From: Verrucomicrobiota bacterium
Lineage (GTDB): Bacteria > Verrucomicrobiota > Verrucomicrobiia > Opitutales > UBA2995
Assembly (NCBI GenBank): GCA_027622555.1
Contig: JAQBYJ010000007.1
Coordinates: forward strand, 1 to 64,000
DNA: 64,000 nt
Direction: 5' to 3'
A model generated the notes under the pieces. That model worked only from the letters and a program-made list of their open reading frames with translations. It made no database searches and was not told the origin of the DNA. Made by a program: the position numbers and the translations under genes. Below are positions 1 through 64,000 of this stretch, one piece after another. Each line of letters begins with the position of its first letter. Within the stretch, counting starts at the first letter, position 1.

Positions 1-26
1 AGCCTGAACTACGAACCAAAAAAAAG

Positions 27-51
27 AAAACCTTCCTTCCGGAAGGCTTTT
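27..51 (+). terminator. Hairpin, probable terminator of a gene upstream of the window
   Basis: A CCTTCC/GGAAGG stem with a TTCC loop is flanked by A-rich sequence on the left and CTTTT on the right, the shape of an intrinsic terminator. The gene it would serve lies outside the window, so the assignment is inferred. Confidence 0.45.
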
Positions 52-73
52 CGAACAGGGTCTAGATAGGATT

Positions 74-104
74 AAAAAGGTCGCCTTAACCGGCGGCCTT
101 TTTT
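74..104. terminator. Bidirectional intrinsic terminator
   Basis: The stem AAAAAGGTCGCC pairs with GGCGGCCTTTTT around a TTAACC loop, with one G-T mismatch pair. Both strands end in a T run, so it can stop the minus-strand methyltransferase gene ending at 125 as well as rightward transcription entering the window. Confidence 0.7.
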
Positions 105-124
105 GTTTTCTAATGGCGATGACT

Positions 125-1162
125 TTAAAGTTTCCAGGATTCGTTTGGCCTATAGCCCGAAAGGACCTGGAATTGTTGGCCCATGGAACCGGGATGTATG
201 AGGTGCATCAGGCTTTGTCGGTTTTCGTCGAATTGTCCAAGGTTGGCCGAGATTATTTGCTCAATACTTTTTGCTGCATGTTTAACAAAGAAGGCTTCCT
301 GGCTTTTGACGGCGATATTTTGAAAATTTGCACTCGTGAGACTTTCTTCCAACCAATCCCAACAAATGTGGCAAGTGAGGTCTTGCATCCCTGGTTGAGC
401 AATGAGGTCCGGTGATTGCTTATGCCTGAAATAGGATCTTGCTGTACCATAAGGAAAATCAGAAGCGAGCTGGGCCCAGGGCTTCCCATAATCAAGTGCT
501 ATAAATAATCCATTCCAATTAAGATTCAGGATAGTAGCTGCGAGCGATTTTGTGGCTAGCGGCAGGTCGATAATATAACCTTCAGGCGCATGAATGGGCA
601 GTTGGTTCTCGAAGTCGTCAACCTCCGGAGAAAGTGCGCTCAGGATTATTTCCGAAAGCTGCTTGTCTGATACATCTACCCCGAGCTCCTTCCAGCTTTC
701 CTCCAGGTAGACAATACGATGAAACGGTTGTGCATCGAAAAGCTCGTTTGAGAAAACGATACAATTGCCTGTGAAGTTTAATTCATCGTTTGGTCCGAAT
801 CTCAAATTATCGCGAAACGGACATTCCACCTTATCCCACCATCCCGGGTCTTTTTCGTAGCCAATCTCAACAAGAGTCCAGTCTTTCAAATCAATTGGCT
901 GTGCCTCTTGTTCCTGGAGAAGCGTGCTAGCCGCATTGGTTACCAAAGCTCCAAAAATGGGGCCGAGGCTTTGCGAAGTATAAAAATCTGTATCTTCTGA
1001 GCGACCAACCCGTTCCGCAGCTCTGCAATAATACCCGAATTCTGAGTCATAAAGTGCGAATTGAATGAAGTCCTTATAGTTAAGCTGATGGTTTGCAGGA
1101 CTTGCGTCTCGCATTTTATGGATCAGTTTGAGGGTATTTGGATGTGCTGGTGCAACACTCAT
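125..1162 (-). CDS. MidA-like (COG1565) SAM-dependent methyltransferase family protein
   Basis: The 345-residue protein resembles the MidA/NDUFAF7 family, whose mitochondrial member methylates an arginine in a complex I subunit. Family hallmarks are an N-terminal ALYDSEFGYY segment (about residues 37-46), FYTSQSLGPIFG (60-71) and, mid-protein, NELFDAQPFHR. The place where the SAM-binding glycine-rich loop is expected reads VEIGYEKDPGWW rather than the usual GxGxG, so this is a divergent branch and catalytic activity is uncertain. It is transcribed divergently from the CtpA-type protease, with about 70 bases between the two starts, and ends just before a bidirectional terminator. The bacterial substrate is unknown. 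Confidence 0.75.
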   Translation of the reverse strand: MSVAPAHPNTLKLIHKMRDASPANHQLNYKDFIQFALYDSEFGYYCRAAERVGRSEDTDFYTSQSLGPIFGALVTNAASTLLQEQEAQPIDLKDWTLVEIGYEKDPGWWDKVECPFRDNLRFGPNDELNFTGNCIVFSNELFDAQPFHRIVYLEESWKELGVDVSDKQLSEIILSALSPEVDDFENQLPIHAPEGYIIDLPLATKSLAATILNLNWNGLFIALDYGKPWAQLASDFPYGTARSYFRHKQSPDLIAQPGMQDLTCHICWDWLEESLTSANFQNIAVKSQEAFFVKHAAKSIEQIISANLGQFDENRQSLMHLIHPGSMGQQFQVLSGYRPNESWKL

Positions 1163-1231
1163 TTCGAAAGACTTGAAAAACCTGGGAAATATTGGGGTAT
1201 TAAGCAGTCTATTACATATGTGCTTTCTATT

Positions 1232-2479
1232 ATGAGACGAGATTTAACTGTTACGGTTTTTTGGGTTTCGATTCTTTCTACTGCTGCGCTTACGAACTTA
1301 AGTGATGTTTTTGGTGGAACGCGTGTGGCTCTGGGCAGCGACTTTCAATTTATTCAGGAAACCCTCAGCTTTACCTCAATCGCTTCAGATAAGACCGACG
1401 TTACCGAATCACCGGAGCAGGCAGGGAATGTCATCGATGATCTACTTCAGTCTCTCGATGAAAATTCTGAGTATTTGGCCCGCAAGGAAGCTGCCGAATT
1501 CGAAATAGAAACGGAACAACGTTATAGTGGAATAGGCGTCGAAGTAGAATGGTCCGATGATCGAGTTACTATTGTTTCACCATTTGAAGATAGTCCGGGT
1601 GAGTTAGCCGGACTTCTTCCAGGTGACCAAATCGTAAAAGTCGATGGAGAGTCGACGATCGGGAAATCCTACCGTGAGGTAGTAAACCTGCTTCGCGGAC
1701 CCCCAGATAGTAAAGTGAATTTTGATATATTTCGACCCTCGTCGAAAGTGGTTCTGTCTAAGGAAGTCATTCGGCGTGTTATCAAAATAGACAGTGTGCG
1801 AGGTGTTGAAATGCTTGAACCAGGAATCGGCTATATCCGAATAACTCAATTCGGAACGCAAACCTTCGATGAATTTGATTCGGCATTGGAAGAACTTGAA
1901 GACGAAGGGTTGGAAGGGCTGATTCTTGATCTGCGCAATAATCCTGGGGGTGTGCTTCCGGCTGCAGTTGAGATCGCGGGCGAGTTTTTCCCGAAAGGAG
2001 AAACGGTAGTGTACACTAAAGGGAAAAATCCTTCACAGAATAAGCGCTATACCTCGGAGTCCCAAATGAGGGAAGGTGACTATGCTATCGTCATTCTTGT
2101 AAATCGAGGGAGTGCCAGTGCTTCGGAAATTGTCGCCGGTGCTTTGCAAGACATTGGGCGCGCTAAGTTGGTTGGAACGAAAACCTTCGGTAAAGGATCC
2201 GTTCAAACGATTTTTCAATACCAGAGTGGTGATGCGATGCGCCTGACCACGGCCCTGTTCTTTACCCCGAGCGGCCGAGTCATTCACAAGCAGGGTATTG
2301 AGCCAGATGTGGTTGTCCCCATTGAGGAGATTGACCTGAGAAAGCTAATGCTTCAGCGGAGATATCTCCACAACCTGGGTGCGGAAGAATTCACGAGGAA
2401 ACATGGGTTTGATCCTATCATAGACGAACAATTGGAAGTGGCCTTGAAGGTCGTGCGCGCGCGTGCCTTGACCAGGTAA
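1232..2479 (+). CDS. S41-family C-terminal processing peptidase (CtpA/Prc type)
   Basis: This is a 415-residue exported serine protease of the carboxy-terminal processing family, which cleaves periplasmic proteins near their C termini. An N-terminal hydrophobic signal segment is followed by a PDZ domain (about residues 100-185, with LLPGDQIVKVDGE) and the S41 catalytic domain. The catalytic Ser lies in GSASASEI (Ser296) and the Lys in TFGKGSVQ (Lys321). Their 25-residue spacing is the one seen in characterised CtpB enzymes. The frame stays open upstream to 1061, but that stretch overlaps the divergent methyltransferase and would bury the signal peptide, so the ATG at 1232 is preferred. Confidence 0.9.
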   Translation: MRRDLTVTVFWVSILSTAALTNLSDVFGGTRVALGSDFQFIQETLSFTSIASDKTDVTESPEQAGNVIDDLLQSLDENSEYLARKEAAEFEIETEQRYSGIGVEVEWSDDRVTIVSPFEDSPGELAGLLPGDQIVKVDGESTIGKSYREVVNLLRGPPDSKVNFDIFRPSSKVVLSKEVIRRVIKIDSVRGVEMLEPGIGYIRITQFGTQTFDEFDSALEELEDEGLEGLILDLRNNPGGVLPAAVEIAGEFFPKGETVVYTKGKNPSQNKRYTSESQMREGDYAIVILVNRGSASASEIVAGALQDIGRAKLVGTKTFGKGSVQTIFQYQSGDAMRLTTALFFTPSGRVIHKQGIEPDVVVPIEEIDLRKLMLQRRYLHNLGAEEFTRKHGFDPIIDEQLEVALKVVRARALTR

Positions 2480-2571
2480 ACGCACTCAATTCAGCTGCTT
2501 TTTATTTTGTTTTTCCTTCATGATATTGTGCGTGCACTCAGAAATTAAGTTCTCTAGGGTCGACCGCTTTT

Positions 2572-3054
2572 ATGGAAAAAGTCTTACAATTACTTGTTGA
2601 GGGGGAGTCTCTTAACACACGCCAAATCGCGGCTGTGTTGAATTATTCAGAAGAGAAAGTGGAGGCGTGCCTGGAGGAGCTGAAGAAGAAAAACATTCTT
2701 CTTGGCTGGCGTCCGGTATTTAATCCTTCTGCTGAAATGGATGAAGTTGTTCGCGCTGTAATTGAAGTGAAAATCAAGCCTGAGAGAGGTGGTGGTTTCG
2801 ATAAGCTGGCTGAGCGGATCAGTCGTTTCGATGAAGTAGAAAGTTGTTACCTGATGTCTGGTGGTTACGATCTACAAGTGGTTGTAAAGGGGAAACAGCT
2901 GAGTCAGGTCGCCGGCTTCATTTCAGAGCGCCTGGCGACAATTGACGGTGTCCTTTCGACTGCGACCCATTTTTTATTACGTACCTACAAAGAGCAAGGT
3001 TTCCTCTTACCGGGTTTTGGCGACGATTCTGAGAAACCAAAAGTTAGCCCGTGA
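2572..3054 (+). CDS. Lrp/AsnC-family transcriptional regulator
   Basis: The 160-residue protein has an N-terminal winged-helix region (about residues 1-60, with an RQIAAVLNYSEEKVEACL helix-turn-helix pattern) and a C-terminal RAM/ACT-like ligand-binding region (about 62-140, IEVKIKPERGGGFDKLAERI and YDLQVVVKG). Lrp/AsnC proteins usually sense amino acids and control amino acid metabolism. The gene ends in a GTGA overlap with the following aminotransferase, so the two are very probably translationally coupled and the aminotransferase is the obvious candidate target. The effector is not predictable from sequence. Confidence 0.85.
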   Translation: MEKVLQLLVEGESLNTRQIAAVLNYSEEKVEACLEELKKKNILLGWRPVFNPSAEMDEVVRAVIEVKIKPERGGGFDKLAERISRFDEVESCYLMSGGYDLQVVVKGKQLSQVAGFISERLATIDGVLSTATHFLLRTYKEQGFLLPGFGDDSEKPKVSP

Positions 3055-4226
3055 ACACGACCGAAGAAACAACCTCATTTGTCGCCCAACATGTTCGCGA
3101 GATGCCCCGATCAGGCATTCGCGAATTTTTTGAATTGGTGCAAGCTGCAGACAATGTGATTTCACTTGGAATCGGTGAACCCGATTTTGTTACTCCCTGG
3201 CATATTCGCGAAGCGGCGATTTACGCACTTGAAAAGGGTAAGACCGGTTATACCTCCAACTTAGGGCTCCTCAAATTGCGGAAATCTGTGTCCAAGTACA
3301 TAAGCAAAGAATTTGAGGTAGAGTACAATCCTGAAAAAGAAATCCTGATCTCCGTTGGTGTTTCTGAAGCCTTGGATATAGCACTCCGAGCGGTGGTTAA
3401 TCCAGGTGACAAGGTTATGTTCCATGAACCCTGCTACGTATCCTATCATCCAACGGTTTTGATGACCCATGGTATTGGTGTGAAGGTTGCCACGAAGGAG
3501 GAGGATAACTTCGCCCTCGATCCCAAACGGCTTTGGGACCATTGGGAACCGGGAGTAAAAGTGCTCTTACTTAATTTCCCTACGAATCCAACTGGTGGTA
3601 CGGTAACGAGGGAACAGCTACTTGAGATCGCACGCTTTGCCCAGGAAAAGGACATTCTGGTTATAAGTGATGAAATATATGCGGAGCTAACCTTTGAAGG
3701 AAAGCACACTTCGATTGCCAGTCTACCGGGGATGCGCGACCGTACTATTTTACTACATGGCTGTTCAAAAGCCTTTGCGATGACAGGTTTCCGCATTGGG
3801 TTTGCCTGCGCCAATGCAGAGCTGACGGAAGCCATGATGAAAGTGCATCAATACAGTATGTTGTGCGCTCCGATATTGAGTCAGGAAGCCGCGGTGGAAG
3901 CTTTGGAAAACGGCGCGGACTCCGTGGCTCGAATGAAGGAGCAATATCAGCGCCGCCGCGATCTGATTGTGCGAAAGCTGAATGCCTCCGGGCTGACCTG
4001 CTATCTTCCCAATGGGACATTTTACGCGTTTCCTTCTATTAAATCGACTGGCTTGGATTCCAAGAGCTTTTCCATGAAATTGTTTGAAGACCGCCGGGTG
4101 GCGGCTGTTCCTGGGACTGCGTTTGGAGAAAGTGGCGAAGGCTTTATTCGCTGCAGTTACTCAACCAGTTACGAAAACTTGATTCTGGCAACCGACTTGA
4201 TAGACGCATTTGTTCAGGGACTTTGA
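3051..4226 (+). CDS. Class I/II pyridoxal-phosphate aminotransferase
   Basis: A 391-residue fold-type I aminotransferase of the aspartate/aromatic aminotransferase group, cytoplasmic. The pattern GIGEPDF near the N terminus, NFPTNPTGG mid-protein, and the PLP-binding lysine in CSKAFAMTGFRIG (Lys240) are all present. The start is GTG at 3051, overlapping the stop of the Lrp/AsnC gene by four bases. The coupling suggests the pair forms a small amino-acid-responsive operon. Substrate specificity cannot be fixed: aspartate, aromatic or N-acetyl-diaminopimelate transaminases (AspC, PatA types) all look similar at this level. Confidence 0.88.
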   Translation: MNTTEETTSFVAQHVREMPRSGIREFFELVQAADNVISLGIGEPDFVTPWHIREAAIYALEKGKTGYTSNLGLLKLRKSVSKYISKEFEVEYNPEKEILISVGVSEALDIALRAVVNPGDKVMFHEPCYVSYHPTVLMTHGIGVKVATKEEDNFALDPKRLWDHWEPGVKVLLLNFPTNPTGGTVTREQLLEIARFAQEKDILVISDEIYAELTFEGKHTSIASLPGMRDRTILLHGCSKAFAMTGFRIGFACANAELTEAMMKVHQYSMLCAPILSQEAAVEALENGADSVARMKEQYQRRRDLIVRKLNASGLTCYLPNGTFYAFPSIKSTGLDSKSFSMKLFEDRRVAAVPGTAFGESGEGFIRCSYSTSYENLILATDLIDAFVQGL

Positions 4227-4321
4227 TGAGTGCTTTGCTCTACACTGGATAAACTAAAGTAGACCTTTTTGATTTTAAGTTGGTTTATTTCTGGTGAGTT
4301 GTTATCAGAGGCGGTTTTCCT

Positions 4322-5713
4322 ATGGAATTTGCGCACAAAAGCGTCGCCCTTGTCGGTCGACCAAATGTTGGTAAGAGTCGTTTGTTTAACGCGCTTGCCG
4401 GCCGTCGTTTGTCTATTGTTCATGATCGACCTGGAGTAACTCGAGACGTTGTTTCCTATGAATTGGATTCTGGCCACGTTTTGATGGATACCGGAGGTAT
4501 TGGGATAAAACCAGAAATGACTCCGGCTTTGATCCAGGCTGCAGCGGAACAACAAGTAGACTTCGCAATAAAAGCAGCTGACATGGTTCTTTTTGTGACA
4601 GATGGGCTTGATGGATTGACGCCTCTTGATGAAATGGTTGCCGAGCATCTTCGATCAAGTGGCAAGCCGGCCTGGGTGGTTGTTAACAAAATTGACGGAC
4701 CCGAGCACGATTTTAAAATCCACGAGTTCCATAAACTAGGCCTGAAGGGAGTGATGTACACATCCGCAGAACACCGACGTGGAATCAATGAGCTTCGCGA
4801 GTTCATCGTGGAAATATTGGGCGAAGTGCCGAAATCTGAGATGGTCGAGGATTCGAGAATCCGTATTTCATTTGTTGGTCGACCGAATGTGGGTAAGTCA
4901 TCTCTTTGTAATACGCTCCTGCAAGAGGAGCGAATGATTGTCAGCGACATTGCAGGTACAACTCGCGATGCAATCAGTCAGGACCTTGATTTTGAAAATA
5001 AATCCGGAGAACTTCTCGAGTTTAGTCTTATCGATACTGCTGGTCTGCGCCGTAAGACCAAGATTATCGATCCAGTCGAATATTTTTCTGCTGTCCGCGT
5101 TGAGGAGACGATCGCACGCAGCGATGTGGTATTCCTGGTTCTTGATGCCATGGAGGGTGTGACCAAGCAGGATAAATTGATCGCTGGTGAGATTCTCAAC
5201 AAAGGAAAGGGGATCATTATTTTGGTAAACAAGTGGGACCTGGCTGTTGAAACCTTCGATCAATACAATTTGCCCGGTTATAAGGACCTCTTTGACTTCA
5301 AAAGAAAATTTGCCGAATCTGTGAGAAAGGAAATATTCACGCTCCCTGATTCACCCATACTTTTTGTATCGGCTCGAACCAGCTTTCGTGTTGACGATAT
5401 CTTAACTGAAGCCGCCTCCATTTATAAAAAATTGTTCGCTCAAATTCCGACCGGGAAGCTCAATCAGGTTATCCAGCGTTACTTGGATCAAACCCCACCA
5501 CGGTTGGTGCAAAAGATCCGCTTTAAAATATATTACGCTGTTCAGATCTCCACCCGCCCGATTAAGTTTAAATTGTTCTGCAATCAGGCCGGACGTTTGG
5601 ATGAAGCCTACCGCCGCTTTCTTCAAAGTAAATTGTTGGAAGAATTTCAACTTCAAGGCTGTCCTTTGCTTTTTGATTTGGAAGGGAAGAAGCCGCCGAA
5701 GAAATTTTCCTAA
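4322..5713 (+). CDS. der: Ribosome biogenesis GTPase Der (EngA)
   Basis: A 463-residue double-GTPase that acts in assembly of the 50S ribosomal subunit. Two tandem G domains are obvious: the first has GRPNVGKSRL, DRPGVTRD, DTGG and NKID; the second has GRPNVGKSSL, DTAG and NKWD. They are followed by a C-terminal KH-like domain of about 110 residues. All G motifs are intact and the length is typical. It stands 95 bases after the aminotransferase and 38 bases before fmt, so a der-fmt transcription unit is plausible. Confidence 0.97.
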   Translation: MEFAHKSVALVGRPNVGKSRLFNALAGRRLSIVHDRPGVTRDVVSYELDSGHVLMDTGGIGIKPEMTPALIQAAAEQQVDFAIKAADMVLFVTDGLDGLTPLDEMVAEHLRSSGKPAWVVVNKIDGPEHDFKIHEFHKLGLKGVMYTSAEHRRGINELREFIVEILGEVPKSEMVEDSRIRISFVGRPNVGKSSLCNTLLQEERMIVSDIAGTTRDAISQDLDFENKSGELLEFSLIDTAGLRRKTKIIDPVEYFSAVRVEETIARSDVVFLVLDAMEGVTKQDKLIAGEILNKGKGIIILVNKWDLAVETFDQYNLPGYKDLFDFKRKFAESVRKEIFTLPDSPILFVSARTSFRVDDILTEAASIYKKLFAQIPTGKLNQVIQRYLDQTPPRLVQKIRFKIYYAVQISTRPIKFKLFCNQAGRLDEAYRRFLQSKLLEEFQLQGCPLLFDLEGKKPPKKFS

Positions 5714-5751
5714 CCGCTTACTGCGGATATAAATATTTAGCGAATAATTGG

Positions 5752-6777
5752 ATGTCACACCTACCACCCGTTCGATTGGTTTTTATGGGATCTGATCCCA
5801 TAGTTCTGCCAACCCTGGGTTATGTATTAAGTAGAAACGATCTTGTCGAAATGGTTGCCGTATACACTCAACCTGACAGGGCTCGCGGTCGTGGTCAAAA
5901 AGTTCAACCGAATGAAGTTAAGACCTGGGCAATGGAGCATTCGATCCCTGTGGTTCAGCCTGAATCTTTTGGGGAGGAGGAGATTGCGGACTTAGAGAAA
6001 TGGAAGGCAGGAATCATTTTGGTTATGGCCTACGGTCACCTTCTTCCGCAGAAGGTTTTGGACTCCGCGGCTCTTGGTATTTACAATATTCATACTTCGC
6101 TTTTACCAGCGCTTCGCGGGGCATCGCCGATTGAAACCGCGGTTGCTTCTGGTGTGGCGGAGAGCGGTGTTACCCTAATGCAGTTGGTTATGAAAATGGA
6201 TGCTGGTCCCATTTGTGGCCAGTTAAGTGTACCCAAAGATGACTTGGAAACGGGTGGAAGTTATCGAAAGAAACTAGCGAATGCGAGTCCCGGATTGTTG
6301 AAGGTGCATTTGCCTTCTATAGTCGAAGGATCGATAGGTCCCCAGAAGCAGAATGAATCGGCTGTCACCTATTGCCGACTATTAGTGAAGCAAGATGGGC
6401 AATTGGACTTTAATCATCCGGCTCGGGATTTGGCACAACGTATTAATGGGCTCAACCCCTGGCCAGGATGTTTTGCCGAATTGAATGAGGTTATACTTAA
6501 GGTAGGAACCGCGAGTTGGTCAGATGAGAACTGTAGTCAAGAACCTGGGGTAATATTGAAATGTGACCAGAGCGGAGTATCTGTTTCGACAGTGGATGGA
6601 GTCTTGAATTTGCTGACTTTGCAAAAGCCTGGAGGCAGAATGCTGCCTGCCGATGACTTTTTGCGTGGCTTCCCGATCCAGCCTGGTTCACGGTTTGTCA
6701 GTCATTCAATGCATCCCTTAGTCACAAAGAAACCGGTTTCTCATAAAAGAGTCTTTCAACTTTATGCGAAACCATAG
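5752..6777 (+). CDS. fmt: Methionyl-tRNA formyltransferase
   Basis: The 341-residue cytoplasmic enzyme formylates the methionyl group of initiator tRNA using 10-formyl-tetrahydrofolate. The N-terminal formyltransferase domain carries the family signature NIHTSLLPALRGASPI (about residues 111-126), preceded by VYTQPDRARGRG and VMAYGHLLP. The C-terminal OB-like domain follows from about residue 210 (INGLNPWPGCFAEL). It is somewhat longer than the usual 310-320 residues because of a C-terminal tail. It lies directly after der and before a LysM protein. Confidence 0.95.
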   Translation: MSHLPPVRLVFMGSDPIVLPTLGYVLSRNDLVEMVAVYTQPDRARGRGQKVQPNEVKTWAMEHSIPVVQPESFGEEEIADLEKWKAGIILVMAYGHLLPQKVLDSAALGIYNIHTSLLPALRGASPIETAVASGVAESGVTLMQLVMKMDAGPICGQLSVPKDDLETGGSYRKKLANASPGLLKVHLPSIVEGSIGPQKQNESAVTYCRLLVKQDGQLDFNHPARDLAQRINGLNPWPGCFAELNEVILKVGTASWSDENCSQEPGVILKCDQSGVSVSTVDGVLNLLTLQKPGGRMLPADDFLRGFPIQPGSRFVSHSMHPLVTKKPVSHKRVFQLYAKP

Positions 6778-6817
6778 TATGAATGGGTTGATCTGACCTT
6801 TTGAAGGAGTTCCGTCT

Positions 6818-7429
6818 ATGAAGCTAAAGCAATTCACCATCTATTTTTCTCTATTAGTTGTTCCGTTCCTTTGGGTAATGGGACAAAACTATTCTCCGCC
6901 TACCCGCATGGTCGGAGGTGCCGGTACGGCAAGTCTGTCTCAGGATGTTGCCTTGCTCAAAGAACAGTTGGGCGAAATGCGGTTTGAAGTTGAGCGACTG
7001 TTACGCGAAAATGAGTCGTTGCAACTGAGGATTAAAAAAGTCGAAGCCCAAAGCTCATCCGCTGTAAGTGATGTCGTCTTTCGTCAAGAGCTAGCCTCCT
7101 TGTACGCGGAGATTAACCGGCTAAATAAAACTCAAAGGGAGGAGCTTCTTACACAAATCAGCAAACAGATCAGGGCACTCGCGAAAGAAATTGAAAAAAC
7201 TCCAACTACTGGTGGTAGTTCTCAGCCTTCAGTTCCAGTTGTATTTGACCCGAAATCTTATCCACAAACCGGAATTCTTTATATTGTAAAGCCGGGAGAC
7301 ACACTTTCGAAAATAGCGAGTAGCGTTGGCTCGACAGTTTCCTACATTATTCACGCAAACGAAATTCCAGATCCTGATCGTTTGAAAATCGGGCGTGAGC
7401 TCTTTTTACCCATTGACAATCAAAATTAA
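6818..7429 (+). CDS. Exported coiled-coil protein with a C-terminal LysM domain
   Basis: The 203-residue protein begins with a signal peptide (about residues 1-23), continues with a heptad-rich coiled coil (about 45-125) and ends with one LysM domain (about 155-200: ILYIVKPGDTLSKIAS then NEIPDPDRLKIGRELFLPI). LysM domains bind N-acetylglucosamine-containing glycans, so this is probably a periplasmic peptidoglycan-binding protein. A GAAGGAG-like ribosome binding site precedes the ATG. It ends six bases before parB, suggesting co-transcription. No enzymatic domain is present. Confidence 0.8.
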   Translation: MKLKQFTIYFSLLVVPFLWVMGQNYSPPTRMVGGAGTASLSQDVALLKEQLGEMRFEVERLLRENESLQLRIKKVEAQSSSAVSDVVFRQELASLYAEINRLNKTQREELLTQISKQIRALAKEIEKTPTTGGSSQPSVPVVFDPKSYPQTGILYIVKPGDTLSKIASSVGSTVSYIIHANEIPDPDRLKIGRELFLPIDNQN

Positions 7430-7435
7430 CATTTC

Positions 7436-8395
7436 ATGGCGAAACGAAAAACAGGTTTAGGTCGAGGTCTCGGCAGTCTCATTTCAGGCGGTGTTGCGAA
7501 GCAGGAACCCGCAAAGAAAGTTACTAAAGATACGATTACCGAAAAAAACGATTCAGTGGTAGCATCAAATGATGTCCCGCTGGAGGCCGTTTCCGCAAAT
7601 GGTTTTCTCGAACTGGCGATTTCCGCTATCGAGCCAAATCCATACCAGCCAAGAAGAGATTTTATTGAGGAACAGCTTAATGAATTGGCGGAGAGCATTC
7701 GGTCGGAGGGACTACTTCAGCCGATCGTGGTCCGCAAAGTTGGGAAGAATTACCAGCTTATCGCGGGAGAGCGCCGCTGGCGCGCATGCAAACAGCTAAA
7801 TTTAAAAACGATTCCTGCCAGGCTCGTTGAAGCCAGCGATTCTTCTTCAGCGACTCTGAGCCTGATCGAAAATTTACAGCGTGAAGGACTGAATCCAGTG
7901 GAAGAAGCCCTAGGCTACGCCAGTTTACTTCGAGATTTTGATCTAACCCAAGAACAGGTCGGCGAAAGAGTAGGGAAGGGTAGAGCTACGATCGCCAATG
8001 CGCTTCGCTTGCTGCAACTTGGAAAAGAAATCCAGGGTTTTTTGCGCAAGGGGCATCTTTCGACAGGTCATGCCAAAGTACTTCTTGGTGTGGAGGAACC
8101 TGCTCAGCGAGACATGCTTGCACGGCGGATTATCGAAGATGGATCCAGTGTTCGTGAAACCGAACGCCTGGCTCGGCTGCTTAAAGAATCTCCTGGTCAG
8201 CCTGCCGCTAAAGTTAAGGCTGCCAGACCTGCTGGGGAAATGGGTGCAATTAAAGAACTTGAAGACAAGATTTCAAAACGATTCAAAACACGCGCATCCA
8301 TCAAGCATGCTCCCAAGAAAGGCCGTATAACGATTGAGTATTTTGGAAATGACGATCTTACCCGAATACTTGAAGAAATGGGGGTCGAATCGTAA
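7436..8395 (+). CDS. parB: Chromosome partitioning protein ParB
   Basis: A 319-residue ParB-family CTPase/DNA clamp that loads at parS sites for origin segregation. The N-terminal domain contains PNPYQPRRDF and the CTP-binding GERRWRA box. A central helix-turn-helix region follows (LTQEQVGERVGKGRATIANALRLLQL), and the C-terminal dimerisation domain is at about residues 275-319. The KTGLGRGLGSLI N-terminal segment is the motif that contacts and stimulates ParA in other systems. No parA lies next to it in this window, and I saw no full parS palindrome here. It is followed after 69 bases by secG. Confidence 0.95.
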   Translation: MAKRKTGLGRGLGSLISGGVAKQEPAKKVTKDTITEKNDSVVASNDVPLEAVSANGFLELAISAIEPNPYQPRRDFIEEQLNELAESIRSEGLLQPIVVRKVGKNYQLIAGERRWRACKQLNLKTIPARLVEASDSSSATLSLIENLQREGLNPVEEALGYASLLRDFDLTQEQVGERVGKGRATIANALRLLQLGKEIQGFLRKGHLSTGHAKVLLGVEEPAQRDMLARRIIEDGSSVRETERLARLLKESPGQPAAKVKAARPAGEMGAIKELEDKISKRFKTRASIKHAPKKGRITIEYFGNDDLTRILEEMGVES

Positions 8396-8464
8396 TTCAG
8401 GAATTGACTTGCACTGTAAGAACTCGGTGAGCAAATTAGCGCGTTTTTTCGGAACAGCAGATAC

Positions 8465-8938
8465 ATGAATATTTTAATAGCACTTTTAAGCTTAGGTTTG
8501 ATCCTTCTTTGTTTCTTCACACTCTTGGTTGTTATGGTTCAAAAACCAAAAGGTGACGGAGGTATGGGCGCTGCTTTGGGTGGTGGAGCCATGGAAGCTG
8601 CACTTGGAGCGGAAACAGGATCGTTACTTACGAAAATCACAAGGACCTCCGTTATTTCTTTTTTCGTCCTCACCTTTATCCTCTACCTAATAAACATAGC
8701 CTCTAATAAGAGGATTGATCAGGAGGCGAGTGAAAATCTGCTAAGTGAAATTGCGGCCGAATCTGCTGCAGGTGCAAATTCGACAGAAGCTACCGCGGAC
8801 AGCGCGCTACAGCAAATTCTCGGACTTGGTGAAGGTTCAGCTGGGGCAGTAGCGACTGAAACTGAGGCAGTTGCCGAAGACGTTGTAGACCAGGTGGAAG
8901 GTGCAAAAGCTGAAGCTGAAAAAGCTACTAACCCTTAA
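8465..8938 (+). CDS. secG: Preprotein translocase subunit SecG with long C-terminal extension
   Basis: The first about 80 residues match SecG: a transmembrane helix (about 3-25), the cytoplasmic VVMVQKPKGDGGMGAALGGG loop and a second helix (about 58-76). SecG associates with SecYE and assists SecA-driven translocation. The protein is 157 residues, roughly twice the usual 75-110, because of an acidic, Ala/Glu-rich low-complexity tail without any recognisable domain. Only the SecG core is assigned a function here. Confidence 0.9.
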   Translation: MNILIALLSLGLILLCFFTLLVVMVQKPKGDGGMGAALGGGAMEAALGAETGSLLTKITRTSVISFFVLTFILYLINIASNKRIDQEASENLLSEIAAESAAGANSTEATADSALQQILGLGEGSAGAVATETEAVAEDVVDQVEGAKAEAEKATNP

Positions 8939-8984
8939 TTTGGTCTTCTGCAACAAGCACAGTTTTCTGAGGTCAAAAAACCTC

Positions 8985-9845
8985 ATGATTTCGGCAACAA
9001 GAATAGCCCTTTGTATATCTTTTTTTGTAATAGCGGGGCTTGGCATGAGCTACGGGCAGGGTTCGTTACGTCGTACCAAGATCGAACTTCTTAGAGAGAT
9101 TGATCACGCGGAAGGGGAGCAGAGACTGAGATCTTTCCGCCAATTGTGGGTTGAAGGAGACTTTAGTTTAAAATACACCCTTCAATATATTCCCAGAAGA
9201 GGTAAACGTCAGGAGATAGGAGGCACTATTTGGAGCTCAAATGTTGCTGATGGACCCGTCTCGCAGATCCGTATTCACTCTGAACCTGAGGAGGAATTGT
9301 TTCTCAGAAATGGTCCTTATGCTTCAGTTTTGAAAAGAACACATCCGTCCAAGGAATGGAGTAAAGTAACCACTTCAGGCTGGTTTGATCCCGTGGATGA
9401 GGGTGTTACCCTAACGGCGTTCGACCTAATGATGCCCTTTATTTATTGGAATGATTGGCACTATGAAGGCGTTACAAAAGTTCAAGGCAGAGTCGCGCAC
9501 GCTTTTTTAATGGTGGCTCCCAAAGGTCTTGATGCCAATCCGTTGGGGTTACACGGGGTTGTGGTATTTTTGGATGAAAGTTTCAATGCCATGCTCAAGG
9601 CGGATTATGTTTCCAAGGAAGACGAAGTCATAAAATCATTTCGATTATTAGACCTTAAAAAAGTCGATGGTGTTTGGCTGCCTAAAACGGTGGATTTCTT
9701 AAATGAAAACACCAGAGACAAGACACGCCTTATTATTAAGGAAGCTGCTGTGAATCGTGACTTTAGTGATTTGCCTCTTGGGAGAGGTGAGTCGTCAGAT
9801 CATGTACCCGAAATCCCGCTATCTGATTACCAACGAGTGCGTTGA
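8985..9845 (+). CDS. Exported LolA-like (outer membrane lipoprotein-sorting family) protein
   Basis: A 286-residue exported protein. The ATG at 8985 places a signal peptide at the N terminus (IALCISFFVIAGLGMSYGQ); the frame is open back to 8901 but that overlaps secG. The body is mostly beta-strand-like with motifs (FDLMMPFIYWNDWHYEG, VVFLDESFNAMLKADYV, KKVDGVWLPKTVDF) resembling the half-barrel proteins annotated as outer membrane lipoprotein-sorting proteins. Family assignment is by resemblance only. It probably acts in the periplasm in handling a lipid or lipoprotein. Confidence 0.6.
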   Translation: MISATRIALCISFFVIAGLGMSYGQGSLRRTKIELLREIDHAEGEQRLRSFRQLWVEGDFSLKYTLQYIPRRGKRQEIGGTIWSSNVADGPVSQIRIHSEPEEELFLRNGPYASVLKRTHPSKEWSKVTTSGWFDPVDEGVTLTAFDLMMPFIYWNDWHYEGVTKVQGRVAHAFLMVAPKGLDANPLGLHGVVVFLDESFNAMLKADYVSKEDEVIKSFRLLDLKKVDGVWLPKTVDFLNENTRDKTRLIIKEAAVNRDFSDLPLGRGESSDHVPEIPLSDYQRVR

Positions 9846-10051
9846 ACCTCTGTTTTTTCAATTTATGACTCTTTGTTTTCATTAAGAGGAACTAAGGACG
9901 GAAATCAATTCTTATAGGGGATTCTCACCTTGTTCGTCCATGTAGTTGAAATATGGTTGCACGAAGCAAGAATTCGCTAGATAAAAGAAAAATCCTACCT
10001 TGAAAAAGGAAATATAGTCAGAATACTAATCAGTGAATCACGTTATTAGGT

Positions 10052-10067
10052 TTGATCGACTGATCAA
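10052..10067. promoter_or_regulatory. Palindrome TTGATC-N4-GATCAA, candidate operator
   Basis: A perfect 6+6 base inverted repeat with a GACT spacer lies 51 bases upstream of the ribbon-helix-helix gene. The rest of the 272-base spacer from 9846 shows no gene. The following protein carries two RHH domains, which commonly repress their own promoter, so autoregulation is a reasonable inference. No convincing -10/-35 pair was found. Confidence 0.3.
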
Positions 10068-10117
10068 CTTCGTGGCGTTTAATCAATCCATCATTAAAAA
10101 GAAAAGGCACACAAACC

Positions 10118-10744
10118 ATGGCAGTTAAAAAGACATCCGCAACGGCGCCATTGACCTTCGACATTGGAGGTAAGCTATTGGACAAAATAGAAACCCTTCA
10201 AAAACGATCAGGCGCATCGTCTAAGAGCGAAATAATCCGTTTTGCATTGGCAGAGTTTGATTTCGAATCAGTTAAGATAGAACCCAAATCTAGCAAGCAG
10301 ATTTCAGTTCGTTTATCTCCTAAAGCGAAGAACGAACTGATTCGTGCTTCTAAGAAGTTGAAAGTAAGCGTTGGCGAATTACTTCGTTTAAGCGTTGAAG
10401 CACTTCCAAAGAAAATTGCTGCTGGCTCATTAGCGCCGGCAACTCCTGTCAAAGCAGCTCCAAAGAAAGTCGTAGCTAAGAAGGCAGCTCCTAAGAAGGC
10501 CGCAGCTCCTAAGAAGGCCGCAGCTCCTAAGAAGGCCGCAACTCCAAAGAAAGCCGCAGCTCCAAAGAAGGCCGCAACTCCAAAGAAAGCCGCAGCTCCT
10601 AAGAAGGCCGCAACTCCAAAGAAAGCCGCAGCTCCAAAGAAAGCCGCAGCTCCAAAGAAGGCAGCAGCTCCAAAGAAAGCCGCAGCTAAGAAGGCAGCTC
10701 CTAAGAAGGCTAAAAAGAAGTATAAGAAGGCTAAAAAGAAGTAG
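10118..10744 (+). CDS. Tandem ribbon-helix-helix protein with histone-H1-like KAAAP tail
   Basis: The 208-residue basic protein has two successive ribbon-helix-helix-like units. The first is strand LTFDI and helices GKLLDKIETLQKRSG and SKSEIIRFALAEF (about residues 12-49). The second is strand KQISVRLSP with helices KAKNELIRASKKLK and SVGELLRLSVEAL (about 60-96). From about residue 110 it becomes a low-complexity tail of roughly a dozen APKKAA/TPKKAA hexamers ending in KKKYKKAKKK, like the C-terminal domains of eukaryotic H1, chlamydial Hc1/Hc2 and AlgP. It probably binds DNA as a nucleoid-associated protein or global regulator. It is monocistronic, with its own strong terminator. The precise function is unknown. 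Confidence 0.75.
   Translation: MAVKKTSATAPLTFDIGGKLLDKIETLQKRSGASSKSEIIRFALAEFDFESVKIEPKSSKQISVRLSPKAKNELIRASKKLKVSVGELLRLSVEALPKKIAAGSLAPATPVKAAPKKVVAKKAAPKKAAAPKKAAAPKKAATPKKAAAPKKAATPKKAAAPKKAATPKKAAAPKKAAAPKKAAAPKKAAAKKAAPKKAKKKYKKAKKK
10480..10700 (+). repeat. In-frame 18-base tandem repeats encoding KKAAAP
   Basis: The unit, approximately AAGAAGGCCGCAGCTCCT, recurs about twelve times with synonymous AAG/AAA and CCT/CCA alternation and GCT/ACT substitutions. It lies inside the H1-like tail, and its 18-base period preserves the reading frame, so copy number can change without frameshift. Confidence 0.85.
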
Positions 10745-10768
10745 TCTTTCTAAGAACTATTTTCCAAA

Positions 10769-10800
10769 GCGGATGGCATAAACAGCCATCCGCTTTTTTT
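10769..10800 (+). terminator. Strong intrinsic terminator
   Basis: A perfect 9-bp stem (GCGGATGGC/GCCATCCGC) with a 7-base ATAAACA loop is followed by seven Ts, 24 bases after the stop of the H1-tail gene. Confidence 0.95.
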
Positions 10801-10913
10801 GTCCTTTTCCTTGATTAGCCTGAACAAAGCATACCTAAAACGGGCGAGTGCTTGTTGAGGTATTCTTCTATGGAAAAATTAACTGGAGGGTTTCCTGAAA
10901 TGTGAGGGACTCC

Positions 10914-12092
10914 TTAGTCCCAAAACTTTAAAACGAGTTCCGACAGGCAGCGCATCCCGATCGGCAATGCGTCGTCGTTGAAATCGAAATCTGCCTGGTG
11001 AAGTTGAGGATAGCTATCTGTATCTAAAGGAATCAGACCCAGCGCAAAGAAACAGGAAGGTCTTGTCTGAGCAAAGTAAGCGAAATCCTCCCCGACGAGC
11101 TGGGGAAAGATGGCCTCCACCTGTTTTACCGGGTTGTCCATTTTCTCAAACGTTTCCGTAAGGTAGGTATAGGCCTCTGGAGCATTTGCCAATACGGGAT
11201 AGCCTTTAGTTATTTTAATTTCAGCTCGGCCACCCAGGGACTCTGTTACACCATTGGCGATAGTCTTTATTCGATTGAAAACCATTGTCTGGGTTTTTTC
11301 TGAAAGCGTTCGAATTGTTCCAAGCATGTATACCGAATCCGGAATTATGTTGAAAGCTGTGCCACCTTCGATTTTTGCAACGGTCACAACCACCGAGTCT
11401 TCTGGTGCTGTACTTCTTGAGGTTATTGACTGGAGGGCGGTTACTACAGTGCTAGCTATCACTATCGGATCGATACATTTATGTGGGAAGGCTGCATGCC
11501 CGCCTCGACCAACAATTGTGATCTCGAATTCGTCTGCGTTCGCCATCATTGAACCGCTGCACGTTGCAACTTCACCTAGTTTTAATCCAGGCCAACCGTG
11601 CAATCCAAAGACCATCTCGACCTTTGGCTCATTGAGAACGCCTGCTTCGACCATTTTTTCTCCTCCGGCTCCTCCTTCTTCAGCCGGTTGAAAAATAAAT
11701 TTTACTGGGCCTTTTAAAGAGTCCGATAAATCGGACAACGCCAGTGCCGTTCCCAAGAGGCAACTGGTATGACCATCGTGGCCACAGGCGTGCATCAAAC
11801 CTGCTTTCTTGGAGCTCCATGGTTTACCTGAAACTTCGTTAATAGGGAGGCAGTCCATGTCTGCTCGTAGGGCGATTCCTTTTCCAGTTTTTTCTTTTCC
11901 TAAGGTCGCAACGATTCCGGTTTGAGCGATTCCTGCTTGAATGTGAAAGCCGCCTTTGAGTTCCAGCCTTTCCTTTACCTTTCTTGCGGTCTCAATTTCT
12001 TGATACCCGATCTCCGGATTCTCATGAAGATCATGCCGAAAGGTTTTCATCTCAGGTAAATACTGATCGATAATGGCGGCGATGGATGACAT
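10914..12092 (-). CDS. M20-family metal-dependent amidohydrolase (hippurate/N-acyl-amino-acid hydrolase type)
   Basis: The 392-residue cytoplasmic hydrolase belongs to the M20D group, which removes acyl groups from N-acyl amino acids or hippurate-like substrates. Visible motifs are RHDLHENPEIGYQE near the N terminus, ALRADMDCLP, the metal-binding MHACGHDGHT, and FQPAEEGGAGGEKMVEAG. The C-terminal metal-site sequence VGGEDF is present here as VGEDFAYF. The frame is open 21 codons further upstream, but the ATG at 12092 aligns with the family start and avoids an unlikely basic leader. It stands alone on the minus strand. The natural substrate is unknown. Confidence 0.88.
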   Translation of the reverse strand: MSSIAAIIDQYLPEMKTFRHDLHENPEIGYQEIETARKVKERLELKGGFHIQAGIAQTGIVATLGKEKTGKGIALRADMDCLPINEVSGKPWSSKKAGLMHACGHDGHTSCLLGTALALSDLSDSLKGPVKFIFQPAEEGGAGGEKMVEAGVLNEPKVEMVFGLHGWPGLKLGEVATCSGSMMANADEFEITIVGRGGHAAFPHKCIDPIVIASTVVTALQSITSRSTAPEDSVVVTVAKIEGGTAFNIIPDSVYMLGTIRTLSEKTQTMVFNRIKTIANGVTESLGGRAEIKITKGYPVLANAPEAYTYLTETFEKMDNPVKQVEAIFPQLVGEDFAYFAQTRPSCFFALGLIPLDTDSYPQLHQADFDFNDDALPIGMRCLSELVLKFWD

Positions 12093-12494
12093 GTTGAAAG
12101 AGTTAGCTCGAACCCAAAGGCTACGAGGAAGGCTTTGCAATCCTCTTGTCTTCAAATGATTCGAAGATGGCCTAATCGTCCATGTAGAATGAGGTCAAGC
12201 TCTACCGACTTCAAGCTTGGCAAAGGCGATTTCATGCACTAGTTTCCTTAAATCCATTTAATCTTTGTTTCGCACCACTATCCAATAATTAATTTCTCCT
12301 CCCAAAACCCATCCCTATGTAGCCTCGGAAGTTAATCTTCCGGGGCTCATTTTTTGTTACCTTCAATGGGAAAAGTCTGAAACTTCTGCTCCGCATTTGG
12401 TCTGAGGTATTGCGGTTAATTAGTTGAATGCTATGTTTGAAATAATCTGCACCTGTTTCCCGCTTAAATCCACTATACCTAACCAATCATAATA
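12093..12494. other. Intergenic region between amidohydrolase and pckG
   Basis: About 400 bases between the two divergently oriented genes. The only structured element is a terminator-like hairpin at 12322-12355. Short open frames exist (for example 12289-12486 on the minus strand), but they have no recognisable family. Confidence 0.5.
12322..12355 (+). terminator. Orphan terminator-like hairpin upstream of pckG
   Basis: A 10-bp stem GCCTCGGAAG/CTTCCGGGGC (one G-T wobble) with a TTAAT loop is followed by TCA and six Ts. No plus-strand gene ends upstream of it. It could end a small RNA or act as an attenuator in the pckG leader, 140 bases before the pckG start. Confidence 0.65.
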
Positions 12495-14285
12495 ATGAAA
12501 GTTCCGACAACTCATCGCCGCCTGCTCACATGGATAGACGAAGTAAAATCAGTGTGTAACCCGGATGCAGTTCATTGGGTGGATGGATCTCAAAAAGAGT
12601 ACGATTCCTTGATGTCGGAGATGGTGGCACAAGGAGTAGCCATTAAACTGAATGAGAAAAAACGGCCGAACAGTTACCTCTTTCGATCAGACCCTCGTGA
12701 TGTCGCCCGGGTAGAAAACAGAACCTTTATTTGTTCCGCGAATGCGGATGATGCGGGACCTACGAACAACTGGGAAGCGCCCAGAACCATGAAGCTTAAA
12801 CTGAAAAAGCTGTTTGAGGGGTGTATGGTGGGTAGGACGATGTATATTATTCCTTTCTGCATGGGCCCGATCGGTTCGTCTCTTTCCCAAATAGGTGTGG
12901 AAATCTCAGATTCGCCCTATGTGGTTTGCAATATGCGCATCATGACTCGAATGGGGACCCAGGTGTTGGATGCCTTGGGGGAAAATGGACGCTTTGTTCG
13001 TTGTGTTCATTCTGTTAACAAACCCATTTTGAAACCAGAGGATGACGTTCCTTGGCCGTGTGATCCTGAAAACACCTACATTGCTCATTTCCCGAAGGAC
13101 CGTCTCATATGGTCTATCGGAAGTGGATATGGAGGTAACGCATTGTTGGGGAAAAAGTGTTTTGCACTTCGGATTGCATCGGTAATGGCTCGTGAAAATG
13201 GGTGGTTGGCGGAGCATATGCTGATTTTGGGTGTAAAGGATCCCGATGGAAACAAGACTTATGTTGCGGCAGCATTTCCAAGTGCATGCGGGAAAACGAA
13301 TTTTGCGATGTTGGAGCCACCTAAGGAAATGAAAGGCTATGAGGTGACGACTGTGGGCGATGACATTGCTTGGATAAAACCGGGAGACGACGGTCATTTG
13401 CATGCTATCAATCCGGAGGCAGGATTCTTTGGAGTCGCGCCTGGTACTTCGAACGATACAAACCGCAACGCGCTGGCTTCCTGTCGCCGTGATTCCATTT
13501 TTACCAATTGTGCCTTAACGGACGACGGAGATGTATGGTGGGAAGGAATGACCAAAAAAGTACCGGCTCACCTGATTGACTGGCGGGGTAACGATTGGAC
13601 GAGTTCGGTTGAAACACCGGCAGCACATCCTAACGCTCGATTTACTGCTCCGGCCCACCTTTGTCCCACTATTGATCCTGCTTGGGAAGATCCTGAAGGT
13701 GTTAAGATTTCCGCGTTTATTTTTGGTGGTCGAAGGATGAACGACGTGCCCTTGGTTTTTCAAAGTTTCAACTGGACGCATGGTGTTTACCTGGGTGCAA
13801 CGATAGGCTCGGAGCTAACGGCCGCAGCCGAAGGGACCGTAGGAAAATTGCGGCGAGATCCTATGGCGATGCTTCCATTCGTCGGCTACAATATGGGTGA
13901 TTACTTTCGCCATTGGCTAATGATGGGAAAAAAGCTTAAAGAGCCGCCTAGGATTTTTCATGTCAACTGGTTCCGCAAGAGTGCCGATGGTGAGTGGCTA
14001 TGGCCTGGTTTTGGAGAGAATATGCGTGTTCTTGCTTGGATTGTCGAACGGGCTACTGGTAGTGCCCGAGCTTTTGAATCTCCGCTTGGCTGGATGCCGC
14101 ATTACGAAAACCTCAATTGGAATGGACTGGATTTTTCTGAAGAACAATGGGACGAGCTTATGTCAATTGATCGGGAAAAGATGAAGTTGCAGACACTCAG
14201 CCATGAGGAGCTATTCCTGCAATTGTTCGACCATTTACCCAAGGAGATGATCTTCCTGAGAGAGCTATTGATCGGAAGTTTTTAA
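12495..14285 (+). CDS. pckG: Phosphoenolpyruvate carboxykinase (GTP)
   Basis: A 596-residue enzyme converting oxaloacetate and GTP to phosphoenolpyruvate, GDP and CO2, the entry step of gluconeogenesis. It has the GTP-type signature [12 protein letters not shown] (about residues 262-273) with the reactive cysteine in the P-loop. Other family segments are [35 protein letters not shown] and [12 protein letters not shown]. Length is typical for the GTP class (about 600), clearly not the ATP class (about 530). It is preceded by an orphan terminator-like hairpin that may be regulatory. Confidence 0.97.
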
Positions 14286-14358
14286 GCTTGGACATTCTAC
14301 TTGGGTTTCTGACGTTCCTATATCGATTCCTGTAAGCGCTAGGGGAATTCCTTAATAC

Positions 14359-14386
14359 ATATCATTATATCATGATATGATGATAT
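14359..14386. promoter_or_regulatory. 28-bp near-perfect palindrome upstream of metK
   Basis: The sequence reads as two ATATCAT half-elements and their mirror around a central CATG. Only one symmetric position pair is mismatched over 28 bases. It ends 43 bases before the preferred metK start. Its symmetry and AT-rich composition fit a repressor operator; ArsR-family regulators of S-adenosylhomocysteine metabolism (SahR type) are one possibility, by inference. Confidence 0.55.
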
Positions 14387-14429
14387 TATTCTTGCGCATG
14401 TGCTGGTTATTGCCCAAATACTCTGTCTC

Positions 14430-15596
14430 ATGAGTAGCAATTTCATTTTTTCCTCAGAGTCCGTTGGCGAAGGCCATCCCGATAAAGTAGCCGATTATAT
14501 TTCGGATAGCGTTTTGGACGCATGTTTTGAACAAGACACTTCAAGCAGAGTTGCTTGCGAGACATTGGTTAAAAGCAATTGCGTATTTCTTGCCGGCGAA
14601 ATCACAACCCAAGCAAAATTTGACTACGAGAAAGTCGTTCGCCAGGCAATTAGGGACATCGGGTATGTGAACGACGATGATGTATTCCATGCGGACAAAG
14701 TATTTATTTCCAACATTTTAACTCGCCAATCCCCCGACATTTCACAGGGCGTAGATGCTGCGGCAGCGGAAGGAAAAGATACCGCGGAGCAGGGCGCTGG
14801 TGATCAAGGTATCATGTTTGGCTATGCGTGTGATGAGACGGATGAGCTTATGCCTGCTGCCATTATGTATTCTCATCGGGTGAATCGGAAACTTGCTGAA
14901 CTACGTCGGACACCTGAAGGAAGCTGGTTGCGTCCGGATTGTAAGTCTCAAGTATCAGTTGCCTACCAAGGCGGCAAGTTGAGCAGAATTACAGCGGTAG
15001 TTGTATCGACTCAGCACACGGCCGATGTTGACCATGCATTCATTCACAACTTTGTGGTTGAGAAGGTGATCAAACCGGTATTGCCCGATGAATTTCTGAC
15101 CTCAGATACCAAATACCTCATCAACCCAACCGGACGTTTTGTTGAAGGAGGTCCTCAAGGAGATGCGGGTCTGACGGGGCGCAAAATTATTGTAGATACT
15201 TATGGAGGTTGGGGACGTCATGGAGGGGGAGCATTCTCTGGAAAAGATCCTTCGAAAGTAGATAGATCTGCCGCCTATATGATGCGCTGGGTCGCAAAGA
15301 ATATTATAGCCGCCGAGCTGGCAACCTGCGTCGAACTCCAGGCTGCTTATGCCATCGGACACCCACTTCCTGTAAGTCTTACTCTTGAAACGTTCGATAC
15401 AGGAAAAGTGTCTGACGAGGCTTTGATTAAGGCCGTAAAAAAGACCTTCAGCTTCAAGCCAGCAGACATAGTTTCACAGCTCGATCTATTGCATCCTTTC
15501 TACCGGACGACCACTCATTACGGCCACTTCGGGAAAGCAGAACTACCTTGGGAGCAAATCAACAAGGTGGATGCATTAGAATCAAACCTAGCATAA
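14430..15596 (+). CDS. metK: S-adenosylmethionine synthetase
   Basis: A 388-residue enzyme forming S-adenosylmethionine from methionine and ATP. Signature segments are [17 protein letters not shown] near the N terminus, [12 protein letters not shown] and the phosphate-binding [18 protein letters not shown]. The frame opens at 14400, but the ATG at 14430 gives the conserved N terminus ([18 protein letters not shown]). It lies eight bases before ahcY, forming an activated-methyl-cycle operon: SAM is made by MetK and its spent product S-adenosylhomocysteine is cleared by AhcY. A striking palindrome stands just upstream. No SAM riboswitch was recognised. Confidence 0.97.
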
Positions 15597-15604
15597 TTTA
15601 AATC

Positions 15605-16921
15605 ATGAATACACAAACTGAAGTACAACCGGATTATAAAGTTAAAGACATTTCCTTAGCTGACCTTGGGAGAAGAGTAATTGATATGGCTGAGCCTGAG
15701 ATGCCTGGCCTTATGGCCTTGCGCGAGGAGTTTGGTCAGGACAAGCCATTGAGTGGTGCTCGCATTTGTGGTTGTTTACATATGACAACTCAAACCGCGG
15801 TGCTGATTGAAACTTTGATAGTTCTTGGAGCTTCTGTGCGTTGGTCGTCTTGCAATATCTTTTCCACCGAAGATCCTGCGGCTGCTGCGGTTGCAGCAGT
15901 GGGAGTACCTGTTTTTGCGTGGAAGGGTGAAACCGAAGAAGAGTATGAATGGTGTATTCGACAAACACTGCGCTGGCCTGATGGATCAGGACCCAACATT
16001 CTTCTCGATGATGGTGGGGATTTGACCGCCATTATTCACAACGATTTTCCTGAGATGCTTGAAGGCATTTGTGGACTATCAGAGGAAACAACCACCGGTG
16101 TTCATCGTCTCTATCAGATGGAACAACGCGGAGAATTAGGCTGCCCGGCACTCAACGTAAACGACTCCTGTACTAAGTCAAAATTTGATAATGTCTACGG
16201 CTGTCGCGAAAGTCTTCTCGATGGGATAAAGCGTGCCACCGATGTGATGATCGCTGGAAAAGTAGCTGTGATCGCCGGTTACGGAGACGTTGGAAAAGGT
16301 TGTGCTCAAGCCATGTCTGGCCAGGGTGCACGGGTTATCGTAACTGAAATCGATCCCATTTGTGCTCTTCAAGCATCTATGGAGGGTTACCAGGTAATTA
16401 CGATGGAGGAAGCGGCTCCCCAGGGGGATATTTTTGTAACAACCACGGGATGTCGTGATATTATTCGTCGCGAGCATTTGGATGCGATGAAGGACATGGC
16501 TATCGTTGGAAACATTGGTCACTTTGATTTAGAGATCGATGTTGCTTCCGTTTTCAACGATCCATCAATCAAAGTCCTGAACATAAAGCCTCAAGTAGAT
16601 CAGGTCACCTACCCGGACGGTAAACGTATTATTATTTTGGCTGAAGGACGTCTTCTAAACTTAGGTTGTGCTACCGGGCACCCGAGTTTTGTGATGAGTG
16701 CCAGTTTCACGAATCAGGTGTTAGCTCAAATCGAGCTTTTCCAAAACCCTGGTAAGTATGAAAATAAGGTCTATGTTTTACCAAAGGCTTTGGACGAAAA
16801 GGTAGCAAGGTTACACTTGGATAAGTTGGGCATAAAACTGACCAAGCTTAGTGGGACTCAGGCAGACTATTTAGGGTTACCTGTGGCAGGTCCTTTCAAG
16901 CCTGATCATTATCGTTATTAA
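15605..16921 (+). CDS. ahcY: Adenosylhomocysteinase
   Basis: The 438-residue NAD-dependent enzyme hydrolyses S-adenosylhomocysteine to adenosine and homocysteine, relieving inhibition of methyltransferases. Family features include [18 protein letters not shown] near the N terminus, [13 protein letters not shown], the NAD-binding [13 protein letters not shown], and the C-terminal KPDHYRY ending typical of the family. It directly follows metK and ends at a strong terminator. The AhcY route, rather than Pfs/LuxS, is therefore present for SAH recycling. Confidence 0.97.
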
Positions 16922-16935
16922 ATAATTACACTTTT

Positions 16936-16967
16936 AAGCCGGGTTCTTCACTGAGCCCGGCTTTTTT
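16936..16967 (+). terminator. Strong intrinsic terminator of metK-ahcY
   Basis: An 11-bp stem (AAGCCGGGTTC/GAGCCCGGCTT, one mismatch) with a short loop is followed by a T run, 15 bases after the ahcY stop. Confidence 0.9.
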
Positions 16968-17037
16968 AGAAACGGATACAAGGGAATTAATTCTTGCGCT
17001 TGAAAGCTTCAGGTGTGTTGGATGTCGGACTGTAATT

Positions 17038-17904
17038 ATGAAGGTATTTTTAGACGGTCAGTTTGTTGAATCGGAGGATGCGAAAATCTCAGTCTTCGAC
17101 CATGGGCTTTTATACGGTGATGGGATCTTTGAAGGAATTCGGCTCTACAATAATTGTGTCTTTAAGTTAAAAGAACACCTTGAGCGATTGGAGTACTCCG
17201 CCAAAGCGGTAATGTTAGAAATGCCCTGGTCACGCCAAGTGCTTTCCGATGCGGTCTGCGAGACTTGTCGGATCAATAATTTGAAGGATGGGTATATCCG
17301 CCTTGTCGTTACCAGAGGGAGGGGATCCCTTGGCCTGTCTCCGAAATCATGTGTCTCCCCGAGCATTTTTATAATTGCGGATAATCTGAGTCTTTACCCA
17401 CCTGAATATTATGAAAAAGGTTTGGAGATCATTACTGTTCCAACGCGCAGGATAAACCCTTCAGCTATGAGTCCGGCGGTGAAGTCCCTGAATTACCTGA
17501 ACAACATTTTGGCAAAAATGGAAGCCGATCGCCTTGGTTATATCGAAGCATTGATGCTAAATGATCAGGGCTATGTTGCAGAGTGTACCGGTGATAACGT
17601 CTTTATTTTTCATAAGGGAAAATTAATGACGCCTCCTTTTAGTGCCGGAGCATTAAAGGGCGTAACCCGCGAGGTTGTTCTCGAAATTGCGGAAAGCCTG
17701 GGCGTCCCGGTATCGCAGGAAAATCTGACACGTTATGATATCTGGATAGCTGAGGAATGTTTTCTCACTGGAACTGCTGCTGAGGTTATTCCTGTCGTTG
17801 AGGTAGACGGTCGGAAGATTGGTGACGGGAAGCCTGGAAAGGTCACGGGACAGTTTCTGGCCGAATTCCGTTCAAGGGTTGCTAAAGAAGGCACTTTCCT
17901 GTAA
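17038..17904 (+). CDS. ilvE: Branched-chain amino acid aminotransferase (class IV)
   Basis: A 288-residue fold-type IV PLP aminotransferase that transfers amino groups to and from leucine, isoleucine and valine keto acids. Motifs are DHGLLYGDGIFEGIR near the N terminus, the PLP lysine in AVKSLNYLNN (Lys149), EALMLNDQGYVAECTGDNVF and the C-terminal EECFLTGTAAEVIPV. Length matches the short bacterial form. D-amino acid aminotransferase and aminodeoxychorismate lyase are relatives; the full pattern best fits IlvE. It is separated by a terminator from ahcY and seems monocistronic. Confidence 0.85.
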   Translation: MKVFLDGQFVESEDAKISVFDHGLLYGDGIFEGIRLYNNCVFKLKEHLERLEYSAKAVMLEMPWSRQVLSDAVCETCRINNLKDGYIRLVVTRGRGSLGLSPKSCVSPSIFIIADNLSLYPPEYYEKGLEIITVPTRRINPSAMSPAVKSLNYLNNILAKMEADRLGYIEALMLNDQGYVAECTGDNVFIFHKGKLMTPPFSAGALKGVTREVVLEIAESLGVPVSQENLTRYDIWIAEECFLTGTAAEVIPVVEVDGRKIGDGKPGKVTGQFLAEFRSRVAKEGTFL

Positions 17905-18080
17905 AAATAATCCTCATAATTAAGACTTGGAGACTTTGGCATTATCCTGTCTCTAAAACGTTTTAACTATTGAATCTGTTCGCCAGGTTATTGAACTGAA
18001 CTTCGTAGGGTATAGTTCATGCTTGGAGTTGCAGATTTGCTTTATTGCACCATTCTTATTTTATCCAATCGTTTTAACCC

Positions 18081-18593
18081 ATGGCCGAATCCATTAATTG
18101 CGATATTTGTAGCAAATTAGCTACCGTGCATCTCACTCAAATTGTGAATGGTAAAATTCACAAAATTGATCTTTGTGAGACCTGCGCAAAGGAAAAGGGC
18201 GTGACCGATCCTAATGGATTTTCTTTGGCCGATTTACTTTCAAGCGGGATTGATGGGGAGGATATGGATCCTTCAACCAGCGATTTGGTTTGTCAGGATT
18301 GTGGGTTCACTCCCGAAGACTACAAAAAAATCGGAAGACTCGGATGTCCAAGCTGTTACGAAAACCTAGCTCCTATGATTGCTCCTATGCTCACCCACAT
18401 GCACAAAGGTATTCAACACATAGGAAAGGTGCCTCATAATTCGCTTGCTCGACTGGAATCGCAGTTTGAGCTCTCTGAAATTAACGAAAAGCTTCAACTG
18501 GCGGTCGAAGAAGAACGATACGAAGACGCAGCCAGGTTGCGCGATCAACTATTACAGTTGAATCAAGAAAGTGAGGGTGCCCATGTCCATTAG
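18081..18593 (+). CDS. mcsA: McsA-like zinc-finger/UVR-motif activator of protein arginine kinase
   Basis: The 170-residue protein has two zinc-finger pairs: CDIC/CETC at about residues 6-40 and CQDC/CPSC at about 72-93. A C-terminal UVR motif (LAVEEERYEDAARLRDQL, about 142-159) follows. This is the architecture of McsA, which in Bacillus binds and activates the arginine kinase McsB and acts as a ClpC adaptor. It overlaps mcsB by 11 bases and sits directly upstream of mcsB and clpC. Unlike Firmicutes, no ctsR precedes it; a 176-base spacer does. Confidence 0.9.
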   Translation: MAESINCDICSKLATVHLTQIVNGKIHKIDLCETCAKEKGVTDPNGFSLADLLSSGIDGEDMDPSTSDLVCQDCGFTPEDYKKIGRLGCPSCYENLAPMIAPMLTHMHKGIQHIGKVPHNSLARLESQFELSEINEKLQLAVEEERYEDAARLRDQLLQLNQESEGAHVH

Positions 18594-19665
18594 ATCGTTG
18601 ATTAAGAATCGGGGAGAATTAACTCACGGATCCGCCACAAAGTGCCCAATTATTATGAGCACACGTATCCGGTTGGCGAGAAATCTGGCCCAGTATCCAT
18701 TCCCGGGATGGGCCAAGAAGTCACAAAAAGAGGAAATTCTTGGTAAGTGCCTGGAGGCAGCAGTCCGTATTCCCAAAATTAAAAACCCTACCGGATTGCG
18801 GATTGATGAACTTTCTGAGCTGGAACGTCAGATCCTTTTTGAGAGGCATCTGATTAGCCGCGAGTTGAGCAAAGAACCGGAAGGTGCAGGAGTGATCATC
18901 TCGCAAAACCAGGCCTGCTCTATCATGATCAATGAGGAAGATCATTTGAGAATCCAGGTCATCAAAAATGGACTGAATTTCAAACGAAGCTGGAATTTCA
19001 TAACCAGTATTGATACCCTCCTGGAGGAATCGTTAGACTATGCGTATTCTAAACAGCTGGGTTACTTGACTGCCTGTCCGACCAATGTTGGCACGGGTTT
19101 GCGGGCTTCGGCTATGCTACACCTGCCTGGATTGGTTATTTCCAACCAAATGGAAAAAGTGGTTCGCGCTGTCAATCAACTTGGCATTGCTGTGAGGGGA
19201 ATATTCGGAGAGGGCTCCGATGCGAGCGGCAGTTTTTTTCAGATTTCCAATCAACAAACGCTGGGCGAAACCGAAATTGAGATTCTCAAACGTTTGAATA
19301 GCGTTATGACCACAATTATCGAACGAGAGGAGGATGCTCGTGAAAAGATTCTTGAGGATGATCGTTGTAAGGTTTTTGACAAAATTGGCCGAGCCTATGG
19401 CGTTTTGAAAAATGGGCACCTATTAAGCTCTTCGGAAGCAATGAATCGCCTGTCACTCATACGTCTCGCTATCGACATTGGATCCATTGGGGAACAAAGT
19501 CGTGTTCTAGTGGACCGATTGTTTATTGAATGTCAACCAGGGCACATACAATTCAAAACAAATAAAGAAATTGAACCGAACCAAAGAGATGTGCTAAGAG
19601 CTTCCTACATGCGGGAAGCATTTACCAAACTTCCCGAGCCTTCTTTTGATCATATTACCCAATAA
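18583..19665 (+). CDS. mcsB: Protein arginine kinase McsB
   Basis: A 360-residue phosphagen-kinase-fold enzyme that phosphorylates arginine in proteins, marking them for ClpC-ClpP. STRIRLARNL (residues 26-35), NEEDH (117-121, with the catalytic acidic residue) and the guanidino-kinase signature CPTNVGTG (165-172) are intact. So is the RDxxRA motif (RDVLRA, 335-340), which in characterised McsB binds phospho-arginine allosterically. The kinase therefore looks active. The ATG at 18583 follows GAGGG at good spacing; a GTG at 18571 is the alternative. It overlaps mcsA and stands 31 bases before clpC. Confidence 0.94.
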   Translation: MSIRSLIKNRGELTHGSATKCPIIMSTRIRLARNLAQYPFPGWAKKSQKEEILGKCLEAAVRIPKIKNPTGLRIDELSELERQILFERHLISRELSKEPEGAGVIISQNQACSIMINEEDHLRIQVIKNGLNFKRSWNFITSIDTLLEESLDYAYSKQLGYLTACPTNVGTGLRASAMLHLPGLVISNQMEKVVRAVNQLGIAVRGIFGEGSDASGSFFQISNQQTLGETEIEILKRLNSVMTTIIEREEDAREKILEDDRCKVFDKIGRAYGVLKNGHLLSSSEAMNRLSLIRLAIDIGSIGEQSRVLVDRLFIECQPGHIQFKTNKEIEPNQRDVLRASYMREAFTKLPEPSFDHITQ

Positions 19666-19696
19666 TTCCACAATTTAACTCTGTCCAAATATACCT

Positions 19697-22189
19697 ATGG
19701 AACCGATGAACAATTTCACGCCGCGCGCGCAACAAGTTCTGGCGTTGGCCCGGAAAGAAGCCGATCGATTTCACCACAACTATGTTGGCACTGAACATTT
19801 ACTTCTTGGGTTGATCAATCTGGGCCAAGGTGTTGCGGTAAATGTTCTGCAGAAGATGGGGCTTGATCTTGTCACTGTAAGAAGTGCTGTTGAAAAACAG
19901 GTTGGAATGGGTCAGGAAGCCAAACCATCCGGTAATATCCCATTTACACCTCGTGTTAAGAAGGTGCTGGCTCTTGCCAGTAAAGAGGCCAAGAATTTGA
20001 ACCATAGTTATGTTGGCACGGAACATATCCTGTTGGGGTTGCTTCGTGAAGGTGAGGGGGTAGCTGCCCAAGTGCTCAAATCTTTAGATGTCGATATCGA
20101 GCGCACCAGAAATGAGATTTTAAGTGAGCTCGATCCAAACTATGCCGGTGCTGATTTGGAAGAACCCGAATCATCACCCCGGTCCCAGGGAGGCGATGAT
20201 AAGAAGGAAGTTAAAACCCCGGCGCTAAAAGCATTTGGTCGTGATCTAACAGAGCTTGCCCGGAAGGGAGAACTGGATCCCGTGATCGGTCGAAAGAAGG
20301 AGATTCAACGGGTTATTCAAATTCTTTGCCGTCGGACCAAGAACAATCCCGTACTTATTGGAGAAGCCGGAGTAGGGAAAACAGCGATCGTCGAAGGACT
20401 TGCTCAGGAAGTGGTAAACGGAATCGTTCCGGAAATTCTTGCCGACAAACGGGTGGTTACTTTGGACTTGGCTCTCATGGTTGCTGGTACCAAATACCGG
20501 GGGCAATTTGAAGAGCGAATCAAAGCTGTAATGGATGAGATCAAGAGGACCAAAAACGTTATCCTCTTCATTGATGAGCTACATACCATTGTGGGAGCTG
20601 GTGCAGCAGAAGGTGCCATGGATGCATCCAATATATTTAAGCCGGCCCTTTCCCGAGGCGAAATGCAATGTATCGGTGCGACAACTCTCTCGGAATATCG
20701 AAAGTTTATTGAAAAAGACAGCGCACTCGATAGGCGTTTCCAAAGTGTAAAGGTCGAGGCTCCTTCCTTGGCGGATGCCATCAAGATTCTTCATGGGATT
20801 CGTTCCAAATACGAAGAACATCACCATGTTACCTTTACTGATGAATCGCTCGAGTTAGCCGTTAAACTCTCAGACCGCTACATTACAAACCGATTCCTGC
20901 CGGACAAGGCAATTGATGTTTTGGATGAAGCAGGATCTCGTGCGCGGATAGCCAGTTTGAATCGACCTCCTGAGCTCGATGACCTTCAAAACGAGATTGA
21001 TGAAGTTTGCGGCCAGAAAGAAGATGCGATTAGCAAACAACATTTTGAAGAGGCCGCCAAGTTTCGTGACCAGGAGAAGCAAATGCGCCTAAAGCGTGAA
21101 CAGTTGATGGAGGAATGGAAGCGGAGCCGTAAGGAAATGGAAATCATCGTAACGGGAGATGACATGTTACAAATTGTTTCTTCCTGGACGGGCATTCCTT
21201 TAACGCGAATGGAGCAAAAGGAAACACAGCGTTTGTTGGATCTCGAAAAAGATCTCCAAAAAGTTGTGGTTGGTCAGAACCTGGCTACGGAGGTGGTAGC
21301 CAAAGCACTTCGTCGTTCGCGCGCAGATTTGAAAGATCCCCGCCGTCCAATTGGTTCCTTTATGTTCTTGGGCCCAACCGGGGTTGGAAAGACCCACTTG
21401 GCCAAGACCTTAGCTGAACACATGTTTGGTGAAAAGGATGCCATTATACAAATCGACATGTCGGAATACATGGAGAAGTTTACCGTTTCGCGTTTGATCG
21501 GTTCTCCTCCCGGGTATGTTGGCCACGAAGATGGTGGACAACTTTCCGAAGCCGTTCGTCGTAAGCCCTACGCTGTAGTCCTTTTTGACGAAATTGAAAA
21601 AGCTCACCCGGATGTCGTTCAACTATTACTCCAAGTCTTGGAGGATGGCCGTTTGACCGATAGTCTTGGGAGGGTAGTGGATTTTCGAAACACCATTATC
21701 ATTATGACGACCAATGTAGGGGCGCAATTGATAAGGAAAGAGACTTCTCTGGGATTTGGGAAAATGACCGGCAACTCGAGCGATTTCGAAAGAATTAAGG
21801 AAAAGATTTTGGAAGAATCCAAACGTATCTTTAAACCTGAGTTCCTTAATCGCGTAAACGAGCTCGTCGTGTTCCGTTCGCTTACCAAGGAAGATCTCGT
21901 CCAGATTGTAGACATCGAGTTAGCTTCGGTTATCAAAAGATTGGAGTCTCACGATATCTTTATGACAGTCTCCAGAGAAACGAAAGATTACCTGATCGAA
22001 CAAGGCTACGATGAGAAATATGGAGCTCGCCCCCTTCGCAGGGCGGTCGAACGCCACATCGAAGATCCACTTGCCGAGGCGATTCTGCGTGGTGACGTCA
22101 AAAAGATTGACCCGATTGAAGTCGTTATGGAGGACGGGATCATCAAGTTTGATCAGAAACAATCGTCACCGGAAGTGACTTCCAATTAA
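19697..22189 (+). CDS. clpC: ATP-dependent Clp protease ATP-binding subunit ClpC
   Basis: An 830-residue AAA+ unfoldase that feeds substrates to ClpP. It has two Clp N-repeats (residues 1-75 and 80-145), a first AAA domain with GEAGVGKTA (222-230), a middle coiled-coil domain with a UVR-like QHFEEAAKFRDQ, and a second AAA domain with GPTGVGKTH (about 560). Both N-repeats contain GTEHxLLGL, whose glutamates form the phospho-arginine sites in Bacillus ClpC. With mcsA and mcsB directly upstream, the cluster encodes marking and recognition in one unit. It ends at a perfect terminator. clpP is not in the window. Confidence 0.96.
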   Translation: MEPMNNFTPRAQQVLALARKEADRFHHNYVGTEHLLLGLINLGQGVAVNVLQKMGLDLVTVRSAVEKQVGMGQEAKPSGNIPFTPRVKKVLALASKEAKNLNHSYVGTEHILLGLLREGEGVAAQVLKSLDVDIERTRNEILSELDPNYAGADLEEPESSPRSQGGDDKKEVKTPALKAFGRDLTELARKGELDPVIGRKKEIQRVIQILCRRTKNNPVLIGEAGVGKTAIVEGLAQEVVNGIVPEILADKRVVTLDLALMVAGTKYRGQFEERIKAVMDEIKRTKNVILFIDELHTIVGAGAAEGAMDASNIFKPALSRGEMQCIGATTLSEYRKFIEKDSALDRRFQSVKVEAPSLADAIKILHGIRSKYEEHHHVTFTDESLELAVKLSDRYITNRFLPDKAIDVLDEAGSRARIASLNRPPELDDLQNEIDEVCGQKEDAISKQHFEEAAKFRDQEKQMRLKREQLMEEWKRSRKEMEIIVTGDDMLQIVSSWTGIPLTRMEQKETQRLLDLEKDLQKVVVGQNLATEVVAKALRRSRADLKDPRRPIGSFMFLGPTGVGKTHLAKTLAEHMFGEKDAIIQIDMSEYMEKFTVSRLIGSPPGYVGHEDGGQLSEAVRRKPYAVVLFDEIEKAHPDVVQLLLQVLEDGRLTDSLGRVVDFRNTIIIMTTNVGAQLIRKETSLGFGKMTGNSSDFERIKEKILEESKRIFKPEFLNRVNELVVFRSLTKEDLVQIVDIELASVIKRLESHDIFMTVSRETKDYLIEQGYDEKYGARPLRRAVERHIEDPLAEAILRGDVKKIDPIEVVMEDGIIKFDQKQSSPEVTSN

Positions 22190-22203
22190 TTAAATGACTT
22201 TTA

Positions 22204-22239
22204 AAAAAGAAAGGGTTGCGAAAGTAACCCTTTCTTTTT
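22204..22239 (+). terminator. Strong intrinsic terminator of the mcsA-mcsB-clpC cluster
   Basis: A perfect 14-bp stem (AAAAAGAAAGGGTT/AACCCTTTCTTTTT) encloses an 8-base loop, 15 bases after the clpC stop. The following frame is open into this hairpin, which argues for the later ATG as its start. Confidence 0.92.
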
Positions 22240-22275
22240 GTGCAACTTACCTACTCGCTTAGTCGTTTATTTGGT

Positions 22276-24072
22276 ATGTGCGGAAATTGTTTTAAATACA
22301 TTTTTTTATGGGCATCTTTAGCTCTCTTGTATTGCACCAGCGCTCAAGCTGAAGAGGAGCATCCATGGATTGGCATAGCCAACGCATCTGTATTTCCGCA
22401 GCGACTTTTGGATTATCGCAATAATCATGGATGGTCCTCTTTGAGGACGTCACTATTTGTCGATGCAAAAGACGCCTATGAGAGGCACCTTCCGGTCGCC
22501 GAGCGTCTTCTTTATGCGTTTCTGTGGGTCGACCTGTTGTATGAAAAAGAATCCGACTACGTCACGGAGTGGATTGAGAAAATGGGGAAGGCCAATCGTC
22601 TGCATTCAAATATGCCGACGAATATTCCATTCTTTGATGGTGCCGTTGGGGATCGATTGAGTGATCAGTTTTTTAGTTACTTTTTTTCAAGGGGTGATCT
22701 TTTAAGAGCTACTTACAGTCAGCGAGATCCTTCAGATCTTTTAACCGAGTCATTTTCGATTCTCGATCGTCTGTATTTAAAAAACCAATATCTGTTTACC
22801 CAGCATCCGGAATTGGCATTTGCGATCGCATTCGTGCACGACGTCCCTCCACCTCCAATTTGGCCACATCCTCAAGTTGGGCAAACTGTGCTTCCGCGCC
22901 AACTCAGGACTCCTGACGAGACGTTTGATTTTTTTACCAATGCCAGAAATGCAAAATGGTTCCATTCATCGATAAAACGAATTCCTCTTTCTGAAGCTAT
23001 TTTCCTTGTAGATCTGATTGTAACGGATTCTGAGATCGAATGGGTTAGGCAACATATTACTATTGATCCAACTGAATATGATCAGGTGTACACGCTCGTT
23101 AACTACGATTTAAGCCGCTTGCAATCCGGTCAATTTAATTGGATTTACAACGACTACTCTCTTGCAACGATCAAGCAAGTTGGCGGGATATGTGTAGACC
23201 AAGCTTATTTTGCCAGCCAGGTTGGCAAGGTCCAGGGGTTACCGACCATCGAGTTTCTCGGATCTGGATTGGATGGGCGGCATGCATGGTTCGGTTATTT
23301 AAATTCTCGCGGGAAATGGGAAATGGATGCTGGAAGGTATGCGGATCAACGTTTCGTCACGGGGCATGCTTTCCATCCTCAAACATGGAATTTCATTTCG
23401 GACCACGAAGTCGCCTTTATCGGAACAGGTTACTATAAAAGTGCGACATACTTTTCTTCGCAGATTCATTACTATTGGGCTCGATTGTATTCGAGCCTCA
23501 GCGAAAAAGAACTCGCTGAAACAGCAGCCAAAAATGCTGTAGCCATTGATCGTCGCAATGCGGGAGCTTGGAGTATCCTTATTGATCTTAGAAAAGGCCT
23601 TGGGATGCCCCAATCTCAAATTGATGCAAGTTATAAATCCGCGTTATCAGCCCTTCGAACGTATTCTGATTTGGAAGCGCGTTTTATTTCCGAGTATGCC
23701 GATTATCTGGATGAAACGGGACGTGCAAACTCAGCGCGGTTGGAGAGGAGTCGAATAACGTTTAAAAACAAAGATACACGTTCTGACCTTGCCATCGGCA
23801 ACGCGGTGGCAGTTCTGGAACAATCGATGCGCGAAGACTCACGAGGAGCGCAAATGTATGTGTTTCGAAAAATCCTTCATCAAGTTGGCGCTCAAGGCGG
23901 TATCCAGGTCGTAGACGATCTCGTCGTGCCTTTCCTTAACTACTTAATCAAGAAAGGGCGTCCGGGCGAGGCAAAGTCTGCGGTCCTGGAAGCTGAAAAG
24001 GTTCTCCAACCTACGATGGGTTCGCAGATGGCAAAGGAAATCCAGAAGGCCAAAACCCTGGTTGGACTGTGA
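22276..24072 (+). CDS. Exported transglutaminase-like cysteine peptidase/TPR protein
   Basis: A 598-residue exported protein. A signal peptide ends near CTSAQA (residues 20-25). A transglutaminase-like core contains a plausible Cys-His-Asp triad: Cys306 in GGICVDQA, His336 in GRHAWFGYL and Asp351 in EMDAGRY. The C-terminal 230 residues are helical and TPR-like (ELAETAAKNAVAIDRRNAGA). Such proteins act as peptidases, amidases or crosslinkers, often periplasmic. The ATG at 22276 is chosen because the earlier GTG lies inside the clpC terminator. No close named homologue is recognised and no operon partner is evident. Confidence 0.65.
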   Translation: MCGNCFKYIFLWASLALLYCTSAQAEEEHPWIGIANASVFPQRLLDYRNNHGWSSLRTSLFVDAKDAYERHLPVAERLLYAFLWVDLLYEKESDYVTEWIEKMGKANRLHSNMPTNIPFFDGAVGDRLSDQFFSYFFSRGDLLRATYSQRDPSDLLTESFSILDRLYLKNQYLFTQHPELAFAIAFVHDVPPPPIWPHPQVGQTVLPRQLRTPDETFDFFTNARNAKWFHSSIKRIPLSEAIFLVDLIVTDSEIEWVRQHITIDPTEYDQVYTLVNYDLSRLQSGQFNWIYNDYSLATIKQVGGICVDQAYFASQVGKVQGLPTIEFLGSGLDGRHAWFGYLNSRGKWEMDAGRYADQRFVTGHAFHPQTWNFISDHEVAFIGTGYYKSATYFSSQIHYYWARLYSSLSEKELAETAAKNAVAIDRRNAGAWSILIDLRKGLGMPQSQIDASYKSALSALRTYSDLEARFISEYADYLDETGRANSARLERSRITFKNKDTRSDLAIGNAVAVLEQSMREDSRGAQMYVFRKILHQVGAQGGIQVVDDLVVPFLNYLIKKGRPGEAKSAVLEAEKVLQPTMGSQMAKEIQKAKTLVGL

Positions 24073-24168
24073 TAGATTCGAGCTTGAAAAACCCAACTAA
24101 GTTTAGATGCTTTTCCGCCTTACCTAGAACCCTCAGAGCAGGGGAGGTAACACTCCTACAAGATTACC

Positions 24169-24585
24169 ATGGAAAAGACATTGATTATATTCAAGCCCGA
24201 CTGCATGAAGAAGAACCTGATGGGAAGCGTATTAAGTCGCTTTCAATCCGCTGGTTTTTCCGTCGCTGGCTGTAAAATGATGCAACTGGAGACACCCGTT
24301 CTTCGTGAGCATTACGCCCATATCGCCGATCGGCCTTTTTTCCCGGAAATTGAAGCTTTTATGGCCTCCGAACCAGTGGTTGCCATGATATTGCAAGGTG
24401 AAGGGGTTATCGAGAAAGTGCGTGAATTGCTCGGTCCCACTGACTCCACTCAAGCTCCAGCTGGAACAATCCGCGGTGATTTTGGTGAAACGGTGATGAT
24501 TAACGTGGTTCATGCCTCTGATAGTCCAGAAGCTGCAGAAGCGGAAATTAAGCGATTCTTTTCCGATTCGGACTTAATCAAGTAA
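24169..24585 (+). CDS. ndk: Nucleoside diphosphate kinase
   Basis: A 138-residue enzyme that transfers the gamma phosphate between nucleoside tri- and diphosphates through a phosphohistidine. It has TLIIFKPDCMKKNLMG at the N terminus and the active-site VVHASDSPEAAE with catalytic His115. Length and motifs are typical. A longer overlapping frame starting at 24069 is a shadow in another reading frame. Confidence 0.97.
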   Translation: MEKTLIIFKPDCMKKNLMGSVLSRFQSAGFSVAGCKMMQLETPVLREHYAHIADRPFFPEIEAFMASEPVVAMILQGEGVIEKVRELLGPTDSTQAPAGTIRGDFGETVMINVVHASDSPEAAEAEIKRFFSDSDLIK

Positions 24586-24668
24586 GTCCTCACAGTTTTT
24601 GTTAAAAGAGGCCATTGGGTCCTTTTTTTATTTTAAACCCCTCGGGTTGTCGTAGTTTCCCTGAACTC

Positions 24669-25598
24669 ATGTTCCGCTGCACATCACGAATTCCAGAGCT
24701 GTTGGCTGAATTGATCGAAGCCTTTGCTGTCCATGTTGAACTGGAAAAAGGTCTTAGCTCCAATTCGGTGGCCGGCTACTTTGGAGATTTGGAGCAATGC
24801 GCCGGTTTTCTAAAATCTCTTGGAGTGACGAATTGGGAGGCGGTAAAGTCTGACCACATTTCGTTGTGGATCAGTTCTCTGAGCGGCGAGGATTATGCTG
24901 TGGCAAGTCTTGCACGCAAATTGACCAGTATCCGCCTGATGGCTCGTTTCCTTGTTCGCGAAAATATCCGAAAGGATGATTTTAGCGAATTGCTTTCAGG
25001 ACCTAAAATGGTGCGACGAATTCCTCTTACTCTAAGTGTTGAAGAGGTTGACCGCTTGCTTGATGCACCAGATATCAATACGCCTTATGGCTTGAGAGAT
25101 AAAGCCATGTTAGAGTTGTTCTACTCAAGTGGCTTACGCGTATCTGAACTCGGTGCTTTGGAACTTCATCAATTGGATTTGGAAAATGGCTTCCTTCGCG
25201 TGTTTGGAAAGGGGTCTAAAGAACGGCTGGTTCCTGTTGGTTCGAAAGCGATAGAATCGATAATATTCTATTTAGATTCGGGTCGATCCTTTTTCGTAAA
25301 ACCCCTTACGGGTAGCGAAATTTTCCTTAGCGAACGTGGCAAGGGTATTAGTCGAAAAATGCTGTGGGTAATTATAAAACGATACGCAGTGGCAGCTGGT
25401 ATTAGCAAACCCGTTAAACCTCACTTACTTCGCCATTCGTTTGCAACTCACCTCCTGAGTGGTGGCGCAGATCTTCGAGCAATCCAGGAGATGTTAGGTC
25501 ATGCCGATATTTCGACGACGCAGATTTATACCGCCGTTGAGGACAAGCGGCTTATTGAGCAGCACGATCAGTTTCACCCAAGAAACCAAATGGGGTGA
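24669..25598 (+). CDS. xerD: Tyrosine recombinase XerD
   Basis: The 309-residue integrase resolves chromosome dimers at dif together with XerC and FtsK. An N-terminal SAM-like core-binding domain (about residues 10-95) precedes the catalytic domain with SSGLRVSEL, GKGSKERLVP, HLLRHSFATH and LGHADISTTQIYTAV, giving the full R-K-H-R-H-Y set. Length and motif context fit the house-keeping XerD/XerC class rather than a phage integrase, and no attachment-site duplication or phage genes are nearby. The ATG at 24669 is preferred over the open frame from 24615. It converges with a minus-strand lipoprotein gene one base away. Confidence 0.88.
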   Translation: MFRCTSRIPELLAELIEAFAVHVELEKGLSSNSVAGYFGDLEQCAGFLKSLGVTNWEAVKSDHISLWISSLSGEDYAVASLARKLTSIRLMARFLVRENIRKDDFSELLSGPKMVRRIPLTLSVEEVDRLLDAPDINTPYGLRDKAMLELFYSSGLRVSELGALELHQLDLENGFLRVFGKGSKERLVPVGSKAIESIIFYLDSGRSFFVKPLTGSEIFLSERGKGISRKMLWVIIKRYAVAAGISKPVKPHLLRHSFATHLLSGGADLRAIQEMLGHADISTTQIYTAVEDKRLIEQHDQFHPRNQMG

Positions 25599-25599
25599 T

Positions 25600-26046
25600 T
25601 TATTGTACCATTTCGAAGGAGATGATTTCTCCTCTTTGAAATTCAACGACCAGATTTTTTTCTCTTTCGCCCTCCCGGGAGATTATGACGTGGTCGCCCC
25701 AATAGCCATTTCTATACCAACCGCCGAAACGTGAATTGTAAGAGTAATAACTACCGTAATTTCCAAATCCGTGAATGGACCTTGGGGTATATTGGTAGTA
25801 GGTCCAAACTTCAGAGCTGCCATTTTTGGATCTCTTCTTTGCCTTTCTGTCTGGTACCCCAGCTGCCATCAAAACCATTTCTGGTGTGAAACCTAAATCT
25901 ACCTCTCCTTTTAGAATGATTTCTTTTTGTTCAGCCGTGAAACTGTCAAACAATCCCGGGTTTTCGTTCACACGGGATTGAGGAGTAGTCGCGCAACCGG
26001 ATATAAAAAGTGCTCCTATTAATGAAGTAATGATCAGTGTTTTCAT
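25600..26046 (-). CDS. Small lipoprotein, SmpA/OmlA-like
   Basis: A 148-residue precursor with a signal peptide and a lipobox ending in Cys18 (LFISGC), so it should be lipid-anchored. The region around residues 45-75 (VDLGFTPEMVLMAAGVPDRK, EVWTYYQY) resembles the SmpA/OmlA (BamE-like) fold, which occurs in outer-membrane lipoproteins. The C-terminal half is rich in Tyr, Gly and Trp. Its role is unknown; the BamE resemblance is short and weak. Confidence 0.75.
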   Translation of the reverse strand: MKTLIITSLIGALFISGCATTPQSRVNENPGLFDSFTAEQKEIILKGEVDLGFTPEMVLMAAGVPDRKAKKRSKNGSSEVWTYYQYTPRSIHGFGNYGSYYSYNSRFGGWYRNGYWGDHVIISREGEREKNLVVEFQRGEIISFEMVQ

Positions 26047-26179
26047 AACGGTATGTTTTTAGAGATGGGTCTAATAGCTTCTGTTCCCTTTATAAATCAA
26101 CCAGATTTCCCCTTTTTCCAATTCTTAACAAAGATTAATTTGACAGAGATTTTGGCTGCAATTTAAAAGGTTGCTTCGG

Positions 26180-26779
26180 ATGGACGTAGTATTGACTAGG
26201 CAAGTATTGGTTCTCAATCGATTCTGGCAGGCCATAAATGTGGTCGGCGTGAAACGTGCCTTCAGCCTTTTGGTGCAAGGACAAGCCGAAGTTATACATC
26301 AAAATGATGAGCATTTTGAATTATACGACTTTGATCAATGGTTGGATGCGTCAGAGGTTTCGAAAGATAATGAAGCCGAATGCCTACATACGGTCCGGTA
26401 TATGATCCGCTTGCCGAAAGTGATTATTCTTAAATTTTTTGATCGTTTGCCGATTAAAGAAGTAAAATTTCACCGTAAAAACGTTTTCGAAAGAGATAAT
26501 TTCCGGTGCCAATATTGTGGTAAGCATTTCAAGGAGATGGAGCTTAATCTAGATCATGTGATTCCCCGCCACCATGGAGGTCGTACCTCATGGGAGAACG
26601 TGGTTGCATCCTGTATCAGCTGTAATTCACGGAAGGCAAATCGATTGCCGCACGAGGCAGGTATGCATTTGATTTGCAAGCCGGTGCGACCAAAATGGAG
26701 GCCATTTGTAACGGTTGCTAAAAATAAGGACCAGCACCGTTCATGGGATCACTTTCTAAAACCCTTGCAGGTTAACTAG
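26180..26779 (+). CDS. HNH endonuclease family protein
   Basis: A 199-residue protein with a C-terminal HNH nuclease domain (about residues 100-160). It has a Cys2-Cys2 zinc frame (CQYCGKHF and CISCNSRK), LDHVIPRHHGG and NVVASC. The N-terminal 90 residues (VLVLNRFWQAINVVGVKRAF) form the segment typical of the stand-alone chromosomal HNH family found across many bacteria, with no established function. The ATG at 26180 is preferred to the upstream TTG. It converges with the histidine kinase five bases downstream. No methylase is adjacent, so restriction is not indicated. Confidence 0.88.
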   Translation: MDVVLTRQVLVLNRFWQAINVVGVKRAFSLLVQGQAEVIHQNDEHFELYDFDQWLDASEVSKDNEAECLHTVRYMIRLPKVIILKFFDRLPIKEVKFHRKNVFERDNFRCQYCGKHFKEMELNLDHVIPRHHGGRTSWENVVASCISCNSRKANRLPHEAGMHLICKPVRPKWRPFVTVAKNKDQHRSWDHFLKPLQVN

Positions 26780-26784
26780 AAGAG

Positions 26785-28494
26785 TCAGCCCATGGAAAGA
26801 GGTACCCATAACTTCATCGTTGTTCCATTTGGACCTGTCGCTTTTACCTCTATATCTCCCTGGTGGCTTCTGAGGATTCGTTTAACGATGGACAATCCGA
26901 GCCCGGTGCCGCCTGGACGTCCGGTTAGGAAAGAATCGAAGATTTTATTCCTGAAATCTTCCGGAATTCCTGCGCCGGTATCCTCAATCTCTATACATCC
27001 GCAAGCCTGACCGTTTATAATGTCCTTACTACAACGAAATGTGATTTCACCGGTATCGGGAATTGCCTGGGTGGCATTCAGGATCAAGTTTAGGATTACC
27101 TGTTGCAGTTGCCCTTTATTGGCATCCACCACGAGCTGGTCTTCACCGCGGTCAAAATGAATGGTTATTTTACTCTGGATCAACTTAAGCCGGACAAGCT
27201 GCATACTTTCCTCGATCAGCTGTTGTAAATTCCAGTTTGAATGCAGGGTTTCTGAGGTCTTCCCAAAATCGAGCACCTGCTCAACGATGCTTTCCAGTTG
27301 TCCAATCTTTTCACCGATTATCTTGGCATCTTTTTTTCGTTCATCTCCATCTTCAAAATGGAGGTCCAAACTTCCAAACAGGAGCTTGATGACCGTGAGT
27401 GGATTACGGATTTCATGTGCGATTTCCGCCGCCAGGAGCCCCAGAGTAATCAACTTGTCGTTCTTTTGAATATGCTCCTCATTTTCAAACATAAGGAAAT
27501 AAAGCCTCAGGTTTTGAATAGCTACCGCACTGAAACTCGCGAGGGTCGTTAGTATTCGTTTCTCGTCATTGTTTACCCGGTGAACTTTATCCGAGTAGCT
27601 GGCAAGAATACCTATGACCTTCCCCTCCCAAATAATTGGACAGCAAATCATTGAGAGTAGCTTCTCACCGTTTACGATGTCCCAAAAATGTTCATCCTCA
27701 TATTTTCTTAAATCGACTACCTCAACCGGACGCTTCAATTGGATCGCTGCACCAAACGAGGAATTTGCCACCGCGAGTTGGGGTAGGGGGGCATAGTCGC
27801 GTGAGTTGCCTTTGATCGAATGAATTTTCAGCGCATCCTCTTCCGGGTTCAAGGTCAGGAGCATCGATAAGCGACAACGCATTATTTTATGCGTTTCGCC
27901 ATTAATTGTCTCCAGGAGCTCATCCAAATCCATCTTGGAAACCAAATCCTGGCCCATGGATATGAGTGCCTCCAATTGTTCAGATCTGTTTTTCAGTGTT
28001 TGGATCAACCATATCTGGCTAACTATCTGGGTCGTTTCTTTGGCTATGATTTCCAGGCTTCGCTCTGTTTGTTTTGAGAAAGCATTTTTTCTATCTGAAT
28101 CAATAGAAATAACCCCGATCACTTGGCCATGTTCTTCCATCGGGCAAGCCAACTCACTTTTTACCTGGTCGGACAATTTAAAATACCTGGGTTCATTTTC
28201 TATATCGTCTACCCGCAAGGATTTCCCATGAAGAGCAACCCAACCGGTTAAGCCTATTCCGATGGGTAGACTGAGGTCTTTGCTATTTTCTGGGAGCCCT
28301 TTGTGCACTTCGATTTCCAGTTCCCGGGTATCGGGGTTGATGAGTGCAATACTGGCCGCAAAGGCTGAAAAAAACTGAATAACCAGCTCCAGAATCGACT
28401 CGAGCGCAATTTGCGGATTATCCGCATCGTGGCCAATTACTCGAATCCTGTATAATAGATCTATAAGCGCATCGCGCTCGTTCGTTTTGCTCAT
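26785..28494 (-). CDS. Cytoplasmic histidine kinase with two GAF domains
   Basis: A 569-residue soluble sensor kinase without membrane segments. GAF domains span about residues 28-160 and 185-335. The HisKA domain carries the phospho-acceptor His360 in AAEIAHEIRNPL, and the ATPase domain has NLILNATQAI (N box), DTGAGIP and GGTGLGLSI. The last part resembles NtrB/AtoS-type kinases. It starts two bases after the glnD stop, so the two genes are almost certainly co-transcribed, which suggests a nitrogen-related intracellular signal. No response regulator is adjacent. The ligand of the GAF domains is unknown. Confidence 0.9.
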   Translation of the reverse strand: MSKTNERDALIDLLYRIRVIGHDADNPQIALESILELVIQFFSAFAASIALINPDTRELEIEVHKGLPENSKDLSLPIGIGLTGWVALHGKSLRVDDIENEPRYFKLSDQVKSELACPMEEHGQVIGVISIDSDRKNAFSKQTERSLEIIAKETTQIVSQIWLIQTLKNRSEQLEALISMGQDLVSKMDLDELLETINGETHKIMRCRLSMLLTLNPEEDALKIHSIKGNSRDYAPLPQLAVANSSFGAAIQLKRPVEVVDLRKYEDEHFWDIVNGEKLLSMICCPIIWEGKVIGILASYSDKVHRVNNDEKRILTTLASFSAVAIQNLRLYFLMFENEEHIQKNDKLITLGLLAAEIAHEIRNPLTVIKLLFGSLDLHFEDGDERKKDAKIIGEKIGQLESIVEQVLDFGKTSETLHSNWNLQQLIEESMQLVRLKLIQSKITIHFDRGEDQLVVDANKGQLQQVILNLILNATQAIPDTGEITFRCSKDIINGQACGCIEIEDTGAGIPEDFRNKIFDSFLTGRPGGTGLGLSIVKRILRSHQGDIEVKATGPNGTTMKLWVPLSMG

Positions 28495-28495
28495 T

Positions 28496-31297
28496 CTAGC
28501 CAACCACCTCAAGGTTATCTGAGTCGATAACCTTGGCCAGGCTGTTTTTGAGATCAACTAAATTGCTGTCATCCTTGGTTTCGGTAGTGTCGCGTGAATT
28601 TTCAATGTAGAATGTGTCCACAGCGATATTCCGTTCGGTTGCGATTCGTGCGAAGGTCATATCGTATCCTTGTTCATAGATTTCCTTGCCCAGGAAATAG
28701 AGCAGGCCGATTTTATCGTAGGCTTCAATTTCGACCACTGTTTTTTGCAATTCTGCATCTCGGTAAACGTCGATTGATTGGGGAAATGGGGTGTGCGAAT
28801 GCTTGTCTGATTTAAAGGGCGAAACAGGCTTCTGAGCTTTCGATTTCTCAAGAATCGCTTTGGTAAGGTCATTATTTTTAACCACAGCCAGGTCGAGACA
28901 TTGTTCAAAAGTGTTACGGACTGATTTACTTTGTACGATACCTCCCTTGGCATCACATACATAAAAAGTATCGATTGTTATATTGTCCATGCGATTGATC
29001 GCCTTTGCACTTACAATGTTTAAGCCAGCCAGACTAAAAGATCCAGCAAGGCGGTAAAACAAACCTGCACGGTCCCAGGTAACTGCCGTTACCACTGTGT
29101 GTCCCCTATTGAAATCATCCGTCCAATCAATCACAGGTGCTAAAGCCGCGAGTGATTCAGCTTCGTTAATGCTTATTAGCAACTGGTTAACAAGTTTGAT
29201 ATGGGTTTCGATTTCCTCGACACTATTATGCACGAAGTAACGTTCCGGCAATAGGTTGCAATGTGCGTGGACTTCTTCTTGGGATACATCCTCAATTTGA
29301 CGACTAAGAAGGCTTTCGTAGATCATGGCTTTTTTCTTTTTTAGCTCATTCTCCAGACTTTGTTCGTCTGAATAATGAGCTTTTGTAGCCGCAAACAAAC
29401 GGTGGTGAAGCATGTCCTTGTAGCTGTTCCACAGCGATGAGGAAGTTCCACGTGCATCGCAATAGGTATGAATGAACAGCAGGCTAAGTTGCTTTTGATT
29501 TTCAATTTTTTTGGCAAATGATTGGATGTTTTGCGGGTCATCAATGTCGTGGTGTTGCCAGAATCGAGACATTTCCAAATGATTGCTGATAATAAATAGA
29601 ATTTCTTTGTGTAGCCCGGGATCGATGCCCATTCGATGAAGAATCGGTTTTGAGATTTTCGCACCTATTTTGTCGTGCCCTTTGATTCCGACGCCTTTCC
29701 CTATGTCGTGTAACAAGAGGATGAGATACAGCTCAGCGGGGTCATCCAGATTGTGAAATTCTTCTCGATAAACACGCAATTCCTTAGTGCTCTCCGTCAG
29801 CACCTGGTCCAGCTGTTTGATGGTATTCAACACATGAAAATCGATGGTGTAACGGTGGTAGTATTCGTGTTGGACAAGGCAGGTGAGCTTTTCAAATTCC
29901 GGCATGAATTGGCCCAGCACGCCTATGTCGTGCATCAGGTAAAGGGTTGGGAAAACATTGCCCAATTCCGACAAAATGGATCGAAACGTTTCGTTTGCCT
30001 CTATGGAATTAATGACAGAGTCGTCGACCAAATGCAAAGATTTCGAAATGAGGTTACGAAGATTAAAGTCTAATTCCAGGTTCAACTGCTGGCAGTGTCT
30101 GAATACACGGATAAGGCGTATCGGATCATCTTTGAACACATTGCGATTTTCCTGCGTAAGCTCTTTTCCTCGAACCATGAAACCGTCCATGAGACGAGGC
30201 CTCTCCATGCGTCTGGATTTAAGAACTTCCCGGAACGAAATACTACTCCGTTCAGGTTCTACTATAGCCAGACGTTGTTCCAAAAGTACGGAAAGTTTAT
30301 AAATATTCTGCGCATGTTTATAGTAGTCGCGCATAAATGCTTCCACCTGTTTCAAAGGATCTTCTTGTGGATAGTTGAAGGTTTTTGCAGTTTCATACTG
30401 CAATTCGAACGTCAATAGATCCGTCACTCGTCCACTCTGAAAATGAACCTCATTACGCGTGCGAAGAAGAAAATCGTAGGCCTTCTTCAGTTTGCTTTTT
30501 TCCTCCTTGGACAAATACCCATGCTCGACCATCTCCTTTAACTTCGAGGATCCCAGTTTAATTTGGCTCATCCATAAAAGGCTCTGGTAGTCTCGGAGAC
30601 CACCCACTCCATTTTTGATGTCAGGCTCCTGAATGAGAACCGTATCCCCATATTTTATTCGGCGATCTTTCTGATCCCGAAGACGGTCCACTATATAGTG
30701 CTGAACTTGTTTTTCGCAAAAATGTTTGAACGCTTTTTCAAATATTTCGTACAGGCTTTCGGAGCCAGCCACTAATCTTGACTCCAACATGGCGTTTTTT
30801 GACAACACGTCTGAGCTCGCTTCTTCCATGGCTTGTTTTATGGTCCGGGTCGAGTGTCCAACCTTAAACCCCAGGTCCCACAACATGTAGAGTATCTGCT
30901 CCGTGAATATTTTTTGGAATTTCGGGAGTATTTTTTCTCGTACCTTTTCCGGGTAAAGGAACATAATATCCACATCGCTATATGGGCACATTTCCGCTCG
31001 ACCATAACCTCCCAGGGCGAGAATCCCAATAGGAAATGGCAACTTGCCGTTCTCGGCCTCAAACGCTGACAAGTCGTAATCGAACAGGTGCTGCAGCAAT
31101 TGATCGATGGTATTTGACCGGGCAGACACAACTTTCATTCCCGAACTTTGGGATATATGCAGTTCCCTCAGTTTACGGTCTTCTTGTCCCAGCCAGAGTT
31201 TATAGGTTTCCAAACGTGTATCACGAGGTGTATTTTCAGGTACCTGTAATTTTACCGTTTTGGCCTTAGGATTTTGAATTTCCGCTGATTTGGACAT
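28496..31297 (-). CDS. glnD: PII uridylyltransferase/uridylyl-removing enzyme GlnD
   Basis: A 933-residue bifunctional nitrogen sensor that adds UMP to and removes it from PII proteins according to glutamine level. It has a nucleotidyltransferase domain (LGGYGRAEMCPYSDVDIMF, about residues 95-113), an HD phosphohydrolase domain (LLLHDIGKGVGIKGHD, about 520-535), and two C-terminal ACT domains (WDRAGLFYRLAGSFSLAGLN and YDKIGLLYFLGKEIYEQGY). The ATG at 31297 is preferred to the TTG two codons earlier. No glnB or glnA lies in the window. A GAF histidine kinase follows two bases later in the same operon. Confidence 0.95.
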   Translation of the reverse strand: MSKSAEIQNPKAKTVKLQVPENTPRDTRLETYKLWLGQEDRKLRELHISQSSGMKVVSARSNTIDQLLQHLFDYDLSAFEAENGKLPFPIGILALGGYGRAEMCPYSDVDIMFLYPEKVREKILPKFQKIFTEQILYMLWDLGFKVGHSTRTIKQAMEEASSDVLSKNAMLESRLVAGSESLYEIFEKAFKHFCEKQVQHYIVDRLRDQKDRRIKYGDTVLIQEPDIKNGVGGLRDYQSLLWMSQIKLGSSKLKEMVEHGYLSKEEKSKLKKAYDFLLRTRNEVHFQSGRVTDLLTFELQYETAKTFNYPQEDPLKQVEAFMRDYYKHAQNIYKLSVLLEQRLAIVEPERSSISFREVLKSRRMERPRLMDGFMVRGKELTQENRNVFKDDPIRLIRVFRHCQQLNLELDFNLRNLISKSLHLVDDSVINSIEANETFRSILSELGNVFPTLYLMHDIGVLGQFMPEFEKLTCLVQHEYYHRYTIDFHVLNTIKQLDQVLTESTKELRVYREEFHNLDDPAELYLILLLHDIGKGVGIKGHDKIGAKISKPILHRMGIDPGLHKEILFIISNHLEMSRFWQHHDIDDPQNIQSFAKKIENQKQLSLLFIHTYCDARGTSSSLWNSYKDMLHHRLFAATKAHYSDEQSLENELKKKKAMIYESLLSRQIEDVSQEEVHAHCNLLPERYFVHNSVEEIETHIKLVNQLLISINEAESLAALAPVIDWTDDFNRGHTVVTAVTWDRAGLFYRLAGSFSLAGLNIVSAKAINRMDNITIDTFYVCDAKGGIVQSKSVRNTFEQCLDLAVVKNNDLTKAILEKSKAQKPVSPFKSDKHSHTPFPQSIDVYRDAELQKTVVEIEAYDKIGLLYFLGKEIYEQGYDMTFARIATERNIAVDTFYIENSRDTTETKDDSNLVDLKNSLAKVIDSDNLEVVG

Positions 31298-31441
31298 TTG
31301 CAATGAATGAAGGGTGTACGATCACGCCTCTCAAGCGCAAGAATCTTGTACTATTTGACGATTCGGCAAACCGCTTGACTTGCCGCAGGCTATGAGAAAC
31401 CGTCTGGCACATTCACCCAATAATCAAACCACATTTTTATT

Positions 31442-31750
31442 ATGGCAGGCGTAGGAAAACTTCTCAAACAGGCTCAGAAAATGCAGAAAAAGATCGAAGC
31501 TTTGGAAGCCGAACAGGCTACTCAAACGCTTGATATTTCCAGCGGTGGCGGGGCCATCCAGATAACCATTACCATTTCGGGAGATATTAAAGGAATTCAG
31601 TTGGACGAGGATTTCCTTAAAGAGGATAGGTCTTTTGTTGAGGAAACTTTGGTCACCGGCGTTCAGGACGCAATTGTAGCCGCCCGCAAAGCCAAAGAAG
31701 AAGCAATGGGTGAGATCACGGCTGGTCTGCAAATGCCTGGCCTGATGTAG
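31442..31750 (+). CDS. ybaB: YbaB/EbfC nucleoid-associated protein
   Basis: A 102-residue YbaB-family protein that binds DNA as a dimer. It has the typical helical N terminus (GKLLKQAQKMQKKIEALE), a central beta region with GDIKGIQLDEDFL, and a Met-rich end (GLQMPGLM). It stands 16 bases before recR, the common ybaB-recR arrangement; dnaX, often upstream, is absent here, and a 138-base spacer separates it from divergent glnD. Confidence 0.94.
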   Translation: MAGVGKLLKQAQKMQKKIEALEAEQATQTLDISSGGGAIQITITISGDIKGIQLDEDFLKEDRSFVEETLVTGVQDAIVAARKAKEEAMGEITAGLQMPGLM

Positions 31751-31766
31751 ATTCTATTCTGTCCCT

Positions 31767-32366
31767 ATGACCCCATCCTTTGATCACCTGGTAAAACAAC
31801 TAAAGAAACTGCCAGGGCTCGGATTTCGTTCGGCCGAACGCATCGCTCTTCATGTTCTCGTTGAGCAACCTGAAAACATGAGCGGATTGGTGGAAGCGCT
31901 TTCCCATGCGGCTAGTCATGTTACTCGCTGTGAACGTTGCGGCAATCTGGCTGAAGAACCGCTTTGCAATATCTGTCAGGACGATCGAAGGGATGATTCT
32001 GTGTTGTGTGTTGTCGAGCAAGTGCCCGACCTGTTAGCAATCGAAGGCTCTGGTTCTTTTCGTGGTGCCTATCATGTGCTTCACGGGAAACTGTCGCCCA
32101 TTAAGGGGATAGGTCCCGACAAACTCAATTTTGCCGCTTTGGAAAAACGCCTCGCCGAAGGAACCTGCAGCGAAATGGTGCTGGCCCTTTCCAACGACAT
32201 GGAAGGCGAAGCAACCTGCCACTACATTGTTGAAATCATAGTGGGTGATCTACCAGTAAAAGTAAGCCGGATTGGTTTCGGTCTCCCCAGTGGTGGGGGT
32301 ATTCTTTACGCTGATCAGATTACCCTAAGATCGGCCATGGATGGTCGCAGAATCTACGACAGTTAA
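31767..32366 (+). CDS. recR: Recombination mediator protein RecR
   Basis: A 199-residue protein of the RecFOR pathway, which loads RecA onto gapped DNA. It shows a helix-hairpin-helix at the N terminus (LKKLPGLGFRSAERIALH), a zinc finger (CERCGNLAEEPLCNICQD, about residues 54-71) and a Toprim domain (VLCVVEQVPDLLAIE onward), ending with the Walker-like GFGLPSGGGILYAD. Length is standard. Co-transcribed with ybaB. Confidence 0.97.
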   Translation: MTPSFDHLVKQLKKLPGLGFRSAERIALHVLVEQPENMSGLVEALSHAASHVTRCERCGNLAEEPLCNICQDDRRDDSVLCVVEQVPDLLAIEGSGSFRGAYHVLHGKLSPIKGIGPDKLNFAALEKRLAEGTCSEMVLALSNDMEGEATCHYIVEIIVGDLPVKVSRIGFGLPSGGGILYADQITLRSAMDGRRIYDS

Positions 32367-32422
32367 AGTTTGAGCAGGCGTATTTGACCAATTTTCAACC
32401 TGGCCAGATTCCCATAGCAGGA

Positions 32423-32468
32423 GCCAGCTTGTATTCCTTGAGCTTGTCGAAGTGGCTGGCGATTTTTT
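32423..32468 (+). terminator. Possible terminator after recR
   Basis: A short GCCAGC/GCTGGC stem encloses a 26-base loop containing the common repeat fragment CCTTGAGCTTGTCGAAG, and a GATTTTTTG run follows. The large loop makes this weak. Confidence 0.3.
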
Positions 32469-32486
32469 GCGTTTGACGCATACCGT

Positions 32487-32708
32487 CTAAGCCTTCTCTC
32501 TCTTCGCCTGCGTTCCTGCGTACTCCGCCACATAGTAAGGGACACAATAGGTTAGCAGTAACTTAGGCACCTGAATTTCGCTCCATGCTCCACTCAATAA
32601 CGCGTCTCCCTGGTTAATAAGATTCAAGAAGGTCCCCACCACAATCGCCGCTTTCAGCCCGTTCGTTTGAATGGTGTTAGAAGACGCTGTCTGAATCCAT
32701 GTACTCAT
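32487..32708 (-). CDS. Small membrane protein resembling NrtS nitrate/nitrite transporter
   Basis: A 73-residue protein with two hydrophobic helices: about residues 18-38 with VVGTFLNLINQGDALL, and about 49-65 with LLLTYCVPYYVAEYA. The NLINQGD motif in helix one and the LLTYxVPY pattern in helix two resemble the NrtS family, tiny nitrate/nitrite transporters first described in cyanobacteria. The ATG at 32708 is preferred; the frame is open 12 codons upstream. It is divergent from the M16 protease gene. The assignment is by motif resemblance only. Confidence 0.6.
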   Translation of the reverse strand: MSTWIQTASSNTIQTNGLKAAIVVGTFLNLINQGDALLSGAWSEIQVPKLLLTYCVPYYVAEYAGTQAKREKA

Positions 32709-32789
32709 TTTATGCAGACTTGCACTGCAACCTTTGCTTGGCAAACCTGTCTTCTGCTTGGCCCTGATTTAACCCAGCGTTCACTTACT

Positions 32790-35684
32790 ATGAGATCCTT
32801 TTTAATTTTCGCCACTTTCCTTCTTAGTAGCCTGTCACTTTCCGCCGGTTACAAGCTTGTCCAGCCGCCCCTGCCCAACGACCTGATGCAGGTGCACATT
32901 TTCGAGTTGGATAATGGCCTCAAAGTGTACCTGAGTGAAAATCACGAAGAACCTAAATTTTTTGCGGAAGTTTCCGTACGAGTGGGCGGAGCAAATGATC
33001 CTGAAACTAACACCGGTCTGGCTCACTACCTTGAACATTTGCTCTTCAAGGGAAACACCAAGCTCGGCACCCTCGATTGGGAAAAAGAGAAGGTGCATAT
33101 CGAGCGAATTACCGAGCTTTATGAAAAGCGATTTCTCGAAACCGATGCTGAGAAACGTGCATCTTTATTTGATGAGATTGTAGCAGAATCCTCCAAAGCT
33201 TCTGAGTATGCAGTCCCCAATGAGTTGGACCGAATCGTAAAGCAGCTCGGTCTTACCGGTATGAACGCGGGGACCAGCAATGATTACACCGTTTATTACA
33301 TGGAGCTACCATCCAATCGACTTGAGCAATGGGCGTCGCTTGAAGCCAACCGGTTTATAGATCCTGTGTTCCGGCTGTTTCTTCCTGAGCTGGAAATTGT
33401 GTATGAGGAAAAAAACCGTTCCATGGATAACAAGGGACGAATCATTCAGGAGGAGATTTTCAGTCTTCGGTATGGGGATCATCCTTACGGATCCCAGACG
33501 GTGCTTGGACATGTTGAACATTTAAAAAACCCTTCCATTCAAGCCATCCACGATTTTTTCAATACCTATTACGTAGCCAACAATATGGCCCTCTGTCTTT
33601 CCGGCGACTTTGAGATCGAAGCCACCATCGAGTTAATCGATAAACATTTTTCTTCCTGGAAGTCTGGAGAAATACCTGGGTTCAAATTTGGAAATGCTCA
33701 ACCCATTACTGAAGGAAAGACCTCTGAAGTTTTTTATCCCGGAGAAGAGGAAGTCTATATTGCGTTTTCCACCCAGCCTCTCGGACACAACGATGTCGAG
33801 GCCTTAAAGTTGATCGATATGATTTTGGACAATGCCAACGCCGGATTAATCAACTTAAACCTGAATCAGCAGCAGAAGGTTTTGAACGCTGGGTCGTTCC
33901 CGTACCTTCGAAAATTTGCCGGAACCCAATACATGTACGGTTCGCCCAAGGAAGGCCAAATCCTGGAAGAAGTGGAAGCGCTTTTACTCGATCAACTCGC
34001 TATTATTAAAAGAGGAGAGTTTGGCGATTGGCTTATTCCTGCGATTGTCGCCGATTTCAAAAAGTCCGAGAAACTCGGCCTCGAGTCGAATCAGGCTCGG
34101 GCAAGCATGATGGCATCTGCCTATAACACACATGCAAGTTGGGAATATATAGTTACCGAGATCAATCGTTTGGATGCATTGAGCAAAGAAGATGTCATCG
34201 CCGTGGCTAATAAATATTTTAATGGCCCGCACGTAGCTGTTTATCGCCGTAATGGAGAGTTTGAGCCGCCGAAGGTGGATAAGCCCGAATTCGAAAAACC
34301 GGACATGTCAGGATTTGCGTCTTCCGAGTATGGTGAAGAAATTCTTAAACTGCAGGCTAAACCTATTGAGCCGGATTTTGTGACCGAAGGTAAAGATTAC
34401 CAGATCGTCGAAATTCGTGACGGTGTTCGTTTATTCTATACCAGGAATCCTGTAAACGATCTGTTCTCCCTTACCATGAGTTTCGATTTTGGTCGTCGGG
34501 AAAATGAAAAACTCGTGGCGGCCAGTTTGCTATTGGACAAAGCCGGGACACAGGATCTGTCACCAGACGCGCTGAAACAAGCCTGGTACGCCCAAGGCTC
34601 AGATTTTTCATTCGGCGTAGATGACCACAGCTCTTCTTTTTCCATAAGCGGATTGGATGAAAATTTTGATAGCACGTTCAAGCTTATGCTGGAGTTCATT
34701 CGCCATCCGGTATCGAGTCAGGAGGTATTGGATACGCTGAAAGAGATCATCTTAAAGCAACGTAAAGATGCGAAAGAAGATATTCAGTCACTTTTCCTGG
34801 CGCTCAGAAATTACAACCGCTATGGAGATCAGTCACCATTTCTAACCAGAATGAGTGCTGAAGGCATATTGGCATTGAAGGTTGATGATCTTTTGGGTGA
34901 AGTAAGTTCTTTGGCTGGCTTTAAACACGATTACTTCTATGTAGGTTCGCTTCCTATTGAACAAGTGAAAGCTAAAATTGCATCCGCAACTGACCCGGAG
35001 GCAAAACTGAATGACGCTTTGCCTTATGCGGTGGAAGACATTCGGGAACCTGCCGAAACAGAGATCCTTTTCTTCGATTGGGAGACCGCACAGGCTCAGG
35101 TTAGAATTGAATTCGCTGATGGCTTATACTCCGACGAAAACGAGCTCGGTATTGAACTCTACAACGACTACTTCGGTGGCGGCATGTCCAGTATTGTTTT
35201 TCAGGAACTACGCGAAGCACGCGCATTGGCCTATTCAGTCGGTGCCCGTTACCTTCAACCGTCCAATCGCAAAAACGAAAACCTTATGTTGGGAGCCATC
35301 GGTACCCAGCCCGACAAGGCTGTCGAAGCTTTAGAGGTATTTTTGGACCTCTTTGATAATCTCCCCGAGTCCGAGGGTCGTTTTGCCAACACACTTGGGT
35401 CATTACAAAATCAGTACCGGGTAGGGAAACTGAAATTCCGTGAAATTCCTGGTGCCGTTAAATCCTGGGAGCTTTTAGGCTTTGAATCGGACCCGCGACC
35501 TGAACGATATGCCAGGCTTGCAGAGGCATCGTTCGATGAACTGAAAACCTTCCACGAATCAAGTATCGCAGGTCGAACGAAACTCATTTCCATCGTCGGA
35601 CCGCGTGATCGACTCGATCTCGATAGCATAGCGAAACTCGGTAAGATCAGGGAGGTCTCCGTTGAAGACCTGTTTCTTGATTAA
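32790..35684 (+). CDS. M16-family zinc metallopeptidase (insulinase/pitrilysin type)
   Basis: A 964-residue exported protease. A signal peptide (residues 1-19) is followed by the active N-terminal half with the inverted zinc motif H79-YLE-H83 and, further on, VYEEKNRSMDN, which supplies the third ligand region. The C-terminal half repeats the fold without the zinc motif, as in pitrilysin and insulysin. It probably degrades peptides in the periplasm. The open frame begins at 32667, but the ATG at 32790 gives a proper signal peptide. It lies 69 bases before a HAD phosphatase. Confidence 0.92.
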   Translation: MRSFLIFATFLLSSLSLSAGYKLVQPPLPNDLMQVHIFELDNGLKVYLSENHEEPKFFAEVSVRVGGANDPETNTGLAHYLEHLLFKGNTKLGTLDWEKEKVHIERITELYEKRFLETDAEKRASLFDEIVAESSKASEYAVPNELDRIVKQLGLTGMNAGTSNDYTVYYMELPSNRLEQWASLEANRFIDPVFRLFLPELEIVYEEKNRSMDNKGRIIQEEIFSLRYGDHPYGSQTVLGHVEHLKNPSIQAIHDFFNTYYVANNMALCLSGDFEIEATIELIDKHFSSWKSGEIPGFKFGNAQPITEGKTSEVFYPGEEEVYIAFSTQPLGHNDVEALKLIDMILDNANAGLINLNLNQQQKVLNAGSFPYLRKFAGTQYMYGSPKEGQILEEVEALLLDQLAIIKRGEFGDWLIPAIVADFKKSEKLGLESNQARASMMASAYNTHASWEYIVTEINRLDALSKEDVIAVANKYFNGPHVAVYRRNGEFEPPKVDKPEFEKPDMSGFASSEYGEEILKLQAKPIEPDFVTEGKDYQIVEIRDGVRLFYTRNPVNDLFSLTMSFDFGRRENEKLVAASLLLDKAGTQDLSPDALKQAWYAQGSDFSFGVDDHSSSFSISGLDENFDSTFKLMLEFIRHPVSSQEVLDTLKEIILKQRKDAKEDIQSLFLALRNYNRYGDQSPFLTRMSAEGILALKVDDLLGEVSSLAGFKHDYFYVGSLPIEQVKAKIASATDPEAKLNDALPYAVEDIREPAETEILFFDWETAQAQVRIEFADGLYSDENELGIELYNDYFGGGMSSIVFQELREARALAYSVGARYLQPSNRKNENLMLGAIGTQPDKAVEALEVFLDLFDNLPESEGRFANTLGSLQNQYRVGKLKFREIPGAVKSWELLGFESDPRPERYARLAEASFDELKTFHESSIAGRTKLISIVGPRDRLDLDSIAKLGKIREVSVEDLFLD

Positions 35685-35753
35685 ATCATTGTTGGTTCTT
35701 TTCCCAATTCCGTATTGCCCTGACCAACGGTTTCCCTTTCTCTCCCGGTCCTT

Positions 35754-36362
35754 ATGAAATTGGACATTCCTGAAGGATCTTTTGACGCTTATATTTTCGA
35801 TTGTGATGGCACCCTGGCCGATTCTATGCCCGTGCACTTTGCTGCATTCTTAAAAACCTTTAAGCATCTGGGAATCGAAGTAGATCTTAGCGAAGAGCTG
35901 TACTACGGCCTGGCTGGTGTTCCCATTCATGAATTTGTCGCGCGACTAAACCATCAATTTAATACCTCGATCGATAGTCATCAGGTCGATGAGTGGAAAA
36001 ACAAGTATTACCGGGAATCCCTGGACGAGATAAAACCGGTTCAACCTGTAGTTGATCTATTAAAATCCAAGGTGGGGATGCTCCCCATCGCTGTAGCCTC
36101 CGGAGGGACTCTCCATTGTGTAAGCCACACACTCAAAACAATCGGTGTGGCAGATCTTGTAGATGCACTTGTCACCGCTGAGGACGTCCAAAACGGAAAA
36201 CCGGCGCCTGATATTTTTCTTAAAGCCGCCGAGCTCCTAAAAGTGGATCCAACCAAATGCCTGGTATTTGAAGATGCCGCGCTCGGTATCCAGGCCGCCC
36301 ACGCAGCGGGAATGCAAGCGGTCCATGTGGAGACTCATCCGTACGCCAAGCAAATGGGTTGA
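35754..36362 (+). CDS. HAD-family phosphatase (beta-phosphoglucomutase/YqaB-like)
   Basis: A 202-residue cytoplasmic HAD subfamily IA hydrolase. The nucleophile motif is FDCDGTLADS (Asp16, Asp18), motif II is VASGG, and motifs III/IV are GKPAPDIFLKAA and VFEDAALGIQAAHAAGM. The overall pattern fits the small sugar-phosphate phosphatases such as YqaB (fructose-1-phosphate) and beta-phosphoglucomutase. The exact substrate cannot be told. It converges with the rhomboid gene 15 bases away. Confidence 0.88.
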   Translation: MKLDIPEGSFDAYIFDCDGTLADSMPVHFAAFLKTFKHLGIEVDLSEELYYGLAGVPIHEFVARLNHQFNTSIDSHQVDEWKNKYYRESLDEIKPVQPVVDLLKSKVGMLPIAVASGGTLHCVSHTLKTIGVADLVDALVTAEDVQNGKPAPDIFLKAAELLKVDPTKCLVFEDAALGIQAAHAAGMQAVHVETHPYAKQMG

Positions 36363-36377
36363 AGTGTTGGTGGAAAA

Positions 36378-37118
36378 CTATCGCCTGCTTAGCTTGGCTT
36401 TCCAGTAGAGCATTATCAGGAAACCAATAACTGCTCCTCCCACATGAGCCCAGTGCGCTATGCCTCCACCAAAAAGAGAAAACCCGGTGATGCCCGAAAA
36501 CATATCCAACAAGACCAGCGCGGGTATGAAGAATTTCGCCGCCACAGGGGCAGGAATGAACATGAGGCTGAGCTTTGCGTTGGGAAAGAGAACTCCAAAC
36601 GCCACCAGGATTCCATAAATTGCTCCCGAGGCACCTACTGCTGGAGCGTGATAAATACTTATAAGGGACTTTATGACCTTTTCGGGTACTTTCGACGTTA
36701 AGCTAGGGTCAGCTTTGAAGCTTTCTAATAGAACTTTTATACTATCTTCAGTGAATCCCGCACCAATCAAAATACCATAGGCGTTTGAAAATTGATAATA
36801 GTTTACCGCCGTGTAAATGATTGCTGCTCCGATTCCAGTGGCGAAATAGAATGAAAGGAAACGACGCCATCCCCATATCATGGTTAAAGGGACCCCAAAG
36901 GATGCCAGCGCGAACATGTTGAAGAAAATATGAGCCGGGCTGCCATGAAGAAACATGTAGCTGATGAATTGGATCAGTTGAAATTCATCATTCTTTGGAA
37001 AATACAAGGCAAAGTGATTTTGGATGCTTCTCCCGATTTCGGGCGCAAGGAGAGAAGGTGCAAAGACGAGCGCATTGATTGCGATCAATACGAGAACAAC
37101 GGGTGGAAACTTTTTCAT
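36378..37118 (-). CDS. Rhomboid-family intramembrane serine protease
   Basis: A 246-residue polytopic membrane protein with about six helices. The family motifs are present: HGSPAHIFFNM (helix 2), the catalytic serine in GASGAIYG, and the catalytic histidine in HWAHVGGAVIGF. A longer-than-usual loop of about 45 residues separates helices three and four (around residues 115-160). Rhomboids cleave transmembrane substrates; the target here is unknown. Convergent with the HAD gene. Confidence 0.9.
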   Translation of the reverse strand: MKKFPPVVLVLIAINALVFAPSLLAPEIGRSIQNHFALYFPKNDEFQLIQFISYMFLHGSPAHIFFNMFALASFGVPLTMIWGWRRFLSFYFATGIGAAIIYTAVNYYQFSNAYGILIGAGFTEDSIKVLLESFKADPSLTSKVPEKVIKSLISIYHAPAVGASGAIYGILVAFGVLFPNAKLSLMFIPAPVAAKFFIPALVLLDMFSGITGFSLFGGGIAHWAHVGGAVIGFLIMLYWKAKLSRR

Positions 37119-37326
37119 AATACGTCAGAATCAAGGCTTATTGGATGTTCTCTTTTTCACCAGTTTATAATGCTCTGCCTTTATCCACCACCTGCTCTTT
37201 GCCGAAATAAACCTGAAGTGGAATCCATCTTAATCTTAGGGAATCGACTTTGACTTCTTTAGATCTCTTGCTTGAATTTGGAGAAGCTTTTCAAGGTAGT
37301 ATTTCCTGTGTAGAGTTTATCCTTAA

Positions 37327-40251
37327 ATGAGAATTTCCTATTTAGTAATTTTTGCCTCGGCAGTTTATCTTTTCTCTGTTGGCAGTCTGGCGGCGAAAGA
37401 CACCATCAACTTCAACCGGGACATTCGTCCGATCCTCTCTGATAAGTGTTTCCTTTGTCATGGTCCTGATGAAGCGGATCGCGAAGAAGACTTACGCTTG
37501 GATATTCCTGATGGCAGGCTCGGCGCGCTGACGCCTCGGGATGATTACTTTATTATCAAACCTGGTGAGCCTGAGGAAAGTGAGCTGTTTTGGCGAATCA
37601 CCGAAGAGTTTGAAGATGAAAGAATGCCGCCGGCAAATTCCCACAAGGAGCCCCTCAACGAGCAGGAAATTGCGCTATTCAAACAGTGGATCATTGAAGG
37701 TGGAGAATACCGGGATTTTTGGGCGTTTATTCCTCCAACCAAAACCAAGTTAGCGAAGGTCAAGAATAAGAAATGGGGCGCAAGCGAGATCGACAACCGC
37801 GTAATGGCATCCCTGGAAGAACAAGGACTGAAACCGAATCCTGAGGCCGATAAACGAACGCTCATTCGACGAGCGACCTTCGACTTGACGGGGCTACCGC
37901 CAACTCTCGATGAGATTAATGAATTTCTAAATGATAAAAGTCAAAATGCTTACACTCGCTTGGTTGACCGCTTGCTCGAGAAAAAATCGTACGGCGAGCA
38001 CATGGCTCGCTACTGGGCGGACTTGGTTCGCTTGGCCGATACTAATGGGATGCACCACGATTTTGATCGGGAGTTCTCAACTTATCGTGATTGGGTGATA
38101 CGATCCTATAATAATAACCTGCCGTTTGATGAGTTTATAAAATACCAGTTGGCGGGTGACTTGTATGATGACCCTAGCCGAGAGCATTTGGTTGCATCCG
38201 GGTTTAATCGTCTTCACCTGATCATCGACAAAGGCACCGCCCTTCCTGAGGAGAGTTTGCACAAAAATGTTGTTGATCGTGTCGAGGCCTTCGGCACGAC
38301 TTTTCTTGGACTCACGGTTCAATGCGCGCAATGCCACGATCACAAATATGACCCCATTACTCAAAAGGACTACTACCAGTTGTACGCCTTTTTTAATAAT
38401 TTTGGTGGAGCTGCTGAAACGGGCGGAGAACCGGAACGAGGTCTTCAGCCACCATTCATAAATCTTACCACGCCGAAGCAGGAAAAAATACTGGCCGATT
38501 TCGACGGGAGAAACCGGGCGCTTGATTTTGAACTCCAAGCGATAGAACGTCTCCAGGGCTTGTCGGAAAAATGGCCTGATAAATTTAGTAAAGTTGCTGT
38601 GCCCTGGATATGGACTGAACCCGGGCCGCAGTCTAAGAGTGTTGAGTTTAGAACGACCCTGGATCTGCCTGAGAAACCAGAAACTGCAATGGCGCGATTT
38701 GTTGCTCTACCGGAACCGGATTCATTTAAGAGAGGTGCTTTTCAGGGGACCATTCCTAAATCGAACGACGTTCAAAATGCTGGGGGAAATGCTGCTGTTG
38801 TTTCGGAAGCTGAAGTGTTCGTGAATGGCGTTTCCTTAGGGAAAGCGCTCACCTTGAATGATGGAGTGGCTGCCGAATTGAGCGACATTCTTCAAGCTGG
38901 AGAAAATGTTATAACCGCAAAATCCTCAGGGAAAACCGGGTTTGCCTTTATTCTTGAATACACAATTGGGGAAGAAACGAACTCATTTACGACTAGTCCC
39001 GATTGGATGGTGAGGAGCGACAAAGATTCGGCCTGGGCGTCCTCCATCGAAGTGCACGACCCGGACCATGAAAGCATCTGGACTACGAGGGTACGCTCGA
39101 AAGACGTGCTGAGCGTCCAAAAGCAGATCGTTGATTTGAAGGCCAATCGAACGGCCTATTACCATACCATACCAGGCGCGATGATCATGTCCGAAATGGA
39201 TCCTCCTCGCCAAACGACGATGTTGATAGGTGGGGCTTACGATGCTCCCGATGCTCAGGTCGAACGCAACACACCAGGCTTTCTGCCACCCATGGAAGGG
39301 AAAAGGGGCATGTACTCCCGCATGGATCTGGCTGAGTGGCTTGTCTCGCCCCAACACCCTTTGACAGCTCGCGTTGTGGTTAACCGGTTCTGGCAGCAGA
39401 TATTCGGAGTGGGATTGGTTAAAACTTCGGAGGACTTTGGTGCTCAAGGAGAATGGCCCAGTCACCCTGAATTGTTAGATGAACTAGCGGTCTCCTTTAT
39501 GGACTCCGGTTGGGATGTGAAACTGCTATTTCGTTCAATCCTGCTATCCAATACTTACAAACAAAGTTCAGACGCCCAATCAGCCGCTTATACCAAAGAT
39601 CCGGAGAACCGGAAGTTGGCCCGTGGTTCCCGCTATCGTCTGGATGCTGAGGTGATCCGCGATCAGCTTTTAGCCGTCAGCGGTCAGCTCAACAGGACCA
39701 TGTACGGCAAGAGTGTAAGGCCACCCCAACCAGAGGGATTATGGGAAATGGTAAACATGGTCGCAAACAGACCCTATATCCCTGACAACGACGATAACAT
39801 CTACCGTCGAAGTCTCTACACATTTTGGAGACGAGCTATTCCGCCACCGCAAATGACGATTATGAATGCCCCTTCGAGGGAATATTGTCTTCCAAGAAGA
39901 GAACGTACCAATACACCCCTTCAGGCACTGCTCATGATGAATGAGGAACAGTACTTCAAAGCAGCAAAGGCTTGCGCGAAACTGACACTTGAGGAAACCG
40001 ATGATCCTGAAAGAGGATTAAGGGTTACCTACGAAAAGATCACGTCTCATCAACCTGCGGACGATCGCCTGAAACTCATGGAGAAAACTCTGGCTGAGTT
40101 TTTTGATATCTATGAAAATGATAAGGCATTGACCGAGTCGCTTACGCCAGAGTTAAGCGGATCAGAATTTGCCAAGCGAGTGGAGCTCGCTGCGTGGACC
40201 ATGATGACTCACAGTCTGCTCAATTTGGAACTCACAAAGGTAAGGAGATAA
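37327..40251 (+). CDS. PSD1-type cytochrome c/DUF1549/DUF1553 exported protein
   Basis: A 974-residue exported protein of the large family common in Planctomycetota and Verrucomicrobiota. After a signal peptide comes a PSCyt1-like domain with CFLCH (41-45). A DUF1549 domain follows, with a second CxxCH, CAQCH (333-337), in the context CAQCHDHKYDPIT. A jelly-roll-like middle part comes next, and a C-terminal DUF1553 domain begins around VVVNRFWQQIFGVGL. The CxxCH motifs suggest covalent heme. It lies two bases before a DUF1501 gene, the classical pairing. The biochemical role is unestablished; links to polysaccharide use are inferred. Confidence 0.92.
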   Translation: MRISYLVIFASAVYLFSVGSLAAKDTINFNRDIRPILSDKCFLCHGPDEADREEDLRLDIPDGRLGALTPRDDYFIIKPGEPEESELFWRITEEFEDERMPPANSHKEPLNEQEIALFKQWIIEGGEYRDFWAFIPPTKTKLAKVKNKKWGASEIDNRVMASLEEQGLKPNPEADKRTLIRRATFDLTGLPPTLDEINEFLNDKSQNAYTRLVDRLLEKKSYGEHMARYWADLVRLADTNGMHHDFDREFSTYRDWVIRSYNNNLPFDEFIKYQLAGDLYDDPSREHLVASGFNRLHLIIDKGTALPEESLHKNVVDRVEAFGTTFLGLTVQCAQCHDHKYDPITQKDYYQLYAFFNNFGGAAETGGEPERGLQPPFINLTTPKQEKILADFDGRNRALDFELQAIERLQGLSEKWPDKFSKVAVPWIWTEPGPQSKSVEFRTTLDLPEKPETAMARFVALPEPDSFKRGAFQGTIPKSNDVQNAGGNAAVVSEAEVFVNGVSLGKALTLNDGVAAELSDILQAGENVITAKSSGKTGFAFILEYTIGEETNSFTTSPDWMVRSDKDSAWASSIEVHDPDHESIWTTRVRSKDVLSVQKQIVDLKANRTAYYHTIPGAMIMSEMDPPRQTTMLIGGAYDAPDAQVERNTPGFLPPMEGKRGMYSRMDLAEWLVSPQHPLTARVVVNRFWQQIFGVGLVKTSEDFGAQGEWPSHPELLDELAVSFMDSGWDVKLLFRSILLSNTYKQSSDAQSAAYTKDPENRKLARGSRYRLDAEVIRDQLLAVSGQLNRTMYGKSVRPPQPEGLWEMVNMVANRPYIPDNDDNIYRRSLYTFWRRAIPPPQMTIMNAPSREYCLPRRERTNTPLQALLMMNEEQYFKAAKACAKLTLEETDDPERGLRVTYEKITSHQPADDRLKLMEKTLAEFFDIYENDKALTESLTPELSGSEFAKRVELAAWTMMTHSLLNLELTKVRR

Positions 40252-40253
40252 CC

Positions 40254-41693
40254 ATGGATCAATTTCAATCATTCTGTGACCAACTCAATCGCCGGCAATT
40301 TATCAAGCGTGCATCAATCGGGTTAGGCATCGCCGCGCTGGGAGGATCGATGGAACCTCTTGTGGCCTCGGTCCAACCAGGTCTGCATCATGCCGCCAAG
40401 GCGAAGCGGGTCATTTTCCTTTTCATGGCTGGCGCGCCGAGTCAGCTGGACCTGTTTGATTACAAGCCTGAACTGGAAAAGTTACATGGTAAGGAATTAC
40501 CCAAGGAGATCAGCAAAGGTCAGCGTGTGACTAGCATGACCCGTGGTAAAAAGCAGGAGATCTGCGCCTCCATTTTCAAGTTCGCGCCACAGGGAAAAAG
40601 TGGATTGATGATGAGTGAGTTGCTGCCGCATCTGTCCAGGCACGCCGATGACATCTGCATGATCAAGTCGACTCATACCGAGGCGATTAATCACGACCCG
40701 GCTAAAACATTTTTCTGCACCGGTTCGGAAATGCCGGGAAAAGCGAGTATGGGTTCCTGGCTTAGTTACGGTCTTGGGACTTTGAATCGTGATCTACCTG
40801 ACTTTGTGATTTTGTCCTCAGCTTTTTGGTCGGGAAAAACGAATGTGCAGGCTCTTTACAGTCGCCTTTGGGGCACGGGTTTCCTTCCCGGCAAACACCA
40901 GGGCATTGCTTTTCAATCGGTGGGTGATCCGGTGTTATTTCTTTCCAACCCCAATGGAGTCGACCGGAAGGCTCGCAGCAAGATGCTCGACTTTGTCAGT
41001 CAGGTAAATGCCGAGCAGAAACTTGTAACTGGAGATCCGGAGATCCAGACTTCGATTGCCCAACAGGAAATGGCGTTTCGTATGCAGGCATCGGTCCCGG
41101 AGCTAACTGATTTGAGTGGTGAGAGTGAGGCGACTCTCGAGCTTTATGGACCTGAAGTTAATCAAACGGGATCATTCGCGCGCAATTGTTTACTGGCTCG
41201 TCGAATGGCTGAAAGGGATGTGCGTTTCGTTCAACTTTTCCATCGCGGGTGGGATCACCACCGCGATCTTCCTTTGCATCTCCGTGGGCAGGCGCGTGAT
41301 GTCGATCAACCGATCTCGGGTTTGCTCACAGATCTCAAACAGCGTGGATTGCTTGAAGATACTCTGGTTGTGTTTGCCGGGGAATTTGGCCGAACGACCT
41401 ATGCACAGAACTTAACTCCCGGAGATAGAGAAGACTATGGTCGTGATCACCATCCGCGTTGTTTCACAACCTGGATGGCCGGCGGCGGTATCAAAGGCGG
41501 TATCAGCTACGGGGAGACCGATGACTTCTGCTACAACGTTGTGAAAGATCCGGTCCACGTGCGGGATCTCCACGCCACCATGTTTCACCAATTGGGTATT
41601 AATCACACCAAGCTCACTTTCCCGCACCAAGGCTTGGACCAAAAGCTCACCGGCGTCGAAAAAGCCTACGTTGTAAAAGACATCATTGCTTAA
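40254..41693 (+). CDS. Tat-exported DUF1501 protein
   Basis: A 479-residue protein of the DUF1501 family, which has an alkaline-phosphatase/sulfatase-like fold. It starts with a twin-arginine-type signal (NRRQFIKRASIGLGIAALGG), so it is probably exported folded. Internal motifs include FLFMAGAPSQLDLFDYKP, GEFGRTTYAQ and GRDHHPRCFTTWMAGGG. The ATG at 40254 sits behind a good AAGGAGAT ribosome site at 40242-40249 and overlaps nothing; an upstream in-frame extension from 40194 is dismissed. Almost always paired with PSD1/DUF1553 proteins, as here. Function unknown. Confidence 0.92.
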   Translation: MDQFQSFCDQLNRRQFIKRASIGLGIAALGGSMEPLVASVQPGLHHAAKAKRVIFLFMAGAPSQLDLFDYKPELEKLHGKELPKEISKGQRVTSMTRGKKQEICASIFKFAPQGKSGLMMSELLPHLSRHADDICMIKSTHTEAINHDPAKTFFCTGSEMPGKASMGSWLSYGLGTLNRDLPDFVILSSAFWSGKTNVQALYSRLWGTGFLPGKHQGIAFQSVGDPVLFLSNPNGVDRKARSKMLDFVSQVNAEQKLVTGDPEIQTSIAQQEMAFRMQASVPELTDLSGESEATLELYGPEVNQTGSFARNCLLARRMAERDVRFVQLFHRGWDHHRDLPLHLRGQARDVDQPISGLLTDLKQRGLLEDTLVVFAGEFGRTTYAQNLTPGDREDYGRDHHPRCFTTWMAGGGIKGGISYGETDDFCYNVVKDPVHVRDLHATMFHQLGINHTKLTFPHQGLDQKLTGVEKAYVVKDIIA

Positions 41694-41701
41694 GCTCCTG
41701 C

Positions 41702-42169
41702 TTAACGAATTTCTCCTCCGAGGAGATTCTCAATGTCGTTAATATCCCGAGGTCTATTTGCCGCCCTTTTCGCAGTAAGTAAATCGGACCGGGACAAAAA
41801 TATGGTGTGTCCATCGTCGATCTCTATTGAAATTGCATTTGTGTAGGCCTTTTCAAATTCCAACCCCTTCACCGCGTTTAGTATTTCGATAGAAACAGGG
41901 GATCGTCCAAATGCGAATACATCAAAGTGAGGGTTTCGCAGAAAGTTCTCTCGAGTCATATCGAAAACGGGCATCTGAAATTCTGACAAGGCATTTACCA
42001 GCCTATCATAGTTTTCTTCGGTTTTGTTGACCCAGATATCAAGATCACCCGTTGTCCTAGGGTATCCATGCAGAATTACCGCGTAGCCTCCAACAATCAT
42101 GTATTCTACGCCGTTGGAATTGAGCGATTTTATAAAATCTAGAAAATCCTCATGAAGTAAACCATCCAT
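41702..42169 (-). CDS. Nucleotidyltransferase-fold protein
   Basis: A 155-residue protein with the minimal nucleotidyltransferase pattern VGGYAVILHGYPRTTGDLDIWV (about residues 26-47, quoted in part): GG, then D-x-D metal ligands. Such proteins (DUF6036/AbiEii-like) occur in toxin-antitoxin-like modules and near HEPN or small partner proteins. It starts three bases after a 67-residue gene on the same strand, so the two form a unit. Whether it is a toxin, an antitoxin-modifier or a housekeeping enzyme cannot be said. Confidence 0.8.
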   Translation of the reverse strand: MDGLLHEDFLDFIKSLNSNGVEYMIVGGYAVILHGYPRTTGDLDIWVNKTEENYDRLVNALSEFQMPVFDMTRENFLRNPHFDVFAFGRSPVSIEILNAVKGLEFEKAYTNAISIEIDDGHTIFLSRSDLLTAKRAANRPRDINDIENLLGGEIR

Positions 42170-42172
42170 GGC

Positions 42173-42376
42173 TTACCTTTTTCTTGCCCGATGGGCTGTC
42201 TTGTCTAGCCGCGGCGGATGTCCATCAGGATAACCATAAGCTACGCTATTGAGATAGGCCGCCGCCGCCAGACGCTCTTCCTCTGTTTTTTTAGCCCAAT
42301 AACTGAAGTTTTGCTCCTCAGTTTGAGTGTGGGACCGCATGGAAAAAGAATTTCGGTCTAGGCGATAGCGTTCCAT
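42173..42376 (-). CDS. Small partner protein of the nucleotidyltransferase
   Basis: A 67-residue basic protein with no named domain. The central part (FSYWAKKTEEERLAAAAYLN) has the pattern YW...(S/T)xEERL.AA often seen in short genes placed directly before nucleotidyltransferase genes. Tight spacing supports co-translation. It may be the antitoxin or the accessory half of a module; this is inference. Confidence 0.6.
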   Translation of the reverse strand: MERYRLDRNSFSMRSHTQTEEQNFSYWAKKTEEERLAAAAYLNSVAYGYPDGHPPRLDKTAHRARKR

Positions 42377-42847
42377 TTATTTCAAAGTGCTGAATACAGA
42401 ACTGCTGATCAATTCAAATAATCGAACCAAATTTTTGATGTCTCATTTAGGGAAAGAGAAAAGACCAACGATCCGGCTTTGGTTTATTCGGCACGGGTCT
42501 AATACCCCGCCGCTTGCGGCGTTCTAAAATTTCCACTTTCAAATCTCAAATACCCCGCGGCTGCGAAGCGGCTGGCGACCGCAAGGTCGAGGGCTTGCCC
42601 CGGGGATTATTTATGTTCAAGAGTCCCTGCCTTGTTCGATCCTCCGCTGACTCGAACTTGCAACTTGAGGGCTTGAAGGGCAGATCGGCAGTCGTGAGTT
42701 CCATGTTTTGGTATCATGCGGAACATTTTATCATTTACGCAGGTTTCTGAATTTACAGGATCTCGAGTAACTTTCTGTCGGGATGGAATCATCCTATCCC
42801 GAAGATTGTTTCCAATCTGGCAATCGCCTGCACTCATCTCCCTAAAT
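42377..42847. other. Repeat-bearing intergenic region
   Basis: About 470 bases. It holds a perfect 6-bp GC hairpin (CGCCGC TT GCGGCG, 42508-42521) after TACCCC, and a second TACCCC-GCGGC motif 45 bases on, ending in CCCCGGGGATTATTT. These look like degenerate palindromic intergenic repeats. No gene is supported before 42716-42848. Confidence 0.5.
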
Positions 42848-45118
42848 GTGTCTTTTCTAAGAAACCTAAATGTATCTTTGCCATTTTGCGTTGTCGCAAT
42901 TTGGGTGTTATTTTTTGTCGGCGCAGTGGCGGAGGATGGAGGAATAACGAGAACGATCCCAGAGATTTCCGAGATTGACCCTCAACGCTTGATTCATGGA
43001 TTTAAACCCGAAATCACCGCGGTGCGGGTGAAAACACCTCCGAAGATTGATGGACATTTAGATGAAGAGATTTGGCGCACCGCTCCCAGCAGTGGACCTC
43101 TGATTCGAAACAATCCGAGACCCGGGGAACCCATGCCTCAGCCGAGCGAGTTCCGTGTGGCTTATGATGACAATTTTATCTACATGGCCATCTGGCATTG
43201 GGATTCAGAACCAGATGAAATTGTGGCGCGTTACATGCGCCGGGATGATTCCCAGCGTCCTGACGATTATTCTATCATCGTTTTTGATACCTTCAACGAT
43301 GAGCGCAACGGTTATTGGTTTCGAATCAATCCCAATGGCGCGCGTGAGGATGGGACCATTAGTAACAACACAACTTTAAATACTCAGTGGGACGGCATTT
43401 GGGATCTCAAAACCCAGGTCAACCAATTCGGATGGTTTGCAGAACTGGCGTTTCCGCTGACTACTTTCAGTTTTGATCCTAATAGTCAGGAATGGGGTCT
43501 GAATGTTACACGCAATATCAAACGAATTGATCAACGTGGTCTCTGGGCTTCGCCCCGCTCGTCCATGCGGTCCTATTATGTTTCGGAGGCTGGTAAACTG
43601 AAAGGATTAAGCGGACTGCAGCAGGGCTTGGGCTTGGAGTTCAATCCCTACATTCTTGGGACGCAGTCAGAGGACAAGGACTTGGGCACAAATGATTTTG
43701 ATTTCGAATGGGGTGGTGATTTTCGATACCGCATTACCCCAAAAATGAGCGCTACTATCAGTTACAACACTGACTTTGCTTCGGCAGAGACGGATGCGCG
43801 TCAGGTAAACTTAACCCGCTTCTCCCTGTTTTTTCCTGAGAAACGACGATTCTTTCTCGAAGATGCCGGCGTCTTTAATTTTGGCGGATTTGGTGAGCGA
43901 TTCAGTCGACGGTCCAGAACGAGCCCGGTTTTTCTACCTTATTTTAGTAGACGGATTGGATTAAATAGCAGCGGAGAAGTGGTTCCATTGCTCGGTGCTG
44001 CCAAATTGACAGGTCGAGTAGGGGAGTTCGACATCGGCCTCATCAATGCAGTGATTGATTCCACGGACGAACTCGGTAGTCAGAACGCTTTTGTTGGCCG
44101 GGTAAGTCGGCAGGTTTTCGACCAGTCCTCTGTAGGAGTATTGGCTACGCACGGCGATCCCAACTCCGATTATGATAACCTGTTGCTTGGTTCAGATTTC
44201 CGGTTTCTGACAGATAACTTTCTTAATAAATATCGATTGGAGGCTAATGTGTTTTTGTTGGGTTCGGAGTCCGATGATCCGGCTTTTGGAGATGGATTGG
44301 CTCCCAGTTTCGGAGGCAACGTAATATTGCCTGCGGATGAATTCAATGTGGAGCTTGCCCTGTTACACATCGACGAGAACTATAACCCCGCTCTTGGTTT
44401 CGCACCCAGGCGTGGTATCCGGCGGTATTTTACGAATCTTACTTACCAGCCCTTTACTGAGTCAGTGTCCTGGTTGCGGCAGTATTATCTCCTCTACGAT
44501 GGTGAGATAGTTACCAACTTTTCCAATGAACAGGAATCGTCCACTCACACCTTTACACCGGTGGGCTTCGCTTTTGAAAACGCTGACTACGCGGAAATAA
44601 GAATCGAAAATTCATCTGATGCTCCGTCAGAGGATTTCGATATTTCTGATGACGTTTCTATCTCCGCCGGCGATTATCGCTGGACGCGTGGCATCATCAA
44701 CATAGAGACCGCCACCCGACGCATGTTTTGCCTGCAGCATGAGTTTTCCTTTGGCGATTTCTATGATGGAACCCGGACGGAAAATACATCCGAACTAACA
44801 TTCGCACCCTCGAAATATTTTGGATCCATCCTGGCTTACACGAAACAGAATGTGAAATTATCGGGCGGTGACTTCGATATCAAATTGGCTTCGCTCACTG
44901 CTCTGGTCAACTTCACCCCGGACTTCACCTGGTCGAACATTGTTCAGTACGACAACATCTCCGATTCACTGGGTGTTAATAGTCGATTGATCTGGGAGTA
45001 TCGTCCGGGCAAAAAAATATTTTTGGTTCTTAACCAAAGCTACCTCGACGAACGCACCGGGTTTGTTCTAAAGCAGAGCGACACGACCTTGAAGCTGAGC
45101 TCGATATTTCGGTTCTAG
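42848..45118 (+). CDS. CBM9-like/DUF5916 outer membrane protein
   Basis: About 757 residues if translation begins at the GTG at 42848, which gives a proper signal peptide (SLPFCVVAIWVLFFVGAVA). The ATG at 42716 would bury it behind 44 extra residues and is the alternative. The N-terminal third is a carbohydrate-binding family 9-like domain (PPKIDGHLDEEIWRTA, YDDNFIYMAIWHWD). The rest is a DUF5916 region with aromatic-ended beta strands, probably an outer-membrane beta-barrel. Such proteins are common in Bacteroidota and Verrucomicrobiota and are suspected to handle glycans. Function unproven. Confidence 0.85.
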   Translation: MSFLRNLNVSLPFCVVAIWVLFFVGAVAEDGGITRTIPEISEIDPQRLIHGFKPEITAVRVKTPPKIDGHLDEEIWRTAPSSGPLIRNNPRPGEPMPQPSEFRVAYDDNFIYMAIWHWDSEPDEIVARYMRRDDSQRPDDYSIIVFDTFNDERNGYWFRINPNGAREDGTISNNTTLNTQWDGIWDLKTQVNQFGWFAELAFPLTTFSFDPNSQEWGLNVTRNIKRIDQRGLWASPRSSMRSYYVSEAGKLKGLSGLQQGLGLEFNPYILGTQSEDKDLGTNDFDFEWGGDFRYRITPKMSATISYNTDFASAETDARQVNLTRFSLFFPEKRRFFLEDAGVFNFGGFGERFSRRSRTSPVFLPYFSRRIGLNSSGEVVPLLGAAKLTGRVGEFDIGLINAVIDSTDELGSQNAFVGRVSRQVFDQSSVGVLATHGDPNSDYDNLLLGSDFRFLTDNFLNKYRLEANVFLLGSESDDPAFGDGLAPSFGGNVILPADEFNVELALLHIDENYNPALGFAPRRGIRRYFTNLTYQPFTESVSWLRQYYLLYDGEIVTNFSNEQESSTHTFTPVGFAFENADYAEIRIENSSDAPSEDFDISDDVSISAGDYRWTRGIINIETATRRMFCLQHEFSFGDFYDGTRTENTSELTFAPSKYFGSILAYTKQNVKLSGGDFDIKLASLTALVNFTPDFTWSNIVQYDNISDSLGVNSRLIWEYRPGKKIFLVLNQSYLDERTGFVLKQSDTTLKLSSIFRF

Positions 45119-45129
45119 TGGGCACGGTC

Positions 45130-46614
45130 TTATTGGATACCGAAGGAAAATAATTGGGCGTTCCTGATAGTAAACTTTAGGCGAACCAACTGAGTTCCAA
45201 ATGTGGATAAAGATTGGTTTGAAAACTCAATGGGAATGTATGTGTCATCAGCTCCTTTAAGGGTTGTTTTAAAATTCCGGATAGGGCGTCCGTCAGTGTC
45301 GCATACTTCAATCTCAAGTTCTCCAAACTCCGTGTTGCAGTTCACGTAGAGTTGAGATCCTTCAAATCGAAACGGTTTCGTAGTCAAAGTGCCTCCATCA
45401 CAACTCGCCTCTACAGCTACAAACCGATCCTGGATGATCGAAGCCATTCCGATGCTTCCGGTAGGTGTGCCTTCATCCGGGATCGAAGTTGGCCGGTGAC
45501 GATAGTTGCGACCACCGTAGTAAAAATGGAGCTCATCTCCTTCAGCGATAGGAGGACCCGACATGGGATGGATCATGAAACGATCCCAGCTTCCAATATT
45601 TCCCAATGGTAAGAATGGTTCACGAAAAGGTCTGTCAAAATGAATCCCATCCCGGCTGATCGCCAATTGGATGTCGATGGTTCCTATGCCAGGTTGGCTG
45701 ATGTATCGTTGAGCCAATCCAAGATAGATTCCTTCATAGGGAAAGACATTCATCGAATAAATCATGGTGCTCACCGGGTCGTCCAGATCGGGTCCCAGTA
45801 TAAAATCCGCTGGGGTCCATTCGAGGAAATTATCACTGGTCGATCGAATGACGGAGCGACCATTGTAGTGCTCTTCAAACCATTCGTGGTGTCCCCAGGC
45901 TTTTCGAATCTCGGGTTGTACTTTCAAAGTTCTACCATAGATTACGAATTGATTGTTACGATTCGGATCAATGAGAACGTGGCTGATATCGATAATGTCA
46001 TCGGATGCAAAATCCCTGACTTTGGTCCAGTGCAGGCCATCCGGACTGAAAGAAATTCCAAGACCTCGGCGAGTACCTGGATGCGATGAGCTTTCGTCCT
46101 TCGGCAGATCGCGCTGGATGGACAGAAACGCTAGTTTGTAACGCCGATCAGAATTTGTTTCGCGCAAGTCCTTCACTACACAGTAGGGCTGGTACATATA
46201 CCCCATCGTCAGCGACGGGATTACCAGGTTTGTTTTTTCCCCGTCCTTGAGAACGATATCCATGGCAGGCTTGTCCCAGTTAATTCCGTCCTGACTAACA
46301 GCATAAGCGAATCCCTTCCCTTTGGATTGGATATCGGTGGTATACCACATCTTGTAGATTTGATCTTCCGCATCGTAAATCACAGATCCTTGTGGGACGG
46401 CCATGTGACCTTCCCATAGGTGGTCCGCTAGTACTAATGGATTGTCAGGATGCTTGCTGACCGTGTTGAGACGTCGGCTCACATTCTCCATGGATTCAAT
46501 GATGTAATCATCGATGAACAGTTGGCGGTGTTGACCAACAGTGATGGGTTCTGGCTCACCAAAAAGGGGGAGACACAGCGTCAAAAAACAACTGACTGGA
46601 AAGAAGTGTTTCAT
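45130..46614 (-). CDS. Exported five-bladed-propeller protein, glycoside-hydrolase-like
   Basis: A 494-residue exported protein with signal peptide (residues 1-19). Repeated blade-like segments (YKMWYTTDIQSKGKGFAYAV, QDGINWDKP, SPDGLHWTK, RDGIHFDRP) give the periodic DGxxW/F pattern of GH43/GH32-type five-bladed propellers. A C-terminal beta-sandwich follows (about 400-494). Catalytic residues cannot be assigned with confidence. It converges with the DUF5916 gene and is divergent from the LVIVD gene, within a block of exported proteins. Confidence 0.7.
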   Translation of the reverse strand: MKHFFPVSCFLTLCLPLFGEPEPITVGQHRQLFIDDYIIESMENVSRRLNTVSKHPDNPLVLADHLWEGHMAVPQGSVIYDAEDQIYKMWYTTDIQSKGKGFAYAVSQDGINWDKPAMDIVLKDGEKTNLVIPSLTMGYMYQPYCVVKDLRETNSDRRYKLAFLSIQRDLPKDESSSHPGTRRGLGISFSPDGLHWTKVRDFASDDIIDISHVLIDPNRNNQFVIYGRTLKVQPEIRKAWGHHEWFEEHYNGRSVIRSTSDNFLEWTPADFILGPDLDDPVSTMIYSMNVFPYEGIYLGLAQRYISQPGIGTIDIQLAISRDGIHFDRPFREPFLPLGNIGSWDRFMIHPMSGPPIAEGDELHFYYGGRNYRHRPTSIPDEGTPTGSIGMASIIQDRFVAVEASCDGGTLTTKPFRFEGSQLYVNCNTEFGELEIEVCDTDGRPIRNFKTTLKGADDTYIPIEFSNQSLSTFGTQLVRLKFTIRNAQLFSFGIQ

Positions 46615-46769
46615 TGAATGACTGGAATAATCCGCGGAGTGCGTTTGGGGTAGGAAGCAAAGTTTGCAACGATCGGGAGTCGGGAGTCAACGGGGCATCC
46701 TTCTTTCAGCTAACAATTTAAGTTGGTTCTTTTAATAAATCCCGAGGTCGTCTACCGTTATTCTGACAA

Positions 46770-48833
46770 ATGAACAGGATTACCCTATTTCTGCTCTTCG
46801 CCACTTCCTCTATTTTCGGAGATCCATCGTTTCTTCCAGTGGGCGAAGGTCACGATCTTGAAACGTACGGACCCGTCTTGCATGGAATTGCCGAATTGGG
46901 ATCGGGGCCGGGCTTGTCGATCGATGTTCAGGATAACTTTTCTTATTCGGTTGGTGATGGAATTCTGACGATCGTTGATGTAAGCAATCCCAGCGCACCC
47001 AAAGTGGTGGGACGATTGGAGAATCTCGGAATTACACGACAAATTCAGGTGAGGGACGATATCGCCTATATCGCTTCCCGGGGAGACGGGTTATTTATCG
47101 TAGACATATCGGACCCCTCTCAACCTTCACTTTTGGCGAATTATGATACCATTGAATTTGCGACAGGACTCACATTGGGTGGAGACGTAGTATTTCTTGC
47201 CTGCCGACTCTATGGAATTGAGTTGGTCGATATTTCAGATCCTCGAAACCCTCAACATCTCGGAGTTGCTCGCACCGGTGTTTCGCAGTCTGCCGTTTAC
47301 TCGAATGGGTATTTGTACGTCGGTGTGTGGGGTGAAATGAAAGTAGTGGTTGTCGATGTTCATGATCCGCGAAGCCCCACAATTGTTGATCAACTTCCGT
47401 TGGATGGTTATGGAGATGGAGTGGCTGTTTATGAGGGTCATCTCTATGCCGCAACCGGTCAGCACTCACGGGCAAAGCCCGGTGAGAAGCCTGGAGATCC
47501 CGGATTTGGAACCGGTCATGTTCTGGAGGTTTTCTCCCTATACGAACCGGCGCACCCTCAATTAGTTTCTCGGACTAAGTTTCCCCGAGAAGATCACACG
47601 GATAGTCATCTGTGGGCGGTGCGCGTTACCAACGATCATGCCTTTGTGGCTGATAATTATAATGGTCTGTTTGTCTTGAATATTTCCGACCCCGCTCGTC
47701 CAACCTTCGTGGGGCAGCACCAACTGCCTTACAATGAAGAGCGTAAAGGTCCTTATATCGTCAGTGGCTTGTCTGTCATAAAAAACCATGTGTTGATAAC
47801 CAGTCCGTACATTGATGCACGTGTGATTGCCGCACCTGGAATTGCATCTGCCTTAACGGATCAATCCGGTGAGCAGCCTGAAATCGGTTCACGTGTTATG
47901 GATCGCAACACCGAAGACTATCGGGCCTACTATTTGGGAGGACAGGTTTACAGTGCAGTTCTCGACGGGGATATAGGTTATGTGGCTGCGGGACAGGGTG
48001 GTCTTCATGTGGTCCAGGTCTGGCCGGAATTTAAACGGCTTCGTCATATCCCAACTAAAGATCGGGTATTGGATGTCTATATCCGAAACAATTTTATCTT
48101 TGTGGCGGAAGGAACCGCAGGGTTGGCTATCTGGCGTATTAAAGCGGAAGGAGAGTTATCGTTAATTGGCCGATATCCAACCGAAGGGGAGTTTTCCAGA
48201 CAAGTCATTGTCCCAGAGTCCGGGGAGTTTGCGATATTGATGGTGGGACCCCATAGTATTCATGTTGTGGATATTCAGAATCCGGAAAACCCTAAGCGCG
48301 TATTCAGAGAGTACGGACAAGGTATCTTAACAGGCGACAATATCGCCGATGGGCTTTTCTCGAATCGTTATGCTGGTGTCTATTGGCATAAGAGTGGAAA
48401 TTACCATAAGCCAAATGACCGTATCCGTTGGTATGATTTAAGAAAGAATAGCGGTGCTGCTTATGTGTCGGAGACTACATTGGGCAGAATTCAAACAGCC
48501 AACGGCGTAGCTGTTGTCGGAGATAAGATTCTCGTCCTCGCAAATGGAGGATATCGTCTGATCGATCAACTGGAACCCCGTAAACTTCAATCGATTGATG
48601 TGATAAAAGTTCCAGGAACTTCTTTGATAGGAAAACCGACGGTTGACGGAGACAGACTATACGTCAGTCATCGGGCTGGAGGGGAAGTCTGGCTTTTGGA
48701 TATAAAAGACTTCGAACATCCCCGCTTGATAGATCAGTTTGTTACATCAGCGAATCCTGCACGAGTCGTCCCGCATCCTCATTGTTTGCTAATCCCAGGC
48801 GGTTACGAAGGGTTGCTCATTTACGAATTGTAG
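46770..48833 (+). CDS. Exported LVIVD-repeat beta-propeller protein
   Basis: A 687-residue exported protein built of LVIVD repeats (ILTIVDVSNPSAPKVVG, LFIVDISDPSQPSLLA, IELVDISDPRNPQHLG and others), each a propeller blade with the (V/I)D(I/V)SDPxxP core. A signal peptide is at residues 1-17. LVIVD proteins are surface or secreted in many environmental bacteria, and their ligand is unknown. Repeats are spread over almost the whole length, suggesting two propellers. Confidence 0.85.
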   Translation: MNRITLFLLFATSSIFGDPSFLPVGEGHDLETYGPVLHGIAELGSGPGLSIDVQDNFSYSVGDGILTIVDVSNPSAPKVVGRLENLGITRQIQVRDDIAYIASRGDGLFIVDISDPSQPSLLANYDTIEFATGLTLGGDVVFLACRLYGIELVDISDPRNPQHLGVARTGVSQSAVYSNGYLYVGVWGEMKVVVVDVHDPRSPTIVDQLPLDGYGDGVAVYEGHLYAATGQHSRAKPGEKPGDPGFGTGHVLEVFSLYEPAHPQLVSRTKFPREDHTDSHLWAVRVTNDHAFVADNYNGLFVLNISDPARPTFVGQHQLPYNEERKGPYIVSGLSVIKNHVLITSPYIDARVIAAPGIASALTDQSGEQPEIGSRVMDRNTEDYRAYYLGGQVYSAVLDGDIGYVAAGQGGLHVVQVWPEFKRLRHIPTKDRVLDVYIRNNFIFVAEGTAGLAIWRIKAEGELSLIGRYPTEGEFSRQVIVPESGEFAILMVGPHSIHVVDIQNPENPKRVFREYGQGILTGDNIADGLFSNRYAGVYWHKSGNYHKPNDRIRWYDLRKNSGAAYVSETTLGRIQTANGVAVVGDKILVLANGGYRLIDQLEPRKLQSIDVIKVPGTSLIGKPTVDGDRLYVSHRAGGEVWLLDIKDFEHPRLIDQFVTSANPARVVPHPHCLLIPGGYEGLLIYEL

Positions 48834-49033
48834 CCTTTGCCAATGGGTTCCTTCTCTCTTCCATTTGGATTGGTAGTCTCACGGATCTCAAGATGAACAA
48901 TAAGAAATCCACTTCCCGTTGAATCGCAACCGGGACCATTCCTCGAAGCTTCCTTCGTCGCTGATTCTTGCGATTCATCTGGTCTCGAAGCCCGACCGTG
49001 TCCTTCGAAGCCTGCAAGGCGTAGTAGGAAGCA

Positions 49034-49136
49034 TTTGTTTGCCGTGATGCTCCGCTGACGCATAGCGACAGTCGACGAGGTCGAGAACTTGTCAAAGATC
49101 CTGAGCAAGTCGAAGGGCCCCGGGGTGGCAAACAAA
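49034..49136. repeat. Inverted-repeat-bounded element
   Basis: TTTGTTTGCC at 49034-49043 is mirrored exactly by GGCAAACAAA at 49127-49136, bounding about 100 bases that contain CGAGGTCGAGAACTTGTC and CCTGAGCAAGTCGAAGG. It may be a small palindromic or MITE-like unit. Confidence 0.45.
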
Positions 49137-49154
49137 GGACGCAGATATTCACTG

Positions 49155-49234
49155 TTTTGAACAGGAGGCAACCGAGGAAACAGAGTTGTATGGGAATTTT
49201 TTCCTCCGTTATCTCGGTTAGCTCCTGTTCAAAA
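49155..49234. repeat. Long imperfect hairpin (31-base arms)
   Basis: The arms 49155-49185 and 49204-49234 match at 26 of 31 positions when one is reverse-complemented; the loop is 18 bases. Both arms carry TTTTGAACAGGAG and AACCGAG. It is too long for a simple terminator and no gene ends at it. Confidence 0.75.
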
Positions 49235-49599
49235 TTTTATAAAATGAACGAACAAACCTTTCAGAATATCGGACCTCTCGGCGATCGGTCCCGACCTTCT
49301 AATTCGTGTCAATTTGGTGGTTAAGAAACTATTACATTATCTGTGCCCATCTGCGTAATCTGTGGTTGAATAAACTTTAGTTGCCCAAAGACCTTCGTGT
49401 CCTTTAGCGCAGCAGATGACTCAAAAAATGAAGAGAATCAGGAAGCAAAATCCGGTTTGCGTTCGGCCTCATGGCTTTCCATCAAGTAAAAGAAAAAGTT
49501 GCCCTCGATAAAATGTGATCTAAATCAATTTCATTCCAACGAGGCGGCATCCTGGGAAAGTGCTGAAGCGGCAGCTCCAATTGTCGTTGGGGGGAGAGA

Positions 49600-49833
49600 A
49601 TGATTCCAAAGATCGACATTTCTGACAAAATAACTAGATTTTCCGACATGACAGTAAAACAACATGCGCTTAAGACGATTCAGGAGCTCCCTGACGATGT
49701 TGAGTGGGAAGAAGTTAAAGAGAGAATAGAATTTCTCTCAGCTGTCGAGAAAGGCCTTAAGGAACTCGACTCTGGTCAGGGAATTCCTGTCGAAGAAATA
49801 GAAAAAGAAATCAGAGAATGGACTTCAAAGTAA
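49600..49833 (+). CDS. Antitoxin-like protein of a decayed ParE-type module
   Basis: A 77-residue acidic helical protein with a strong GGGGAGAGA ribosome site just before the ATG; an internal ATG at 49648 would give 61 residues. LKTIQELPDDVEWEEVKERIEFL and the acidic C terminus resemble short antitoxins found before ParE/RelE toxins. Its last codons overlap the start of a parE-like remnant, the normal coupling. The family is inferred from context. Confidence 0.6.
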   Translation: MIPKIDISDKITRFSDMTVKQHALKTIQELPDDVEWEEVKERIEFLSAVEKGLKELDSGQGIPVEEIEKEIREWTSK

Positions 49834-49966
49834 CCTGGTCTCCTTCCGCCAGATTAGAGAAGTAATTTTTAAGCCGTATCGGATTATTTACCGAGTAAAG
49901 GAATCTGAAAGCATTATTGAAATAGTGAGAGTCTGGCACGCTGCACGAGGTCATCCTAGACTTTAG
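49818..49966 (+). pseudogene. parE-like toxin with internal deletion
   Basis: Starting at the ATG 49818, the frame encodes MDFKVTWSPSARLE, a typical ParE N terminus, then stops at a TAA. From 49853, in another frame, the sequence reads IREVIFKPYRIIYRVKE and ends IVRVWHAARGHPRL before TAG at 49964-49966: a typical ParE C terminus. About 50 central residues are missing. The junction (AGATTAGAGAA) fits both flanks, consistent with a deletion. Confidence 0.8.
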
Positions 49967-50055
49967 AACTATGAACTTTAACAAAGCACCCGACGAAATA
50001 TCTGTAAGCTCAGCTCGATCCGATTCATGGATTTAGTCTTCTCAGAAAAAGTTCC

Positions 50056-50439
50056 ATGACCATCCAAGAACTAGAAAATACGCTCCCGAACGGTTTTCAC
50101 AACGCGGTTTTGAATAGTTACGAAGTCGATAATCTCAATCGAATCGCACGATTCAAGCTTGAGATTTGTGTCAGTGATCCAGAGTCAAAAGAAAAGGAAG
50201 AGAAGGATTCCTTTTGTGCGGGAGTCCTGGAGTTAGGCGGGCTTGAGTATTTTGTGGTCGATGCACCGGACAAAAACACTACAGATAGCTATCCAGGTGT
50301 TATTGATTTATGTGATCCACTACCTGACTATCCTGAAGAAAAGAAAAAGGCAAAATTCAGAGCAAGATTCTATTGGTCTTATGCAAACTCATTTATTCAT
50401 TTTGCCGCAGATGAGGCAACGTTCACCTATGAAGATTAA
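50056..50439 (+). CDS. Hypothetical protein
   Basis: A 127-residue acidic protein, soluble and without signal peptide. I do not recognise a family. The sequence (LEYFVVDAPDKNTTDSYPGV, FYWSYANSFIHFA) is reminiscent of small cassette-borne or immunity-like proteins. It lies between a decayed toxin pair and a 26-bp tandem duplication, in DNA that looks accessory. Confidence 0.55.
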   Translation: MTIQELENTLPNGFHNAVLNSYEVDNLNRIARFKLEICVSDPESKEKEEKDSFCAGVLELGGLEYFVVDAPDKNTTDSYPGVIDLCDPLPDYPEEKKKAKFRARFYWSYANSFIHFAADEATFTYED

Positions 50440-50469
50440 CCCCAAGCCGAACTGGCGGTGAGTTCAATT

Positions 50470-50521
50470 CCGAGAGGTTGCGTCCCGCGTCCTAACCGAG
50501 AGGTTGCGTCCCGCGTCCTAA
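50470..50521. repeat. Perfect 26-bp tandem duplication
   Basis: The unit beginning CCGAGAGGTTGCGTCCCGCG occurs twice with no mismatch, directly after the hypothetical gene and before a small membrane protein gene. Confidence 0.9.
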
Positions 50522-50547
50522 GCTACCTTAGGATTCGTTGAAAGAAA

Positions 50548-50805
50548 ATGACCCCCTTCTTCCTTTTAATCGGATTGGCCACTTTTTGTGCCATCCCACT
50601 CTTTGCCATGCTGGCTTTGTCCGAAGCAAAAGATGATGACCAGGTATTTTGGGATAAGTGGTGGAATTGGAATAACTCAGCAATGTATGCTCTTTGGCGG
50701 TACCCGGATTTGTTTACAGAAAAAGGAAGAATGTATCGGAAACTTCATTTCGCTGCTGGAGGTTTATTTCTATTTGTCATCCTGGGGCCATTTTTTATTC
50801 CTTAA
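50548..50805 (+). CDS. Small hypothetical membrane protein
   Basis: An 85-residue protein with two hydrophobic helices (about residues 3-25 and 68-84) and a Trp-rich loop (FWDKWWNWNN). No family is recognised. It follows a 26-bp tandem duplication. Confidence 0.55.
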   Translation: MTPFFLLIGLATFCAIPLFAMLALSEAKDDDQVFWDKWWNWNNSAMYALWRYPDLFTEKGRMYRKLHFAAGGLFLFVILGPFFIP

Positions 50806-50980
50806 TAAGAACCTAGAAAACCGCAATGTTCTTCAGGCGACAATAAATCCAGAGTTAGATCAAACAGGGCATTTGCTTCGAAACTGTCGCCATTCGAAAA
50901 CACCAAGGCTTTAGTTAAACTGGAATCGAGGTAGATCAATGGTTTGATTTTCATTATACTTTTGAAAAGCGACTCGAGTT

Positions 50981-52528
50981 TCAGACTACTGCTTCGATAA
51001 GAAAGGGTCCCGGCTCTGCAATTCCGCGTTTCAGCGCTTCGTTAAATGCCTCTGCTGTATCGACGCTCACCGCGGGAACTCCCATGCCTTGTGAGAGCTG
51101 TACCCAATCAAGATTGGGATTGTTTAATTCCATCATCGCGGAGGACTGAGGTCCGTCTTCCTTGTCACAAAGACTTTTCATTTCAGCCTGCAAAATCTTG
51201 TAGGTACGATTGGCAAAAATAACCGTTACCACATTCAGCGACTCCCTTGCCTGTGTCCACAATGCCTGAAGGGTATACATCCCGGATCCGTCGGCCTCCA
51301 TGGCGAACACTTGTCGATCGGGACAGGCAACCGCTGCACCCGTGGCGACTGGAAGCCCTTGTCCGATTGCCCCACCGGTTACGTGCAACCAGTCGTGGGC
51401 CGGTGCGTTTTGGGTTAATGGTCCGGCGATACGGCTAGCAGTTATACCTTCGTCCGAAATGATGGAGTTTTCCGGCATAAGAGCTGTGAGCGATTTCCAG
51501 ATTTTGTCGGGATCCAGTTTGCCGCTCGGAAGGGCATGGCGTTCAAGCATTGCCAGTTCTCCTGGATCATCGGAGACCTCGAGTTCGGCGGCGAGTGCTA
51601 GGAGGCCCGCCTCCACATCGTCGTCAATATTTGCAAACACATGTTTTTCAGAAGCGGGTGGAGCCAAGAGGCTAGGTTTGTTGGGGTAGGCAAAAAATCC
51701 AACCGGTTCGACCGTCCCTATGAGAACCAAGTGTTCCGTATCTTTGAGAATTTCAAGAGACTGATCCACAAAGTAGGCCAGGCGTTCAATGATAGGTCGA
51801 CCCGCACCACGCTCTATTCTTGCGCCAAACCATTTCGCCATGAATCGCGCGCCGAACTTTTTTGAAATGCTACTGGTAATTCTTTGTAGCTTTTCGCTTC
51901 GCAATACGTGGTCTCCTACCAGCAATACTACGTTATTTTTGGTTCTGATAATAGTAGCAATTTCGGAAATTCGACCGCCTGGAATGTTGTTTGGCTTCTG
52001 AATCGGTTTCGGTTTTGCAGGACCATGGGCCTCATTCCATGCCGTGTCGGCCGGTAAAATAAGCGTGGCGACTTGCCCCGGAGGTGACTGGGACGCTGCT
52101 ATGGCGGCGGCTCCGTCTTGAGCCACTAATTTTGAGTCAGTGGTTGTTTTCACCCAACCCGATACTGGACGGGCGAGCCCTTCGATATCGCACGAAAGGG
52201 GTGCGTCGTAATCAAGGTGGCGCATGGCATGTTGGCCGACGATGTTGACCATCGGCATAAACGCTTTTTTGGCATTGTGGAGATTGGCGATCCCATTTCC
52301 CAGACCAGGTCCGAGGTGCAGCAGTGAGGCCGCAGGCTTTCCTGCCATGCGTGCATAACCGTCCGCACAGCCTGTGACTACCCCTTCGAACAGGCAAAGT
52401 ATCGATTTCATTTCAGGGTGGGTATCGAGCGCCGAAACGAAATGAATCTCCGAAGTACCTGGATTCATAAAGCAAGTATCAACACCTCCGTCCAGGAGTG
52501 TTCGAATGAGAGATTCAGCACCGGTCAT
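50981..52528 (-). CDS. Thiamine-diphosphate-dependent enzyme, acetolactate synthase large subunit-like
   Basis: A 515-residue ThDP enzyme of the acetolactate synthase/benzoylformate decarboxylase superfamily. The N-terminal domain has the activating glutamate region CLFEGVVTGCADGYARM. The C-terminal domain carries the ThDP-binding pattern DGSGMYTLQALWTQARE followed by FANRTYKILQ. It is shorter than IlvB and has the DGS...NRxYxIL form typical of the separate 'acetolactate synthase large subunit' clade with unknown substrate. No small subunit is adjacent. The ATG at 52528 is preferred, because the open frame extending to 52801 runs through a palindromic repeat. Confidence 0.85.
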   Translation of the reverse strand: MTGAESLIRTLLDGGVDTCFMNPGTSEIHFVSALDTHPEMKSILCLFEGVVTGCADGYARMAGKPAASLLHLGPGLGNGIANLHNAKKAFMPMVNIVGQHAMRHLDYDAPLSCDIEGLARPVSGWVKTTTDSKLVAQDGAAAIAASQSPPGQVATLILPADTAWNEAHGPAKPKPIQKPNNIPGGRISEIATIIRTKNNVVLLVGDHVLRSEKLQRITSSISKKFGARFMAKWFGARIERGAGRPIIERLAYFVDQSLEILKDTEHLVLIGTVEPVGFFAYPNKPSLLAPPASEKHVFANIDDDVEAGLLALAAELEVSDDPGELAMLERHALPSGKLDPDKIWKSLTALMPENSIISDEGITASRIAGPLTQNAPAHDWLHVTGGAIGQGLPVATGAAVACPDRQVFAMEADGSGMYTLQALWTQARESLNVVTVIFANRTYKILQAEMKSLCDKEDGPQSSAMMELNNPNLDWVQLSQGMGVPAVSVDTAEAFNEALKRGIAEPGPFLIEAVV

Positions 52529-52828
52529 AAAAATTGTTTTGGGATAGTTGGTTTTTTTGACTGTTCCAATGTAGCTACCTTGACCCAACTCAGTTGCCGG
52601 ATGCAATGAAGTTCTCTGACTTTGCTCTATCCTTTGTTTCTTTGTACGGGGTAAAATACTGTAGGTCTTTCCGGTCTTGAGCACAAAGTGTAGGAGTGGT
52701 TTTAACCGCGATTCGTGAATCCCGGATTCCCGACTAAAGTCGGTCCTACATTTGTTTCGAAGAATACTACTCCGTAAAAAGAATCGGATGGTTGTTACCA
52801 CGTTTCCAACTATCCGTTTCGTTTTGGT
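52529..52828. other. Repeat-bearing spacer between the ThDP enzyme and the NamZ fusion
   Basis: About 300 bases. It contains a REP-like pair (52689-52750). The rest, in frame with the downstream enzyme, encodes no recognisable domain and is treated as noncoding. Confidence 0.5.
52689..52750. repeat. REP-like hairpin pair, copy A
   Basis: The pair begins with TGTAGGAGTGGTTTTAACCG and ends with CCGACTAAAGTCGGTCCTACA (first 20 bases shown only in part): each half has a GTAG-type head and a hairpin, arranged with the heads outward. This is the form of REP elements mobilised by RAYT transposases. Confidence 0.7.
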
Positions 52829-55177
52829 TCACTTGTAGAGGAGAAACGGTTTTCTGCGTTCTTTGAATTGCTCTGTTTCATCTTTCCACTGAAGGACTAT
52901 TGATCGCCAGGACTGCCCACCTTGAATCTGCTCAATAACGGATGGGTGTTTCAAAAGTCGGTTGAATGGTTCGATATCGAAATCGGGTGCATAGAGACGG
53001 TTCAACGTGTGGGCGATTGCTATCCCTACGTCGACAATGGGACAGTTTTCACGATCTGTCAGAATGATGTTCACGCCGCGGCAAGCTTGGTCTGCGAGCT
53101 TGCTGGCGGTAGGAGTGAATTGAATCGGAACAAATCGAACACCTGAAATGCTTTGTCGGTTCAGTTCCTCGGCCAGCTCAAGGTGGTCGATATAGGGTGC
53201 CCCAATAATTTCGAAAGGTGTATCGGTTCCGCGTCCGACCGAAAGCTTGGTAGTTTCCAGTAATCCAATTCCCGGGTACAGGATAGCTTGAGTTAGACTT
53301 CGCATATTGGGCGAGGGGTTAATCCAGGGAAGACCGGTTTCATCGAAGAGCATGTCACGTCGCCAGTCCTGGACAGGAATGACGGTTAGTTCAAGGTCCA
53401 GGTTTTTTTCGACTTTTATCATTTGTGCCAATTCGCCGACAGTCATTCCGTGACGAATGGGAATATCGTGGTAGGCGATAAAATCGAATTCTCCTCGGCG
53501 TAAGGGTCCCTCAACCGTTGTTCCATTAATGGGGTTCACTCGATCGAGGACGAAGAATTGTTTGTGGTTTTCGGCGGCCGCCTCCATGGCAAGTCCCATG
53601 GTGGAAATGTAGGTGTAGAACCGGCATCCGATGTCCTGGATGTCGAAGGCCAGGGCATCGAGATCTTTTAGGGCTTCTGGAGTCGGTGTTCGCGTGTCTC
53701 CATAGAGGCTCCGAATGGTTAAACCTGTTTTTTCGTCCAGGCTATCACCGACTTTTTCATCCAGCTTTCCACGGATCCCGTGCTCCGGACTGAAAAGAGC
53801 TACGAGCTCGACCTGGTCGCTTTCAAACAAAAGGTCTATGGTGGAAACGCCTCTTCGATTCCGTCCGGTGTGATTGGTTATCAGACCGAGCTTCAATCCA
53901 TTGAGCGACGCGAAGTTTTGTTTCTCAAGAACGTCGATGCCGTTTCGAACCTTGGTTAGACCTCTTGGGGTTGCCTCGAATTGGAAGCCCAGTGCTTCGG
54001 CGGAGAGGGTTCCCAATTCACGTCTGAGTTCCAGGACGTCACCCGTTCCATCGGGGTGGACTCGATTACTCATGAAAATGACAAAGGATTGTGAATAGGG
54101 GTCGATCCATAGGCTAGACCCGGTAAACCCTGTATGACCGAAACCGCCCAAAGGAAACAAGTTGCCTCTTTGTTTTGAATAACTCGTATCCATGTCCCAA
54201 CCAAGGCCGCGCCAATCATCGACGTTGGCCGGCGATTGAACGGAAGTCATCAGATCTACCGATTCAGATTGGAGGAGGCGCACGCCGTTCAGCTCGCCCT
54301 TGTTGAGCATCATTCTGGCAAATTTGGCCAAATCAGCCGCCGTTGTGAACATCCCGGCGTGACCCATAACTCCACCCGTTCTTCGGCAGATCGGGTTATT
54401 GGCAATTCCTTGAAGCATCTGTCCATCGACCCACTTGGTCGGTGCGATTCGATCCCTCAGTTTGGAGGATGGGAGATAACCCGTATCCATCATTCCTAAA
54501 GGTTGAAATATTTCTTCGCGTGTGAAGTCTTCAAGTTTGCGACCGCTCACTTGTTGGACGATCTCCCCCAGGAGAATGTAATTGATATCGCTATAAATAA
54601 ACGCGCTGCCGGGGTTGTGCTGAACTTTCTCAGCCTTGGCCAATGCAATGGCTGTGTCATAACCTTCCCAGTCTTGTTTCACTCCATCGACCTCCATGGT
54701 GAGACCGATTCCAGGACGTAAGCCGGAAGTATGGGTCATCAGGTGGCGAATGGTGATCGACTCTTTTCCACCATTCTTAAAATCATCCAGGTAGCGGTGA
54801 ACTGGCGCATCAAGCAGTATCTGTCCGCGTTCGATCAACAGCATGACCGCAGGTGTGGTGGCGACTACTTTGGTCAGAGATGCAGCATCATAAATGGTAT
54901 CAATTTTTGTTGGTATAACTTTCGGCTCCAACGACCTGTTGCCGTATGCTTTTGAATAAACCAGGCCCTTGCGTTCCAGCCAGAAAACGCCGCCAGGAGT
55001 TTTGTGGTCCGAAATCGCTTTCTCGATACTGGCATCGATCTCAGAGAGTTTTTCTGGATGGAAAACTTCGAGTTGTGGAGTCCTGCAGGCCGTAAGCAAC
55101 AATGAGATACTTAAAACCAGGAAAATGATTTTCCCAGAATTATTCCTGCTCTTGTCTGCTTCTATTTTCAACACCAC
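52829..55177 (-). CDS. Lipoprotein fusing a beta-lactamase-fold serine hydrolase to a NamZ (DUF1343) exo-muramidase
   Basis: A 782-residue precursor with a lipobox (LLLTAC, Cys31). Residues about 45-385 form a class C beta-lactamase-like serine hydrolase: SLTK (Ser100, Lys103), Y-S-D (195-197) and a GHTG motif. Residues about 410-782 are DUF1343, the family of NamZ, an exo-beta-N-acetylmuramidase (GH171) of Bacillus, with NHTG, SPEHGIRG and NPSPNMRS. In Bacillus, namZ and a beta-lactamase-family amidase (AmiE) are separate neighbouring genes that act on muropeptides; here they are one protein. Membrane anchoring places it at the cell envelope. LD-carboxypeptidase lies 0.9 kb away. Confidence 0.85.
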   Translation of the reverse strand: MVLKIEADKSRNNSGKIIFLVLSISLLLTACRTPQLEVFHPEKLSEIDASIEKAISDHKTPGGVFWLERKGLVYSKAYGNRSLEPKVIPTKIDTIYDAASLTKVVATTPAVMLLIERGQILLDAPVHRYLDDFKNGGKESITIRHLMTHTSGLRPGIGLTMEVDGVKQDWEGYDTAIALAKAEKVQHNPGSAFIYSDINYILLGEIVQQVSGRKLEDFTREEIFQPLGMMDTGYLPSSKLRDRIAPTKWVDGQMLQGIANNPICRRTGGVMGHAGMFTTAADLAKFARMMLNKGELNGVRLLQSESVDLMTSVQSPANVDDWRGLGWDMDTSYSKQRGNLFPLGGFGHTGFTGSSLWIDPYSQSFVIFMSNRVHPDGTGDVLELRRELGTLSAEALGFQFEATPRGLTKVRNGIDVLEKQNFASLNGLKLGLITNHTGRNRRGVSTIDLLFESDQVELVALFSPEHGIRGKLDEKVGDSLDEKTGLTIRSLYGDTRTPTPEALKDLDALAFDIQDIGCRFYTYISTMGLAMEAAAENHKQFFVLDRVNPINGTTVEGPLRRGEFDFIAYHDIPIRHGMTVGELAQMIKVEKNLDLELTVIPVQDWRRDMLFDETGLPWINPSPNMRSLTQAILYPGIGLLETTKLSVGRGTDTPFEIIGAPYIDHLELAEELNRQSISGVRFVPIQFTPTASKLADQACRGVNIILTDRENCPIVDVGIAIAHTLNRLYAPDFDIEPFNRLLKHPSVIEQIQGGQSWRSIVLQWKDETEQFKERRKPFLLYK

Positions 55178-55211
55178 CAGTTGGGTCGTTAACGAATTTG
55201 AGTTTTCCGAT

Positions 55212-55475
55212 TTATTCTTCGGCCGGTAACCGACGAGGAATCAGCACTACAATTAGGAAGAACGGTAGGACGACTCCGAAGAGACCCCAAGTCCAAAGGC
55301 GGCCTTTGGATCGGGCATACTGGAGGCTTCCCAAAGTGAACATGACAATTCCGGCTATCATCAGGTGGAGTGGTTGAATTCCAATTGGCAATTGGGTTCC
55401 TTTTACTGCCAAATAACGCCCCAGGATTTGTAGTAAAAATCCAACGACAAGGAGCAAGCGGAATGAGCCGGTCAT
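55212..55475 (-). CDS. Small hypothetical membrane protein
   Basis: An 87-residue protein with three hydrophobic segments (about residues 4-21, 35-52 and 61-79) and a basic tail. It lies between the EVE protein and the muropeptide lipoprotein on the same strand, 13 bases after the former, and may be co-transcribed. No family is recognised. Confidence 0.6.
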   Translation of the reverse strand: MTGSFRLLLVVGFLLQILGRYLAVKGTQLPIGIQPLHLMIAGIVMFTLGSLQYARSKGRLWTWGLFGVVLPFFLIVVLIPRRLPAEE

Positions 55476-55488
55476 GTTATCGGTCCGT

Positions 55489-55971
55489 TTAAACCTTCAA
55501 CCCGCCCATCTGGCATACATGATCAAAATGCTTTTTTTCGACCGGTTGTATGGAGAGTCTTTGTCCGCGCTGAACAACACGCATTCCCTCCAATGGTTTT
55601 TCAATTTTCATTTCCTGCAGTGTAACCGTCCGTTTCAGTGCCCGTTTGTATTTGATATCGATCATCAACCAACGAGGATTTTCAGGAGATGATTTTTCAT
55701 CGTAGTATTTGGATTTTTTGTCCCAGCAAGAAGGATCGGGATAGGCTTCTGTGGAAGCGACTTCAGCCAGGCCAACTACGCCCGTCTCGGCACCCGCATT
55801 GGAATGGTAGAAGAGTATGGAGTCTCCTTTTTTCATGTCGTCGCGCATGAGATTGCGTGCCTGATAATTGCGGATGCCATCCCAGTGTTCTGTCTGTTTG
55901 GGGCAGTTTTTAAGATCATCCAACGAGAAGGTTTCCGGTTCTGACTTCATGAGCCAATAGTTTCTTGCCAT
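55489..55971 (-). CDS. EVE domain protein
   Basis: A 160-residue protein consisting entirely of an EVE domain, a PUA-like fold that binds modified nucleobases in DNA or RNA. Typical motifs are WLMKSEPETFS at the N terminus, WDGIRNYQARN and GDSILFYHSN, with PRWLMIDIKY. In some genomes EVE proteins accompany modification-dependent restriction, but no such genes are here. The family's general role is unsettled. Confidence 0.92.
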   Translation of the reverse strand: MARNYWLMKSEPETFSLDDLKNCPKQTEHWDGIRNYQARNLMRDDMKKGDSILFYHSNAGAETGVVGLAEVASTEAYPDPSCWDKKSKYYDEKSSPENPRWLMIDIKYKRALKRTVTLQEMKIEKPLEGMRVVQRGQRLSIQPVEKKHFDHVCQMGGLKV

Positions 55972-56055
55972 AGTAAAGAAGTCTGTGGAGAGACTCTGAT
56001 GATCGGCAAGTTTTTTGGTTGGTGCATTTCGGATTAAGTGGCTTAATTTTAAAAA

Positions 56056-57006
56056 ATGGAAAAACCTCCTGCATTGCGGCCGGGTGATACAATTCGACTG
56101 ATCGCCCCGGCGAGCCCTCCTAATGATCGCGCCTCATTGGAGTTGGCGATTTCTGCTTTGGAGAAGCTTGGGTACAAATTGAAATATTCGGATGCTATAT
56201 TTGGACACCAAGGGTACCTTGCGGGATCAGATGAAGCGCGTGCGCGGGATTTCGAGGATGCATTTGTAGATAAAGCATCTGACGCAGTTCTTTGTGTTCG
56301 GGGCGGCTATGGATCCACCAGAATATTGGATCTTATTGACTGGGATTTGATTGAACGACCCAAGATATTTATGGGTTTTAGTGACATTACTGCTTTAAAT
56401 TGTGCTTTATGGAAAAAATGTGGATTTCGGAGTTTTTCGGGTCCCGTGTTAACTTCGGACTTAACTGAGAATATACCGGATTCAGCGTCGTGGGACCATG
56501 CCCTTTCGCTCATTACTGGAGAAAGAAAAAGCGGTAATCTGATTTGTGAACCCTTCAATTTGAGTCATCCCACCGCGATCGTTCCAGGTACCAGTCATGG
56601 TCGTTTGATAGGCGGTAATCTTTCCCTGCTTTGTTCTCTGCTTGGTACGGCTTGGTTTCCCAATCTAAAAAACTCCATTCTGTTTTTGGAGGATGTTGGC
56701 GAGTCGCCTTACAGGATTGATCGTTACCTAACTCAGCTCAGGAATGGAGGATTCCTTGAGCAAGTCGCTGGTATCGTGCTCGGAGATTTTCGTTACTCGG
56801 ATGCGCAGCGCAAAAATGATAAGCAACAGGGCCTCCAAACCATGGAAGAAGTATTCCAGGATCGTCTAGCGGACCTGGGTGTACCGGTGTTGTCGAATGT
56901 CCCGTTCGGCCACATCAAGCCAAAGATCACCATCCCTTTCGGCACCCTGGTAATTCTTGATTGTGAAAAACGGAATATCCTGCTTCAGGAAAGCTCAGTG
57001 GAATAA
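56056..57006 (+). CDS. ldcA: Muramoyltetrapeptide (LD-) carboxypeptidase, family S66
   Basis: A 316-residue cytoplasmic serine peptidase that removes the terminal D-alanine from muropeptide tetrapeptides during peptidoglycan recycling. The nucleophile is Ser109 in GFSDITAL, with the acid in FLEDVGESPYRIDRYL and the histidine in FGHIKPKITIPFG. LIAPASPP at the start and VRGGYGS are also typical. It stands close to the NamZ fusion lipoprotein on the opposite strand, suggesting a muropeptide theme. Confidence 0.93.
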   Translation: MEKPPALRPGDTIRLIAPASPPNDRASLELAISALEKLGYKLKYSDAIFGHQGYLAGSDEARARDFEDAFVDKASDAVLCVRGGYGSTRILDLIDWDLIERPKIFMGFSDITALNCALWKKCGFRSFSGPVLTSDLTENIPDSASWDHALSLITGERKSGNLICEPFNLSHPTAIVPGTSHGRLIGGNLSLLCSLLGTAWFPNLKNSILFLEDVGESPYRIDRYLTQLRNGGFLEQVAGIVLGDFRYSDAQRKNDKQQGLQTMEEVFQDRLADLGVPVLSNVPFGHIKPKITIPFGTLVILDCEKRNILLQESSVE

Positions 57007-57112
57007 GGCTGATAAACGAGTAACCATCGGTTTTTGGGACTCCCCAGGCATCTGCTTAAGAATGTTGCGAAGAGGAGCGAGCTTTCAATAATCTCCTGCT
57101 AAACACTCCCCA

Positions 57113-58444
57113 ATGAAAACGTTGCTTTTAAAAATAGTTCTTTGTCTTTGTTTCTGTGTCGTTGCTTCACAGGCAAAGTCGCCACCGAATATCATCCTCA
57201 TACTGACGGATGACCAGGGATGGAATAACACCCAGGTAAGGATGATTGCCGACCGGGAGGATACAAAGTCCGACTTTTACCAAACGCCCAATATGCAACG
57301 ATTGGCTGACGCCGGGATGACCTTTTCACAGGCGTATGCACCGCATCCCGTTTGTTCACCCTCACGGCATGCCATTCAGTTTGGTATGTCTCCGGCCAAA
57401 CTTAAAAAGACGACCAATCAAGGGGCGAACTATCCGGAGTTCATTGAATCTGAGTCGATACCCCAGGTTCTCAAAGCTGCCCATCCGGAATACAAAGCCG
57501 CTCATTTTGGAAAGTGGCACATGTACGAACATCCAGCTGAGCGCGGCTACGACGCTTCCGATGGAAGAACTAACAACGCGACAGGTCGCCAATTGACCAC
57601 CGACCAAACAAAGTTCTGGCCGCATGATGATCCGAAACGTTCGATCTCTATCACGGATGAGTCTGTTCAATTTATTAGGCACCAGGCGTCAGCGGGGAAT
57701 CCTTTCTATCTTCAGATTTCTCATTATTTTATTCATCTGTCAGCGGAAGCGTTACCAGTAACTTTGGAAAAGCACAAAGGACGCGAACCAGGAAAAGTTC
57801 ATACAGCCTATTGGTATGCGGCCATGCTGGAGGACCTGGATCAAGCGGTGGGCCGAATTATTGATACAGTTGAAGAAATGGGTTTGATGGAAACAACCTA
57901 CATTATTTTCACATCCGATAACGGCGGGACGGCGAGGCAATTCCCCGACTTCAACAAACCCTTGCGAGGAGGGAAGGGGTCTTACTACGAAGGAGGCATT
58001 CGTGTTCCGTTTTTTGCTGTTGGGCCAGGCATTGAAGCTGGGACCTATTCGACCGTGCCGATTATTGGGTACGACTTACTTCCTACCTTCGCAGAGTTAG
58101 CTGGAATTACGGATCCACTCCCACCCGAAGTTGAAGGAGGTTCCTTCCTTTCGGTTTTGAAGAATGAAGGCAGGGGAACTGTAAAACGTGAGCGCGATGG
58201 AATCTACTTCAGCAGGCAAATCGATGCGGTACTCATACAGGGAGCTAATAAACTGATTCTAACTCATCGGACGGGAGAACTTCAGCTCTATAACCTGGCA
58301 GAAGACATTTCCGAAATAAACGATTTGTCCGAATCGCAACCGGATATTAAAGAGAAGCTTTTCGCAAAGTTGAAAGACTGGATGGATGCCAATGATGTCC
58401 TGACACCTTCGCCGCATGCACCTCGAGCTCAGAGGCGACCATAA
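57113..58444 (+). CDS. Exported Cys-type sulfatase
   Basis: A 443-residue exported type I sulfatase. A signal peptide (about 1-21) is followed by ILTDDQGWNN, whose aspartates bind calcium, and the active-site CSPSR (81-85), the substrate of formylglycine-generating enzyme. HFGKWHMYE and TSDNGG are further family motifs. It likely removes sulfate from a marine or host polysaccharide, in keeping with the other exported proteins here. The substrate is not predictable. No maturation enzyme is in the window. Confidence 0.93.
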   Translation: MKTLLLKIVLCLCFCVVASQAKSPPNIILILTDDQGWNNTQVRMIADREDTKSDFYQTPNMQRLADAGMTFSQAYAPHPVCSPSRHAIQFGMSPAKLKKTTNQGANYPEFIESESIPQVLKAAHPEYKAAHFGKWHMYEHPAERGYDASDGRTNNATGRQLTTDQTKFWPHDDPKRSISITDESVQFIRHQASAGNPFYLQISHYFIHLSAEALPVTLEKHKGREPGKVHTAYWYAAMLEDLDQAVGRIIDTVEEMGLMETTYIIFTSDNGGTARQFPDFNKPLRGGKGSYYEGGIRVPFFAVGPGIEAGTYSTVPIIGYDLLPTFAELAGITDPLPPEVEGGSFLSVLKNEGRGTVKRERDGIYFSRQIDAVLIQGANKLILTHRTGELQLYNLAEDISEINDLSESQPDIKEKLFAKLKDWMDANDVLTPSPHAPRAQRRP

Positions 58445-58472
58445 TAAAGAGATCTTCGTCGATTGTTTATTT

Positions 58473-58497
58473 CTTCGTCTTAATCTTACTCTTCGTC
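58473..58497. repeat. Left arm of 25-bp perfect inverted repeat
   Basis: CTTCGTCTTAATCTTACTCT and the next five bases are the exact reverse complement of 58973-58997; the arms are 475 bases apart. Confidence 0.9.
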
Positions 58498-58648
58498 GGT
58501 ATTTTGATCCCTGGATTGCTCAGAATATTTATTAGGTTTTCCGAGATCATCGAATGCAAATACGGAGGGGTGCCATTTTATCTGCGGGGAGTATTCGGCC
58601 TCTTGGTCGAGCAAACGGCTCAATCCAATTTTCCTTTTAACCGAGATG

Positions 58649-58759
58649 GGTAGGGCGACTGCGTCCTCGCAGTGCCGTGTATTTCCGGGACCTTCGGCGG
58701 CGGTGCCTGCCTTCGCGCAAGGCTACGGCACGGTGCGACAGGGACGCACCCGCCCTACC
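58649..58759. repeat. Palindromic repeat pair, second family
   Basis: Opens with GGTAGGGCG and closes with CGCCCTACC. Inner TGCGTCC/GGACGCA and TCGCA/TGCGA matches continue the symmetry, with GC-rich hairpins in between. Confidence 0.65.
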
Positions 58760-58864
58760 TGTTTGTCTGTGGGAAACCGGAAATCAATTGAGTTAATCTC
58801 CTGACTTCCCGCACTTCTGGTTACGCCCAATACGGATGGTGTGGGTATTTAATTGGCCTTCGAG

Positions 58865-58932
58865 GATCGGGGCATAAAGCCCCCTCCTACAGCTGGCAGA
58901 TCGAGATTTGTAGGAGCGAGCTTGCTCGCGAT
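58865..58932. repeat. REP-like hairpin pair, copy B
   Basis: GATCGGGGCATAAAGCCCC then TCCTACA is followed 17 bases later by TGTAGGAGCGAGCTTGCTCG: two hairpins in inverted orientation with their GTAG heads facing each other. Shares its core with the copies at 62259 and 52689. Confidence 0.8.
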
Positions 58933-58958
58933 ATGAGCCTGGAAAATTGAGGACGAGG

Positions 58959-58997
58959 GAGAGTAAGATTAAGACGAAGAGTAAGATTAAGACGAAG
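58959..58997. repeat. Right arm of the inverted repeat, with tandem copy
   Basis: GAGTAAGATTAAGACGAA occurs twice in tandem; positions 58973-58997 exactly mirror 58473-58497. Confidence 0.85.
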
Positions 58998-59021
58998 ACG
59001 AAGATTAGGATTTAAAGCACA

Positions 59022-60014
59022 TCAATAACGAAATGGCTTACTCACTTTAGACAGCGTATTCTTAACCGATTGACCGACTCCTTTGACGGCACCGCTCGCC
59101 TTGCCGATGGCATCTCCGGCTGCACCTTTGGACGCATTCCAGAAAGTGCTGGATACTTTTTGTGAGCCTTCGACAACGATACTTCCGAGATGAATGGCCG
59201 CTTCCGTTACCGCCATTTTGCGGGCTCCTGATTTGGTTTCGCGATTCATTGGATCGCAATAGAGTCGGGTGATAGCTCCTACCCGAAGAGTCAGGAATGC
59301 GTTTACCGTTCCCTCAAATATCATGTTTGTGAGCATATTTGAAGCAGTGGCGAATCCCGGAATGGCTCCTCCGGCCATGTTGCCCATAACTTTTGAGACG
59401 ATGGGGGTAACTTGCTGGCTGATATCAATATCCTCCAACTTGCTTGCGAGAAAAGTAGAGCCAGCCACGTTGGAATAGAGCCACAACATTTCCTTCGGGT
59501 TGGGACGTTGATTATAGAGATTGGAAATATTCCAAACCAAACGCATCTGAGCCATCAAAACCATGAAGGCATCGAGTCGGCCATTTTGCGAAATCGCTGT
59601 GCTGAGAAACACCGCACCCGCTGAGTTTTGGGTAAAAGTGAGTGCCCGTTGTTCGAGCACCTTACTGGCAGAAACCAGGCCATTTTCTTCAAATACATCG
59701 ATACCCGCTTCTTTGACAATTGGATTCTTTTTTAGCCGGATCCGAAAATCTTGCAGATAGCTTTCGTAAGCTGGTCCCGTTTTATCTTCAGGCGGAACCA
59801 AGGCCGGAGGAAGGCTCCACCATAGGTAAAGCGGATAAAAAATGAGAAATCCTATGGCGGTAACAGAAAGTACCAGAACTACCAGACCAAAGTATGAATT
59901 AAGATTGTTCGCCAGGCCAACGACACCCGCAATTTGATTAACCAGGAATATGATAAACGCAGTGGCGAGAAGGAGTCCGAGGATCTTTGCAAAGTGCTTT
60001 ATTTCGTTGATCAT
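59022..60014 (-). CDS. DUF697-like membrane protein
   Basis: A 330-residue protein with two N-terminal helices (about residues 8-30 and 42-68) and a large helical C-terminal part. The segment with AGGAIPGFATASNMLTNMIF and AFLTLRVGAITRLYCDP resembles the DUF697/YcjF family, membrane proteins of unknown role. The last 60 residues are Ala/Gly/Lys-rich. It is not associated with a GTPase gene here. Confidence 0.7.
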   Translation of the reverse strand: MINEIKHFAKILGLLLATAFIIFLVNQIAGVVGLANNLNSYFGLVVLVLSVTAIGFLIFYPLYLWWSLPPALVPPEDKTGPAYESYLQDFRIRLKKNPIVKEAGIDVFEENGLVSASKVLEQRALTFTQNSAGAVFLSTAISQNGRLDAFMVLMAQMRLVWNISNLYNQRPNPKEMLWLYSNVAGSTFLASKLEDIDISQQVTPIVSKVMGNMAGGAIPGFATASNMLTNMIFEGTVNAFLTLRVGAITRLYCDPMNRETKSGARKMAVTEAAIHLGSIVVEGSQKVSSTFWNASKGAAGDAIGKASGAVKGVGQSVKNTLSKVSKPFRY

Positions 60015-60180
60015 GGTATGAAAGTAGGTGTTTCCGTCTTCAAGACACTGAAATCAGGGCAAAAGTTGCAATCAGTATTAATTTGGAGATTTGGTTCGGT
60101 ATAAGTTTTGAGCATCTTAATTCGACTGGTAAAGCTTTTGACTTTCAAATCCGACTTTATCAACTTCTCGCCCTTAAATT

Positions 60181-61401
60181 ATGATCAAGATCAACGAAAA
60201 CTTTCTCAAGCTTAAGGCTTCGTATTTATTTGCCGACATCGCCAAGCGTGTGTCCGAGTTCCAGGCAGCCAATCCGGATCGTCCAATTATCAAAATGGGA
60301 ATTGGAGATGTAACAGAGCCACTGCCGGACAGCGTCTTGAAAGCCTTTCATGAAGGAGTGGACGAAATGGCAGATCGAAAGACATTCCATGGTTATGGTC
60401 CTGAGCAAGGTTACGCGTTTCTTCGCGAAGCAATTGCAGCTGTTGATTTTCAGGCCCGCGGAGCTGCGGTTGACGCCGACGAAATTTTCGTCAGTGACGG
60501 AGCAAAGTGCGATTGCGGAAATGTGCAGGAAATTTTTTCAAATGACGTTCGTATCGCTGTGCCCGATCCGGTTTACCCGGTGTATGTTGACACCAACGTC
60601 ATGGCTGGTCGCACGGGCCAGAATGTGAACGATCGCTATGAAGGGCTTGTTTACCTGGAATGCACACCGGACAACGGCTACTTCCCCGCACTCCCCAGCA
60701 CTCCGGTCGATGTTATCTACCTGTGCTTTCCAAACAATCCCACCGGTGCCACGGCCACCAAGGAACAACTGGAAGCGTTTGTGAAGTACGCGCAGGAAAA
60801 CAAGGCGGTCATTCTTTATGACGCTGCTTATGTGGCTTTCATACGCGACGAATCGTTGCCTCAGTCGATTTATGAAATTGATGGTGCTGATGAAGTTGCC
60901 ATTGAATTTCGGAGTTTGTCCAAGACCGCCGGTTTTACCGGAACCCGCTGTGCTTACACAGTAGTGCCCAAAAAGCTGATGGGCTACGATGCTGCTGGAA
61001 ACGCAGTTAGTTTGCGCAACTTATGGTCTCGTCGGCACAGCACCAAATTTAACGGGACTTCCTATCCGGTTCAAAAAGCTGCCGCTGCGGTTTTCACACC
61101 TGAAGGACAGGCCGAGACGCGTGCGTTGACCGACTACTACCTCAAGAATGCAAAACACATTCGCGAGAAAATTCAAGAGCTTGGCCTGGGCTGTGTCGGT
61201 GGCGATAATTCGCCCTACGTCTGGATCGATATGAAAACGGATTCCTGGAGCGCCTTCGACATGTTTTTGAACAAGGCTGGTGTTGTTTGTACTCCTGGTG
61301 CCGGATTTGGATCCTGCGGTAAAACACACATTCGTTTGTCGGCTTTTAATTCGTACGAGAACGTGGTTAAAGCGATGCAGCGTATCGCCGAAGCTTTATA
61401 A
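60181..61401 (+). CDS. dapL: LL-diaminopimelate aminotransferase
   Basis: A 406-residue PLP enzyme that converts tetrahydrodipicolinate directly to LL-diaminopimelate in lysine and peptidoglycan synthesis, bypassing the succinylase steps. Signature segments are [53 protein letters not shown] and the PLP lysine in [11 protein letters not shown]. Length fits DapL (about 410). DapL is typical of Verrucomicrobiota, chlamydiae, cyanobacteria and plants. It is monocistronic. Confidence 0.96.
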
Positions 61402-61478
61402 GTTTCTTACACACATTGCGGTTGACATATCAAAACAGGAATTATTTCTAAGTATCTTCAATGATACAAAATCTTCAC

Positions 61479-61577
61479 ATGCATCTCTCTGCGTCCTTCA
61501 CTTTTTCGGTGGTGGCGATTGTGATTGTGTCCAAAAAATGGATGCACGGAGCGGGCATGAAGCTGACTGTTAACTAA
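61479..61577 (+). CDS. Possible 32-residue hydrophobic peptide
   Basis: An ATG-started frame of 32 codons in the dapL-GNAT spacer encodes a hydrophobic stretch (FTFSVVAIVIV) with a basic C-terminal part, and a strong terminator follows 24 bases later. No ribosome site is obvious. It could be a small toxin-like peptide or mere chance. Confidence 0.15.
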   Translation: MHLSASFTFSVVAIVIVSKKWMHGAGMKLTVN

Positions 61578-61600
61578 CAGATACCAAAACAAATTTCATG

Positions 61601-61633
61601 AAACCCGTTCCCGAAAAGGAACGGGTTTTTTTT
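61601..61633 (+). terminator. Strong intrinsic terminator
   Basis: A perfect 11-bp stem (AAACCCGTTCC/GGAACGGGTTT) with loop CGAAAA ends in a T run. It lies 200 bases downstream of dapL and 24 bases upstream of the GNAT gene. Confidence 0.93.
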
Positions 61634-61656
61634 ATGTCCTAAATCCAAAACCCGTC

Positions 61657-62181
61657 ATGAATGACCGAAACTCAAAACCAAAACTGGAACCGTTGGAATG
61701 GCGCCACGCTCACGATTTGCAGCGTGTGGTAAATGACCCGACCATGACTGAATGGTCCAACATGCCGCATGCCTACTTTTCAAATGGAGCTCAGTCACTC
61801 ATTCAACGAAGCCTGCATCAGGCTCGCAATGAGGGGAACCATATGCTCGCACTTTACATCGAAGATGATCTCTCCGGTGTGTTCAGCATTCAGCGGGATT
61901 CAGTAGTGTCCGACAAAGGGCATCTCCTCTTTTGGGTCGAGGCAAACTGTTGGAAATCCGGGCGGTCTATCGCCTACCTTACGGATGTTGTCGGATTTGC
62001 GATGAAGCAACTTGGGTTATCTCAACTCTTCACCACCTGTCTCGAGCGAAATACAATTTGTACACGTGCCCTGGAAGATGTCGGGTTTCAGCGTTTTGGT
62101 CGGCAGCGATCCTGTAGCCTCAGCGGTGACTCAGACGATACCGAGCTGCGTCTTTTTGTTCAGGCAGAACAAGGAATTTGA
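61657..62181 (+). CDS. GNAT-family N-acetyltransferase
   Basis: A 174-residue protein of the RimJ/RimL-like GNAT group. Visible features are an N-terminal EPLEWRHAHDLQRVVNDP, a central strand LLFWVEANCWKSGRSIAYL around the acetyl-CoA region, and the C-terminal NTICTRALEDVGFQRFG, typical of this fold. The substrate may be a ribosomal protein N terminus, an amine or an antibiotic; none is indicated. Confidence 0.8.
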   Translation: MNDRNSKPKLEPLEWRHAHDLQRVVNDPTMTEWSNMPHAYFSNGAQSLIQRSLHQARNEGNHMLALYIEDDLSGVFSIQRDSVVSDKGHLLFWVEANCWKSGRSIAYLTDVVGFAMKQLGLSQLFTTCLERNTICTRALEDVGFQRFGRQRSCSLSGDSDDTELRLFVQAEQGI

Positions 62182-62433
62182 AGAGAACGACCCTCATTAC
62201 CAAACGACATTGTTGTTGAAACTGACCTTGCCGGACGGACCCTCAATCGACCCTTGAGGATCGGGGCGTAAAGCCCCTCCTACAAAATACGAATAGAAAA
62301 CTGTAGGAGCGGGTTTATCCCGCGATTGCTTGGGGGAGATTAGAAAGCAGAGAAGCGTGGTGAGGTCGAAAACTTTCAAGTAAGACGAAGATGTATTTAA
62401 ATACCTACCAGGACTTGGGGTCGCTGTAGTAAA
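62182..62433. other. Spacer with REP-like element
   Basis: About 250 bases between convergent genes, holding the third REP-like pair (62259-62326). AAGTAAGACGAAGATG near 62380 recalls the inverted-repeat arm at 58973, imperfectly. Confidence 0.5.
62259..62326. repeat. REP-like hairpin pair, copy C
   Basis: GATCGGGGCGTAAAGCCCC then TCCTACA, and 17 bases on TGTAGGAGCGGGTTTATCCC and GCGAT. Same order and near-identical sequence to copy B at 58865, differing mainly in hairpin tips. Confidence 0.8.
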
Positions 62434-63045
62434 CTAGTCTGGTCGAACGACAGTTATGATGTCACCGATGGTTGAATAATCGTTGCCACCGAGACGGGCA
62501 ATCGGATCGAGTGCCTTTGCATCGATCTTCAAACGATTGTTTTTCGTGGTGGCGATTCCGTCGTTTATGTATGCTGCCAACACTTTCCCGAGAATCAGGC
62601 CTCTTGGACCTTCGCCCACTTCGTGAATTGCAAATCGTTCACAGAGAAAGGCAATACGGGGATCCTTAAGTCTGGGTAGCGGCCAACCTTCAACCGGCTC
62701 GGTTTCCAGCTTTAAAAAATCTACCTCGGATATTCCTTCGTCGAGACTTGCCGCAGAACCGCTTACGGCCTCTGCCATTTCTCTATGAGGAATGTGAATT
62801 ACAAAATCACTTCGTTCCTCGATGTTTTTCCACGTGTCTTTTTGTGATCCGTCCTCTTTGCGTCCCGCGGCGATGGATACAATCGGAGGTGTTCCGCAAA
62901 CGCCGTTAAAAAAGGAGAAAGGGGCCAGGTTGTGCGATCCGTTTGCATTTTGACTCAACACCCAGGCTACGGGTCGGGGCACAATCGTTTGAATTAGCGT
63001 ATAGTATATTTGATCGGAACTAAGATTTTGAAAATTGAGTAGCAT
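62434..63045 (-). CDS. Flavin reductase-like FMN-binding split-barrel protein
   Basis: A 203-residue protein of the flavin reductase-like family. It has the conserved TIVPRPVAWVLSQNANGSHNLAPFSFFNGV (quoted here only as TIVPRPVAWV and NLAPFSFFN), plus SDFVIHIPHREMAEAVSG with the DFVIH nucleotide-site pattern. Such proteins bind FMN and reduce it with NAD(P)H or use it as cofactor for unknown chemistry. No partner monooxygenase is adjacent. Confidence 0.85.
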   Translation of the reverse strand: MLLNFQNLSSDQIYYTLIQTIVPRPVAWVLSQNANGSHNLAPFSFFNGVCGTPPIVSIAAGRKEDGSQKDTWKNIEERSDFVIHIPHREMAEAVSGSAASLDEGISEVDFLKLETEPVEGWPLPRLKDPRIAFLCERFAIHEVGEGPRGLILGKVLAAYINDGIATTKNNRLKIDAKALDPIARLGGNDYSTIGDIITVVRPD

Positions 63046-63209
63046 ATTGTTAGAAAAAGAAAAACAGAAACGAAGGCAACATCAAGGGGACATCGATGAG
63101 TGGCTTGAGGTTTTCCCTGCCGTTTTTGGTCGTGTAAATGCAGGCAAGCAATTGCCACGGTTGAAATGAGAAGTAAGAAAGAAAATATCCCAAAATCAAG
63201 CAGACTCAT
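62994..63209 (-). CDS. Possible small membrane protein
   Basis: A 71-residue frame with two hydrophobic segments (IFSFLLLISTVAIACL and VAFVSVFLFLTICYSI) separated by a basic loop. It overlaps the start of the flavin reductase gene by 52 bases, which weakens the case. Confidence 0.3.
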   Translation of the reverse strand: MSLLDFGIFSFLLLISTVAIACLHLHDQKRQGKPQATHRCPLDVAFVSVFLFLTICYSIFKILVPIKYTIR

Positions 63210-63455
63210 TATTACTCCTGAAATGAGGTTCACAGAAACCATTATTATCAATAGTGCCTGACGGTTAAGGCCTTGGTTCCCAGCTGGCTGTTTGTCCCAG
63301 TTGCCTGAAGAATACCTCCTGCCAAATGAGCCCAGCCGTCACTGCATCCAATGAAAGCTACTGCATTCAACGAAAGAAGAAGATAGCTGTGTTTTCGGTT
63401 TTGATACTGACCGAAGTTATGAAATGCTGAACCTGAATTGAAAGAAGTATCTAAA

Positions 63456-64000
63456 GTGAAGTATGATTATCTCATCGTCGGCCAAGGTATTGCCGGCAGT
63501 TTGCTCGCGCTAAATCTAATCGGTCGAGGGAAGCGCGTACTGGTGGTTGATGACGGGCACATCCATTCGGCTTCCAAAGTAGCTGCCGGGTTGATTAATC
63601 CCATAACCGGGCGAAGGCATGTTCTGACCTGGCGATTTCTGGAATTCTGGAAATTCCTTCTCGAAGATTATCCGAAATGGGAGACGCAGTTGGGGAGCGT
63701 GTTTTTTTATCAAAAACCGCTGCTTCGGTTTCTTAAGACCGCTGACGAGAAAACCTTTTTTGAGCTAAAATATAACGCGGGCGATTTTGAAGGAATTGAT
63801 TTAGAGTATCCTGTAAAAACAGATTCGTTGTCTGGATTGCTGGTGGAAGAAGCAGCTTATCAACTTCAACAAACGGGTTTTGTGGCCCAGAATGAATTTA
63901 TTCTAAAGACGAGGACGTGGTTGAATAAAACGGGGTGCTTGCTGGAGGATACCTGGAGTTCACTTGATTTTGATCGAGATCCTGAGGGAGTTCGATGGAA
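63456..64000 (+). CDS. FAD-dependent oxidoreductase, 3' truncated by window edge
   Basis: The frame runs from a GTG at 63456 (alternative TTG at 63438) to the window end, giving 181 residues. The N terminus is a Rossmann FAD-binding motif, YLIVGQGIAGSLLALNL, then VLVVDDGH and AAGLINPITGRR, typical of D-amino-acid-oxidase-like (DAO) FAD enzymes such as those of the MnmC C-terminal or glycine oxidase type. Catalytic specificity cannot be read from this half. It carries no predicted signal peptide. Confidence 0.8.
   Translation, partial: MKYDYLIVGQGIAGSLLALNLIGRGKRVLVVDDGHIHSASKVAAGLINPITGRRHVLTWRFLEFWKFLLEDYPKWETQLGSVFFYQKPLLRFLKTADEKTFFELKYNAGDFEGIDLEYPVKTDSLSGLLVEEAAYQLQQTGFVAQNEFILKTRTWLNKTGCLLEDTWSSLDFDRDPEGVRW

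Follow-up and report, generated by a model that had tools for sequence, protein, structure and literature searches.

We suggest that the gene studied here encodes an exported, lipid-anchored hydrolase that processes muropeptides in two steps, the first by an S12 domain acting as an AmiE-type amidase and the second by NamZ; we give this reading a probability of roughly 60%. The gene lies in a 64,000-nucleotide stretch of a Verrucomicrobiota genome, called the window below. Both folds are present in one chain with conserved active-site residues, and elsewhere the same fusion is repeatedly linked to genes for the uptake and breakdown of MurNAc. In the mechanism that we propose, the S12 domain, as an AmiE-type N-acetylmuramoyl-L-alanine amidase, would free the stem peptide from terminal MurNAc, and the tethered NamZ domain would then take the bare MurNAc off the non-reducing end. 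It is likely that the S12-NamZ pair acts on muropeptides, and a MurNAc-L-Ala amidase step is probably the best reading of the first reaction. We infer which bond the amidase would cut, which step comes first, that the protein is anchored and that tethering brings any benefit.

Anatomy of the fused protein

The protein is one chain in which an S12 domain is followed by a linker and a complete NamZ module (Table 1), and the one-chain fusion described in the sequence-only reading is confirmed. All three Pfam scores are far over their respective cut-offs. The AlphaFold2 model has a mean pLDDT of 90.8 and a pTM of 0.77, and only the linker falls below a pLDDT of 50, the N-terminus aside. In the alignment of 50 fusions used for this model and for residue invariance (the window protein and 49 of the 80 loci described below), S100, K103, Y195, D197, H348, G350, E465 and H466 are invariant (50/50). 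The second half is recognized as NamZ by its NamZ_N and NamZ_C profile scores, by the fold of solved relatives and by the conserved glutamate of P-E-H-G. A structure search pairs it with solved relatives, the B. fragilis DUF1343 protein 4k05 (Z 49.9 over 372 residues) and 4jja (Z 40.0 over 336 residues). We take the NamZ exo-beta-N-acetylmuramidases to be family GH171, and E465 is presumably the catalytic acidic residue.

A single hydrophobic stretch is found at the N-terminus. It spans residues 13-31 and closes with L-T-A-C at Cys31, which we take to be a lipobox; therefore a lipoprotein signal is likely, and the lipid anchor claimed earlier is borne out as a good prediction for this protein. 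A plain lipobox pattern occurs in the first 70 residues of only 20 of 87 fusions, a count for which both the pattern and the start sites are crude. Thus, the lipid anchor is not general across the fusion family.

Table 1. Locations of the fused gene, its parts, the larger fusions and other loci referred to in the text (plain positions are those of the window; others are preceded by the locus)
Feature	Location	Strand	Details
Whole S12-NamZ gene	52829..55177	-	GTG start, 782 aa, single unbroken ORF
Predicted lipoprotein signal	55085..55177	-	Residues 1-31; L28-T-A-C31 taken as lipobox
S12 serine beta-lactamase-fold domain	54035..55033	-	Residues 49-381; Pfam PF00144, 217.5 bits
S12 active-site residues			S100-x-x-K103, Y195-S-D197, H348-T-G350
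Flexible linker	53960..53977	-	Residues 401-406; AlphaFold2 pLDDT <50
NamZ N-terminal domain	53294..53887	-	Residues 431-628; NamZ_N PF07075, 269.7 bits; E465-H466-G467 invariant
NamZ C-terminal domain	52835..53284	-	Residues 632-781; NamZ_C PF20732, 157.4 bits
LdcA-type S66 peptidase gene	56056-57006	+
Sulfatase gene	57113-58444	+
508-aa SIS/GKRP-like protein	L131:1484-3010		Own genome, contig C62
Symporter-S12-NamZ	L165:748-5013	+
Symporter-S12-NamZ	L166:1184-5305	+
Symporter-S12-NamZ	L167:881-5080	+
Symporter-S12-NamZ	L168:1487-5854	-
NagZ-type GH3-S12-NamZ	L169:676-4722	+	1349 aa, one genome, single frame
Deacetylase, DUF4015, S12-NamZ	L115:3844-8217
Deacetylase, DUF4015, S12-NamZ	L177:606-5286
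Deacetylase, DUF4015, S12-NamZ	L178:2809-7247
Deacetylase, DUF4015, S12-NamZ	L111:3891-8235
AnmK, S12 hydrolase, DUF1343/NamZ, NagZ	L116:3455-11100		Haladaptatus salinisoli plasmid

Distribution of the fusion

The S12-NamZ architecture is widespread, and the window protein is an ordinary member of a broad family. The novelty first ascribed to the fusion does not hold. Table 3 of a serine protease survey of 2008 lists 'DDPept-DUF1343' once (YP_439122.1), with the note 'Cell wall biosynthesis'; it belongs to the five multi-domain proteins given there for a set of 254 (PMC2605481). The two domains and their order are identical to those in the window, whereas the table entry gives neither an activity nor a wider distribution (PMC2605481). 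Our literature search returned no paper that gives an S12-NamZ fusion an activity; the founding NamZ papers (Mueller 2021, Borisova 2022) may mention one. It also returned no paper that combines Acidobacteria, MurNAc, peptidoglycan and MurQ.

In a contig scan of named genomes, the best 80 of 577 relatives were analysed, and all 80 are single-frame S12-NamZ fusions (74 by pattern, five further single ORFs, and L044 by uninterrupted translation). Since these loci are the top-scoring of the 577, fusions are over-represented among them. These best 80 of 577 come mostly from Verrucomicrobiota, Acidobacteriota and Planctomycetota, and the others from Nitrospirota, Thermodesulfobacteriota, Pseudomonadota and one MAG titled Bacillota. 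Closer to the window, the full single-frame fusion is present in 7 of 53 related genomes (G000, G001, G002, G005, G019, G024 and G042), the first four being among the six genomes of the genus that were searched, its own included. The closest full-length relatives belong to this genus and are 74-77% identical. The S12 domain of locus L036 is identical to that of G042, a genome of the window's order. In a sample of the phylum, NamZ_N was found in 113 of 193 genomes and lies in a frame of at least 740 aa in 7 of 193, a fusion count made by frame length only that leaves three more frames of 659-692 aa uncounted. An artefact of assembly or gene joining was considered and rejected, as the same fusion recurs in 4/6 genomes of the genus and in 80/80 of the best matches (of 577).

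The fused state is not obligatory, and relatives keep single halves. G003, G006, G007 and a more distant genome, G047, keep the S12 half alone; G004, a fragmented assembly, keeps only the NamZ half, which has a lipobox of its own. In the S12 tree four S12 halves (L012-L015) branch within the fusion clade, as a NamZ half (L011) does in the NamZ tree; therefore a split or loss after fusion is likelier than a fresh arrival. L012, L013 and L014 (S12 half) and L011 (NamZ half) end or begin at the domain border. In two fusions of another family, L008 and L009, NamZ is followed by a shared C-terminal tail some 20 residues long.

Motifs and profiles of the S12 domain

The motifs SxxK, Y-[ST]-D and H-x-G are each present in 92 of 92 fusion rows; the third motif reads H-T-G in 83 of them, and GHAG is found in 88. 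The window domain has Y-S-D, H-A-G and H-T-G. The same motifs are found in E. coli YfeW (PBP4B) and in a Deinococcus S12 protein flanked by AnmK and NagZ, and also in NagZ-fused S12 domains, with variants in the third position set. An E. faecalis plasmid and an L. monocytogenes record each encode S12 proteins with similar motifs and have no peptidoglycan genes adjoining them, which shows that this set of motifs also occurs outside peptidoglycan loci. Among curated families the closest is PBP4B with 143.2 bits, followed by the lipase LipE with 87.6 bits. The PBP4B score lies far below the 385-bit cut-off of the equivalog NF002968, AmpH gives 83.0 bits, and the class C beta-lactamase model NF033085 gives 47.6 bits against a cut-off of 415. 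All 50 of the fusions scanned are matched by each of the models PBP4B, AcmB and AmpH, whose best E-values are 2.1e-63, 3e-31 and 2.6e-26, respectively.

These profiles would also suit a D,D-carboxypeptidase or D-Ala-specific peptidase of the PBP4B/AmpH kind, which would trim the stem peptide while NamZ separately removes MurNAc from naked ends. The S12 class includes D-Ala carboxypeptidases, and the PBP4B and AmpH models match every fusion scanned. However, AmpH itself is without the signature, having YSN, GSGG and GGGG in these positions; AmpC differs too. NamZ as an exo-muramidase probably needs unsubstituted MurNAc, and after trimming of this kind MurNAc would stay substituted, a poor fit to a tethered exo-muramidase. 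In addition, the S12 member of the B. subtilis operon is reported to be a MurNAc-L-Ala amidase (PMC5061867). We regard the D-Ala peptidase as unlikely and favor the amidase.

Neighbouring genes and larger fusions

We surveyed 530 ORFs around the 80 loci (the best 80 of 577 relatives), with a median flank of 10.3 kb per locus. Within this set of the best 80 of 577, a NagZ-type GH3 is near 10 fusions, MurQ near seven, a BadF/NagK-type, MurK-like kinase near five, and a sodium:solute symporter near 16, of which 13 belong to one subfamily. Identity to the symporter that is itself fused in L165-L168 is 38-58% for these 13 and only 20-26% for the remaining three (L053, L080 and L091). In three loci such genes lie with the fusion on one strand: the order is kinase-MurQ-symporter-NagZ-fusion in the acidobacterial L060, symporter-MurQ-fusion-NagZ in L099, and symporter-fusion-MurQ-kinase in L113 of Singulisphaera acidiphila. 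No symporter is seen in the flanks of 64 or more of these loci (best 80 of 577; median flank 10.3 kb), and most loci have none of these salvage partners there.

The linkage extends to the proteins themselves. Five frames of about 1400 aa were examined (L165-L169). Four of the four symporter-type frames, L165-L168, from four genomes, are symporter(SSF)-S12-NamZ proteins of 1374-1456 aa, with 12-13 hydrophobic stretches in the front part. They cluster with acidobacterial fusions in the S12 trees, and a kinase relative lies upstream in L165. This seems to be a transporter that bears its own upstream hydrolases. The fifth, L169, places a NagZ-type GH3 before S12 and NamZ; L172 and L173 are GH3-S12 proteins. 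The L169 S12 domain groups with NagZ-S12 proteins (97/93) and its NamZ domain with L176 (100/100), and therefore L169 looks independently joined. An AU test of a placement of its S12 domain inside the fusion clade gave p 0.0465, which is borderline, for a group named after the tree was seen; the NamZ tree sets L169 apart more firmly. The short flanks around L165-L169 yielded no MurQ. The link of S12-NamZ to MurNAc release is strengthened by the neighbours and by these larger fusions.

There is a second setting among the best 80 of 577, in which a polysaccharide deacetylase (4/80) accompanies a DUF4015 putative glycosidase (5/80). It is found in Pseudomonas, Nitrospirota and Thermodesulfobacteriota loci and in three Burkholderiales plasmid records; four loci have the trio of deacetylase, DUF4015 and S12-NamZ (Table 1). 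Such partners, together with a window genome that is without salvage enzymes, would be expected if the fusion served another wall or polysaccharide process and the salvage neighbours were a local adoption. We find this improbable, as both catalytic halves are typical of peptidoglycan exo-enzymes, and in other lineages they are joined in one chain with NagZ or with a symporter resembling MurT. Beyond bacteria, genes for AnmK, an S12 hydrolase, DUF1343/NamZ and NagZ lie together on a plasmid of Haladaptatus salinisoli (L116). Its S12 protein has Y-S-C, and the haloarchaeal set presumably serves feeding on bacterial walls.

Relation of the S12 domain to esterases

In the S12 tree the 33 rows of recycling-linked domains separate from 8 rows that comprise esterases, AmpC, AmpH and Pab87. 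The support for this split, 93/93, is not decisive, long branches are present, and B. subtilis AmiE is not among the rows. The esterases EstU1 (4ivi) and 7pp3 form a separate clade with three of the genome's own S12 paralogues (99/95), and all of them have W-G-G as third motif, the mark of family VIII carboxylesterases. In its place the window has H-T-G, and H-x-G is present in 92 of 92 fusions. The motifs and, with moderate support (93/93), the tree put the window domain nearer to S12 proteins linked with recycling than to the esterases of family VIII.

Also improbable is a reading of the S12 domain as an esterase or acyltransferase, which would, for instance, strip an O-acetyl or other ester from MurNAc and thereby open the way for NamZ. 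EstU1 4ivi, a carboxylesterase, is its top phmmer match (E 8.3e-31), and a macrolactin acyltransferase, EstG and EstU1 are its highest structural matches (6kjh Z 41.5, EstG 40.2, EstU1 40.1); against this stand the third motif and the separate clade. Among the solved structures listed there was no AmiE or PBP4B entry to compete, and families outside this listing may match as well. Motifs, neighbours and larger fusions give indirect support to the amidase named in the sequence-only reading, with a D-Ala peptidase as the less likely alternative.

Salvage partners in the host genome

The host genome is 95.8% complete, and in it we found no match to GH3/NagZ, no match to AnmK and no MurQ over the cut-off. 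Therefore, the Bacillus scheme cannot simply be transferred. The best MurQ match is a 508-aa SIS/GKRP-domain protein (74.3 bits against a cut-off of 302), which shares 29% identity with MurQ of E. coli across 197 columns. In the genus, GH3 is found in one of six genomes and MurQ over the cut-off in none of the six; the SIS relative recurs. This conserved gene lies between upp and a metA-like gene, as we read the neighbouring sequences. The host also has two GH20 matches, and a GH20 enzyme is a candidate for removing alternate GlcNAc in this lineage. Two further, separate NamZ genes of the genome fall outside the fusion clade of the NamZ tree.

An LdcA-type S66 peptidase gene was earlier seen near the fusion, and this location is correct. 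It lies on the opposite strand with an EVE-domain gene in between, and the neighbourhood is kept in the congener G001. A functional link is a different matter, and we rejected LdcA as a pathway partner: the window LdcA has no homologue among the 530 neighbour ORFs and is near 0 of the 80 fusions (best 80 of 577). A sulfatase gene adjoins LdcA in the window. The congener G001 has a counterpart of this sulfatase and a second one beside the fusion.

Implications

What is known of peptidoglycan salvage comes mostly from work on Proteobacteria, Bacilli and Tannerella. We put forward, tentatively and at somewhat less than even odds, a broader reading in which this family repeatedly wires consecutive steps of muropeptide harvest into one chain. 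S12-NamZ would be the common form, NagZ-S12-NamZ an independent one, and the acidobacterial MurT-like symporter-S12-NamZ an importer with a tail of two enzymes that make its substrate. The two-domain form in Opitutae, without NagZ, AnmK or canonical MurQ, would then feed a MurNAc route outside the known ones, for which the conserved 508-aa GKRP/MurQ-like SIS protein is a candidate. If this is true, many Acidobacteriota, Planctomycetota and Verrucomicrobiota of soil and water take MurNAc by an external, exo-acting route of fused enzymes, and the identity of a MurNAc importer follows from what it is fused to. The window itself is of smaller interest, being one member of a broad fusion family. 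More deserving of follow-up are the fusions with a symporter or with NagZ, and the absence of partners in the window lineage. The fusion would be a ready two-activity enzyme for assay, and Singulisphaera acidiphila offers a cultured host with a finished genome.

Comparison with known systems

In E. coli, yfeW follows murQ-murP. Its product YfeW/PBP4B, described as a low-affinity penicillin-binding protein, resembles the window S12 domain in curated family and motifs, whereas it is without a NamZ domain and is 29% identical in the alignment. The B. subtilis murQRP-amiE-nagZ-namZ(ybbC) operon (PMC5061867) is alike in directing an S12 amidase and NamZ at the same fragments, and NagZ and MurQ also lie beside fusions elsewhere. 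There, amiE and namZ are separate genes, whereas the window host, without NagZ or MurQ over the cut-off, has an S12 and a NamZ domain in one chain. In T. forsythia, MurNAc is imported by MurT, a sodium symporter encoded by the murTKQ operon (PMC5790795), and NamZ (ybbC) lies upstream of this operon (PMC5388701, PMC5790795). NamZ thus adjoins an importer of the sodium-symporter type, a kinase and an etherase, as it does near some fusions, although the accounts of T. forsythia NamZ in these two papers report no fusion to S12 or to an importer. Glyco_hydro_3-DDPept (NagZ-S12) fusions in Bacteroides and Salinibacter appear in the same 2008 table (PMC2605481), and in these an S12 domain of the same broad group is likewise joined to a peptidoglycan exo-enzyme. 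Their partner is NagZ; L169, from one genome, has NagZ, S12 and NamZ in one chain.
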